Shown here: piece after piece, positions 1-36,654 of the stretch
How positions within the stretch are numbered: the first letter of the stretch is position 1
How the letters are laid out: the number at the start of each line of letters is the position of its first letter
IMG/VR virus record: IMGVR_UViG_3300048837_002321
Span: 1-36,654 of that record
Origin: a virus
DNA: 36,654 nucleotides
Reading direction: 5' to 3' (one strand)
Position numbers and translations under genes: made by a program
Notes under the pieces: model-generated
The model's database searches: none
What the model was told of the DNA's origin: nothing
Seen by the model: only the letters and a program-made list of their open reading frames with translations

Positions 1-1353
1 TCATGCTGCCGCCATCAGCGTGTTGGGCGACATCGCGGTGAGATCGCGAACGAGGCCGCTCAGCCCGTCCAGCCGCAGCCGAATGTCGGCGCCGGCCGGT
101 CCGACGACCACCCGCTCCACCAGCGACCGCACAATCCGCGCCTGCTCCGCCGGGAACAGATGCTCCCACAGCGGGTCAAGCCGATGCAGCGCGTCCTGCG
201 TCTCGCCCTCGGTCAGGTCAGGCGCCTCCCTGCGCGCCGCGCGCCACGTGCCGATCACGATCTCCGGCTGGCGCAGCAGCGCCCGCACCTGATCCACCAC
301 CGCCGCCTCGATCTCCGCCGCTGACACCCGGCGCACAATGGTGTCGTCCCTGACGGCATCCCCCTTCAGCACACGCTGCGCCACATAGTAGCGGTAGAGC
401 CGGCCGTTCTTTCGGGCGTGGGTCGGCGACAGCGCCCGCCCGTCCACTCCGAAGATCAGCCCCTTCAGCAGCGCCGGCGTCTGCGCCCGATTCTGGTTGG
501 CGCGGACCCGTGGGCTGACCTGCAGCACGGCATGTGCCCGGTCCCAAAGCTCCCGCGGCACGATCCCCTGGTGCTCGCCGGGATAGACCTGCCCCTTGTG
601 CGCGGCCTCGCCGACATAGGTCCGGTTGTTCAGCAGCTTGTAGACATCGCCCTTGTCCAGCGGCCGGCCCGCCTTGCTGGTGGCGCCCTCCGCCCGAAGG
701 CGGGCGACCGTCTCGATGCCCGATCCCGTCTCGACGAAGAGCTCGAATACGCGGCGCACCCGCGGCGCCTCGTCCTCATCCACCACCAGCTTGCGGGCCA
801 CGACGTCATAGCCGAGCGGCACCTTGCCCCCCATCCACATGCCGCGGGCGCGGGACGCTGCGAACTTGTCGCGGATTCTCTCGCCAATGACCTCCCGCTC
901 GAACTGCGCGAAGGAGAGCAGGATGTTCAGGGTCAGCCGACCCATGCTGGTGGTCGTGTTGAAGCTCTGCGTCACGGACACGAACGTCACGCCGTGCGCA
1001 TCCATAACCTCCACCAGCTTGGCGAAATCCATCAGCGAGCGGCTGAGCCGATCGATCTTGTAGACCACGATGACATCGACCAGGTCGGCCTGGATGTCAC
1101 GCAGCAGGCGTTGCAACGCCGGCCGCTCCAGCGTGCCGCCGGAGAACCCGCCATCGTCGTAGCGGTCGCGCACCAGCATCCACCCCTCGGCGCGCTGGCT
1201 GGTGATGTACGCTTCGCAGGCGTCGCGCTGCGCGTCGAGCGTGTTGAATTCCTTCTCCAGCCCCTCGTCCGTGGATTTCCGAGTGTAGACCGCGCAACGG
1301 AGCTTCTTCGTGGTCGCCGGCATGGCCGGCTCGATGCGGGCGCGGCGGGTCAT
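1..1353 (-). CDS. Serine site-specific recombinase (phage integrase/resolvase family)
   Basis: 450-aa recombinase that would cut and rejoin DNA at attachment sites through a phosphoserine intermediate. The N-terminal resolvase domain (about 18-165) carries the expected catalytic serine (S27, in YTRKS) and the DRLSR motif at 101-105. A 'recombinase' DNA-binding domain follows (about 175-275) and then a C-terminal region. The Cys residues of the zinc ribbon found in many large serine recombinases are not evident around LLKGLIF, where the chain reads SPTHARK instead. The start overlaps the DUF2924 stop by 4 bases (ATGA); an alternative Met at residue 11 exists. It is the last gene of a minus-strand operon headed by an ImmA/IrrE-like protease and an XRE regulator, so it is the likely integration/excision enzyme. 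The stop codon is at the first bases of the window. Family assignment is secure; the role as this prophage's integrase is inferred. Confidence 0.93.
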   Translation of the reverse strand: MTRRARIEPAMPATTKKLRCAVYTRKSTDEGLEKEFNTLDAQRDACEAYITSQRAEGWMLVRDRYDDGGFSGGTLERPALQRLLRDIQADLVDVIVVYKIDRLSRSLMDFAKLVEVMDAHGVTFVSVTQSFNTTTSMGRLTLNILLSFAQFEREVIGERIRDKFAASRARGMWMGGKVPLGYDVVARKLVVDEDEAPRVRRVFELFVETGSGIETVARLRAEGATSKAGRPLDKGDVYKLLNNRTYVGEAAHKGQVYPGEHQGIVPRELWDRAHAVLQVSPRVRANQNRAQTPALLKGLIFGVDGRALSPTHARKNGRLYRYYVAQRVLKGDAVRDDTIVRRVSAAEIEAAVVDQVRALLRQPEIVIGTWRAARREAPDLTEGETQDALHRLDPLWEHLFPAEQARIVRSLVERVVVGPAGADIRLRLDGLSGLVRDLTAMSPNTLMAAA

Positions 1354-1865
1354 GCGTCACCCCGCGCCCGCAGCCCGAAGAACGTCCAGCCATTCCAGCG
1401 CGTGCCGGTGATGTGGCGCGCGATAGCCGAGAGCGACTGATACGGCCGTCCCTCGAATTCGAAGTTGTTGATGCGCACGGTGACCACGTGCTGCACGCCC
1501 TGCCATTCCCGGATGAGGCGCGTGCCGGCCAGCGGGCGGCTGTCGGCGCGGATTCGGCGCAGAACGACGTTGCCGCCATCCAGTTGCTCACCCAGCGCGA
1601 CGAGCCGGTCGACGGTCTCGGGCTTCAGCCCGCCATAGGCCAATTCCTGGATGCGATAGGCCAGCCGGCTTTGGATGTAGGCCCGGTTCCAGGGCGGCGG
1701 CTCCTTGCCGAACAGTTCGCGCCACTGCTGCTTCAACGTAGCGGTCGGCGCCGCCTGCAGCGCGGCGAGCCGCGACAGCACCTGCGTCGGCGGGATCTTC
1801 GGGATGGTGGGCGCCGGCGGCGCGGCATTCTGCTGCCTTGCCTTCGTGCTCGATCGTTTGGTCAT
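1350..1865 (-). CDS. DUF2924 domain-containing protein
   Basis: 171-aa basic protein. The first 25 residues look disordered and rich in Lys, Ala and Pro. The rest matches the DUF2924 pattern: a leading L-x2-L segment, WRELFGKEPPPWNR, LAYRIQELAYGGL, and a C-terminal FEFEGRPYQSLSAIARHITG with WNGW. In this family DUF2924 commonly sits directly upstream of a serine recombinase, as it does here, with ATGA coupling at both ends. A DNA-binding accessory role for the recombinase is plausible, but the function is not established. The ATG start is fixed by its overlap with the upstream stop codon. Confidence 0.88.
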   Translation of the reverse strand: MTKRSSTKARQQNAAPPAPTIPKIPPTQVLSRLAALQAAPTATLKQQWRELFGKEPPPWNRAYIQSRLAYRIQELAYGGLKPETVDRLVALGEQLDGGNVVLRRIRADSRPLAGTRLIREWQGVQHVVTVRINNFEFEGRPYQSLSAIARHITGTRWNGWTFFGLRARGDA

Positions 1866-2068
1866 GCGACTCCCTTTCTCCTGGGGTTCGCATGACCGCG
1901 CTGCCTGGCGGTTGAGTGTAGGCGAATGTCTCCGCGGGCCTCGACCTGCGCGGCATCCCGCGCGAGATCCTCGTCAGCGCGGCTGCGCAGCCGCAGCAGG
2001 CCCGCTGCGAGGATGGCGCAGACCTCCCGGAGGTGGGGCGGCAGATGATGATTGGTCGGCAGGGGCAT
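1862..2068 (-). CDS. Small conserved hypothetical protein upstream of DUF2924
   Basis: 68-aa protein beginning MPLPTNHHLPPHLRE. It has a hydrophobic helix (VCAILAAGLLRLR), an acidic-basic stretch and a basic C-terminus containing SGHAN-like HANPRRK. The reading frame stays open upstream to 2152, but the only in-frame ATG is at 2068; the upstream GTG would overlap the preceding gene heavily. A ggggagg sequence lies about 20 bases before this ATG, further than is usual, so the start is uncertain. The stop overlaps the DUF2924 start (ATGA). I recall similar short proteins next to DUF2924 and recombinase genes, but no function is known. Confidence 0.65.
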   Translation of the reverse strand: MPLPTNHHLPPHLREVCAILAAGLLRLRSRADEDLARDAAQVEARGDIRLHSTARQRGHANPRRKGVA

Positions 2069-2100
2069 CGGGATCCAGCACGCATTGTCCTGCCTCCCCT

Positions 2101-2898
2101 TTACGTATTCGCGCGGCCGTTTTTCCCACGCCCTGGCCCAGGTGCGCTGCACCGACTCTGGGTCGCCCCGGTGGGAGGAACTTCATCGCGGCGGAGACGA
2201 TGGTAGAACCGGCTGACCCGCTGCTTGACCGCACTCTCGCTCGGGACGTTGTTGGGGCCATAGGTGGTTGAAAACCAATCCATCAAGCGCCGCACCGTCT
2301 CGGCCTGGATGTCGGGAAGGCCCTCGTTGTGGGCGATTGCCCCCAACTCGCACAGGCAGTCCTCCCACTCATGCCGCGGCGGTGCGCCGCGCGCGGCCGG
2401 GGCGAACCATGCGCGCGGGGGCGCCCACACAGTCGCCGGCGGAAGAGTCGGCGACGACGGCGGCGCGTCGCCGGTACCGAGATCGTGCTCCATCTCGAAG
2501 CGCTCCAGCTCATCATGCCGGACCACCAGCTGGGCGCGCTTCACGACCAAGGCGTGCCGCTCGCCATTCTCGTCGATCGGCTCCAGCAATTCGCCCGCTG
2601 GGCTTAGAAAGCGCGCGATCTGGCCCGCGCCGTTCTGCATGACCGCATAGGCATCGATGCGCGATAGATCGATCGGACCGACGTGGTGCAGGCGACCTCT
2701 CGGCTCCACCCGAACCCGCTCGTCAGCGGCCCGGTGCGTGTCGCTCACCTCCATCAAGAGCGCGGCAACCGGAAAGGACAGGCAGAGCTCGCCTTCCAGC
2801 ACGTAGGCGGAGATATCATCGGCATCCATGGCCCAGCGCACAAAGATCTCGCGCAGCGTGTAGTAGGGTTTTCGCCGGTTCGTCTTGGCCACGATCAC
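2101..2898 (-). CDS. Hypothetical protein with helical C-terminal region
   Basis: 265-aa protein, no family recognised. It starts with GTG in a 4-base GTGA overlap with the XRE regulator gene. The N-terminal half (1-125) mixes strand and helix and holds TLREIFVRWAMDADD. The middle (about 140-175) is a Pro/Ala-rich linker. Residues about 190-240 are helical and resemble a DNA-binding or recruitment module (ETVRRLMDWF, then AVKQRVSRFYHRLRR). Its position in the regulator operon suggests a regulatory role, which is inference only. The last 10 codons may reflect a frame change: the overlapping frame encodes a W-E-K-x4-Y-V-K tail that also ends the sigma-like protein at 4193-4822 (see findings). 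Confidence 0.75.
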   Translation of the reverse strand: MIVAKTNRRKPYYTLREIFVRWAMDADDISAYVLEGELCLSFPVAALLMEVSDTHRAADERVRVEPRGRLHHVGPIDLSRIDAYAVMQNGAGQIARFLSPAGELLEPIDENGERHALVVKRAQLVVRHDELERFEMEHDLGTGDAPPSSPTLPPATVWAPPRAWFAPAARGAPPRHEWEDCLCELGAIAHNEGLPDIQAETVRRLMDWFSTTYGPNNVPSESAVKQRVSRFYHRLRRDEVPPTGATQSRCSAPGPGRGKNGRANT

Positions 2899-3176
2899 CT
2901 CCGCTCGATCGCACGCAGGCGCCGATAGGCCCGCACCACCTTGGCCATGTCCTGCCGCATGTCGGGTGGCAGGCGATGCGCCTCGACAAACAGATCGTCC
3001 ATCAGCAGCCCGAGGATGGCCGCCGCCCGTTCGATAAGCTGGTCGCGCGGCGGGCTCTCGAGGTCCCGTTCGATCCGCGACCAGTACGCGGCCGAGATGC
3101 CCAGACGTTCGGCCATGTCGGTCAGCCCGATGCTGAGCTCCGTCCGCCGCTCGCGAAGCACGCTGCCGAAGCTCAC
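2895..3176 (-). CDS. XRE-family helix-turn-helix transcriptional regulator
   Basis: 93-aa protein made of a single helix-turn-helix domain (about residues 5-62) with the classic XRE pattern: LRERR, TDMAERLGIS as the first helices, then SAAYWSRIER as the recognition helix. A short helical C-terminal tail (MRQDMAKVVRAYRRLRA) may support dimerisation. It starts with GTG in a GTGA overlap with the upstream metalloprotease gene and is GTGA-coupled to the next gene. An XRE regulator paired with an ImmA/IrrE protease is the layout of the ImmR/ImmA switch of ICEBs1 and similar phages, where the protease cleaves the repressor. By analogy this is the likely lysogeny repressor; operators would lie at 3905-4192. 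Confidence 0.9.
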   Translation of the reverse strand: MSFGSVLRERRTELSIGLTDMAERLGISAAYWSRIERDLESPPRDQLIERAAAILGLLMDDLFVEAHRLPPDMRQDMAKVVRAYRRLRAIERR

Positions 3177-3904
3177 GGCCTGCCTCCCTCGATTAGGCGG
3201 TAGCGCTGCAGGCGCACCGCAATGAATCGATCGGACACGCCGAAATCCCCCGCCAAGGCGGCGACAACACCGGCCAGCGCCTCGGGCGGCGTGTCGTGCG
3301 CGAGAACCCGGCAGCCGACACGCCCGCGGTGCGGCGCGTTCACCATGCGCAGCTTCTCGGAGCGGGCATGCTTCACCAGGCGCAAATGCAGGGAGACGGG
3401 CGGGGCCAGCAGCGCGCCCATGAACTCATTGGCCCGCCGCTCTTCGCGTACGGCGGCGCCGTCGAAGCTGTGCGGCCCGGAGGTGACTGACCGATAGCGA
3501 CGGGCGGATTGCCGCGTGGCCGCCGGCACGTCGAACACGACATGCCCAAGCTCGTGCGCCAGGGTGCTCAGCAGCAACTCGGGCCGGTCGGCCAGCATCG
3601 TCGCATTGATCGAGACGAGGGCGATGCCGGGCGCCGAGGGATCGGTCTCGCAAATGCCGAGCACCGGCTGGCGATCCTCATCGTGGACCGCATGGGCGAA
3701 GTCCCAATGGACCTCCACGCCACTGCGGTTGATCTCCAGACGGGTCGCCGCGGCGGCGAGATCCTTGGGGTCGAGCGCCCAGGGGCCGTCGCGGCGGGGG
3801 ACCGCCTGGCGCAACTGGGATGCAACCGACCAGACGGTGTCCGCGGCCAGCGGGTGCGGGGCCTTGGACGTGGGGTCGTGCGGGTAGGACAGGGAAAGCG
3901 ACAT
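3173..3904 (-). CDS. ImmA/IrrE-type metallo-endopeptidase
   Basis: 243-aa protein with the zinc-protease signature HELGH (residues 117-121) followed downstream by EERRANEFMGALLAP, which supplies the usual third acidic ligand of the family. The N-terminal part is a mixed alpha/beta region and the C-terminus contains a helical segment ending RLQRYRLI. In the ImmA/IrrE family such proteases inactivate a partner XRE repressor in response to stress. Here the partner would be the gene directly downstream, coupled by GTGA. The start is placed at the ATG at 3904 because ggagg lies about 8 bases upstream; a longer form from 3931 lacks a ribosome-binding site. First gene of the leftward operon. Confidence 0.88.
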   Translation of the reverse strand: MSLSLSYPHDPTSKAPHPLAADTVWSVASQLRQAVPRRDGPWALDPKDLAAAATRLEINRSGVEVHWDFAHAVHDEDRQPVLGICETDPSAPGIALVSINATMLADRPELLLSTLAHELGHVVFDVPAATRQSARRYRSVTSGPHSFDGAAVREERRANEFMGALLAPPVSLHLRLVKHARSEKLRMVNAPHRGRVGCRVLAHDTPPEALAGVVAALAGDFGVSDRFIAVRLQRYRLIEGGRP

Positions 3905-4192
3905 CGCGGGGGGCCTCCGTGGTTTACGCATCTGCGCAACGCGATGTTCTATTTATGTTCCTGCTCCCGGGTGAGTCCATCGTCCTGTTAGGGGGTCAGT
4001 CAATAAATAGCCGAAACGATAACCGTATCCGCTTCTGCCACATCTAACGCATTGATATAGAGACAGAATTGCGTGGTCAGAAATTCCGGTCATTTCCTGG
4101 CCAGGAATAACTACCCTTCCAGGCTGATCGCCCTCCTATCCGCGTGGTTCGTTCCTGCCGTCGCCATCACCCGGCGCAGCAGGAGAGTTCAA
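3905..4192. promoter_or_regulatory. Divergent control region between the lysogeny-type and early operons
   Basis: About 290 bases, clearly AT-richer than the flanks, between two divergently transcribed operons. It holds an 8-base inverted repeat with widely spaced arms (CTATTTAT at 3949-3956 and ATAAATAG at 4003-4010) and a perfect 14-base palindrome at 4094-4107. Both are candidates for operators of the XRE regulator. No -35/-10 pair matches consensus well enough to name. An open frame from 4073 crosses part of this region, but no ribosome-binding site supports its start. Confidence 0.6.
4094..4107. promoter_or_regulatory. Perfect 14-bp palindrome, candidate operator
   Basis: TTCCTGGCCAGGAA reads the same on both strands. 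It lies about 86 bases upstream of the sigma-like gene start and inside the divergent control region, a typical place for a repressor site. Binding by the XRE protein is inference. Confidence 0.45.
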
Positions 4193-4822
4193 ATGAGCGC
4201 GCAACGTGCTGAAGCGCATCGAGAACCACCGCTATTGGAGGCCGCGGACCTCCGGGTCGCCCTCACGACCGCCGCCGTCCAGGCCGCCCGAGGGGCTCGC
4301 CGCCTGCGCCTCGGGCGCGCCGATCGGGACGACCTGCGCCAGGACATTCTGGTCGCGCTGCTGGAGCGCCTGGAGCAGTTCGATCCGGCGCGCGGGGCCT
4401 GGAGCACCTTCACCGGCGTGGTCGCCCGGACGGTCGTCGCCGATCGTGCGCGCGCCCATCGGGGCCGGCACGGCGCCTGCCTGGCGCTCGATCTCGATCA
4501 GTTCCCGGCAGGCGCCTCAGCCACCCAGCAGGACTGCGCCGATCCGGTCCTGACCTTGGACCTGCAGCGCGTGGCGGCGGAGCTGCCGCTGCAGCCGCAG
4601 GAACTGCTGCGCCTGCTCGCCGCGATGGGGGATGTCGCCGCGGCGCAGCGTGCGGACGTGCGCTCCACCACCGCCTTCTATCGCGCGGTCGCCGACCTGC
4701 GCTGCTGGCTGCGAGCGTCGGGCATGCGGCCGCCGGCCGACGTGCGCGGACAGCCGCGCGCGGGGCGGTGGGAAAAATCGGCCCCCGGATACGTAAAGAA
4801 AGAAATGCCGAACCATGCCTGA
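4193..4822 (+). CDS. Sigma-70-like (ECF region 2-like) protein
   Basis: 209-aa protein at the head of the rightward early operon. Residues about 40-95 resemble sigma-70 region 2: RADRDDLRQDILVALLERLEQFD, then WSTFTGVVARTVVADRARAHR. The C-terminal part (about 125-180) is helical and could be a degenerate region 4, but a clear sigma-4 helix-turn-helix is not obvious. The start at 4193 follows aggagag with 6-base spacing; the frame is open further upstream without a ribosome-binding site. It ends with a short basic tail (WEKSAPGYVKK). It may redirect host RNA polymerase to phage promoters or act as an anti-repressor-like regulator. The sigma assignment is moderate. Confidence 0.7.
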   Translation: MSAQRAEAHREPPLLEAADLRVALTTAAVQAARGARRLRLGRADRDDLRQDILVALLERLEQFDPARGAWSTFTGVVARTVVADRARAHRGRHGACLALDLDQFPAGASATQQDCADPVLTLDLQRVAAELPLQPQELLRLLAAMGDVAAAQRADVRSTTAFYRAVADLRCWLRASGMRPPADVRGQPRAGRWEKSAPGYVKKEMPNHA

Positions 4823-4838
4823 GAGGGAGAGCCGATCA

Positions 4839-5222
4839 ATGCGCATTGCGCACCTGACCCTTGAGACTGCCGAGACGATGTCGTGCGCCGATGCGTTGCT
4901 CGATGTCGTGCTGACGGAGAACGGCCTGTGTGATTGTTTCGCCGATGCGGCGCCCGGCGATGCCATCGTCTACCACATGGGCCTGCTCGCCCGTGATCGC
5001 GACAAGGCGGCGTCCGAACTGCCGGCCGAGCGGCGCGAGGATCTCGAGGCTGTCGCGCGTCGCGTTTGGGCGATGGCGGAGGCTGGCCTTGGCCATCTCG
5101 TGCAGCGCCGCGTCGCTGAAGGGCGCTGCGCCTATCTGCTGATCGTTCGGCCCCGGCCACTGAGCGCACGCAGCGCCGCCGGCTACGCGCTGGCCGACCT
5201 GCTCGGCCGGGAGGCGGCGTGA
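4839..5222 (+). CDS. Hypothetical phage early protein
   Basis: 127-aa protein, family not recognised. It begins MRIAHLTLETAETMS and contains an aromatic segment (IVYHMGLLARDRD), a helical middle (ERREDLEAVARRVWAMAEAG) and a short hydrophobic strand (CAYLLIVRPR). The pattern of a short beta strand, helices and a final strand suggests a small winged-helix-like or other alpha/beta fold, but no DNA-contact motif can be named. The start is set at 4839 because gagggagag precedes it; an in-frame ATG at 4815 lies inside the end of the sigma-like gene. Its stop overlaps the next start by one base (TGATG). Confidence 0.72.
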   Translation: MRIAHLTLETAETMSCADALLDVVLTENGLCDCFADAAPGDAIVYHMGLLARDRDKAASELPAERREDLEAVARRVWAMAEAGLGHLVQRRVAEGRCAYLLIVRPRPLSARSAAGYALADLLGREAA

Positions 5223-5764
5223 TGGAAGCCTCCCGCCGCAACCACCCGACGATCGACGACATGCGCCTGCTGCCGATCGGCCAGGTGATCGACCTGCCGG
5301 CCGAGCATCTCGCTCTGCTGCAGGAGGAGGCGCGGTCGCGTCTCGACATCGCCAAGCGGGCGCTCGACTGGATCGAGGGCGCCATCGCCATGCGCTTCGA
5401 GCAGCGCGCCATCGGCGCCCGCGCCGCGGCCGGGAAGGACACTGGCACCGTCCGCTTCCAGGACGGCAACGTCGAGGTCACCGCTGATCTGCCTAAGCGG
5501 GTGGAATGGGACCAGACGCGGCTCGCCGCGCTGTCCGAGCAGATCCGCGCTGGCGGCGAGGATCCGGGCCAGTACGTCGAGGTCAGCTTCAAGGTCTCGG
5601 AGCGGGCCTACACCGCCTGGCCGGAGCGCATTCGCGCCGCCTTCGAGCCGGCCCGCACCGTGCGCACAGGTCGCGCCACCTATCGCCTCGCCATCATGTC
5701 GGAGACCGCGCGGCGGGACAGCCCACATGCCGGCGCCCTCCATCCTCTGCGGGGGGCTCTCTGA
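5222..5764 (+). CDS. Hypothetical phage protein (early operon)
   Basis: 180-aa hydrophilic protein. Residues about 25-70 form a long amphipathic helix rich in Glu, Arg and Ala (LLQEEARSRLDIAKRALDW). A strand-rich part follows (TGTVRFQDGNVEVTADL) and a segment with WDQTRLAALSEQIRAGGEDP, then VEVSFKVSERAYTAWP. I recall proteins of this kind upstream of AAA_24-type phage ATPases, where they are annotated as hypothetical; an accessory recombination role is possible but unproven. It is translationally coupled on both sides through TGATG junctions; a GTG at 5219 is an alternative start. Confidence 0.75.
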   Translation: MEASRRNHPTIDDMRLLPIGQVIDLPAEHLALLQEEARSRLDIAKRALDWIEGAIAMRFEQRAIGARAAAGKDTGTVRFQDGNVEVTADLPKRVEWDQTRLAALSEQIRAGGEDPGQYVEVSFKVSERAYTAWPERIRAAFEPARTVRTGRATYRLAIMSETARRDSPHAGALHPLRGAL

Positions 5765-6606
5765 TGGCGCTGCGCATCGTCACGGCCGACGACCGGATCT
5801 CTGCCGCCGCGAACAAGACCACGATGGTCATCGTCGGCGAGAGCGGGTCGGGCAAGACCACGCTCGTCAAGGTACTGCCCGCCGTCGAGACGGCCTTCCT
5901 CGACCTCGAAGCCGGCATGAAGTCGGTGCAGGACTGGCGCGGCGACAGCATCCCCGTGCGCTGCTTCGAGGACATGGTCGTTCTCACCTCCCTGATCGGC
6001 GGCCCGAACCCTGCCGCCCCGCCCACCGCCTTCTTTTCGAACGAGCACTACGCCCACTACGCCGCCCAGCATCCCGACCTCGTCGCAATGCTTGCCCGGA
6101 AGTCGATCATCTTCGTCGACAGCATCACCGATCTGACGCGCCAGGCCATGGTCTGGGCCAAGAAGCAGCCCGAGGCCTTCTCCGACAAGACCGGTAAGCC
6201 GGACACCCGCGGCGCCTATGGGCTGCTCGGGCGCGAGGTCATTGGCCTGCTGAAGCACCTCCAGCACGCGCCAGGCAAGACGGTGATCCTGGTCGGCATC
6301 CTGGAGAAGCACACCGACGACTTCGGCCGCGTCGCCTGGCAGCCGCAGATGGAGGGCGGCAAGGCCGGCCGCGAACTCCCCGGCATCGTCGATCAGGTCA
6401 TCACCCTCTCGCTGTTCTCCCGCGATGGCGACGGCGCGCTGGTCCACGACCCTCAGCGCGGCACGGAACGCCGGCTGGTCTGCCAGGCGGGCAACCGCTT
6501 CGGGCTGCCGGCCAAGGACCGCTCTGGCCGCCTCGATGAGACCGAGCCGCCGGATCTGCTCGCGCTGCTCCGCAAGATCAACGCCCCAGCCGCATCCCCC
6601 GCCTGA
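5764..6606 (+). CDS. AAA-family ATPase (phage nucleotide-binding protein, AAA_24-like)
   Basis: 280-aa ATPase with a Walker A motif GESGSGKTT near residues 24-32 and a Walker B-type strand IIFVDSITD near 116-124. The short RecA-like core with LLGREVIGLLKHLQ and VILVGILEK matches the phage AAA_24 group, which in many phages lies next to a single-strand binding protein and a RecB-like nuclease, as here. It probably acts in phage recombination or replication, loading or remodelling a partner on DNA. The start ATG shares its A with the previous stop (TGATG). ATPase identity is secure; the exact role is inferred from context. Confidence 0.87.
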   Translation: MALRIVTADDRISAAANKTTMVIVGESGSGKTTLVKVLPAVETAFLDLEAGMKSVQDWRGDSIPVRCFEDMVVLTSLIGGPNPAAPPTAFFSNEHYAHYAAQHPDLVAMLARKSIIFVDSITDLTRQAMVWAKKQPEAFSDKTGKPDTRGAYGLLGREVIGLLKHLQHAPGKTVILVGILEKHTDDFGRVAWQPQMEGGKAGRELPGIVDQVITLSLFSRDGDGALVHDPQRGTERRLVCQAGNRFGLPAKDRSGRLDETEPPDLLALLRKINAPAASPA

Positions 6607-6632
6607 CCCGAACCCGAGAGGCACACCGATCG

Positions 6633-7358
6633 ATGTACGACATGAACGACGCCGAACTGCCGCGTGGCTCCGACCTCATCCCGGACGGCACCTTTGCCAA
6701 GGTGACCATGGTGATCCGCCCTGGCGGGGTGGATGGTCAGGGCGAGGCCGACCGCGGTCTCCTGAAGGCATCCCGTGGCGGCGGCGACACCGCCATGGTG
6801 GACGGCGAATTCACCGTCGCCGCGGGTCCGCACATCCGCCGCAAATTCTGGCAGACCTTCACGGTGGTCGGCGGCAAGGTCGATGAGCACGGCGTGTCCA
6901 TCGCCTGGAAGATCTCGAAGGGGACCTTCCGCGCAATGATCGACAGCGCGCTGGGCCTCGACCCGCAGGATATGGGCGAGGCAGCCAAGGCGAAGCGGGT
7001 CCTGCGTGGATTGTCCGACCTGTCAGGCATCACCTTCGCCGCAAAGATCCGGGTCGAGCCGGCGAATGACCCGCGCTACAGCGACAGCAACCGCCTCGAC
7101 CGCGTGGTGCTGCCGGGCGAGCCCGAATATGCGCGCATCATGGCGGGCGAGTCGGTGCCGGCTTCGCCCAGCGGCCAGCGCACAGCAAAGCCCGCCGCGG
7201 CTCCTGCGCCGAGTGCGCCGGCCTGGGCCAGCACGGCAGCGCCACAGGCCGCCGCACCAGCGTCGCCCTCCTGGGCTGCACCGGCTGCCACGCCGTCCGC
7301 CCCACCCCCGCGTTCGGCACCCCCTGCGGCAGGCGGCCCGGCTTGGCTGAACGGGTGA
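6633..7358 (+). CDS. DUF669-like phage protein, possible ssDNA-binding partner
   Basis: 241-aa protein with two parts. Residues 1-170 are a folded domain: ELPRGSDLIPDGTFAKV, RRKFWQTFTVVGG and TFRAMIDSALGLDP are typical of phage proteins encoded just after AAA_24 ATPases and often grouped with DUF669. Residues 175-241 are a low-complexity Ala/Pro/Ser tail ending in PAWLNG, reminiscent of the disordered tails of single-strand DNA-binding proteins. Interestingly the primase at 9887-12832 ends with a similar PPAWLDG motif. The start follows gagagg. Binding to single-stranded DNA is inference. Confidence 0.72.
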   Translation: MYDMNDAELPRGSDLIPDGTFAKVTMVIRPGGVDGQGEADRGLLKASRGGGDTAMVDGEFTVAAGPHIRRKFWQTFTVVGGKVDEHGVSIAWKISKGTFRAMIDSALGLDPQDMGEAAKAKRVLRGLSDLSGITFAAKIRVEPANDPRYSDSNRLDRVVLPGEPEYARIMAGESVPASPSGQRTAKPAAAPAPSAPAWASTAAPQAAAPASPSWAAPAATPSAPPPRSAPPAAGGPAWLNG

Positions 7359-7365
7359 TGCACCG

Positions 7366-7821
7366 ATGGTCCGTCGCCGCTGGACGCGGCCGGCGCAGCC
7401 GCGTGCTGCGGCCAAGCCCCTGCCACCGCCGCGCGGCTGCTCGCCGGAGGATCAGGTACGTCGCCTCACCTGTGCGCTCTGCGGCCGGGAGGCGAAGGGG
7501 TTCGGCTACATCCACGAGATGCGGTTGGGCGAGTTTCCCCACCACCGCTTCTGCTCAATGCGATGCTGCGAGGCAGGCGGCGCGATGGCCCGCAGGTCCA
7601 ATGGCGTGATCGACAAAACGCAGATGGAGGAGCGCGCGGTGAAGGACGCGCGCCGGCCGCTCGCGGAAGTGCTGGTGGAGCTGAACCTCATGGCGCCGTT
7701 CCATGACCGCAGTGCGATGGAGATCGACCGCATCATCGAGGCCTGCGTCGACGGCTTCCAGGCATCCATGCAGCGCCAGGCCGCCGAGCGGGATCCGCTC
7801 GACGACCCGATCCCATTTTAG
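7366..7821 (+). CDS. Cys-rich phage protein with zinc-finger-like motif (DUF6511-like)
   Basis: 151-aa protein. After a basic Pro/Arg-rich N-terminus, residues 36-68 hold a CxxC pair (CALCGREAKG) and a second Cys group (RFCSMRCCE), a likely zinc-binding knuckle. The rest is helical, with an ARRPLAEVLVELNLM segment and ending DDPIPF. The latter resembles the acidic C-terminal tail (DDDIPF) of single-strand binding proteins, which recruits partner proteins. The family name is tentative. It is spaced 7 bases after the previous stop and lies in the same operon as recombination genes. A role in protein-protein recruitment at replication forks is speculative. Confidence 0.7.
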   Translation: MVRRRWTRPAQPRAAAKPLPPPRGCSPEDQVRRLTCALCGREAKGFGYIHEMRLGEFPHHRFCSMRCCEAGGAMARRSNGVIDKTQMEERAVKDARRPLAEVLVELNLMAPFHDRSAMEIDRIIEACVDGFQASMQRQAAERDPLDDPIPF

Positions 7822-7831
7822 GGGGTTGGCC

Positions 7832-8605
7832 GTGATCCTCGACCTCAACCACCAATCCGGCCTGGTCTATGGACGCGCCGCGCACGGCGTGGCCGACACG
7901 ACGGCGCGCATCAACGCGCATGTCGATGCCGCGCTGGTGGCCCGCAACCAGCAGCAGCGCCCACGCGACTATCTCGGCGGCAGCCGCATTGGCGAGGCTT
8001 GTGCCCGCAAGCTGGTTTACGAGGTGGTCCATACGCCGAAGGATGCGGGCCGCGATTTCGACGGCGGCATCCTGCGCATCTTCGATGCGGGGCACCAGTT
8101 CGAGACGCTGTCCATCCGCTGGCTCCGCCAGGCGGGCTTTGATCTGCGCGATCGTGGCGCCGATGGCGAGCAATTCGGCTTTGCCGCCGCGGGCGGAAAG
8201 CTGCGTGGCCATGCGGATGGCGTCATCGTGGCCGGCCCCGATGTCGGCATCCGCTGGCCTTCCCTGTGGGAGCACAAGGCACTCGGTCAGAAGTCATGGA
8301 CCGACTTGGTCAAACACGGCCTGCGCCAGTCCAAGCCGATCTACTTCGCCCAGGTGCAGCTCTACATGGCCTACCTCGAGCTCGAGGTAGCGCTGCTCAC
8401 CGCACTGAATCGCGACACGCTGGCGCTGCACCACGAGGCGGTGCCCTTCGACGCGGCCGAAGCGCAGCGCCTGTCGGATCGCGCCGTCGACATCCTCCGC
8501 GCTGCTGACGCGGGCGAACTCCCGCCGCGCATCGCGCAGGCCCGCGATTTCTACCTCTGCCGCTTCTGTCCCTATGCCGCGCGTTGCTGGGAGGCGCCCG
8601 CATGA
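7832..8605 (+). CDS. PD-(D/E)XK nuclease, Cas4/RecB-like with iron-sulfur cysteines
   Basis: 257-aa protein with the features of the Cas4/RecB exonuclease group: GHADG at 126-130 (catalytic Asp), E147-x-K149 in LWEHKAL, and QLYMAYL as the following helix motif. Four cysteines are placed as in the 4Fe-4S cluster of this group: C57 near the N-terminus and C243, C246 and C252 at the C-terminus. It would resect DNA ends for phage recombination together with the neighbouring ATPase and helicase. The start is the GTG at 7832, preceded by gggggt; an upstream extension overlaps the previous gene. The stop overlaps the helicase start (ATGA). Confidence 0.85.
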   Translation: MILDLNHQSGLVYGRAAHGVADTTARINAHVDAALVARNQQQRPRDYLGGSRIGEACARKLVYEVVHTPKDAGRDFDGGILRIFDAGHQFETLSIRWLRQAGFDLRDRGADGEQFGFAAAGGKLRGHADGVIVAGPDVGIRWPSLWEHKALGQKSWTDLVKHGLRQSKPIYFAQVQLYMAYLELEVALLTALNRDTLALHHEAVPFDAAEAQRLSDRAVDILRAADAGELPPRIAQARDFYLCRFCPYAARCWEAPA

Positions 8606-9894
8606 GCTTCACCCCATCCCCGCAGCAGGCGGACGCCATCCGCGCCATCGTCGATTGGTTCCAGAACCGCACCCACCAGCAGCAGGTGTTTCGTCTCTTC
8701 GGCTATGCCGGCAGCGGCAAAAGCACCGTCATCACCTACGCCATCCAGGCGATCGGCATCGACGTGGCAGCCAGCGGCGATCAGGAGGATGCGGCGCGCC
8801 GCCGTACTCTCTTCGCGGCCTTCACCGGCAAGGCGGCGCTGGTGATGACCCGCAAGGGAACGCCCGCCTCCACCATCCACTCCCTGATCTATCGCGTCTC
8901 CGAGGCGACGCCGGAGGAAATCGACCGCGTGGAGCGAGACCTCCTCGATCTCCAGCGTGGCCTGGGACGCATGGGACCCGCCGAGCGCGCATTCGCCGAG
9001 ATGCAGATCAGCAAGCTGCAGCTGCGCCTCGCTGACATCCACAAGCCCACCTTCCTGCTGAACGAGCAATCGCTCGTGCGCGATGCCGACCTCATCGTGC
9101 TCGACGAGGTGTCGATGGTCGGGCCCGAGATGGCTGCCGACCTGCTCGCCTTCGGCAAGCCCATCCTGGTGCTGGGCGATCCCGGGCAGCTGCCCCCCAT
9201 CAAGGGCACCGGCGCCTTCACGGAGGCAAAGCCGGATATCATGCTCACCGAGATCCACCGGCAGGCCGGCGAGAGCGCCATCATTCGCCTCGCCACCATG
9301 GCGCGGCAGGGCATCGACATTCCGTCCGGCGAGCATGATGCGCATGTCTGGAAGCTGCCGCGCAATGCGGTGCGACCCGAGCAGATGCTGCGCGGCGGTC
9401 AGGTCATCTGCGGGAGGAATGACACCCGCCGATGGCTCAACAGCCAGATCAAACAGGCGGCAGGCTTCCCCGCGCCCTATCCCGCGGGCCAGGCCGAGAA
9501 GCTCATCTGCCTCAAGAACCGCCACGACCTCGGCCTGGTCAATGGGATGTTCCTGGCGCTGGCGGAGATCCGGCACGAGAGCGACCTGGCCTTCTCGGCC
9601 ACCATCACCACCGAGGATGGCGTCGCTATTTCCGGCCGCCACCGCTTCTACAAGGGCCATTACGACGATCACGTCCGTTACGACCGGGAGCGTCTGACCC
9701 GCGACTACCGCGAGATGCGCGGGCTGATCGAGAGCAGCTGGGGCTACGCCATCACCTGCCACAAGGCCCAGGGCAGCCAGTGGGAAAACGTCGTCGTCTA
9801 TGATGACGGGCTGAGCCGCACAGCGGAGGACCGCAACCGCTGGCTCTACACCGCCATCACGCGCGCGGAACGCGGGCTGGTGATCCTTGATTGA
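8602..9894 (+). CDS. RecD-like superfamily 1 DNA helicase
   Basis: 430-aa helicase. Walker A is GYAGSGKS (34-41), the DEVSM motif that follows LIVLDEVSMV marks RecD/TraA-type SF1B helicases, GDPGQLPPI is motif III, and the C-terminal UvrD_C_2-like part contains AITCHKAQGSQW and TAITRAERG. It unwinds DNA using ATP during phage replication or recombination. At 430 aa it is shorter than RecD2 and matches compact phage helicases. The start is the ATG in an ATGA overlap with the nuclease stop. The 3' end overlaps the primase start by 8 bases. Confidence 0.92.
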   Translation: MSFTPSPQQADAIRAIVDWFQNRTHQQQVFRLFGYAGSGKSTVITYAIQAIGIDVAASGDQEDAARRRTLFAAFTGKAALVMTRKGTPASTIHSLIYRVSEATPEEIDRVERDLLDLQRGLGRMGPAERAFAEMQISKLQLRLADIHKPTFLLNEQSLVRDADLIVLDEVSMVGPEMAADLLAFGKPILVLGDPGQLPPIKGTGAFTEAKPDIMLTEIHRQAGESAIIRLATMARQGIDIPSGEHDAHVWKLPRNAVRPEQMLRGGQVICGRNDTRRWLNSQIKQAAGFPAPYPAGQAEKLICLKNRHDLGLVNGMFLALAEIRHESDLAFSATITTEDGVAISGRHRFYKGHYDDHVRYDRERLTRDYREMRGLIESSWGYAITCHKAQGSQWENVVVYDDGLSRTAEDRNRWLYTAITRAERGLVILD

Positions 9895-12832
9895 TCTGAA
9901 CGACGCGGCGCCGTCCGCACCCGCCCTCCGCTATGACCTCGACGCCATCGCGGCCAGGCTGCGCGACACGGCCCATGCTTGGGTGCCTGGGCTGTTCCCC
10001 AATGGGCGGCGCCAGGGCGATGAATGGCGGCTCGCCAATATTCAGGGCGCGCCGCCACGCCAGTCCGGATCCTGCGTGATCATGCTGGCCGGCGAGCATG
10101 CTGGCGACTGGCACGACTTCGATGGCGCCCAGGGCGGTGGGCCATTCAGCACGCTGGAGCATGGCACCGGCCTCTCGGGGCGGCTGCTGTTCGCCGAGGC
10201 TGCGGCGCGTGTCGGTTGGACGGGCGAGGCACCCGCGCGGCAGGAGCCACCGCCGGCGCGCAAGCCCGAGCGCGACATGACGCACGAAATTGGCTTCGTG
10301 CGGGAGCACGCGGTGGCGATCGCCGGCACGCCCGCGGAGACCTATCTGCGCGGCCGCGGCCTGGCCGTGCCGGTGGGCGCCGACCTGCTGTTTCACCCCG
10401 ACCTGACGAACTTCGAGACCAAGGCCGGCTATCTGGCGATGATCGGGCTGGTCCGCGATGCCGCCGGCGAAGTCGTCGCGCTCCATCGCACCTACCTGCG
10501 GCAGGATGGCGAGGCGGTCCGGAAGGCGGACGTCCCCAAGCCGCGCATGATGATGGGCAAGGTCGGTGGTGGCGCGGTGCGGCTGGCGCCGATCGGCACC
10601 CACGGCGTGCTCGGGCTCTGCGAGGGCATCGAGACTGGCCTCGCCGTCATGGCAGCCTGCCCAGGGCTACCGGTCTGGGCCACGCTCTCCACCTCCGGCC
10701 TCGAGCAGGTGCAGCTGCCGCCCGAGGCCCAGCGCATCATCATCCTCGCCGACCATGACGCCTCCGGCGCCGGCATGCGCGCCGCGGACGCGGTGGCGGG
10801 CCGCCTTCGCCGCAACGGCATCGTGGTCGCCATCGCCAGGCCGCCGCAGCAGGGCGACGACTTCAACGACATGCTGGGCCGCGATGGCCCCGAGGCCATT
10901 GCCGCCCTGGTAGACGCCGCCCTGCGCGCAGCAGCCACGCCGCCGCCGCCAGCGGAGGACGAGACCGGCCGCCACCTGCCGCTGGGCTTCCAGGAGCCGG
11001 CCGCGCCATTGCCGGTGCTGCGCGCCGATGAAGGCAATCTTCGCCGCGCCACCGACCGCGCCTGGAGCGCCATCCTCGCTTCCAACCGCACGCCCTGGCT
11101 GTTCCGGCTCGGCGGGCTGCCCAGCTGGGTCACGCCCGACGATGAGGGGCGGCCCGTCGCCGCCACGGTCTCGGAGGAGCGGCTCCGCCACATGCTGGCC
11201 AAGCTGGCGGATTGGCGGAAGGTCAACGCCAAGGGCGACGCCATCCCCGCACCGCCGCCCACCGGCGTAGTGCAGTCGCTGCTCGCCACCCCGGATCCCG
11301 ACCTGCCCATCCTCGCCGGCATCGTCACCACGCCGGTGTTCGGGCGGGGTGGCGTGTTGCTCACCGAACCCGGCTACCACCCCGACGCCCGGCTGCTCTA
11401 CCGCCCGACCGTGGGCTTTCGCCTGCCAGCCGTTCCCGACCGTCCTTCGTCTCAGGACATCACCGCGGCGCGCTCCCTGCTGCTGGATGACCTGCTGGGC
11501 GACTTCCCCTTTACCAGCACCGCCGAGCGCGCCCACGCCCTGTCCCTGCTGCTGCTCAGCTTCCTCCGCGCCATGATCGACGGCCCGACGCCGCTGCATC
11601 TGATCGAGAAGCCCACCCCTGGCACCGGCGCCACGCTGATGGTGGACGTGATCGCCACCGTGCTCACTGGTGTCGGCGCCTCCGTCATGACCGAGGGGCG
11701 CGACGACGAGGAATGGCGCAAGCGCATCACCGCCAAGCTGCGGCAGATCCCCTCGCTGATCCTGATCGACAATCTGCGCGAGCAGCTCGACAGCTCGGCT
11801 CTCGCCGCGGCCCTGACCGCCCCTTTCTGGGAGGACCGCATCCTCGGGCAATCCGAGATGACGCGGCTGCCGATCCGCTGCGCCTGGGTCGCCACCGGCA
11901 ACAACCCCACCTTCTCGAACGAGATGGCGCGGCGCCTGGTCCGCATCCGGCTCGACGCGCACACCGACCAGCCCTGGCGCCGAGACAGCTTTCGCCATCC
12001 CGACCTCATGGTGTGGGTGCGCGCCAATCGCGGCAGGCTGGTCGCCGCCTGCCTTACCCTGTGCCAGGCATGGATAGTGGCAGGTCGGTTCCGCGGTAGC
12101 CGCAGCATCGGCAGCTACGAGGCCTGGGCGCAGACGCTGGGCGGGGTGCTGGAGGTGGCCGGCATCGAGGGCTTCCTCGGCAACCTCGACGAGATGATGG
12201 CGGCCTCCGACAGCGAGGGCGGTGCCTGGCGGGCTTTCGTGCAGACCTGGTGGGATCGCTTCGGCACGGCGGAGGTCAGCGCCAGTGACCTCTTTGGGCA
12301 CGCCAAGATGGCCGACCCGCCTTTGCCCATCAGCGCGAAGGATGAAAACGGACAGCGCGTTCGCCTCGGTCGGGCCCTCAGCAAGATGCGCGATCGCGTG
12401 TTTCGGGTCAGCGACAGGCGCGTGCGACTCCAGTCTGGCGGCGCGTCACACAACGCCCAGCGGTGGCGCCTGACGACGTCTCAGGAAAGCAACACCGGAA
12501 AATCCTCCCCTTCCTCCCCGGTGGGACCGCAGGCGGGGAGGATTGGGGAGGGTCAGGGAGGATTCTCTGACAATCCTAACCTAGCAACGATCCAGGTCTT
12601 TCCTGGTCTGGGGGAGGATGGGGAGGAAGGGGAGGATTTTTCCTCCCCCTACACATGCGCGCACGCGCACACACACATGAACCGAGGGTCGGGAATTTCC
12701 TCCCCTTCCTCCCCATCCTCCCCGAACCCTGATTCTACCTTGGTTTTTCGAGGGGAGGATTGCGGGGAGGATGCGGCGCAACCCTCCCCATCCTCCCGTG
12801 GTCCCCCAGCCTGGCTGGATGGCGTGCCGTGA
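9887..12832 (+). CDS. Toprim-containing primase fused to an ATPase/helicase-like domain
   Basis: 981-aa replication protein. The N-terminal part (about 1-110) is a primase-associated region with WHDFDGAQGGGP. A Toprim domain follows with E246 in EGIETGLAV and D289/D291 in LADHDASG. Residues about 480-830 form a helicase-like ATPase: the P-loop position reads TPGTGAT (about 577-583), with Ala where the Walker lysine is expected, followed by LILIDNLRE (Walker B-like) and VATGNNP (sensor). The last ~110 residues are low complexity and encoded by a 9-bp repeat array. The start is TTG at 9887, overlapping the helicase stop by 8 bases; no better start lies nearby, so the N-terminus is less sure. 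It primes and drives phage DNA synthesis. Confidence 0.85.
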   Translation: MIDLNDAAPSAPALRYDLDAIAARLRDTAHAWVPGLFPNGRRQGDEWRLANIQGAPPRQSGSCVIMLAGEHAGDWHDFDGAQGGGPFSTLEHGTGLSGRLLFAEAAARVGWTGEAPARQEPPPARKPERDMTHEIGFVREHAVAIAGTPAETYLRGRGLAVPVGADLLFHPDLTNFETKAGYLAMIGLVRDAAGEVVALHRTYLRQDGEAVRKADVPKPRMMMGKVGGGAVRLAPIGTHGVLGLCEGIETGLAVMAACPGLPVWATLSTSGLEQVQLPPEAQRIIILADHDASGAGMRAADAVAGRLRRNGIVVAIARPPQQGDDFNDMLGRDGPEAIAALVDAALRAAATPPPPAEDETGRHLPLGFQEPAAPLPVLRADEGNLRRATDRAWSAILASNRTPWLFRLGGLPSWVTPDDEGRPVAATVSEERLRHMLAKLADWRKVNAKGDAIPAPPPTGVVQSLLATPDPDLPILAGIVTTPVFGRGGVLLTEPGYHPDARLLYRPTVGFRLPAVPDRPSSQDITAARSLLLDDLLGDFPFTSTAERAHALSLLLLSFLRAMIDGPTPLHLIEKPTPGTGATLMVDVIATVLTGVGASVMTEGRDDEEWRKRITAKLRQIPSLILIDNLREQLDSSALAAALTAPFWEDRILGQSEMTRLPIRCAWVATGNNPTFSNEMARRLVRIRLDAHTDQPWRRDSFRHPDLMVWVRANRGRLVAACLTLCQAWIVAGRFRGSRSIGSYEAWAQTLGGVLEVAGIEGFLGNLDEMMAASDSEGGAWRAFVQTWWDRFGTAEVSASDLFGHAKMADPPLPISAKDENGQRVRLGRALSKMRDRVFRVSDRRVRLQSGGASHNAQRWRLTTSQESNTGKSSPSSPVGPQAGRIGEGQGGFSDNPNLATIQVFPGLGEDGEEGEDFSSPYTCAHAHTHMNRGSGISSPSSPSSPNPDSTLVFRGEDCGEDAAQPSPSSRGPPAWLDGVP
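12503..12797. repeat. 9-bp GGGGAGGA/TCCTCCCC repeat array in both orientations
   Basis: Sixteen copies (some imperfect) of GGGGAGGA lie within 295 bases at the 3' end of the primase gene, eight on each strand. Forward copies start at 12535, 12545, 12555, 12611, 12620, 12629, 12752 and 12764. Reverse copies start at 12503, 12512, 12641, 12698, 12707, 12716, 12782 and 12791. Clusters are spaced exactly 9 bases apart in five places. Neighbouring opposite copies at 12629-12636 and 12641-12648 form a perfect 8-bp stem with a TTTT loop. The reading frame stays open, giving Ser-Ser-Pro and Gly-Glu-Asp runs. Confidence 0.85.
12650..12679. repeat. 30-bp alternating purine-pyrimidine tract
   Basis: Every base alternates purine and pyrimidine, mostly CA/CG steps, in the middle of the GGGGAGGA repeat array. 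Such tracts are known to favour left-handed Z-DNA and easy unwinding. It is translated as alternating His and Ala residues. Function is not known. Confidence 0.6.
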
Positions 12833-12959
12833 TGCGCCGTCCGCACAGCACCGGCCCGCCCAGGCCCCGATCGACTGAAAGCCGGGCAGCGACGGCGAGC
12901 TCCGCCAAGAACCGCGCCGTCGCCGCCCTCACTAGGACGATCCCCTTCCGGAGACCACC

Positions 12960-13508
12960 ATGGCACCCGCGACTCTCACCATGCCCGCCGCGCACGCAAG
13001 CGGCCCACCCATCGCCCTCCCATCCGCCATCGCCTTGGCGCACCACACCGTCCTCGCCCTCGATCTCGGCTCCACCACCGGATGGGCCCTGCGGTCGCGT
13101 GACGGCGGCATCACCTCCGGCACCATGACGTTCAGGCCAACACGCTTCGAAGGCGGCGGGATGCGCTTTCTGCGCTTCCGCGGATGGCTGGGCGAAGTCG
13201 CCGCTCTGTCCGGCGGTGTGGCGCGGATCGTTTTCGAGGAAGTCCGCGCGCATGCGGGGACCGACGCGGCGCACGTCTACGGCGGCTTCTTGGGTACGTT
13301 GACCGCCTGGTGCGAGGAATATGAGATCCCCTACGAAGGCGTCCCAGTCGGCACCATCAAGCGCTACGCCACCGGCCGCGGCAATGCCGACAAGGCGAAG
13401 ATGGTCGCCGCCATCCAGGCTCGCGGCTTCGCGCCGGCCGACGACAACGAGGCGGATGCCATCGCCTTGCTGCTTTGGGCGACCGACCCCACCGGAGCTC
13501 GCGCATGA
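12960..13508 (+). CDS. RuvC-like Holliday junction resolvase
   Basis: 182-aa protein with an RNase H-like fold typical of RuvC. The first catalytic Asp is D35 in LALDLGSTTGWAL, an acidic pair lies in IVFEEVRAH, and the C-terminal DDNEADAIALLLW provides the last acidic residues. The helix with GTIKRYATGRGNADKAKM is characteristic of RuvC, where it leads into the final catalytic helix. It would resolve branched phage DNA before packaging. The first 28 residues are a non-conserved extension, so a later start is possible, but the ATG at 12960 has ggag upstream. A gap of 127 bases separates it from the primase. It is coupled by ATGA to the next gene. Confidence 0.85.
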   Translation: MAPATLTMPAAHASGPPIALPSAIALAHHTVLALDLGSTTGWALRSRDGGITSGTMTFRPTRFEGGGMRFLRFRGWLGEVAALSGGVARIVFEEVRAHAGTDAAHVYGGFLGTLTAWCEEYEIPYEGVPVGTIKRYATGRGNADKAKMVAAIQARGFAPADDNEADAIALLLWATDPTGARA

Positions 13509-13735
13509 GCATGCACGGCGCACCGCAGCCGCCCCGCTCCTGTCTCGACCGGGGCACGCGCAGCACGACCACCGATGCCGAGGTCAACGCCATGCGCGCC
13601 GCCGCCTGGCATCGGCACGGCGTCGCCGCCCTGCCTGTCGCCGACATCACGGACGACTGGCTCCGTCAGGCCATCACCAACGAAGCCAATCGGCGCTGGG
13701 GGCGTCGCAACGGGGAGAACCACCATGGCCGGTAA
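13505..13735 (+). CDS. Small hypothetical phage protein
   Basis: 76-aa protein. Residues 25-70 are conserved-looking: AMRAAAWHRHGVAALPV, then TDDWLRQAITNEANRRWGRR. Proteins with this WHRHG...WLRQ...NEA pattern are common small unknowns of alphaproteobacterial prophages. The ATG overlaps the resolvase stop (ATGA), which fixes the start. Its 3' end overlaps the next gene by 11 bases in another frame, so the two are probably translated together. Function is unknown. Confidence 0.75.
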   Translation: MSMHGAPQPPRSCLDRGTRSTTTDAEVNAMRAAAWHRHGVAALPVADITDDWLRQAITNEANRRWGRRNGENHHGR

Positions 13736-14279
13736 GCGCAAGACCAAGGCTTCGAAGCCGAAGCACGACGATCTGGCGAAGCCGTCGAAGTGGCGGCTAC
13801 AGCATGGTGGCTTCTCGGAGCCAATCCGCGAGGCGGATCCCGAGACCGGCAGCCCAGTCCAGCATCGCCGCGCCGTGGACACGCTCGGGCTGATGCTGGC
13901 CAACGGCACCATCACGCCGCAGATGCACGAGGCGGGCTGCATCTTTCGCACGCTGTTCCGCAGCGCCGCGCTGGACAGCATCGCCACCACGCAGTTCGTG
14001 CGGCTCGGCGCCGCGACCGCCGACACCATGTCGGTCCGCCAGGTCGATGCACGACGACGCGTGGCGCGGGCTCTCGACGCGCTGGGTGGGCACGACAGCC
14101 CCGCCGGCTCCTGCGTCTGGTTCGTCGTGGGCCTCGAGATGTCGGTTCGTGAATGGGCCGCACGTCAGGGCTGGAGCGGCAGGCCAGTGCCGCAGCCAAT
14201 CGCAGGCGGGATGCTGGTCGCGGGGCTTGGCATCCTGGCGATGCACTTCGGGCTGATGCCGCGGGCGAAGGCAGCGTAA
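13725..14279 (+). CDS. DUF6456-like hypothetical phage protein, last gene of the early operon
   Basis: 184-aa protein. A Lys-rich N-terminus (KRKTKASKPK) precedes a helical body with RAVDTLGLMLANGTITPQMHEAG, RRVARALDALGG, FVVGLEMSVREWAARQGW and a closing hydrophobic helix. The body resembles DUF6456, an alphaproteobacterial domain often near late-gene regulators; this assignment is from pattern memory and is moderate. The start ATG at 13725 follows ggggag and lies inside the previous gene. A strong hairpin starts 3 bases after its stop codon, so it closes the operon. It may be a regulator linking early and late expression, which is inference. Confidence 0.72.
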   Translation: MAGKRKTKASKPKHDDLAKPSKWRLQHGGFSEPIREADPETGSPVQHRRAVDTLGLMLANGTITPQMHEAGCIFRTLFRSAALDSIATTQFVRLGAATADTMSVRQVDARRRVARALDALGGHDSPAGSCVWFVVGLEMSVREWAARQGWSGRPVPQPIAGGMLVAGLGILAMHFGLMPRAKAA

Positions 14280-14630
14280 TGCAGCGTGGCCGGGGCGGTC
14301 TGCATCGTCCCGGTCACGCTGTTACAATTCACCCCATGGCGGCGCGCAAATCGAGTTTGGTATGGTGATGACACGTCGAGAAGGTGCGTCGAGCACCGCG
14401 GCTCCCGAGCCACTCGCCAGCTGATCAGCCACTGTGGCTCTCGAGCCGCAGGGTCCTTCCTGGCCCCGCTGTATGCGGGGGGCGGAAGCGCGCGACGTCG
14501 CTAGCGCCAGGCGAAAAATGTGGTTTGCAGTTTGCAGTCTTCTTGCGCTGCTTCAAACTCTTAGCCGCAAACTATGCCCGCGCCCCGGCGCAAACCGAAA
14601 GCGCACCATGTCGCCCCTTACGCCCTCGCC
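14280..14630. other. Gene-poor stretch between early operon and membrane protein
   Basis: 351 bases with no convincing gene. It holds the terminator-like hairpin at 14282-14321 and, near its right end, four copies of a GTTTGC motif: direct copies at 14523-14528 and 14530-14535 and inverted copies (GCAAAC) at 14567-14572 and 14590-14595. That part is AT-richer than its surroundings and may be the promoter/operator region for the genes that follow. Confidence 0.55.
14282..14321 (+). terminator. 14-bp-stem hairpin after the early operon
   Basis: Arms 14282-14295 and 14308-14321 pair over 14 positions (12 Watson-Crick, 2 G-U) around a 12-base loop, starting 3 bases after the TAA of the preceding gene. 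The sequence after the stem (ttacaattc) is AT-rich but has no true T-run, so it is terminator-like rather than a textbook intrinsic terminator. Confidence 0.65.
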
Positions 14631-14930
14631 ATGAGACGGCTCAACGCCCTCTGGCTTGGTCATCTGCCGCTCGAGGTTGCCTTCTGGAATTGGGCGGTGA
14701 TCGGTGGCCTGGCCGTTAACATCTCAACAAGCCTGGGATTCCTGGTCCTGATCATGCAAGGCCAACCGATTGCGGCGCTGGTTGTCGGTTACGTGCTGTC
14801 GGTGCCCTACAACATCGTCGCCGCGGTTGGCGTCTGGCGTTCCGCCGGTCGGTTTTCCGGTCCGCGTCATTGGGCCGATCTCGCGCGCCTTGTGACGACG
14901 TTTGGCATGGTGATTCTCAGCGTCACCTGA
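14631..14930 (+). CDS. Small integral membrane protein
   Basis: 99-aa protein with two clear hydrophobic segments (about 18-40 and 45-66) and a third weaker one at the C-terminus (about 86-98), separated by a short basic loop (WRSAGRFSGPRHW). It begins MRRLNALWLGHLPLEVAFW. I recall similar short two- to three-helix proteins in alphaproteobacterial genomes, generally of unknown function. The inner-membrane location is predicted from the sequence. The start is uncertain: no good ribosome-binding site precedes 14631, and the frame opens from an ATG at 14574. It lies between the early operon and the methylase pair and could be cargo. Confidence 0.62.
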   Translation: MRRLNALWLGHLPLEVAFWNWAVIGGLAVNISTSLGFLVLIMQGQPIAALVVGYVLSVPYNIVAAVGVWRSAGRFSGPRHWADLARLVTTFGMVILSVT

Positions 14931-15011
14931 TTCCGGGTGGCAGGACCATCATTTCCCCGCCTCACGGCATTCGTGCCGCATGCTGCGCCCCCTAGATATC
15001 GGATGGTGCTG

Positions 15012-16478
15012 ATGCCTCTTCCCTGGATGGCGGCAAAGATCCTGCTGCGTCCGGTGGCGGAGCTGCGCCCGCATGCCGGCAACGCCCGCGTCCACAGCGC
15101 CGAGCAGTTGGAGCAGATCAAGGCCAGCATGCTGGCCTTCGGCTTCACCAACCCGCTGCTGGTGGACGAGGCGGGCGTGCTAATCGCCGGTCACGGCCGG
15201 CTGGAGGCTGCAACGGCGCTCGGCATGGCCAAGGTGCCGGTGATCGTGCTGCGGCATTTATCCGCGGCGCAGAAGGAGGCGCTGCGGCTCGCCGACAATC
15301 GGATCGCGGAGAGCGCGACCTGGGACCAGGCGCTGCTGCGTGATGCGCTGGCCGCTGTGCAGGCGGCGCCGGACATCGACCTCGGCGCGCTCGGCTTCTC
15401 GGCGGATGAGCTCGCGGACATCCTCGCGGCGGCTGGAGATGCCGTGTCCGACGGCGACGCGCCCGAGGCTCTGTCCGCGGATCCCACCGAGGGGGACGGC
15501 GCGACTGGCGCGGCGGATGCGGAGGAGACGGCGGAGGATCCCGCCGATGCCGATCCGGAGCCGCCGCGCCAGGCCGTCACCCGTCCTGGCGACCTCTGGC
15601 TGCTGGGTGAGCATCGCCTGCTCTGCGGCGACAGCACCGACGCCGCCGACGTGGCGCGCGTGATGGGACAGGACCGCGCCGCGCTCCTGTTTACCTCCCC
15701 GCCCTATGGGAATCAGCGCGACTACACCACCGGCGGCGTCACGGATTGGGATGCCCTGATGCAGGGCGTGTTCCAGTATCTCGACGCGGCCATGCAGCCG
15801 GAAGGCCAGGTGCTGGTCAATCTCGGCCTGATCCACCGCGACAGCGAATGGATCCCGTATTGGTCAGGCTGGCTGGACTGGATGCGCGCACGCGGCTGGC
15901 GGCGCTTCGGGCTGTACACCTGGGATCAGGGACCCGGCCTGCCCGGCGATTGGAACGGCCGCCTCGCGCCGGCCTACGAGTTCGTCTTCCACTTCAACCG
16001 CCAGGCCCGGCAGGCGAACAAGATCGTGCCCTGCAAATGGGCTGGCACGCCGAACAAGGGCAGTGGGCTCCGCGCCGCCGATGGAACCATCTCGGAATAC
16101 CAGCATGCCGGCCTGCCGGTGCAGGATTTCCGGATCCCCGACAACGTGCTGCGCCTGACCCGCCACAAAGGCCGCGGCATCGAGACCGAGCACCCTGCCG
16201 TGTTCCCGGTGGTGCTACCCGAGTTCCTGATGCGGACCTACACGGATGAGGGCGAGGTCGTGTTCGAACCGTTCGGCGGATCCGGCACCACGATCCTGGC
16301 CGGCCAGCGCACCGGCCGTCGCGTGCGCGCGATCGAGCTGGCACCCGCCTATGTCGACCTGGCGATCGCCCGTTGGCGCATGCTGCATCCCGACCTGCCG
16401 GTAACGCTGGCGGACGATGGCCGCGATTATGACGCCGTGGTCGCGGCAAGGCAGGAGGTCACCGCCGATGCAGCCTGA
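15012..16478 (+). CDS. ParB-like domain fused to DNA methyltransferase (SPPY type)
   Basis: 488-aa fusion. The N-terminal ParB/sulfiredoxin-like domain (about 8-110) carries NARVHSAEQLEQIKAS and LIAGHGRLEAA. An acidic linker (about 140-185) leads to the methyltransferase with motif IV TSPPYG and, further on, the cofactor-binding motif I FGGSGTT. Motif IV preceding motif I places it in the beta class. A TSPPY motif is usual for N4-cytosine enzymes but is also seen in some N6-adenine ones, so the methylated base is open. Starts at 15003 or 14937 are possible; upstream signals are weak. It overlaps the next methylase gene by 11 bases. Likely roles are protection of phage DNA from host restriction or epigenetic control. 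Confidence 0.87.
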   Translation: MPLPWMAAKILLRPVAELRPHAGNARVHSAEQLEQIKASMLAFGFTNPLLVDEAGVLIAGHGRLEAATALGMAKVPVIVLRHLSAAQKEALRLADNRIAESATWDQALLRDALAAVQAAPDIDLGALGFSADELADILAAAGDAVSDGDAPEALSADPTEGDGATGAADAEETAEDPADADPEPPRQAVTRPGDLWLLGEHRLLCGDSTDAADVARVMGQDRAALLFTSPPYGNQRDYTTGGVTDWDALMQGVFQYLDAAMQPEGQVLVNLGLIHRDSEWIPYWSGWLDWMRARGWRRFGLYTWDQGPGLPGDWNGRLAPAYEFVFHFNRQARQANKIVPCKWAGTPNKGSGLRAADGTISEYQHAGLPVQDFRIPDNVLRLTRHKGRGIETEHPAVFPVVLPEFLMRTYTDEGEVVFEPFGGSGTTILAGQRTGRRVRAIELAPAYVDLAIARWRMLHPDLPVTLADDGRDYDAVVAARQEVTADAA

Positions 16479-17715
16479 CCTCGTGGTGACCAGCCTGCCG
16501 CTGGCGTCGCTGGTCCCCTACGCCGAGAATGCCCGCACGCATTCGCTTTCTCAGGTGGCGCAGATCGCCGCCTCCATCGCTGAGTTTGGCTTCGTGAACC
16601 CGGTGCTGGTCGACGCCGAGGGCGTGCTGATCGCCGGCCACGGTCGCGTCATGGCCGCGAAGCAGCTCGGGTTCGCCTCCGTGCCGGTGCTGCGGCTCGG
16701 CCATCTCTCTCCCACGCAGGCCCGTGCGCTTCGCCTGGCCGACAACCAGATCGCGCTGAACTCCGGCTGGGACGAGGCGCTGCTCGCCGCCGAGATCGCG
16801 CGCATTCGCGACGAGGCGGTGGTCGACCTGGACGTGCTCGGCTTCTCCGGCATGGATCTCGACCGGCTGCTGGCCGCGGCCGATGCCGGTCTCGGCGATG
16901 ACGCCGACGAGGCGCCACCGCCGCCCGCGGTGCCCGTCACCAGGGCCGGCGACGTCTGGCGCTGCGGCGAGCACCGCCTGCTCTGCGGTGACGCGACGAA
17001 GTTGGCCGACGTGCAGCGCGCACTTGGCGCCGGTCACCTGGCCGACATGGGCTTCGTCGATCCGCCATATAATGTCGCTTATGAGGGCGGCACCGCGGCG
17101 AAGATGACCATCGCGAATGACGCGCTCGGCGGTGGCTTTCCCGAGTTCTTGCGGCCGGCGCTGGCCAACCTGCTCTCGGTCACTAAGGGCGCCTGCTACG
17201 TCTGCATGTCCTCCTCCGAATGGCCGACGCTGCATCGCGTCTGGCAGGAGGCGGGCGGGAAGTGGTCGAGCACGATCATCTGGGCGAAGAACACCTTCGC
17301 TCTTGGCCGCGCCGACTACCACCAGCAATTCGAGGCCATGCTCTACGGCTGGAAGGCCGGCGCGCAGCACTACTGGTGCGGCGCGCGTGACCAGGGAAAC
17401 GTCTGGCACTTCGACAAGCCGGCGCGCAACGACCTGCATCCCACGATGAAGCCGGTGGCGCTGGTCGAGCGCGCCATTCGCAACAGCAGCAAGCCGCGCG
17501 ACACGGTGCTCGACTGCTTCGGTGGCTCTGGCACCACCATGATCGCGGCGGAGCGAATAGGGCGGCGCGCCGCGCTGCTGGAGATCGACCCCGCCTATGC
17601 CGATGTCATCGTCCGGCGCTGGCAGGAGACGACCGGCGAAGCCGCCGTGCTGGAGGGCGATGATCGCATTTTCGCCGATGTCGCCGCCGCGCGCGGCGCA
17701 ATTACAATGGCGTAG
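16468..17715 (+). CDS. ParB-like domain fused to DNA methyltransferase (DPPY type)
   Basis: 415-aa fusion with the same design as the previous gene. The ParB-like domain (about 5-100) has NARTHSLSQVAQIAAS and LIAGHGRVMAA, then a shorter linker, then a beta-class methyltransferase with motif IV DPPYN and motif I FGGSGTT. DPPY is typical of N6-adenine methyltransferases. The HPTMKPVALVERAI segment before motif I is typical of this class. The start at 16468 has aggaggt 8 bases upstream and overlaps the previous stop by 11 bases. The two ParB domains share the core IAGHGR and LADNxIA, which suggests an old duplication followed by change of methylase domain. Confidence 0.9.
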   Translation: MQPDLVVTSLPLASLVPYAENARTHSLSQVAQIAASIAEFGFVNPVLVDAEGVLIAGHGRVMAAKQLGFASVPVLRLGHLSPTQARALRLADNQIALNSGWDEALLAAEIARIRDEAVVDLDVLGFSGMDLDRLLAAADAGLGDDADEAPPPPAVPVTRAGDVWRCGEHRLLCGDATKLADVQRALGAGHLADMGFVDPPYNVAYEGGTAAKMTIANDALGGGFPEFLRPALANLLSVTKGACYVCMSSSEWPTLHRVWQEAGGKWSSTIIWAKNTFALGRADYHQQFEAMLYGWKAGAQHYWCGARDQGNVWHFDKPARNDLHPTMKPVALVERAIRNSSKPRDTVLDCFGGSGTTMIAAERIGRRAALLEIDPAYADVIVRRWQETTGEAAVLEGDDRIFADVAAARGAITMA

Positions 17716-17766
17716 GTGACTGGAACCGCCACAGCCCAAAGGTCGCGTCCCAGGAAAGGCACAGCG

Positions 17767-18543
17767 CTATACGGGCACCCAGATCGAATCATCGGGTTGT
17801 TGCGCATTGCCATATGGTCGCCGACCTCCGGGCGGCAGGCTGGCCACCCAGGCGGCCATAAACGCGTCGAGGCGATCGTGCCGGCTGCCGGACACCGATC
17901 CTTTCAGCCGCTGTTCCAACCGGCCAGGATCCCAGCCGGTGCGAGCAGCGACCGCAGCGAGTTGGGCTCGATAGCCCTGTTCCGTCGATTTGTGCTCACA
18001 TGACGGGAGAAGGGCCCGGACGATCGCAAATGGGTAGACTTCAATGACCTCCGCTGCGCTTTCCTCTCGCAGACTGGCGAACAGCTCGAAGCCAAACATC
18101 ATCCAGATCTTGTTCGCGTGCGGGAGCCTGGCCAACGCGCCATCTGCATCGAGATGACGAATGCAGGTCTCGCGGATGCCGGCCCAATCGGGTTCTGCAG
18201 GTGTCCGGAAGGACGATAAGCCGCAGCGCCCAAGCTCAGCCTCGGATACACGAGCGCCTGCCTTCGGAGGTGCCGCGGGGGCATCGATGGCAATGCGTTG
18301 AATGCACCACCCCATCTCACGAGCGATCTGAGCAATTGCTCGTGCAACGTCACGCGCGGCATCCCGGAAAGGCGCGACTTCCGTGATCTCTCGATTGCCT
18401 CTGCCGCGCGGGATAAGGCGCAGCAGGGGCCATCGGATCTCCAGCGGCTCGATCTTGCTTCCGAGTGTCACTGCGCAGATGGGAAGTCTCTTGTTGCTTG
18501 CGCAGGCCACATCGATGCCGAGGTAGATCGGGGTTGCTGACAC
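17767..18543 (-). CDS. DUF429 family protein (RNase H-fold, predicted nuclease)
   Basis: 258-aa protein starting with GTG at 18543, preceded by agga. It shows the DUF429 pattern: GIDVA near the N-terminus, IAIDAPAAPP in the second strand, a FRTPAEPDW segment, WMMFGFELF, VIEVYPFAIV and a C-terminal HDRLDAFMAAWVASL. Acidic residues in the first strand (GIDV), the second (AIDAP) and the last helix (HDRLDAF) would form a metal site as in RNase H-like nucleases. No activity is established for most members. It lies on the minus strand, tail to tail with the methylase pair, and looks like cargo with its own promoter. Confidence 0.82.
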   Translation of the reverse strand: MSATPIYLGIDVACASNKRLPICAVTLGSKIEPLEIRWPLLRLIPRGRGNREITEVAPFRDAARDVARAIAQIAREMGWCIQRIAIDAPAAPPKAGARVSEAELGRCGLSSFRTPAEPDWAGIRETCIRHLDADGALARLPHANKIWMMFGFELFASLREESAAEVIEVYPFAIVRALLPSCEHKSTEQGYRAQLAAVAARTGWDPGRLEQRLKGSVSGSRHDRLDAFMAAWVASLPPGGRRPYGNAQQPDDSIWVPV

Positions 18544-18774
18544 GGAAGTTCCTAGCAGGATTCGCGTGAGGCTAGACTGCCCGTCGCCATGAAGCGATGT
18601 GCCAGTTCGAGACGTTCACGGGCATCCAGTCGGGCAGGGCTGCTGATCATAATGTGATCCAGTCCGCCGAATCAGAGCAATTTCGCGACGCTGCATATTC
18701 CTTGGCTCATGCGCGGCACAGCGCGAATGGTCCGTCACACGCGGAGGATGCCCTGCACCACGACGGAGACGACC
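18544..18774. promoter_or_regulatory. Divergent intergenic region with small inverted repeat
   Basis: 231 bases between the divergently read DUF429 gene and the 78-aa gene. It contains GATCA (18645-18649) and TGATC (18655-18659) around a 5-base AT-rich spacer, a possible protein-binding site. No promoter boxes close to consensus could be named. Confidence 0.4.
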
Positions 18775-19011
18775 ATGACCGACCGCGAAGCCCTCGCCGC
18801 CCGCAACCAGGAAAACAGCCTGGCCGCCTTCCTGGCGAAGAAGGCCGAGTTCGACGCCCTCCTGGCCGAACTCCAGCAGGCCAGCGAGGACCATTTCGGC
18901 GCGGATCCAGAGACGGTGCTTTGGGGCGAAGCAGCCTGGCTTTCCGACGCAACCGCGAAGCTGAAGGACATCGCGGACCAGCATTTCCGCCGCGGCGAAT
19001 ACGCAGCCTGA
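18775..19011 (+). CDS. Small conserved hypothetical protein upstream of DUF3489
   Basis: 78-aa acidic protein, mostly helical: ENSLAAFLAKKAEFDALLAELQQASEDHFG, then VLWGEAAWLSDATAKLKDIADQHF. Short proteins with this pattern commonly precede a DUF3489 gene, as here. The start at 18775 follows cggagacg with good spacing; the frame is open further upstream without a ribosome-binding site. The 75-base gap to the next gene contains its ggag. The helix pattern may indicate a small coiled-coil partner of a DNA-binding protein, but function is unknown. Confidence 0.8.
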   Translation: MTDREALAARNQENSLAAFLAKKAEFDALLAELQQASEDHFGADPETVLWGEAAWLSDATAKLKDIADQHFRRGEYAA

Positions 19012-19085
19012 CGCGGGCCACTTCCGCACCGCCCCGACCGGCAGTAGGGGCCGATGACCGGCACCCGGAACCGGAGACCACCACG

Positions 19086-19940
19086 ATGACCAAGCTTTCC
19101 GACAGCCAGCGCGTGATCCTGAGCGCCGCCGCGCAGCACGAGATGGGCCTCGCCCGCGCGCCGAAGACCCTGCCGGCCGCAGCGCGCAACGCGGTGTTCC
19201 GCAGCCTGATCAAGAACAACCTGCTCACCGAGATCAACGCGCCGCGCGAGCATGTCGGGCTCGGCTGGCGCCAGGACGAGGATGGGACCTGGATCGTGGC
19301 ACGCATCACCGATGAGGGGCTGCGCGCCATCGGCATCGAGCCGAATGAGGGCGACGCGGTGGCCGGCGAGCCCGACTGCTCGGGCATCGAGGGCAGCGTG
19401 CCCGGCACCGCGCCCACGGTGGCGGAGCCCCCGGCGCCGCTGGGTGAGGACGCCGCAGCGCCCGAAGCCGCCCAGGGCGCGCCCCTGGCGGAGGAGATCG
19501 CCCTGCTCGACCAGGCTCTCGCCGCACGCGCAGCCACGCCGCGGACCAGCCTGCGCGATGCTGCCGCGGCGGTGCTCGCCGCCTGGGATGACGAGGCCAA
19601 CCGGGAGGGCGACATGATCGGCGCCCTGGACGCGCCGATGGAAGCCCTGCGCACGCTGCTCGCCGGCAAGCCCGCCCGCGTCGCGCGCGAGCCCGGCGCG
19701 CCGCGCAAGCCGCGCGAGGGCACGAAGCAGGAGCAGGTGCTGGCCATGCTGCGCCGGCCCGAGGGCGCCACGGTCGCGCAGATCGCCGAGGCCACGGGCT
19801 GGGCACAGCACACGGTCCGCGGCTTCTTTGCCGGCCTGAAGAAGAAGGGCCACGCGGTCGAGGTGAAGTCGCGGGAGCGGATGGTCGGGCCGAACAAGAC
19901 CGGCGCGAAGGGATCCTTCACGATCTACAAGGTTGCTTAG
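19086..19940 (+). CDS. DUF3489 domain-containing protein (winged-helix-like)
   Basis: 284-aa protein. The N-terminal part (1-90) starts TKLSDSQRVILSAAAQ and contains a TDEGLRAIG helix. The middle (about 95-200) is an acidic Ala/Pro linker with a short helix. The C-terminal DUF3489 domain (about 215-284) is a winged-helix-like DNA-binding module: GTKQEQVLAMLRRPEGATVAQIAEATGW, HTVRGFFAGLKKKG and a closing beta hairpin. This family is usually found next to DUF2924 and a serine recombinase; here it is about 17 kb away from them. The start at 19086 follows ggagacc. It probably regulates or assists recombination, which is inference. Confidence 0.87.
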   Translation: MTKLSDSQRVILSAAAQHEMGLARAPKTLPAAARNAVFRSLIKNNLLTEINAPREHVGLGWRQDEDGTWIVARITDEGLRAIGIEPNEGDAVAGEPDCSGIEGSVPGTAPTVAEPPAPLGEDAAAPEAAQGAPLAEEIALLDQALAARAATPRTSLRDAAAAVLAAWDDEANREGDMIGALDAPMEALRTLLAGKPARVAREPGAPRKPREGTKQEQVLAMLRRPEGATVAQIAEATGWAQHTVRGFFAGLKKKGHAVEVKSRERMVGPNKTGAKGSFTIYKVA

Positions 19941-19971
19941 TAGCGTCTCGGACATCCTGATATCGAATGCA

Positions 19972-19999
19972 TGCGCCAGGAAGAATGCTTCCTGGCGCA
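19972..19999. terminator. Perfect 12-bp-stem hairpin between convergent genes
   Basis: Arms 19972-19983 and 19988-19999 are exact reverse complements around an AATG loop. It sits between the convergent DUF3489 and TPR genes, so it can serve both strands. No T-run follows on the plus strand. Confidence 0.65.
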
Positions 20000-20048
20000 C
20001 CCGTGTTCCGGCCAATGACGAGAGCAGGACAGGGCGCCCCGCTGCGGG

Positions 20049-21353
20049 TCAGTGCAAGGCTTCCACGCCAGCTACCGGAACTCCCCTCGGCCCGGGTCGG
20101 CGAGCAGCCACCAGTCGGCGTGCATCTTCTGGCCGACCTGATTCGAGGTAGGCCTTCAGCAGCGTGAACTCGAGCAGGTCGAGTTGAGCGCGGCTACCCG
20201 AGATTCGCTCGCGCTCCGGCAGCACCGGCTGAAGCGCGGCGATGGCGGTGGCGTAGTCTTTGCGCTCGAAGGCTGCCACGCCACGGGCGACCGCGGCCAT
20301 TCCGGGTCCTGCCGGATATCGCCCGACCGATGCTAGGTCCAAGAGTTCCTGGGCACGTGCCTCCGCCGCGTCGGCGTCGCCCGCGACCGCATCCGTCAGT
20401 GCGACGTGCCAGTCTGCATACGCCATGCCTGGACGCGGAAAGGCCTGGTGCGCGAACTCATGCACTGCCCGCCAACGAGCCTCGTCTCGCGGATGCCCTG
20501 CCAGCTCTACCCGCCAGAGATAGGATGCCGCGTCCATGAGCTTGACGACTTTCGGTCCGGGATAGTCCTCCGCAGCGAAAGCATCCTCGAAAAGCCCAAA
20601 GCCCTCCGTCACGCGGCCCTCGCCGAGAAGCGCAAGGGCAAGGTGCCAACTGAGGTGGCCACGGAATGCCCCGTTCCGCGGATACCCAGACAGCCATTTG
20701 CGAAGGAAAGCGATGGAAGCTTCCGGCTCGCCTGTCTCATACTGGAGATGCGCCATCGAGTGCGCAGCGAAGGCGTTGCGCGGCTCCATGGCCAGGGAGC
20801 GCTCGATGCGTCTGCGTGCTTCGCTCCAATGGCCGAGCTCCGACAGTGCGATGGCGTAGTGGCTGTCCAGCCACCAGTCACCCTCGTAGTGCGGCGCGAG
20901 GGAAGCTAGGAAGTCCAGCTGGTCTTGCTCCCGGCCCAAGCGCCCGGACGTGCCGATCAAGCCGGTCTGGTTGGCCGCGGTACTCGCAACGACTGCATCG
21001 CGCGGCCAGTGCATGACGTGAGCGCGAACCGCGGTCAACGCGTCAGCCGGTCGCCCGTTGACCAGGTGTACAAAGACCCCAGCGTGACTTTTCTCGCGCA
21101 GCGTCTGACAGGTTGCAAGTTCTTCGGCTCGCGCAGCGGCCGCCTGCGCGCCGGGCACGTCACCGATTAGTTGAAGCACACGCGCCCGCGCCGCGTGCGC
21201 CAACGCGAAGTGCGGATCATTCTCGATGGCGTGGTCAAAGTCGGCGAGTGCGCCTGGATAGAGCGTGAGGAGGCGGTGGCAACCTTCGACATAGAACTCG
21301 CGAGCTGTCTTCGACGCGGTGGATATGGGAAGCCCGTAGCGGTCCCTCATCAT
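20049..21353 (-). CDS. Tetratricopeptide-repeat protein, TTC38-like
   Basis: 434-aa protein built of helical repeats. TPR-like units are seen at ALADFDHAIENDPHFALAHAARARVLQL, ELGHWSEARRRIERSLAMEPRNAFAAHSMAHL and ALALLGEGRVTEGFGLFEDAF, among others. The layout of an N-terminal FYVEGCHRLLTLYPGALADFD-type segment followed by REKSHA resembles the TTC38 family, whose bacterial members have no well-defined role. No signal peptide is seen, so it is probably cytoplasmic. The start at 21353 has ggagga 6-8 bases upstream; a longer frame to 21512 lacks one. It is not a phage structural gene and lies against the surrounding orientation, so it looks like cargo or a host gene picked up by the phage. Confidence 0.8.
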   Translation of the reverse strand: MMRDRYGLPISTASKTAREFYVEGCHRLLTLYPGALADFDHAIENDPHFALAHAARARVLQLIGDVPGAQAAAARAEELATCQTLREKSHAGVFVHLVNGRPADALTAVRAHVMHWPRDAVVASTAANQTGLIGTSGRLGREQDQLDFLASLAPHYEGDWWLDSHYAIALSELGHWSEARRRIERSLAMEPRNAFAAHSMAHLQYETGEPEASIAFLRKWLSGYPRNGAFRGHLSWHLALALLGEGRVTEGFGLFEDAFAAEDYPGPKVVKLMDAASYLWRVELAGHPRDEARWRAVHEFAHQAFPRPGMAYADWHVALTDAVAGDADAAEARAQELLDLASVGRYPAGPGMAAVARGVAAFERKDYATAIAALQPVLPERERISGSRAQLDLLEFTLLKAYLESGRPEDARRLVAARRPGPRGVPVAGVEALH

Positions 21354-21597
21354 GGCACGTCCTCCGTGCACGAGACCCGGGCGGCATGCCTCAGCGCGAC
21401 GCGCCCTATCTCCGCGCCGAATACTAGTCCAGCGGACTGCATAAGCACAGCGGAGATGGCGGTGTTGCGGCGCAACGTCGCCGCCCAGCATGCGTCGGCC
21501 CGCCGCCGTCACCGCCTTTAAAGCCGCCCGCCAGCACGCACTGCGCCCCCGCTAAGCAAGCGCGCAGTCCATCCTCGTGCGGCGGGAGGTCGCCGCC

Positions 21598-22113
21598 ATG
21601 CCGGAACTGACCGCCTCCACGCGCGAGGCCGCGCGCCGCCTTGGCGTCAGCGACACCGCCATCCACAAGGCCGAACGGGCCGGCCGGATTGCCCGCGAGC
21701 CGGACGGCCAGTGGGATATCGACAAGACCCGCCGCCGCCTGACCGAGACCGCCGACCTCGCCCGCTCGCCCCTGGCCAGCGGTGCCGGCGCGGACGGCAC
21801 GCCATTCGCGCGGCTGAAGGTCGCGCAGCTCGCCCTGAAGGTGGAGGCGCAGCGCCTCTCGCTGGACGAGACCAAGCGCCGCCTGCTCGACGTCACCGAG
21901 GCCAACGCCGCGCTCGACGAGATCGGCAGCACCATGCGCGACGCGCTGTTGAATTGGCCGGCTCGTGTCTCGGGGCTGATCGCGGCCGAGATCAGCGTCG
22001 ATCCGCACCTGCTGCAGACCATCCTGCAGGGCCACATCAACGACCTGCTGACGGAGGCGGCCGATCGCTTCGATCCAGCAGGCCTCGGAGGGGATCGGTC
22101 TCCGCAGCCGTGA
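21598..22113 (+). CDS. Terminase small subunit-like DNA-packaging protein
   Basis: 171-aa protein. The N-terminus (about 5-45) is a helix-turn-helix of the Nu1 type: TREAARRLGVSDTAIHKAERAG, then a wing with REPDGQWDID. The central part (about 75-110) is a long helix with ALKVEAQRLSLDETKRRLLD, and the C-terminal part is helical (AALDEIGSTMRDALLNWP, then LQTILQGHINDLL). This matches lambda gpNu1-like small terminases, which recognise the packaging site and recruit the large subunit. The start at 21598 follows gggaggt. It is the first gene of the late operon, and the large subunit starts 4 bases after its stop. Confidence 0.85.
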   Translation: MPELTASTREAARRLGVSDTAIHKAERAGRIAREPDGQWDIDKTRRRLTETADLARSPLASGAGADGTPFARLKVAQLALKVEAQRLSLDETKRRLLDVTEANAALDEIGSTMRDALLNWPARVSGLIAAEISVDPHLLQTILQGHINDLLTEAADRFDPAGLGGDRSPQP

Positions 22114-22117
22114 GCAT

Positions 22118-24028
22118 GTGCGCCGGCGCGTTGGCGCTATGCTCCGGCCGCCGCCGCAGCTCACGGTGTCGGAATGGGCCGAGCGGCACCGCATGCTCGG
22201 CAGCCGCGCCTCCGCGGAGCCCGGCCCGTGGCGCACCAGCCGCACGCCGTATCTGAAGGACGTGATGGACGCGCTGTCGGCGGTGCATCCGGCCCGGCGC
22301 GTCGTCTTCATGAAGGGCGCGCAGGTTGGCGCCACGGAGAGCGGCAACAACTGGCTCGGCTACATCATGCACCATGTGCCGGCGCCCGCGCTGGCGGTGC
22401 AGCCAACTGTGGAACTGGCCAAGCGCTTCTCGCGCCAGCGCATCGACCCGCTGCTGGAGGAGACGCCGGCCCTGCGGGAACGGGTGGCCCCGGCCCGGGC
22501 CCGCGACAGCGGCAACACCATGCTGTCGAAGGCATTCCCCGGCGGCATCCTGGTGCTGACCGGGGCCAACAGCGCGGTCGGGCTGCGCTCGATGACGGCG
22601 CGGTTCCTCTTCCTGGACGAGGTGGACGCCTATCCCGGCGATGTCGCCGGCGAGGGTGATCCGATCGCCCTGGCCGAGGCCCGGGCGCGGACCTTCGGCT
22701 GGCGTCGCAAGGCCTTCCTGGTCTCGACGCCCACGATCGCAGGCCGCAGCCGCATCGAGCGGGAGTACCTGGCGAGCGACCAGCGGCGGTTCTTCGTGCC
22801 ATGCCCCGAATGCGGCGAGATGCAGTGGCTGCGCTTCGAGCGGCTGCTCTGGGAGAAGGGTGCGCCGGAGACGGTGCGGTACCACTGCTCGGCTTGCGAC
22901 TACGCGATGCAAGAGCACGACAAGACCGCCATGCTCGGCGGCGGAGAGTGGCGGGCGACGGCGGAGGGCCATGACCCGCACACGATCGGCTTCCACATCT
23001 CGGCGCTGTACTCGCCGGTGGGCTGGCTCTCCTGGCAGCAGATCGCGCGCGATTGGGAGGCGGCCCAGGGCAAGCCCGAGGACATCAAGACTTTCAAGAA
23101 CACGGTCCTCGGCGAGACCTGGCAGGAGCAGGGCGAGGCGCCGGATTGGGAGCGGCTGGTCGAGCGCCGCGAGGATTTTCGGATGGGCGTGGTGCCCACC
23201 GGCGCCCTGGTGCTGACGGCTGGCGTCGACGTGCAGGACGATCGTCTCGAATGCGATGTCTGGGGCTGGGCGGAGGGGTTCACCTCCTGGCTGGTGGACC
23301 ACGTGGTCATCCCAAGCAGCCCGCGGGACCGCGAGCCCTGGGACGAGCTGGCGAAGCTGCTGGCGCGGGACTGGCCCCGCCACGGTGGCGGCGCCATGCG
23401 TATCGCCCGGCTCTGCGTCGACACCGGCGGCCGGGACACGGCGGCGGTCTATGGCCACCTCCGCCGCCTGCGGGATCCTCGCATCGCCCCGACGAAGGGG
23501 ATCGATGGCTGGAACCGGGCGCAGCCCGTCCAGGGCCCTACGCCGGTGGACGCGCTGGTCAACGGCCAGAAGCTCCGCCGCGGCCTGAAACTCTGGACCG
23601 TGTCCGTCTCGACCTGGAAGGCCGATCTCTATCGCCGCCTCTGGCTCGGCCGCGGCGACGCGGAGGAGCTTCCACCCGGTTGGGTGCATCTGCCGCGCGC
23701 GATCGACGTCGAATGGGTCAAGCAGCTGGTCGCCGAGCAGCTGCGCACCACGAAGGACCGGCGCGGCTTCGCGCGGCAGGAATGGGCCAAGCTCCGGGAA
23801 CGGAACGAGGCGCTGGACTGCGCCGTGCTCGCCCGCGCCGCGCTCTGGCTGCTCGGCGCCGATCGCTACGGCGAGCAGTTCTGGGCGCGGCTGCGGGACG
23901 AGGTGGCGGATGCGCCGCTCGCGGCAGCACCACCGCCAGTACCCACGGCACCACCATCGCCGCCTGCCGCATCCGACACCCAGCGCCCGCGCGGCTGGCT
24001 CGCGCCGCGCAACGGCTGGCTTCGCTGA
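22118..24028 (+). CDS. Phage terminase large subunit (GpA family)
   Basis: 636-aa packaging motor. The ATPase domain has a GpA-type P-loop KGAQVGATE (66-74) and Walker B FLFLDEVDAYP. A zinc-binding pair CPECGE and CSACDY lies near 230-265. The C-terminal nuclease domain has AGVDVQDDRLE, VDTGG and the closing RNEALDCAVLARAAL. The last ~40 residues are a Pro/Ala-rich tail. It translocates DNA into the prohead and cuts it at packaging start and end. The GTG start at 22118 has a weak signal, and the ATG at 22139 (MLRPPPQ) is a reasonable alternative. GpA-type terminases usually accompany lambda-like portals, as here. Confidence 0.95.
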   Translation: MRRRVGAMLRPPPQLTVSEWAERHRMLGSRASAEPGPWRTSRTPYLKDVMDALSAVHPARRVVFMKGAQVGATESGNNWLGYIMHHVPAPALAVQPTVELAKRFSRQRIDPLLEETPALRERVAPARARDSGNTMLSKAFPGGILVLTGANSAVGLRSMTARFLFLDEVDAYPGDVAGEGDPIALAEARARTFGWRRKAFLVSTPTIAGRSRIEREYLASDQRRFFVPCPECGEMQWLRFERLLWEKGAPETVRYHCSACDYAMQEHDKTAMLGGGEWRATAEGHDPHTIGFHISALYSPVGWLSWQQIARDWEAAQGKPEDIKTFKNTVLGETWQEQGEAPDWERLVERREDFRMGVVPTGALVLTAGVDVQDDRLECDVWGWAEGFTSWLVDHVVIPSSPRDREPWDELAKLLARDWPRHGGGAMRIARLCVDTGGRDTAAVYGHLRRLRDPRIAPTKGIDGWNRAQPVQGPTPVDALVNGQKLRRGLKLWTVSVSTWKADLYRRLWLGRGDAEELPPGWVHLPRAIDVEWVKQLVAEQLRTTKDRRGFARQEWAKLRERNEALDCAVLARAALWLLGADRYGEQFWARLRDEVADAPLAAAPPPVPTAPPSPPAASDTQRPRGWLAPRNGWLR

Positions 24029-24042
24029 AAGGAGACCCCGCC

Positions 24043-24396
24043 ATGGGACCTGTCATCCTGGGCCGTGCCGATGTCGCCGCGGGCCAGTCGCTCGGCGCGC
24101 CGGTGGCCACCACCGGCTATGGCGTGTGCTTCATTGCCCTGCCCTCCGCCTGGACCGACGCACCGCTGACCGTTCAGGGCTCGATGGACGAGGGCCTGCC
24201 CGAGGCCTGGTCGGACCTGTTCGACCATCTCGGCAACGAGGTCGCGCTGGTCGCTGCGGCCGGCCGGGCCATCGCGCTGCCGCCCACCCTGCTGCTCGGC
24301 TGGCGCTGGCTGCGGCTGCGCAGTGGCGTCGCTGCAGCACCGGTCGCACAGGAGGCCGACCGCATGCTCCTCCTCGGCTACCGGGCCTTCGTGTGA
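24043..24396 (+). CDS. Hypothetical protein of the head module
   Basis: 117-aa protein between terminase and portal. It has a strand-rich N-terminal half (PVATTGYGVCFIALPSAW, then APLTVQGSMDEG) and a more hydrophobic C-terminal half (LPPTLLLGWRWLRLRSG). The content suggests a small beta-sandwich, like minor virion proteins. The start follows aaaggagacc with good spacing. It is coupled by a one-base TGATG overlap to the next gene. No family is recognised; a virion surface or head-accessory role is inferred from position. Confidence 0.72.
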   Translation: MGPVILGRADVAAGQSLGAPVATTGYGVCFIALPSAWTDAPLTVQGSMDEGLPEAWSDLFDHLGNEVALVAAAGRAIALPPTLLLGWRWLRLRSGVAAAPVAQEADRMLLLGYRAFV

Positions 24397-25001
24397 TGTC
24401 GCTGCTGTTCCAGCATTACCTGCCCCCCGGACCGCCGGCGCTGCCCTTCGTGCCGGGCCGCTTCTACGCCTCGGCGCATGCCCGCGCGGTGGGCTCGGCC
24501 GCCGCGGTCACCGCCAACCGCCTCTATGCCGTGCCCTATCTGCTGCCGCGGTCCGGCCGCTTCGATGCCATGGCGATCAGCATCACCGGCGCATCCACCG
24601 GATTCCTGCGCATGGCGCTGGCGCGCGACGATGGCACTGGCCGGCCCGGCCACGTCATTGAGGAGCCGGTGGTGGACGTGGATACCGCGGCACCTGGCAC
24701 CGCGCTCTGTCCCTTTACGGCCGCGCGCTGGATCGGGACCGGCGCCTGGTGGGTGCTGCTCTGCTTCTCGGGCACGCCGACGGTGCGCGGCACCAGCAGC
24801 CAGGCCTACAGCGGCGGCAACACCCTGCTGCTCGGCTCGACGGTGGGCGATGGTGGTGCAGGCGGCGGCGGTGGCAGCGAGAACGGCTTCATGGCGGCGC
24901 TGAGCTATCAGGCAGGCCAGGCCTTCCTGCCGAGCCCGCCCACGGGGCTGAGCTATCTCGGCAACGCCCTGACGCCCGTGCCGTCGCTGCGGGCCGCCTG
25001 A
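24396..25001 (+). CDS. Hypothetical virion-associated protein
   Basis: 201-aa strand-rich protein. It has repeated short beta-like segments (RFYASAHARAVG, FDAMAISITGAS, LRMALARDDG, TGAWWVLLCFSG) and a flexible Gly-rich stretch (GGAGGGGGSENG) before the C-terminus. This looks like a beta-sandwich domain of the carbohydrate-binding or fibre type. It is TGATG-coupled to both neighbours and sits between terminase and portal. A surface decoration or head fibre role is a guess. The Gly run may be a linker. Confidence 0.7.
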   Translation: MSLLFQHYLPPGPPALPFVPGRFYASAHARAVGSAAAVTANRLYAVPYLLPRSGRFDAMAISITGASTGFLRMALARDDGTGRPGHVIEEPVVDVDTAAPGTALCPFTAARWIGTGAWWVLLCFSGTPTVRGTSSQAYSGGNTLLLGSTVGDGGAGGGGGSENGFMAALSYQAGQAFLPSPPTGLSYLGNALTPVPSLRAA

Positions 25002-25237
25002 TGGACCCGACCGTCCTCGCCTGGGCGCTGGCCCAGCCCATGGGCACCCGCGCCGCCGTGCTGGTTGCGGCCTTCACTGGCGGCACCACCCGCGTCACCT
25101 TCGACGGGCGCACGGTGGAGTACCGCTCCCTGGATGAATTGGGCCGAGCCCTGTCGGTCTTGCATGGCGCTGAGAACAGCGCCACCCGCCGCCCCAACGT
25201 CACGCTGGCCCGCTTCTCTCGTGAGGGAACCAGGTGA
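25001..25237 (+). CDS. gpW-like head-tail joining protein
   Basis: 78-aa protein. The core TTRVTFDGRTVEYRSLDELGRALSVL (about 28-55) is a beta hairpin followed by a helix with the R-V-x-x-D-G-R-x-V-x-Y-x-S pattern found in short phage gpW-type proteins. In lambda gpW plugs the portal before tail attachment and is encoded between terminase and portal, exactly as here. Length fits the family (about 70 aa). TGATG junctions couple it to both neighbours. Confidence 0.75.
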   Translation: MDPTVLAWALAQPMGTRAAVLVAAFTGGTTRVTFDGRTVEYRSLDELGRALSVLHGAENSATRRPNVTLARFSREGTR

Positions 25238-26715
25238 TGGGGCGTCTCCGTGATGCGTGGCACGCGCTCCGTGGCTATGCCGCCGCGCAGGACAGCCGCG
25301 CCTCGAGCTGGGCGGCCTCCGGCAGCAGCGCCACGGCCGAGGTAGGAGCCGCGGCACCCACCGTGGCGCGCCGCGCCCGCGACGCCGTCCGCAACGACCC
25401 GTATGCCGCCCGCATCGTCGATCTCTGGACCGGCAATGCCGTCGGCGCCGGCATCACCACCCGCTGGCCGGACAAGCCGCATGCCGAGGCTTGGCGGCGC
25501 TGGTCCGACAGCACCGCCTGCGACGCCGAGGGCCGGCTCGACCTCTATGGCCTTCAGGCGCTGGTCATGCGGGCCGTGGTGGAAAGCGGAGAGTGCTTCG
25601 TCCGTCTGCTGCCGGCCGACATCACGCCGGCGAACCCGATCGGGCTGCGGCTCCAGGTGCTGGAGAGCGACCACCTCGACACGGCGCGGCAGGGCGCCAT
25701 CGAAGGCGTCCCCACCCTGCAGGGGATCGGGCTGGGCGAGGCCGGTGAGCCGGTCGGCTATTGGCTGCATCGCGAGCATCCCGGGGCGTCCTGGGTCCTG
25801 CCGGGCGGTGCCACCTGGCTGAGCAGCCAGCGCGTCCCCGCCCGCGACGTGCTGCACATCTATCGCAAGCGCCGGCCGGGCCAGCTGCGCGACGTCTCAT
25901 GGCTCGCGCCGGTGCTGACGCGCCTGCGCGACCTCGGCGACTACGAGGCCGCGCTGCTCATGAAAGCCAAGATCGAGGCCTGCCTCGCCGCCGTGGTTTC
26001 GGAGGATGGCGACGACGCCATGACCGGCCCGGCCTCGGGCCTGCTGCGCGACGCGCAGGGCCGCACGGTGGAGAGCTTCGAGCCGGGCATGATCCTCTAT
26101 CGCCGTGGCATGGGGTCCGTGGAGGTGGTGAACCCGTCCGGTGGTGGATCGCATGCTGCCTTTGCCCGCCGCGCGCTGGAGGCGTCGGCCGTGGGCACCG
26201 GCCTGACCTATGACCAGGTCGCGGGTGACCTCACGCAGGCGAATTACTCCTCGCTGCGTGCGGGCAAGATCGAGTTTCGCCGCCTCTGCGAACAGGTGCA
26301 GTACGGCATGCTCATCCCGATGCTGGTACGGCCCATCGCCGACCGGTTCCACGCGCAGGGCGCGCTGCTCGGTCTGTGGGGTGCCGAGGTGCCCGACGGT
26401 CTGTCCCACGTCCCGCCGGCGCACGAGATGATCGACCCGCTCAAGGACACCACCGCACTGATCGCCCAAGTCCGGGCCGGCTTCGTGCCGCAGCCTGAGG
26501 CGGTCGGCGCCTTCGGCTACGACTTCAGTCAGGTGGTCGAGATGATCCGCGAGGCCAACGCCCTGCTCGACGAGGCGGGCCTCGCGCTCGACACCGATCC
26601 GCGCCGGGTCGCGAAGTCTGGCGCGGCCCAGGACGCCGCGCAGATGGCTGCCGTCGAGATTGCAGCGACCGGGGCAGCGGCGCCGCCTCGCCAGGATCCG
26701 CAGCTTCAGGATTGA
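25237..26715 (+). CDS. Phage portal protein, lambda family
   Basis: 492-aa portal subunit. Diagnostic segments are RARDAVRNDPYAARIVDLWTGNAVG near the N-terminus, AVVESGECFVRL, LQVLESDHLD, ARDVLHIYRKRRPGQLRDVSWL, and in the C-terminal half LTYDQVAGDLTQANYSSLRAG. These are typical of lambda gpB-type portals, which form the dodecameric ring for DNA passage and nucleate the prohead. The last ~45 residues are a variable Ala-rich tail. The start ATG shares its A with the preceding TGA. Confidence 0.95.
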   Translation: MGRLRDAWHALRGYAAAQDSRASSWAASGSSATAEVGAAAPTVARRARDAVRNDPYAARIVDLWTGNAVGAGITTRWPDKPHAEAWRRWSDSTACDAEGRLDLYGLQALVMRAVVESGECFVRLLPADITPANPIGLRLQVLESDHLDTARQGAIEGVPTLQGIGLGEAGEPVGYWLHREHPGASWVLPGGATWLSSQRVPARDVLHIYRKRRPGQLRDVSWLAPVLTRLRDLGDYEAALLMKAKIEACLAAVVSEDGDDAMTGPASGLLRDAQGRTVESFEPGMILYRRGMGSVEVVNPSGGGSHAAFARRALEASAVGTGLTYDQVAGDLTQANYSSLRAGKIEFRRLCEQVQYGMLIPMLVRPIADRFHAQGALLGLWGAEVPDGLSHVPPAHEMIDPLKDTTALIAQVRAGFVPQPEAVGAFGYDFSQVVEMIREANALLDEAGLALDTDPRRVAKSGAAQDAAQMAAVEIAATGAAAPPRQDPQLQD

Positions 26716-26718
26716 CCG

Positions 26719-28824
26719 ATGACCGAACCGATCGAACCGGGCGGCAGCGATGCCGCGTCGGCGCCGGCTGCTGCGCCCGATCGACTGCCCACCGCGGGGC
26801 AATCGATCGTGGCCTGCCGCGCGCTCGCCGCGCCCATCACCGTCAATCGTACTGCTCGCACCGTCGAGGTGGTGTGGAGCACCGGCGCCCGCGCCCGCAA
26901 CTTCGTCCCGCCGCTCGGCCCCATCATCGAGGAACTCGACATGCGGCCCGAGGCGGTGCGCATGGACGGGCTGCGCTCAGGCCGTGCGCCGGTGCTGGAC
27001 ACCCACCGGCGTGCCGGCACGCGCGACGTGCTGGGCCGCGTCATCGCCGCCCGCATCGAGGCCGGCCGCGGCTACGCCACGCTCCAGTTCAGCGGCGCCG
27101 ACGACGTCGAGCCGGTCTGGCAGCGCGTCGCGGACGGCACGCTGCAGTCGGTGAGCGTCGGCTACCGGGTGCACCGATACGAGCCCCGGCCGGACGCTGC
27201 CAGCGGCCAGACCATCCACCGCGCGGTGGATTGGGAGCCCTACGAAATCTCGATCGTGCCGGTGCCGGTTGACGGCCTGGCCGTCATCCGCGGCGAGGGC
27301 GACCGGGGCAACCCCGCCGCGGCCATCGAACCTCCCCTGACTGAGGAACCCACCATGCCCGAGACGACGCCGGCCTCGCCGGATCCCGCGCCCGCGCTCC
27401 CCGCGCCGCCCATTGCCCCGTCCCAGGAGACCACGGTGACCACCGCACCCGCCAACCCGCCCACTGTTCCGCCCGAGCCTACGCGCGCCGCACCGCCGCC
27501 CACCGACCTCGAGGCCATCCGCGCCGAGGCCGAGCGCGCCGCAGTCGAGCGCATCGCCGGCTACGAGCCGGTCCTGGCCGCCGCCCGCGGCCTGGTGACC
27601 GTCGACATGCTCGACACCATGCGCGAGGCCGCCATCCGCGACCGCGTCTCGCCCGAGGTGCTGCGCGGTCGGCTGTGGGAGGCCTTCACCAGCGGTGCCG
27701 CGCGCCCGTCTCTGCCGGCCCGCCCCGACACCGGCCCCTCCAACGAGGACCCGTCGCAGCTCCTCGACGCCATGGCCGAGGCGCTCGCCGCCCGCACCAT
27801 GCCTGGCTACCAGGCGCCGGCCACCGGTCGCCACACCGAGTTCCTGGGCTGGCGCCCTTCCGACATGATCGGCGAACTGCTCCGCGCCCGCGGCGAGCGG
27901 AACGTGCCGCGCAACCCGACCATCCTCGCCGAGCGCGCCTTCCACACCACCTCCGACTTCCCGGCGCTGCTCTCGGCCGCGGCCAACAAGATGCTGCTGG
28001 CCGCCTATGCGCCGGCGGCCCCCACCTACCGGACGCTCTTCCTTCGCCGCGACTTCCGCGACTTCAAGCCGCACCGCCACCTGCGGGTCGGCGACTTCCC
28101 GACGCTGCTGCCGCTGTCGGAGAATGGGGAGGTCCAGGCCGGCACCATGTCCGAGAGCCAGGAGCTGGTCTTCCTGCAGACCTTCGCGCGGCGCATCCGC
28201 GTCACGCGGCAGATGCTGGTGAACGACGATCTCGGTGCCTTCACCGACTTCGCCAGCATGATCGGTCGGCGCGTCGCGGACTTCGAGAACGCCACGGCCT
28301 ATGCCTTGCTGAACAGCGCCGGCGGCGATGGGCCGACGCTCATCACCGGAAGCGCCGCCGTCTTCGGAACGGCCGCCGCGCGGGCCAACAAGGCCTCGGC
28401 CGGCACCGCGCTGGACCTGACCAACCTCGCTGTCGGTCGCGCTGCGGTGATGAAGCAAAAGACCCTGGATGGCCTGCCCATCTCCATCGGCGCCTCCATG
28501 CGCCTCCTGGTCGGGCCGAACCAGGAACTTGCCGCGCGCCAGCTCACCGTCTCGGTCCAGGCGACGCAGACCAGCAACGCCAATGTCTATGCGGGCTTCG
28601 TGCAGCCGCTGGTCGAGCCGCTCATCCCGGCCAACCGCTGGTACCTATTCTCCGATCCGCTCGCCGCGCCGGTCTACGTCTACGGCTACCTGAACGGGGC
28701 GGAGGGGCCGCAGGTGACCACCGGCAATGTCCAGGGCGTGGATGGTGTCGAGGTCTCGGTGATCTTCGACTTCGGTGTCGGCGCCATCGACTGGCGCGGC
28801 GCCTGGTTCAACCCGGGCACCTGA
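26719..28824 (+). CDS. Prohead protease/major capsid protein fusion
   Basis: 701-aa fusion. The N-terminal third (about 20-195) is an HK97-type prohead protease: VLDTHRR, VLGRV, DGTLQSVSVGYRV and WEPYEISIVPVPVDG, with the His and Ser of the family in place. Residues about 200-340 are a Pro/Ala-rich linker followed by a charged helical region that may act as scaffold. The C-terminal part (about 350-701) is a Mu gpT-like major capsid protein, with FRDFKPHRHLRVGDFP, RRIRVTRQMLVNDDLG and a closing VIFDFGVGAIDWRGAW. Such protease-capsid fusions are known in this phage group. An in-frame ATG at 27355 with gagg upstream may give a separate capsid precursor. It follows the portal by 3 bases. Confidence 0.93.
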   Translation: MTEPIEPGGSDAASAPAAAPDRLPTAGQSIVACRALAAPITVNRTARTVEVVWSTGARARNFVPPLGPIIEELDMRPEAVRMDGLRSGRAPVLDTHRRAGTRDVLGRVIAARIEAGRGYATLQFSGADDVEPVWQRVADGTLQSVSVGYRVHRYEPRPDAASGQTIHRAVDWEPYEISIVPVPVDGLAVIRGEGDRGNPAAAIEPPLTEEPTMPETTPASPDPAPALPAPPIAPSQETTVTTAPANPPTVPPEPTRAAPPPTDLEAIRAEAERAAVERIAGYEPVLAAARGLVTVDMLDTMREAAIRDRVSPEVLRGRLWEAFTSGAARPSLPARPDTGPSNEDPSQLLDAMAEALAARTMPGYQAPATGRHTEFLGWRPSDMIGELLRARGERNVPRNPTILAERAFHTTSDFPALLSAAANKMLLAAYAPAAPTYRTLFLRRDFRDFKPHRHLRVGDFPTLLPLSENGEVQAGTMSESQELVFLQTFARRIRVTRQMLVNDDLGAFTDFASMIGRRVADFENATAYALLNSAGGDGPTLITGSAAVFGTAAARANKASAGTALDLTNLAVGRAAVMKQKTLDGLPISIGASMRLLVGPNQELAARQLTVSVQATQTSNANVYAGFVQPLVEPLIPANRWYLFSDPLAAPVYVYGYLNGAEGPQVTTGNVQGVDGVEVSVIFDFGVGAIDWRGAWFNPGT

Positions 28825-28878
28825 TCCCGGCTCCACCTTTCCATCGTGAACCCATGCAGAGGCCGCCCGACACCGGGT

Positions 28879-28906
28879 CCCCGGCCAAGCACTCGCTTGG
28901 CTGGGT
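28879..28906 (+). other. Stable hairpin between capsid and decoration protein genes
   Basis: GCCAAGC (28884-28890) and GCTTGGC (28895-28901) pair perfectly around an ACTC loop. Outer pairs (one G-U and three C-G) extend the stem to about 11. It lies 55 bases after the capsid stop and upstream of the next ribosome-binding site. It may set transcript stability or partial termination after the highly expressed capsid gene. No T-run follows. Confidence 0.5.
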
Positions 28907-28948
28907 TGGCTGGGGCGCCCTTCGTGTTTCTGAGGAGACCTCATCCCC

Positions 28949-29296
28949 ATGCGCAACTACGTGCAGCCCGGCGACAGCCTGGCGCTCGCCGTCCCCTATG
29001 CGGGCGGCGTCACCTCCGGCCAGGGCGTGCTGGTCGGCGCGCTCTTCGGCGTGGCCGCCGTCGATGGCGCACAGAACGCCGTCATCGAATGCCAGACCAA
29101 GGGCGTCTTCGACATCAGCAAGGAGCCGGCGCTGGCCATCACCGCCGGGGCGCGGCTCTTCTGGGACAACACGAACCGGCGCCTGACCACCGCCGCCACC
29201 GGCAACTTCCAGGTCGGCCTCGCCACCGTGGCGGCGCTGGCCGCGGACACCACCGTCCGCGCCGTGCTGCTGCGCGTCCCGGCGTCCGGCACATGA
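28949..29296 (+). CDS. DUF2190 capsid decoration (cement) protein
   Basis: 115-aa protein of the DUF2190 family, recognised by MRNYVQPGDSLALAVPYAGGV at the N-terminus, GQGVLVGALFGVAA in the middle and AGARLFWDNTNRRLTT further on. In other phages small strand-rich proteins encoded just after the capsid stabilise the shell or decorate it. The start follows gaggaga. It is separated from the capsid gene by a 124-base gap with a hairpin and overlaps the next gene by 4 bases (ATGA). Confidence 0.87.
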   Translation: MRNYVQPGDSLALAVPYAGGVTSGQGVLVGALFGVAAVDGAQNAVIECQTKGVFDISKEPALAITAGARLFWDNTNRRLTTAATGNFQVGLATVAALAADTTVRAVLLRVPASGT

Positions 29297-29931
29297 GCGT
29301 CGATCCGAAGGCTACGCGGGGCTATCGCAATCGAAATCCGGGGAACATCGAGCACATCCCGGCCAATAAATGGCAGGGGCTGGCCGATCCGCCCTCGGAT
29401 GGGCGCTTCTGCCGGTTCGTGAGCCACGAGCATGGCATCCGCGCTCTCGCCGCCCTGCTCACCACCTACCAGGACCGTCATGGCCTGCGCACGGTCCGGC
29501 GGATCATCGATCGTTGGGCCCCGCCGGGGGAGAACGACACCGGCGCCTATGTCGCAGTGGTGGCGCGGCGCATGGGCGTCGGAGCCGACGACCAGGTCGA
29601 CCTGCACCGGCACGACCAGCTCCGTCCCATGGTCGAGGCGATCATCGCCCATGAATGCGCCCGGCTGGCCTATCCGGCCGCCGTCATCGACCGCGCCCTG
29701 ACGATGGCGGGCGTGCCGCCCGCCGCGCCGGGGACGCTGCGGCAGGTCGCCACCACCACGGGCACGGGCCGCGGCGCGGTGGCAGTGGGTGCGGCCGGCG
29801 TGGCGACCGTCGCGGCTCAAGCCGCACCGGCGATCCAGGCGCTCGGCAGCCTCGCACCGATGGTCGCTGTCGCGGTGATCCTCGCCGCCATCCTCGGCGT
29901 CCTGCTCTGGCGCCTGCGGAGGACAGCGTGA
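29293..29931 (+). CDS. Lysozyme-like virion/lysis protein with C-terminal membrane segment
   Basis: 212-aa protein. Residues 1-130 carry a pattern common in phage lysozyme-like or structural proteins: GYRNRNPGNIE, KWQGLADP, GRFCRFVSHEHGIRALAALL, TVRRIIDRWAPPGENDT and VARRMGVG. A variable linker leads to a hydrophobic C-terminal segment (MVAVAVILAAILGVLLW) followed by RLRRTA, a likely membrane anchor. It sits directly before the spanin-like pair and near the holin, so peptidoglycan degradation in lysis or during entry is likely. A specific catalytic residue is not certain from sequence alone. The start overlaps the DUF2190 stop (ATGA), and the stop is GTGA-coupled to the next gene. Confidence 0.78.
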   Translation: MSVDPKATRGYRNRNPGNIEHIPANKWQGLADPPSDGRFCRFVSHEHGIRALAALLTTYQDRHGLRTVRRIIDRWAPPGENDTGAYVAVVARRMGVGADDQVDLHRHDQLRPMVEAIIAHECARLAYPAAVIDRALTMAGVPPAAPGTLRQVATTTGTGRGAVAVGAAGVATVAAQAAPAIQALGSLAPMVAVAVILAAILGVLLWRLRRTA

Positions 29932-30161
29932 CCGCGCTGCTCGCTGCCCTGTGGTCCCGCATCGGTGGCTGGGTCGCGGCCGCCCTGGCCGGCGCAGGGG
30001 CAGTCCTGGCCCTGCTGGCCATGGGCCGGCGGCAGGGCCGCGCCGAGATCGAACGCCAGGTCGCCCAGGACAGCCTCGAGGCCAGGGAGAGAGCCGATGC
30101 GGCATCTGCCGAGTATCGCGCTGATGGCGCTGCTGACCGCCTGCGCTCCGGCCGGTTCTGA
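29928..30161 (+). CDS. Rz-like inner-membrane spanin candidate
   Basis: 77-aa protein starting with GTG in a GTGA overlap. An N-terminal hydrophobic segment (about 9-32, IGGWVAAALAGAGAVLALLAMG) is followed by a charged helical periplasm-type region (RRQGRAEIERQVAQDSLEARERADAASAEY). This is the architecture of an i-spanin (Rz): one membrane anchor and a coiled-coil domain. It is short for Rz, where 100-150 aa is common. A second gene for a lipoprotein begins inside it in another frame, the classical Rz/Rz1 layout. The spanin role is inferred. Confidence 0.66.
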   Translation: MTALLAALWSRIGGWVAAALAGAGAVLALLAMGRRQGRAEIERQVAQDSLEARERADAASAEYRADGAADRLRSGRF

Positions 30162-30315
30162 GCCGGTCTGCTTCGCGGTGGTGCCCTATGTCGCCCAGAG
30201 CCAGCGTCAGGCGGCAGCGGAAATGGCCGCGCTGCCAAATGGAGCGGTGCTGGCGCGGATGATCGACGACTATGGCGATCTGCGCGCCCGCATCCGCGGC
30301 GCCTGCGGGCGATGA
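30097..30315 (+). CDS. Rz1-like lipoprotein (outer-membrane spanin candidate)
   Basis: 72-aa protein beginning MRHLPSIALMALLTAC, a signal peptide with a lipobox (LLTAC) that would be cleaved before Cys16 and lipidated. The mature part is about 57 residues, with a second Cys (EPVCFAV) and a third near the C-terminus (RGACGR). The gene starts within the upstream 77-aa gene in a +1-shifted frame, overlapping by 65 bases, which is the hallmark arrangement of Rz1 inside Rz. It would pair with that protein to disrupt the outer membrane at lysis. The mature part is not Pro-rich as in lambda Rz1. The stop overlaps the next start (ATGA). Confidence 0.68.
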   Translation: MRHLPSIALMALLTACAPAGSEPVCFAVVPYVAQSQRQAAAEMAALPNGAVLARMIDDYGDLRARIRGACGR

Positions 30316-30620
30316 ACGCCTTCGCCGCGGCGATGGACACGCTGGCCGCGGATCCGAACATCGGCGCGGATGCGATCTACCGCGCGGGCGGAACCGGGGC
30401 TCCGGTGTCCCTGCGGGTAGTCCGCAGCGCCCCTGACCGGCTGGCGGAAGCCTTCGGCACCAGCGTCATCCAGGCCACGGATATCCTCACCGTCGCGATC
30501 GCCGTCCTGCCCGCAATGGACGCCGGCGACAGCTTCACCCTCGGTCCCGACACACTGACCGTCCAGCACGCCGAGCGCGACGGCGCTGGCATCGCCTGGC
30601 GCGTCCTCTGCCAGCGATAG
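30312..30620 (+). CDS. Head-tail connector/joining protein
   Basis: 102-aa protein. It begins MNAFAAAMDTLAADPNIGADAIYRAGG and has a strand-rich rest: VSLRVVRSAPD, AFGTSVIQATDILTVAIA, AGDSFTLGPDTLTVQHAERD and IAWRVLC. This is the pattern of the lambda gpFII-like head-tail attachment proteins, which typically end with a beta-rich domain. Its place between head and tail genes fits. It is ATGA-coupled to the spanin-like lipoprotein gene, so lysis genes are nested inside the morphogenesis operon. Confidence 0.75.
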   Translation: MNAFAAAMDTLAADPNIGADAIYRAGGTGAPVSLRVVRSAPDRLAEAFGTSVIQATDILTVAIAVLPAMDAGDSFTLGPDTLTVQHAERDGAGIAWRVLCQR

Positions 30621-30631
30621 GAGTTCCTCCC

Positions 30632-30952
30632 ATGCCGCAGAACGCTCTCACCCTGCTGGAGATCCTGCGCGACCTGCTGCTTGGCGCCGCGGCCGGCCTC
30701 GCCGGCGGTTTTGTGCGCTGGAACAATCCGGAGCGTCGCCGCTTCGGCTGGTGCCTGGCCTGGGAGGTGCCCTCCGCTGCCCTGGTCGGCAGCGCTGGCT
30801 ACGCGCTCGGCGGCTTCCTTGAGCTGAACGAATACGGCCGGTTCCTCTTTGCCTTCGTGTTCGGCTACCTCGGCCAGGCGGCGCTGCACGATCTTGCCGT
30901 GGCCATCATCCGCCATCGCACCGGCCTGCCGCCCGGCGACCACACGCTGTGA
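30632..30952 (+). CDS. LydA-like phage holin
   Basis: 106-aa membrane protein with three hydrophobic segments (about 12-28, 42-62 and 70-90), loops rich in charged residues (RWNNPERRRFGW) and a cytoplasmic-type tail. The pattern GGFVRWNNPERRRFGWCLAWEVPSA and RFLFAFVFGYLGQ is shared with LydA-type holins. Holins form inner-membrane holes that time lysis. The start at 30632 is preceded by aggag. The stop overlaps the next start (GTGA). Its location within the tail module rather than next to the endolysin is usual for this phage group. Confidence 0.82.
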   Translation: MPQNALTLLEILRDLLLGAAAGLAGGFVRWNNPERRRFGWCLAWEVPSAALVGSAGYALGGFLELNEYGRFLFAFVFGYLGQAALHDLAVAIIRHRTGLPPGDHTL

Positions 30953-31692
30953 GGCTCGCCGCCAGCATTGTCGGCGACCTGCGGCAGGCGCTTGCGGCCG
31001 AGGTCCGTGCCGGCGAGCGCGCTGCCATGAGCGCCATTCGCGCCGAGACCGAGCAGGTGAAAGCGGAACTGCGCCGGCAAGTCACCACCGCCTTCTCGGG
31101 CAACGCGCGCGGCATCGCCAATGCCTGGCGGTCGATGATCTTCCCACGCTCCGGCCAGTCGCTGCGGCCCGCGGGGCTGGTCTTCACCAAGGTGCCAAAC
31201 GTCATCGATGCCTTCGAGCGCGGCGCGCTGATCCGCGCCAAGGGTGGCCGGAAGTTCCTGGCCATTCCGACCGGCTTCAACGCCGCGCGAGGACGCCGGG
31301 GGCGTGGTGGTCGAACGCATGCGTTCGACGGGCTGCGCGTCACGCCGGCGCAGATGGTCGCCTCCGGCCAGGCGTTCCTCCGGCCGTTCAAATCGGGGCG
31401 GGGCTTCGTGTGGTGCTTGCCGCTGCGCCAGGGCGAGCAGACCGGGCGGCGTCGCCGGACCCGACTGGTGGCGGGCGGCGTCGCAGAGGTCGGCACCGCC
31501 AATCGCAAGGGGCGTGAGGCCTGGGCGCGCGGCCTGCTGGAGCAGGGGATGGTGCCGATGTTCCTCCTGCTGCCCCAGGTGAAGCTCGCCAAGCGGCTCG
31601 ATGTGAAGGGCGCGGCGGAGCGCGGCCTGCGTCGGCTGCCCGGGCGCTTCGTCGCGGCCTGGGAGCGTGAGAGCGGGAGGGCGGCGCCATGA
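30949..31692 (+). CDS. DUF6441 family phage protein
   Basis: 247-aa basic protein, starting with GTG in a GTGA overlap. An N-terminal helical segment (about 1-50) is followed by ANAWRSMIFPRSGQSLRPAGLVFTK and FERGALIRAKGGRKFLAIPT, then an Arg-rich stretch, GFVWCLPL, and a C-terminal helix (LAKRLDVKGAAERGLRRLP). These features match DUF6441, found in tail modules of alphaproteobacterial phages. Position between head-tail connector and tail terminator suggests a neck or tail-completion role like lambda gpZ; this is inferred from gene order. Confidence 0.8.
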   Translation: MRLAASIVGDLRQALAAEVRAGERAAMSAIRAETEQVKAELRRQVTTAFSGNARGIANAWRSMIFPRSGQSLRPAGLVFTKVPNVIDAFERGALIRAKGGRKFLAIPTGFNAARGRRGRGGRTHAFDGLRVTPAQMVASGQAFLRPFKSGRGFVWCLPLRQGEQTGRRRRTRLVAGGVAEVGTANRKGREAWARGLLEQGMVPMFLLLPQVKLAKRLDVKGAAERGLRRLPGRFVAAWERESGRAAP

Positions 31693-32135
31693 GCATGCGC
31701 GAGACCGCAATCGCGGCGCTGCTTGGCCGTCTGGCGGCGGCGCTTGCCACCCGCAATCCCGCCCCGCTGGTGCTGCGCGGCGAGACCGTGCCGCAGCGCC
31801 TGCCGTCGGGCGGGCTGATCGTCATCCGCGACGGCGAGACCGTCGAGGAGACGGCGATCCTGTCGCCGCTCGCTTGGGCCATCGAGCATCGCGCTGAGGT
31901 CGAGGTGACCGTCGCCGGTGCGACGCCGGCCGCACGCAACGCCCTGCTCGATGCGCTGCTGGTGGACATCGCTGCCGCCATCACCGCCGATCGCATCCTC
32001 GGTGGTGCGGTGGAATGGGCGCAGCCCGGCAGCGCCGCCTTCGAGGATGTCGAGTTCGAGGGCGCCGCCGCTGCGCGCGCCGCCTCCGTCCCCGTCACGC
32101 TGTTCTTCACCGTCGCCGGCTCGCCGCTGGCCTGA
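31689..32135 (+). CDS. Tail terminator-like protein
   Basis: 148-aa protein. It opens with a helix (MRETAIAALLGRLAAAL), followed by LVLRGETVPQRLPSGGLIVIRDG, a helical middle (RNALLDALLVDIAAAITADRILGG) and closing strands (SVPVTLFFTVAGSPLA). This alpha-beta layout and its position right before the tail tube gene match gpU-like tail terminators, which cap the tail end that joins the head. Homologues in databases are sometimes mislabelled acyl-CoA transferase. The start overlaps the previous stop (ATGA). Confidence 0.75.
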   Translation: MSMRETAIAALLGRLAAALATRNPAPLVLRGETVPQRLPSGGLIVIRDGETVEETAILSPLAWAIEHRAEVEVTVAGATPAARNALLDALLVDIAAAITADRILGGAVEWAQPGSAAFEDVEFEGAAAARAASVPVTLFFTVAGSPLA

Positions 32136-32169
32136 CGTTGCTCCCTCCCGCTGATCCCGGAGACCTCCG

Positions 32170-33126
32170 ATGCCCCGTGCCATCGGCGCTAATTGCCGTC
32201 TGCTCATGATCCCCGAGGCGACCTACGGCACCGCGCCCGCGGGCGACTGGCTGCGCATGCCGTTCCTCTCCTGTGACCTTGGCGCCGAGCAGCCGCTGCT
32301 CGATGCCGACGTGATCGGCGTCGGCAGCAGCCGCGATCCCACCGCGCCCTTCCTCGACACCGTCACCGTGCAGGGCCAGGCGGTGGTGCCGGTGGACCTG
32401 GTCAACATCGGCCACTGGCTGCGCCTGCTGCTCGGGCCGCCGACCACCACCGGCACCAGCCCGAACTTCATCCACAGCTTCGGCTCGGGCGCCGCGGCAC
32501 TGCCGAGCAACGCGATCGAGATCGGCTACCCTGACGTGCCGAACTACGATCTCTGTACTGGCGTCCGCGCCGACACGCTGGAGATCGACTTCTCGCCGAC
32601 CGGTCCCGCTACAGCGACCTTCGGGCTGATGGGGCAGGGCTCGACGCGCGGTGCCGCGAGTTCGGGCGGCACACCGACCAGCGCCGCCTACACCGCCTTC
32701 AACAAGGCGCAGGGGGCGATGAGCCGGAACGGTTCCGCGCTCGCCCAGGTGACCGGCGCTAGGCTCACCTACGCGAACGGCATGGAGATGGTGCGCACCA
32801 TTCGCGCCGATCGGAAGGTCGAGGGCGTGGATCCCGGCATCGCGCGCGCCACCGGCCAGATCACCGCGCGCTTCGCCGACACCACGCTGCTGACCCAGGC
32901 GCAGACGAACGCGCCGGCGGAGTTCGCCTTCAGCTACACGATCGACGCGAACCGCAGCCTGACTTTCACGCTGCACGAGGTCTACCTGGCGGTGGCGAAG
33001 ACGCCGGTCGAAGGGCCGGGGGGCGTCGAGGCCAGCTTCGAGGTCCGCGCGGCCTACAACGCCGCGGCGACGCGGATGATGACTGCGGTGCTGAAGAACC
33101 AGATTGTCGGCACGGGTTACGCGTGA
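32170..33126 (+). CDS. Phage tail tube protein
   Basis: 318-aa protein. It starts MPRAIGANCRLLMIPEATYGTAPAGDW, a typical opening for alphaproteobacterial siphophage tube proteins, and is strand-rich throughout, with repeated Thr/Ala-rich turns and a C-terminal SFEVRAAYNAAATRMMTAVLKNQ. The tube subunit forms the stacked rings through which DNA passes. Length fits the group. The start follows a ggag. The next tail gene on this strand is not adjacent as expected but 3.4 kb downstream, because a cargo segment intervenes. Confidence 0.88.
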   Translation: MPRAIGANCRLLMIPEATYGTAPAGDWLRMPFLSCDLGAEQPLLDADVIGVGSSRDPTAPFLDTVTVQGQAVVPVDLVNIGHWLRLLLGPPTTTGTSPNFIHSFGSGAAALPSNAIEIGYPDVPNYDLCTGVRADTLEIDFSPTGPATATFGLMGQGSTRGAASSGGTPTSAAYTAFNKAQGAMSRNGSALAQVTGARLTYANGMEMVRTIRADRKVEGVDPGIARATGQITARFADTTLLTQAQTNAPAEFAFSYTIDANRSLTFTLHEVYLAVAKTPVEGPGGVEASFEVRAAYNAAATRMMTAVLKNQIVGTGYA

Positions 33127-33293
33127 GCCAGAGTACCGACCGGCCGAGCCCGCCGTGGGTAGCGAGCAGAGTCAGTAGTGAACATTGTGGCTGATCCTGC
33201 TCTGCGCGTGAGGATGTAGCCGAGCGAGTCCAAAATGATCCAGCGCAGTTGGCCGCAAGGTGGTTCATCAAACGTCAATTCGACTGGCCTCAT
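33117..33293 (-). CDS. Possible 58-aa minus-strand ORF downstream of the HEPN-candidate gene
   Basis: Short open frame from ATG 33293 to TAA at 33117-33119, overlapping the end of the tail tube gene on the other strand by 10 bases. It contains VELTFDEPPCGQLRWIIL and LGYILTRR, which look more protein-like than random sequence. It starts 22 bases after the stop of the 543-aa gene on the same strand and could be a small partner in the same transcript. There is no clear ribosome-binding site, and a hairpin lies between the two. Low confidence; a gene remnant or chance ORF is equally possible. Confidence 0.22.
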   Translation of the reverse strand: MRPVELTFDEPPCGQLRWIILDSLGYILTRRAGSATMFTTDSARYPRRARPVGTLAHA

Positions 33294-33296
33294 CCG

Positions 33297-33318
33297 CTAG
33301 CCCAGTCTACCGGGCTAG
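33297..33318 (-). terminator. 7-bp-stem hairpin at the end of the 543-aa gene
   Basis: CTAGCCC (33297-33303) and GGGCTAG (33312-33318) pair perfectly around an 8-base loop. The right arm covers the stop codon of the minus-strand gene. It may help terminate that transcript, but there is no clear T-run. Confidence 0.45.
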
Positions 33319-34946
33319 GGCTTCGGCGGGTTTACGAGCATCTGCTTTCGGCAGAACATCATGGCCGCGAGGAAGTCGCGGGTCGCCGCGTGAAGTTCCT
33401 CCTCAGTCCAATTGGCCATAGCCTTGTGCGTGCCGTTGTTCCGGTTGAGCACCACACGCAGCAGCGTTTGGCCGAGTTCGCGCTTCGGTAGGTTGGACGG
33501 GATCGCCTCGATCTCCTTGAGTCGGTCAGCCCGAGTTTTGCCGCCCCTGGTGCTGACAAGGCTCTTGTTCTTGACGAGAATGTCGCAGACGTCGGCGTCC
33601 TCACCCCAGAAGCGGATCATCTTCCCCATCAGCATGTCGTCGGTGACCACCCCCACCTCGTCGAACATTTCATTCATCAGATGTTCGAAGGTGATGGCGA
33701 GCGATTCCACCTCCTTGGCCAGCGCACTGCGGTCTACGGGATCATTGCTGAACTGGCGTTTCAGCATCTCCTCGATCGACAGGTGCAGCTTGAACGAACG
33801 GCGCTGTTCCAGCCAGTCGCAGAGGTCGGTTACGTCCCCGTCGGCCAGAGAAAGGAGGCCAGCCGTGGGGGCGTGCGGCAGGACACTGGTTCGCAGCGAT
33901 CGTTCAAGATTATCGCGGGCGTCGCGCTCCCAGTCAGGGAAGATGACGTCCAGCGCCGGTTCGAAGTGGCCGGTCGCGCGACCGACCTTCTCCGCCAGCG
34001 TCGCAAAGTCGATCCTGTAGGCCGCCATGGCCATGCGCGCTGCGAGGAAAATCTGGCGTTTATACTCGTTGGCGATCTCTACGCGGCCGCGATGGCTCCA
34101 ATCGTCCCATCGCTCGCAGAGATAGCGAAGGAAGGCGATGACGCGGTCTTGCGTTGCGCCGATGGAGCTGAGCGCTTGCTCTGCCGCCCTGCGATGGGCG
34201 CTCTCAAAGTCAATTTGTTCGGACTCAGTGAATGGTCGCGGACAGCCCGCATGGTTCCGCGAGAGAGCCGCGTGCTTGCGCTGACGGACCGCATCGACGC
34301 GTGCGGCCGCATCAAAGTACGCGCTCCAGTTAAGGCCCGCCGTCAGCCCGCGGGGCGCGTCGAACGGGACGTGCATGAAGTACCGCAATTGCGCGATTGC
34401 GGGCAGGCCGTCGCGGCAGACAAGCGCCACTACTTCGGGTCGGCGTGTGTCTATGTTGAGTCGGACGCCCATCTCTGCGGCATCGGCCACCAGCAGGGCC
34501 TGCCAACCGTGGAAGTAGGTGTCCACGGCGTCCCCCGTGTAGAGGGGCTCCTCGCTCGGCCCACGGATGTTGGTGCGGAACTCTGCCCATGGCTGAAAGG
34601 GCTCCGCGGTGATGTCCTTCGAAATTTGCGCCGCTCCGGGCGGGTCCTTCATGTCGAGCGGATGCTCGACCTCAGGATCTGCGTCGAACCGGCTCCACTT
34701 GCGTATCGCCTCGTTCAGTGCTCCGGCCTGCGCCCGCTCCTCATTGGTGACCGGTGACAGGGGGCTTCCGCCGTGTTCCTCGACCACAAGGGCGCGCGGC
34801 CAGCGAATGCGGGCCACTGGCACGACTATGCGCTGCTCTTCCAGGAACTCGAGGAAGCGCTCCTGAAACATGTTTCCGGTGATGCGCAGGTCGGCCAGCA
34901 GGCGGCCAAACTCTGCCGGAGATATGTAGCGACCGCTCGCGGCCAT
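33315..34946 (-). CDS. Large unknown protein with C-terminal HEPN-type RNase motif (candidate defence protein)
   Basis: 543-aa cytoplasmic-looking protein, no family recognised over its full length. The N-terminal 220 residues mix strand and helix (PEVVALVCRDGLPAIAQLRYF); the rest is mainly helical. Near the C-terminus, R502-N503-x3-H507 lies between two helices (LGQTLLRVVLN before, EEELHAATRDFLAAMMFC after). This is the R-polar-x3-H signature and helix setting of HEPN ribonuclease domains, which are common in anti-phage and toxin-antitoxin proteins. The start ATG at 34946 follows gaggag. It lies on the strand opposite to the tail genes, between tail tube and tail assembly genes. Defence is inference from motif and setting. 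Confidence 0.78.
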   Translation of the reverse strand: MAASGRYISPAEFGRLLADLRITGNMFQERFLEFLEEQRIVVPVARIRWPRALVVEEHGGSPLSPVTNEERAQAGALNEAIRKWSRFDADPEVEHPLDMKDPPGAAQISKDITAEPFQPWAEFRTNIRGPSEEPLYTGDAVDTYFHGWQALLVADAAEMGVRLNIDTRRPEVVALVCRDGLPAIAQLRYFMHVPFDAPRGLTAGLNWSAYFDAAARVDAVRQRKHAALSRNHAGCPRPFTESEQIDFESAHRRAAEQALSSIGATQDRVIAFLRYLCERWDDWSHRGRVEIANEYKRQIFLAARMAMAAYRIDFATLAEKVGRATGHFEPALDVIFPDWERDARDNLERSLRTSVLPHAPTAGLLSLADGDVTDLCDWLEQRRSFKLHLSIEEMLKRQFSNDPVDRSALAKEVESLAITFEHLMNEMFDEVGVVTDDMLMGKMIRFWGEDADVCDILVKNKSLVSTRGGKTRADRLKEIEAIPSNLPKRELGQTLLRVVLNRNNGTHKAMANWTEEELHAATRDFLAAMMFCRKQMLVNPPKP

Positions 34947-35279
34947 CGACTCCTCGCTTACCGACTATTGACCAACACATCTGGCAAAGTTCAGCCGGAA
35001 GCGCCAGCCTGGAGCCACGAAGTGCCGCTCAGGTCGGGAACGGCTGTCCGACCTTGTCAGCGCTGTGCTCTTAGTCTCGTGCCGCAGGACCGGGTTGCTA
35101 ATGCTCTGATGAAGGTCGAGCCTTTGCTCACCTCTGTCGACCCGGGCTCAAGCACAAAGCCCCACGATCCAGCGGCATGGCGCGTTCCGCCTGCCTATGC
35201 GCGCTCGGATCCGAATCCGGACGTTCAGCCTACGGCCGGGACGAGCGCTGAGCGCGGCGCGCATTTCCGACGCCGGCGA
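34947..35279. other. Intergenic stretch between the two cargo genes
   Basis: 333 bases between the DUF4238 stop and the start of the HEPN-candidate gene. No convincing gene is seen on either strand. It should hold the promoter of the 543-aa gene if the two are not co-transcribed, but no clear -35/-10 pair stands out. Confidence 0.5.
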
Positions 35280-36197
35280 CTACCGCTGCGGCAGCGGATC
35301 CCCGGTGACCTGCGACATCACCTTCTCGATGGCGCCCTTGGCCCCGACGATCCATCGCCGGCTCCTTGCTGCCGATTCATAGTTAATCGCGCTGGGCTCG
35401 TATCCGCGCGCCGGCCTTGAGCCGATGTTCTGGGTACTCGGAGACTTCGCTGGCACGAGGATGAGCGCCTTGGAGTCGCTAAGCGGCGCGCGCAGTCCCA
35501 TGCCAAGCTGGCCAGGATCGAAGAGCACGCCCTGGTCGCCCAGGACGAAGCTATGCGGAGGCGTGCTTATCAGCGTCCAATCAAGGCCGAGGAGTGCGTC
35601 GCGAAGTTTCTCGCGTCCGTCCGGCAACCTGATGAGATCCGTGAAGGGGAGATCGACCATCCCGCTGCTCGCCTCGAGTGCGAGCTGGATCCGGGCGATC
35701 TCTAGCGCCGCCTGCTTCGGACCGAGACGGAGGATGTGATCGTATTCGCTCTCCGCAATTAGATCCCCGAAGAACGTCTGGAACTCCTCGAAGCTTGCCG
35801 CCGAGAAGGTCTCGATAAAGAGCCGAGAGAGGAACCGGTGTGCCGTCCGCGAGTAGTCGAACAAGCGCTGCGGATCCCGCATGATCTGGACCGAGAGAAA
35901 CTCGGCCATACGCCTCCTCATCGCCTCCGACAGGTCGCCTGCCAGGATCGCGGACATCGTCGTGGCACCGTCGTCGTCGACCTTTTGGAGATCTGCGGTC
36001 TCGATCGAGGTGTCGTCGAGGCCACCGGGATCGAGCGTGTAAAGGTCCCTAATCTTCATGATCTTCCTGGAAGACCGCGCCTTCACGTCGCCCTGATCCC
36101 AATCATATGCGTATAGATGCCCGTCAGCATCCTTGAAGCGCTTGATCCATGATTGGGTGACGAAGTGGTGTTCGCGGGGTGGATTTCCGCTGGTCAT
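35280..36197 (-). CDS. DUF4238 domain-containing protein
   Basis: 305-aa protein of the DUF4238 type. The signature is near the N-terminus: REHHFVTQSWIKRFKDADGHLYAYD, equivalent to the H-[HY]-x-P/T-Q-x2-[LI]-x-R-F motif of the family. A long helical middle (EAMRRRMAEFLSVQIMRDPQ, then a Phe/Glu-rich segment) and a beta-rich C-terminal part (LDWTLISTPPHSFVLGDQGVLFD, ALILVPAKSP) follow. DUF4238 proteins are scattered in mobile and accessory DNA; function is not established. The start at 36197 has ggagag upstream; an in-frame ATG at 36281 lacks one. It shares orientation with the 543-aa gene downstream. Confidence 0.85.
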   Translation of the reverse strand: MTSGNPPREHHFVTQSWIKRFKDADGHLYAYDWDQGDVKARSSRKIMKIRDLYTLDPGGLDDTSIETADLQKVDDDGATTMSAILAGDLSEAMRRRMAEFLSVQIMRDPQRLFDYSRTAHRFLSRLFIETFSAASFEEFQTFFGDLIAESEYDHILRLGPKQAALEIARIQLALEASSGMVDLPFTDLIRLPDGREKLRDALLGLDWTLISTPPHSFVLGDQGVLFDPGQLGMGLRAPLSDSKALILVPAKSPSTQNIGSRPARGYEPSAINYESAARSRRWIVGAKGAIEKVMSQVTGDPLPQR

Positions 36198-36543
36198 CAA
36201 GATGCTCTCCGCGCTCGATCTGGCGTGTGGAAGTTTCCGCTCGAAGCCCATCCTCTCGACGCTGTCGCGTGGGCAAGTCAACCGTCACGCCGAATTTAAA
36301 GTCCCGCGACCTTTCGCAATTCCATTGCGACGCTAGCGCGTCGTCAAAGGCGCAATTTAGGAATCGTCCGGTGGGCCCGTCGAGGGCTGAATTTGGCCAG
36401 ATACGTGTTCTTCGAACTCGGCCGTTCATCTTTGGTTATCGCGAGTAGCCTCGCTGAACGAGCCCCATCATTGTCCGGGTATCCGTCGCTGGCTTCCACT
36501 GCCAAGAGCTTGCGCGGATCAAGCCTCAGCCACGGAGTAGCGC
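36198..36543. other. Intergenic region with adjacent inverted repeats upstream of DUF4238 and the tail gene
   Basis: 346 bases between divergent genes, AT-richer than the phage genes. CGCAAT (36315-36320) and ATTGCG (36324-36329) flank a TCC spacer, and immediately next to it CGACGC (36328-36333) and GCGTCG (36338-36343) flank TAGC. These could be operators or the trace of an insertion end. No gene seen. Confidence 0.5.
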
Positions 36544-36654
36544 ATGTTGATCCTCGACCTCCTCGCCGAGCCGTACTGGCTCGACCTGCCGCGCGGCGTC
36601 CGCGTGGAGATCCGCCCTGTGACCACCGCGGTGATGGCCGCCGCCCAGGCCGCT
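36544..36654 (+). CDS. Tail assembly chaperone-like protein, 5' part only
   Basis: The first 37 codons of a gene cut by the window end. It starts MLILDLLAEPYWLDLPRGV and continues VEIRPVTTAVMAAAQAA. I recall this kind of opening in tail-assembly proteins encoded directly after the tail tube gene in alphaproteobacterial siphophages. The ATG is preceded by ggag with suitable spacing. Length and any frameshift product cannot be judged. Confidence 0.6.
   Translation, partial: MLILDLLAEPYWLDLPRGVRVEIRPVTTAVMAAAQAA

Follow-up and report, generated by a model that had tools for sequence, protein, structure and literature searches.

The 3.4 kb between the tail tube gene and the tail assembly chaperone gene of the viral record IMGVR_UViG_3300048837_002321 (36,654 nucleotides, hereafter the window) is very probably the occupant of a prophage hot spot for accessory genes, moron or defence genes, which reaches from the stop codon of the tube gene to the start codon of the chaperone gene. 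This slot belongs to temperate siphophages of Roseomonas-type Acetobacteraceae; empty examples of it occur, both edges are precise and different phages have unrelated contents in it. An insertion hot spot for exchangeable cargo had been proposed in the initial annotation, and the comparison of relatives sharing both anchor genes agrees with this, revealing 52 unrelated cargo groups, empty sites and fixed control junctions. The cargo of the window is, on balance, probably antiviral, as one or two genes.

Results

The tail tube gene (positions 32170–33126, plus strand; PF18906 Phage_tube_2, 4.8e-51; phrog_290, 2.6e-52) is the left anchor of the slot and is conserved as far as its own stop codon among the relatives compared. 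It is followed by a left spacer (33127–33314, GC 0.60), the ORF of cargo gene 1, encoding a 543-aa candidate HEPN-type protein (33315–34946, minus strand), a second spacer (34947–35279, 333 nt, GC 0.64), cargo gene 2, encoding a DUF4238 protein (35280–36281, minus strand), and a right spacer (36282–36543) ending in the ribosome-binding site of the chaperone gene (GGAG, 36534–36537). The right anchor, the start of the chaperone gene (36544–36654, plus strand), has homologous chaperone starts in the relatives and is truncated after 37 codons, where the window ends. A full homologue of 125 aa in locus L002 matches gp15 of Rhodobacter phage RcKemmy, a tail assembly chaperone (38% over 125 aa, 2e-18), and the label "tail gene" for the gene at 36544 is therefore right. 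ORFs, Pfam and this homologue bear out both borders first read from the letters, 33126 and 36544, and the gap, described as about 3.4 kb with minus-strand genes only, measures 3417 nt and holds two minus-strand ORFs.

Cargo gene 2, which had been named DUF4238 from the outset, exceeds the curated cut-off of that family (PF14022, 2.4e-16; 60.4 bits against 27), residues 38–314 aligning with positions 2–278 of the 281 in the profile. It codes for 333 aa from the first start codon, or for 305 aa from an ATG at 36197. The match to the PADLOC model DUF4238-Pers was weak (0.0047), no relative was found in the viral collection searched and a search of 200 genomes of the order gave two partial matches. 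The structure model, made without an alignment, was unusable (mean pLDDT 33).

An Rx4-6H motif is a mark of the HEPN ribonuclease superfamily. In the 543-aa protein such a motif is found at R502–H507 (RNNGTH; 33426–33443, minus strand, codons numbered from the ATG at 34946), and when aligning six homologues both residues were invariant in all six. The exact Rx4H spacing is kept in four of the six rows; the two Bradyrhizobium rows have one residue fewer between the aligned R and H, and would show Rx5H if another R, located two residues further upstream, were taken. Pfam, PADLOC and NCBIfam gave no match, and a profile of the family run against solved structures retrieved no HEPN and nothing meaningful (best E 0.044). 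The earlier suggestion of a HEPN protein thus holds as regards the conserved C-terminal RxxxxH but found no counterpart among the solved structures, and the protein is an unproven candidate of HEPN type, resting on a motif of six residues. A full-length homologue is present in L151 (57% identical), searching 299 genomes of the order with the single protein gave two matches, and the viral collection searched contained no relative; the six-member profile retrieved none from 385 sampled genomes of the class, a sample holding no known positive and therefore showing little. A single-sequence structure model, likewise made without an alignment, was unusable (mean pLDDT 40).

The two genes are adjacent, on the same strand and of equal GC3 (0.78 each), as would suit a single two-gene defence system instead of separate acquisitions. 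This is nevertheless unlikely, since none of the genes listed around the L151 homologue is DUF4238-like, no DUF4238 is annotated beside the plasmid homologues of the 543-aa protein and separate modules are often stacked in the slot; because of the 333-nt spacer the genes need not form one operon either.

For the survey of the slot 147 relatives of the tube gene were collected and 149 sequences handled, 148 loci and the window. From these, 25 were dropped for which one of the two borders, tube end or chaperone start, could not be located on the piece, one of them (L001) being the window itself, and 104 complete, distinct tube-to-chaperone regions were obtained, the window included. Their spacing has a median of 1237 nt, a minimum of -1 nt (empty site) and a maximum of 7087 nt, and exceeds 300 nt in 101 regions and 2 kb in 31, which corresponds to the small locus (about 1–5 kb) between two conserved genes that characterises a hot spot. 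In two loci, L044 and L134, no chaperone follows within the 4.9 kb past the tube gene, and their cargo may be longer. The control junction directly upstream, between tail terminator and tube, measures 12–37 nt in all 97 relatives measured, the junction between g30949 and the terminator is at most 187 nt in 91 relatives and that between the attachment gene and g30632 at most 13 nt in 46; most junctions near the slot vary by tens of bases at most. Grouping the cargo of the 101 filled sites gave 52 mutually unrelated groups, 46 of them seen once, a high turnover at one site next to junctions that are fixed.

Empty sites, which the initial annotation had proposed to look for, were found in L131 and L132, where stop and start overlap, and in L097 (13 nt). 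The gap is 12–13 nt in the cultured phages RcKemmy, RcOceanus and RcFrancesLouise, and in the cultured Nostoc phage Nsp-JY21 the two genes overlap by 1 nt. Four cultured phages (Rhodobacter and Nostoc) thus agree with the premise that a tube gene normally stands directly before the chaperone gene, and, as expected of a moron, the slot separates two genes that are neighbours in related phages.

Cargo ORFs were taken from a second gene caller, as the first was too strict for the AT-richer cargo. Pooled family scans covered 93 hand-chosen cargo ORFs and the two window genes and are not a full census; the families given here are among the matches listed, and assignment to a particular cargo is firm only for proteins scanned singly. 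ParDE and Phd-type toxin-antitoxin modules are the commonest cargo. Known or likely antiviral systems comprise a protein named HyoA by NCBIfam (1378 bits, cut-off 1200), TIR-NLR (2.1e-27), a kinase (3.2e-37), LmuB (1.9e-33), caspase (4.5e-39), HEPN/Toprim (6.2e-55) and ABC-3C CTD2 (8.2e-50), together with DUF4238. Cargo unrelated to defence includes KaiC and a histidine kinase (L002), PNPase (L018), an MR_MLE enzyme (L100) and an alcohol dehydrogenase (L034), with MFS_1, TctC, SBP_bac_5 and TauE also among the matches listed. The expectation of other defence families at the same position is thus borne out by HyoA, TIR-NLR and caspase among others, but the idea of a defence cluster needs widening, toxin-antitoxin modules being commonest and metabolic and signalling genes also occurring. 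Many singly scanned cargo genes gave no match (for example L050, L026, L081 and L005, the last with a marginal one), a search against Rfam returned nothing, and repeats inside the slot looked ordinary.

Before orientation was counted, three second-caller ORFs in L002 and L034 were replaced by the antisense genes of the first caller. Cargo lies mainly on the minus strand in 39 of the 52 groups; plus-strand genes alone were found in 11 of the 104 regions and both strands were used in 10. With its cargo on the minus strand and its tail genes on the plus strand, the window shows the antisense arrangement within a late operon that is known from noncontiguous operons. A scan for the sigma-70 consensus gave no promoter candidate upstream of either window gene, though promoters of the host group may differ, and a terminator scan of the window cargo found none.

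When analysing the slot edges over 52 non-redundant cargos, conservation (mean per position) fell from 1.47 bit before the tube stop to 0.10 bit after it, and rose from 0.20 bit before the chaperone start to 1.74 bit after it. GGAG occurs within the last 20 nt of 37 of these cargos (control stretch, 1 of 52), and the cargo ends share nothing but this ribosome-binding site. In L052 and L075 the cargo is 100% identical over 1037 nt and the tube genes 84% identical, with a jump to 100% inside the final ~130 nt of the tube gene; the same pattern is seen in L028 and L030. Cargo has thus been transferred among diverged phages, the breakpoints lying within the tail genes that flank it. A DNA search also revealed fossil tube ends or chaperone starts between stacked modules in L067, L059, L102/L105, L031 and L089; among its 13 rows three weak ones on the opposite strand (L027, L029, L084) were left out, and two others, L024 (5e-5) and one row of L067 (0.001), were counted as doubtful. 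Stacks of separate modules are common here. As for the window cargo, it was present in no other phage of the set, and general mobility is seen from other cargos.

Identical cargo in diverged flanks, tube-internal breakpoints and fossil flanks argue for recombination via the flanking genes and not for transposition, and cargo exchange by this route is likely. A self-mobile element (insertion sequence, transposon or satellite) preferring the site could draw on two scanned cargo members that match transposase domains, taken from first residues and lengths to be two genes of L069, but arrival in this manner is improbable, as direct or inverted repeats at the ends of the 52 cargos did not exceed the control, the ends share nothing but the ribosome-binding site, and the tube-internal breakpoints and fossil pieces described above point to recombination borne by the flanks. 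Co-resident or co-infecting phages would swap cargo through the conserved tube and chaperone genes, and at times illegitimate recombination would place a new module beside the old one and leave behind a piece of tube end or chaperone start as a fossil.

The window cargo genes have a GC of 0.63 and 0.61 and a GC3 of 0.78 each, compared with 0.70–0.73 and 0.87–0.91 in seven phage genes, and the spacers, noted as AT-richer in the initial annotation, do have a lower GC (0.59–0.64). Cargo GC is below tube GC in 88 of the 101 filled regions (medians 0.626 and 0.697), so that the base composition is unlike that of the neighbours, as in morons. Flanked as they are by tail genes of one phage, the two genes could simply belong to the tail module and be inherited vertically with it, in which case all relatives would have the same pair with phage-like codons; this is very improbable, as the two genes lie on the opposite strand with a lower GC3, neither is present in the other 103 regions, and the gene order is intact without them in the empty relatives and the cultured phages. 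Many relatives are draft or metagenome contigs, but a chimeric joining of unrelated host DNA to the phage contig is next to inconceivable, as the arrangement is found in 104 distinct regions, some of them on contigs of hundreds of kb from isolate genomes, with junctions always at the same two codons.

Discussion

Under the classical definition a moron is, like gp15 of HK97, an extra gene between two late genes. The accessory-gene slot described here likewise holds additional genes between late genes, as do lambdoid and Mu-like phages whose morons (HK97 gp15, Tab) benefit the lysogen; these are however single small genes, whereas the slot is multi-gene and reaches 7.1 kb. Tab of JBD26 is described as a gene of the late operon flanked by the terminase genes (PMC10884400).

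Prophage hot spots for moron or defence genes are already known as a kind, and the slot between tail tube and chaperone is a further example. The P2 hot spot is reported between the genes A (replication) and Q (portal) and that of P4 between psu and int, both beside cos (Rousset et al. 2022, PMC9122126). As described there, these too are small loci, each flanked by two conserved phage genes, with high turnover, mostly with a different system in each phage; several modules per site are possible and DUF4238 is found with other antiviral families. Cargo of the P4 site is reported in either orientation (PMC9122126), while the slot here is antisense-biased and, unlike P2 and P4, lies inside the tail operon, is dominated by toxin-antitoxin modules and occurs in phages of Acetobacteraceae. 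A DUF4238 protein of the P2 hot spot is reported to protect against T7 (PMC9122126); it is of the same Pfam family by name and also from a prophage hot spot, but the PADLOC match of the window protein is weak and hosts and target phages differ.

A similar layout is that of the noncontiguous operon of phi80, in which the immune gene taiEcA is described as antisense within the late operon and expressed in the lysogen, its protein staying level after mitomycin induction and falling only with Q supplied (PMC11364771). According to that account phi80 has one gene, with a cognate anti-immune gene and Q control, whereas here changing, unrelated genes in the tail region are known from sequence.

The window cargo would act in the lysogen, from putative minus-strand promoters of its own, the 543-aa protein perhaps as a HEPN-type RNase that halts the growth of infected cells. 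The antisense bias suggests silencing of cargo by late transcription; that late tail transcription shuts antisense cargo off in the lytic cycle of the phage itself is a less sure step, possible though rather doubtful. If so, almost any toxic or abortive module could be carried without harm to the phage's own burst. More tentatively still, the slot may have been selected for its position, as an integrase-free cassette dock with antisense cargo on in the lysogen and off under late tail transcription, where each new module would bring along its own tube end and chaperone start and stack by means of them.

Nearly every phage has a different insert, often toxin-antitoxin or likely antiviral, and the slot is therefore suited to finding new bacterial immune systems; since its anchors are short, conserved and easily found, genomes and small viral contigs can be mined for candidate immune genes. 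The fossil flanks are a readable record of integrase-free cargo stacking by phages, and the strand bias makes the idea of late-transcription silencing testable across many unrelated cargos at one position. Positional selection, if true, would explain both the 52 unrelated, mostly antisense groups at one codon boundary and why toxin-antitoxin modules prosper in the slot.

Spacing of the tail tube and chaperone genes

The window, a virus record of 36,654 bases, carries a serine recombinase gene at its left end (Resolvase, 1.5e-39). Its further genes include those for the large terminase, a portal of the lambda type, a capsid-protease fusion, the head-tail attachment protein, the tail terminator (phrog_4204, 8.5e-20) and the tail tube (32170–33126). 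A tail assembly chaperone gene starts at 36544; it is cut by the window end and was recognised through its full homologue in the related locus L002. Over 125 aa this homologue is 38% identical to the tail assembly chaperone of the Rhodobacter phage RcKemmy (2e-18). The gene order ahead of the chaperone is the same in RcKemmy and in the Nostoc phage Nsp-JY21. The 3417 nt with two minus-strand genes which the initial annotation had placed between tail tube and next tail gene are real, and its interpretation as a hot spot is upheld by the spacing, the empty sites and the unrelated cargo in relatives; the 3.4 kb is a slot for exchangeable cargo within the tail operon.

Relatives were collected using the tube protein as query: 67 loci from isolate and metagenome-assembled genomes, almost all from Roseomonas-type Acetobacteraceae with a few bins named otherwise, and viral loci of which the best 80 of 114 matches were used. 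Adding the window and its own copy brings the set to 149 sequences; tube end and chaperone start are both present in 124, and 104 of these regions are distinct. L131 and L132 have a spacing of -1 nt, the chaperone ATG overlapping the TGA stop of the tube gene, and in L097 the two genes are 13 nt apart. The gap is over 300 nt in 101 of the 104 regions, 667–762 nt in 33, over 2 kb in 31 and over 3 kb in 12 (median 1237 nt, longest 7087 nt). At the control junctions the spacing was 12–37 nt between terminator and tube (97/97 loci), at most 187 nt between g30949 and the terminator (91 loci), at most 13 nt between the attachment protein and g30632 (46 loci) and at most 2 nt between g30632 and g30949 (47 loci), the two g-numbers denoting the genes between attachment protein and terminator.

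The expectation that the chaperone normally follows the tube gene directly was borne out in all four records inspected out of 16 phage records with a tube match, these four being cultured relatives, with gaps of 13 nt in RcKemmy and 12 nt in RcOceanus and RcFrancesLouise and an overlap of one base in Nsp-JY21.

Edges of the slot

When aligning 52 non-redundant cargos, the mean information content per position was 1.47 bit over the 60 nt preceding the tube stop compared to 0.10 after it, and 0.20 in the 60 nt preceding the chaperone start compared to 1.74 after it. The slot is bounded by the tube stop codon and the chaperone start codon themselves. On the cargo side a ribosome-binding site is the only clearly conserved feature, GGAG being found within 20 nt before the chaperone start in 37 of the 52 cargos versus 1 of 52 in a control stretch, while direct or inverted repeats at the two cargo ends were not longer than in controls. 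In the last ~70 nt ahead of the chaperone start, an inverted repeat ATGTCA..TGACAT, likely an antitoxin operator, ends several of the units in L015, L027, L013, L055 and L110, ~50 nt from the start codon.

Cargo content and orientation

Among 101 filled sites, 52 cargo groups sharing no 80 nt of DNA were found, 46 of them single, showing the unrelated content proposed for an insertion hot spot. The single large group (43 regions) is joined through small antisense modules, namely ParD/ParE (families F1/F2, 24 regions; one representative of each scored 3.9e-12 and 1.9e-13 in Pfam), a Phd-type antitoxin paired with an unnamed 147-aa protein (F3/F4, 1.1e-16, 16 regions) and a ribbon-helix-helix protein likewise paired with an unnamed protein (F5/F6, 4 regions), which combined occur in 39 of 104 regions.

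Other defence families, which the initial annotation suggested looking for at this position, were identified in relatives by single-protein scans: a 1453-aa NACHT protein with the NCBIfam name HyoA (L073; 1378 bits, cut-off 1200), a TIR-NLR with TPR (L049), a PD-T4-6/mads6-like protein kinase (L017), a SIR2-like protein next to a large ATPase resembling LmuB (L077), a caspase (L141), HEPN/Toprim (L019) and ABC-3C CTD2 with an SMC-like ATPase (L024). The same kind of scan gave a Schlafen protein of AlbA type (L109) and HNH (L012). The slot is not purely for defence, since single scans also gave KaiC accompanied by a histidine kinase/receiver (L002), PNPase (L018), an MR_MLE enzyme (L100) and a zinc alcohol dehydrogenase (L034), and a pooled scan of cargo the families MFS_1, TctC, SBP_bac_5 and TauE. 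Host-like genes for metabolism or transport lie inside a phage tail operon in L100 and, going by the pooled scan, in L035, L065 and L138.

The cargo is predominantly antisense to the tail genes, with 73 antisense versus 29 sense protein families of at least 90 aa (one-sided binomial 8e-6), 39 versus 20 families for proteins of at least 250 aa (0.009) and 39 versus 13 cargo groups (2e-4). Antisense genes alone occur in 77 of the 104 regions, sense genes alone in 11 and both in 10; 3 have no called gene and 3 are empty. This bias gains meaning from the phi80 immune gene taiEcA, reported to lie antisense in the late operon and to be made in the lysogen (PMC11364771). According to the same report supplying the late activator Q lowers taiEcA while mitomycin induction left it level, and because of this mixed precedent we only infer that slot cargo may be silenced by late transcription.

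The cargo of the window

The 543-aa protein was assigned to no family in Pfam, PADLOC and NCBIfam scans and gave one weak PHROG match. Of 299 genomes sampled from the order, one has a full-length homologue, 57–58% identical (L151), whose listed neighbours include no DUF4238-like gene; partial or distant homologues are present on three rhizobial conjugative plasmids. When aligning six homologues, R502 and H507 are among 18 invariant columns, the spacing being one residue shorter in two of the six rows. The motif RxxxxH marks HEPN nucleases, and we take R502..H507 to be this motif, making the protein a candidate HEPN. On the Rhizobium etli plasmid pRetIE4771e (L149) a C-terminal homologue has genes for an AAA ATPase, a helicase, an HNH endonuclease and a HEPN-associated protein as neighbours, which may form a defence cluster. 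The DUF4238 protein of the window matches PF14022 well over the cut-off and the PADLOC DUF4238 model weakly (0.0047); one DUF4238 protein of the P2 hot spot is reported by Rousset and colleagues to give strong T7 protection (PMC9122126).

Cargo movement and other variable junctions

In L052 and L075 the 1037 nt of shared cargo is 100% identical, against 84% for the tube genes; measured in 100-nt steps, identity stays at 76–92% along the tube, rises to 100% in its last stretch and remains there through the cargo to ~900 nt past it. The same step appears in L028/L030 and less cleanly in L027/L015. Unrelated cargo between near-identical flanks was found in one case at the thresholds used (L104/L110; tube 95.1%, chaperone 95.5%), and cargo length also varies among co-resident prophages, such as the four of Neoroseomonas alba (1801, 754, 2476 and 743 nt).

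Flank fossils sit within stacked cargos. In L059 and L067 an intact ParDE unit of 704 nt precedes 29 nt of chaperone start, behind which older cargo lies; L067 additionally has 66 nt of tube end, which runs up to the stop codon and sits immediately in front of an F5/F6 module. A decayed tube end of 200 nt is present in L089, a chaperone piece inside the cargo in L102 and L105, and a tube end inside the cargo in L031. In L059 (gap positions 705–1312) an antitoxin-like F3 gene lies behind the chaperone scar without a called F4 partner, suggesting loss of the older toxin when the ParDE unit was stacked in front.

Two further junctions vary in a minority of loci. The chaperone and tape measure genes are usually some 315 nt apart, and more in a few of 89 loci; here a second cargo spot, one gene further on, holds an antisense pair in seven of the 89 (L006, L019, L025, L028, L059, L069 and L115), consisting of a ~200-aa protein beginning ISTFTAFFDANVFYGARL, presumably a PIN toxin, and a likely helix-turn-helix partner; L013, L067, L081 and L140 carry different inserts there. 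The portal-capsid junction (26715–26719 in the window) is 300–1911 nt in 17 of 46 loci, ten of these sharing a plus-strand ORF of ~460–500 aa and the others having different, shorter inserts.

The simplest reading of cargo movement is recombination in the tube and chaperone genes, sometimes off-register: phages of this family would recombine within these two genes, and occasional off-register events would stack modules. Among the open-access PMC titles and abstracts listed by the literature searches, none describes a hot spot between tail tube and chaperone, nor one in Roseomonas prophages. The tail-operon slot is a further example of the known prophage hot spots, notable for its antisense bias and its readable recombination scars.

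Follow-up and report, generated by a model that had tools for sequence, protein, structure and literature searches.

A minus-strand gene within the tail operon of a temperate phage

The window (the whole analysed stretch of viral DNA, 36,654 nucleotides) contains, amid phage tail genes, a minus-strand gene for a 543-aa protein, P0001, which the first-pass annotation took to be a HEPN ribonuclease carried as prophage cargo and involved in defence. The question raised by this locus is whether P0001 is a defence protein and, if so, how it might act. The results described below are best compatible with P0001 being a single-gene, abortive-infection-type defence protein encoded at a cargo site in the tail operon of a temperate siphophage, with a probability of roughly 0.6. 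The relevant features of the window are:

1..1353, minus strand: serine-type integrase/recombinase (phrog_95, E 1.1e-105; phrog_125, DNA invertase)
22118..28824, plus strand: terminase large subunit, portal and capsid-protease fusion (PHROG matches)
31689..32135, plus strand: tail terminator (phrog_4204, E 8.5e-20), the left end of a junction that is always free of inserts
32170..33126, plus strand: tail-tube gene (phrog_290, 'minor tail', E 2.6e-52), the left border of the cargo site
33127..36543, no strand: cargo site (hotspot) from the tail tube to the tail-chaperone-like gene, delineated by comparison of related contigs
33315..34946, minus strand: P0001, candidate HEPN ribonuclease defence protein, 543 aa (open reading frame, homologues, dN/dS)
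35280..36281, minus strand: DUF4238 protein, the second cargo gene at this site (PF14022, E 2.4e-16)
36544..36654, plus strand: start of a tail-assembly-chaperone-like gene (37 residues; cut by the window end), the right border of the cargo site

The combination of a serine-type integrase with terminase, portal, capsid-protease and tail genes indicates that the window represents a temperate phage or prophage. Among the sampled Alphaproteobacteria, the tail gene of related prophages shows at most 51% identity to that of the window. Homologues of the product of 32170-33126 are named 'tail tube protein' in Rhodobacter phages, and 125-aa homologues of the chaperone-like gene, encoded in related contigs, match the tail assembly chaperone of RcKemmy.

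The reading frame of P0001 is present where it had been predicted, is open throughout and starts with an ATG, with GAGGAG shortly 5' of it. The dN/dS values of 0.24-0.39, obtained for P0001 against its Caulobacter homologues and for these homologues among themselves, indicate that this is a real coding gene; for homologues of the Bradyrhizobium branch, the values are at most 0.15. The gene had been placed between two plus-strand tail genes, which is correct on the left, where the tail-tube gene is located, but not on the right, where the minus-strand DUF4238 gene comes first (333 aa from a TTG start, an internal ATG being the likelier true start). A promoter and terminator scan yields one weak minus-strand match within the P0001 gene and no terminator.

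The C-terminal domain

Within P0001, the following parts are distinguished, all on the minus strand:

33318..33812: residues 379-543, C-terminal HEPN-like helical domain (AlphaFold2 model; structural comparison)
33426..33443: R502-N-N-G-T-H507, Rx4H motif, putatively catalytic (R502 and H507 conserved throughout the 8-sequence alignment)
33681..33686: E421-H422, candidate HEPN helix-2 acidic residue (invariant pair, n=8; long upstream helix)
33813..34946: residues 1-378, N-terminal region, proposed sensor or regulatory part (unmatched in the libraries used; conserved across full-length homologues)

The R-N-x3-H string at residues 502-507, noticed in the initial annotation, is the sole RN...H of P0001 and conforms to the pattern of the HEPN superfamily, Rx4-6H with a polar residue usually following the arginine (PMC3710099); the superfamily is further characterised by endoRNase activity that is independent of metal (PMC3710099). 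On its own, an Rx4-6H string is weak evidence: there are six in P0001, compared with a mean of 3.8 in shuffled sequences, and, given that such strings are frequent by chance, the significance of this one has to come from its conservation and its place in the protein. In an alignment of eight sequences (P0001, two from Caulobacter, one from an R. etli plasmid and four from Bradyrhizobium/Afipia), some of which are 21-24% identical, 18 columns are invariant; these include R502 and H507, the pair whose conservation was in question, as well as E421-H422. The arginine and histidine are also retained in four additional fragments (L008, L021, L022 and L023). The spacing between them is x4 in the branch to which P0001 belongs, whereas the Bradyrhizobium branch has x5 (or x3), values that fall inside the published Rx4-6H range or close to it; the arginine may thus differ in position between the branches. 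In the Bradyrhizobium branch, it is followed by I or G/A, so that only part of the HEPN motif pattern is found there. E421 sits in a predicted long helix (406-431), in the context Ex3N and not the Ex3[KR] typical of HEPN helix 2 (PMC3710099).

The AlphaFold2 model of residues 379-543 alone is all helical, with pLDDT of 87.4 and pTM of 0.83. In this model, R502 (model position 124) ends the helix 111-126, and H507 (model position 129) lies in the following loop and precedes the helix 137-160, which bears out the suggestion that the motif is flanked by two C-terminal helices. This predicted placement agrees with the description of the all-helical HEPN bundle, in which the motif is found where helix 3 ends or where the loop towards helix 4 begins (PMC3710099). 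A Foldseek search of PDB and BFVD started with the C-terminal model gives no match at E <= 0.001. A second look with VIA-align, for which Z values below ~13 between helical bundles may be coincidental, places 1wwp (Z 7.4) and HepT 6m6u (Z 7.3) at the top, and also identifies YutE 1ylm (Z 6.7), further HepT structures 7ae6, 7ae9 and 7bxo (Z 6.7, 6.2 and 5.9), the 'HEPN domain protein' 4nqf (Z 5.9) and the prophage HepS 9oij (Z 5.3). Among the 16 structures with Z >=5, 8 are HEPN structures, and 1wwp and YutE (1ylm) are both assigned to HEPN in the literature (PMC3710099); a few other, non-HEPN entries are intermixed, and RSV M2-1 also reaches Z 6.0-6.9.

At the sequence level, P0001 has no matching model or chain in Pfam, PADLOC, NCBIfam or the PDB sequences, and hhalign against the DUF4145 and PF05168 (HEPN) sets, run with a reversed decoy, detects nothing significant; the best DUF4145 alignment covers the R502-H507 motif (P 0.067, not significant). 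A match to phrog_10031 (E 0.0016, 35 residues) was judged to be noise. Altogether, the C-terminal domain of P0001 is, judging from the predicted structure, probably a HEPN domain. The HEPN-like fold proposed at the outset is thus upheld by the helical model and by the HEPN chains that lead the second look, to a moderate degree only, with no significant match from Foldseek.

The N-terminal region

The N-terminal ~375 residues of P0001, already unrecognised in the first-pass annotation, match nothing in any of the family libraries used or among the PDB sequences. Full-length homologues of P0001 are encoded in Caulobacter sp. (48-49% identity; plasmid and genome searches) and, with 21-26% identity, homologues are detected in Bradyrhizobium/Afipia; the R. 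etli plasmid copy consists of the C-terminal half (238 aa annotated, 46-49% identity). The N-terminal region is conserved among the full-length homologues: 44 of the 56 columns that are invariant in the seven sequences precede residue 340. The full-length AlphaFold2 model, built from five sequences, has poor confidence for most of residues 1-200, and a Foldseek search with it is meaningless because of the low-confidence N-terminus.

These conserved N-terminal residues are relevant to an alternative under which P0001 is defence cargo but its C-terminal helical domain is non-catalytic and binds RNA or holds the dimer, with the activity located in the N-terminal part. Degenerate HEPN domains bind RNA or hold dimers together. 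The modest Z values of the second look and the different R-H spacing in the two branches point in the same direction, whereas the invariance of the arginine and histidine points away from it, as does the R. etli copy, perhaps a remnant, which comprises almost only the C-terminal half with both residues intact. We consider this alternative unlikely and prefer a catalytic HEPN domain.

Distribution and genomic context of the homologues

The P0001 family is scarce, with homologues in 2 of 299 Caulobacteraceae genomes, 6 of 392 genomes of the Bradyrhizobium family and 1 of 385 in a third genome set; there is none in the viral contig collection (queries P0001 and A1) and none among named phages, which speaks against the defence reading. 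Copies in L008, L021 and L023 are split or remnants; those in L021 and L008, from the Bradyrhizobium branch, each occupy two frames, a case of natural gene decay. Scarcity combined with split and remnant copies would fit the pattern that is usual for accessory defence genes.

Examination of the neighbourhoods of the chromosomal and plasmid homologues, suggested earlier as a check for defence genes, reveals defence-like genes, namely an ABC-3C gene and caspase-domain genes. The two Caulobacter loci, L005 and L006, have 3' chromosomal flanks in common and differ in the neighbouring genes; upstream of the homologue in L005, an SMC-like ATPase is encoded along with a protein of the ABC-3C CTD9 type, and the surroundings of both loci are a chromosomal variable island. 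The Caulobacter loci have no partner gene in common with the window; what L005 and L006 share with each other is limited to flanking chromosomal stretches.

Several individual contexts were observed as well. The R. etli copy (L001:8001-8798), which may be a remnant or a stand-alone HEPN, lies between a gene annotated as HNH endonuclease and one annotated as AAA ATPase/helicase/HEPN-associated. A gene adjoining another homologue (L009:10386-11825), the product of which starts MPATIFFSWQLDTPP, looks TIR-like by eye. Three loci of the Bradyrhizobium branch share a short upstream coding stretch (L002:5460-5627, L003:3800-3970 and L009:7758-7925), possibly a former partner gene; there is no such stretch near P0001 in the window.

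A cargo site between tail genes

A search of viral contigs with the tail-tube protein identifies 80 loci, the weakest with 77% identity, of which 68 have the 125-aa chaperone-like gene within reach and are included in the junction counts. The junction between the tail tube and the chaperone is loaded (>300 bp) in 65 of these 68 contigs, spanning 671 to 5827 bp, and is empty in three, where it measures 3 bp (L090), 3 bp (L091) and 17 bp (L056); in L090 and L091, the junction sequence is TGATG, a stop overlapping a start. Inserts of >300 bp are found in 0/31, 0/32, 0/74 and 0/78 cases at four neighbouring junctions. The two tail genes adjoin in more distant relatives, which show 40-51% identity and comprise six sampled prophage-like loci as well as RcKemmy and Sc-Yong805-1. 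Given that the site is loaded within the clade and that the genes adjoin in these relatives, it is a cargo dock specific to a single clade of phages, located at 33127-36543 in the window and at the corresponding interval in L028-L106.

The 66 loaded sites, the window included, carry 45 distinct cargo sets with many unrecognised proteins, and in 59 of the 66 the G+C content of the cargo is below that of the adjoining tail gene (62% vs 70% in the window). Thus, the site between the tail tube and the chaperone combines the hallmarks of a hotspot: fixed flanking core genes, varied and defence-rich cargo, and empty versions. These observations lend substance to the view of P0001 as prophage cargo in a defence context. 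No description of this hotspot was found in the open-licence literature searched.

The cargo of the window consists of P0001 and the DUF4238 gene; a single DUF4238 gene from a P2 hotspot protects against T7 (PMC9122126). Across the loaded sites, a recognised toxin-antitoxin (TA) or defence-domain gene is present in at least 38 of 66, and in at least 19 of the 45 sets, the cargo having been scanned in part; more than half of the sets have no recognised gene of either kind in the scanned portion, which speaks against the defence reading. The recognised cargo includes SIR2_2 with an LmuB-like SMC (L036), a PD-T4-6/mad6-like kinase (L072, L073 and L081), caspases (L100 and, weakly, L082), AlbA (L068) and Hypoth_Ymh (L099). 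The location of P0001 is the strongest of the new evidence: swappable anti-virus genes occupy the same spot in dozens of related viruses, which makes a defence role of P0001 probable.

Other cargo deserves mention in its own right. A complete BilABCD (bacterial ISG15-like) operon (L042:7099-9931; PADLOC E 2e-56 to 7e-172) adjoins an HTH/IrrE-type gene. A HEPN_Toprim_N (PF18871) protein (L030:8120-9307), with no detected similarity to P0001, represents a second HEPN-associated system of the dock. A lone 1453-aa cargo protein with no Pfam match (L032:1049-5410; also in L039) is a large candidate defence protein, and a minus-strand pair of 288 and 382 aa (L103:7021-9038) also has no Pfam matches.

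The same cargo bears on the possibility that P0001 is the toxin half of an addiction or TA unit, with prophage maintenance, not phage defence, as its main effect. ParD/ParE pairs are encoded at 21 of the 66 loaded sites and Phd-type pairs at 8, and HEPN toxins are frequent in TA systems (PMC3710099). However, no small partner gene adjoins P0001 in the window, none of its neighbours recurs beside its closest homologues, and a protein of 543 aa, much of it N-terminal to the HEPN-like domain, does not resemble the small TA toxins, which makes this possibility quite improbable. Least probable is a host-fitness or regulatory role unrelated to phages, which draws on the seemingly metabolic or regulatory cargo of some sites (alcohol dehydrogenase, histidine kinase) but is at odds with the HEPN-like active-site conservation, the DUF4238 neighbour, the defence-like neighbours of the homologues and the patchy distribution.

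Comparison with known systems

The closest counterpart to the proposed defence protein is Tha, a HEPN-based anti-phage system found in prophages of Staphylococcus aureus (Rostol et al. 2024, PMC11087260), an RNase that depends on H270 and is switched on by the tail proteins of an invading phage (PMC11087260). Like P0001, Tha is a prophage-borne single protein with an unrecognised N-terminus and a C-terminal HEPN (R265NSIMH270, compared with R502NNGTH507). Unlike P0001, which has 543 aa and lies in the tail operon, Tha has 301 aa and is encoded near the integrase and repressor, along with an antisense inhibitor gene, ith. Homology was rejected (Tha-1 BLASTP E 2.7; hhalign probability <=0.1%), so the likeness would be one of the way of working only. 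An ith-like antisense inhibitor is not favoured: the window contains long antisense frames, and the homologues have only frames that differ in position and extent, which is what a high G+C content would produce.

HepS of the Salmonella Gifsy-1 prophage (PDB 9oij), which we take to be an abortive-infection protein, is another prophage HEPN (Z 5.3, rmsd 4.0, 109 aligned residues); however, it is a 191-residue chain with no comparable N-terminal part, and P0001 has no PDB sequence match. The HEPN/MNT (HepT-MntA) systems resemble P0001 in the predicted C-terminal fold (6m6u, Z 7.3; 7ae6, Z 6.7) and in Rx4H, but the HepT toxin is short and is paired with an MNT antitoxin, and no MNT antitoxin gene adjoins P0001, its neighbours being the tail-tube gene and the DUF4238 gene. 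In P2-like phages and P4 satellites, the defence hotspots likewise have a fixed junction with interchangeable anti-phage cargo, including DUF4238 (Rousset et al. 2022, PMC9122126), in a different phage group and at a different place from the site described here, between the tail tube and the tail assembly chaperone. Tab, a moron of Pseudomonas phage JBD26, is a further case of defence within a prophage late operon, but it is an 83-residue assembly blocker located between terminase genes, far smaller and with another mechanism (PMC10884400).

Proposed mode of action

If P0001 is indeed an abortive-infection-type protein, it would be made at a low level in the lysogen from its own minus-strand unit and would be inactive. 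Upon infection by a rival phage, the N-terminal ~375 residues would meet a trigger, probably a phage component; the C-terminal HEPN dimer might then cut RNA via R502 and H507, as the fold and the conservation of these residues suggest, and the cutting would arrest the growth of both the cell and the invader. All the steps beyond the HEPN-like domain, the conserved arginine and histidine and the defence hotspot are inferred. Superinfection exclusion in the strict sense of an entry block, as suggested initially, is not supported, given that an intracellular HEPN RNase would not act in this manner; abortive infection, as in Tha, appears to be the better analogy.

A bolder version, which we regard as doubtful, is that the N-terminal ~375 residues form a novel sensor domain that recognises a phage structural protein and switches on the HEPN RNase, so that the Tha principle would have arisen twice independently, and that the site is an undescribed, clade-specific siphophage defence dock with many uncharacterised systems.

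Implications

Both HEPN effectors and defence hotspots in prophages have precedents; new, as far as searched, are the P0001 family, for which there is no library model, and, within the open-licence literature, the hotspot between the tail tube and the chaperone. If the proposed function is correct, P0001 represents a sensor-HEPN architecture that is missed by Pfam, NCBIfam and PADLOC. The hotspot lets the defence hypothesis be tested by location, beyond P0001 alone, and would provide a constant position within a clade of prophages, open to checking, at which unrecognised cargo could be interpreted as likely anti-phage or addiction genes.
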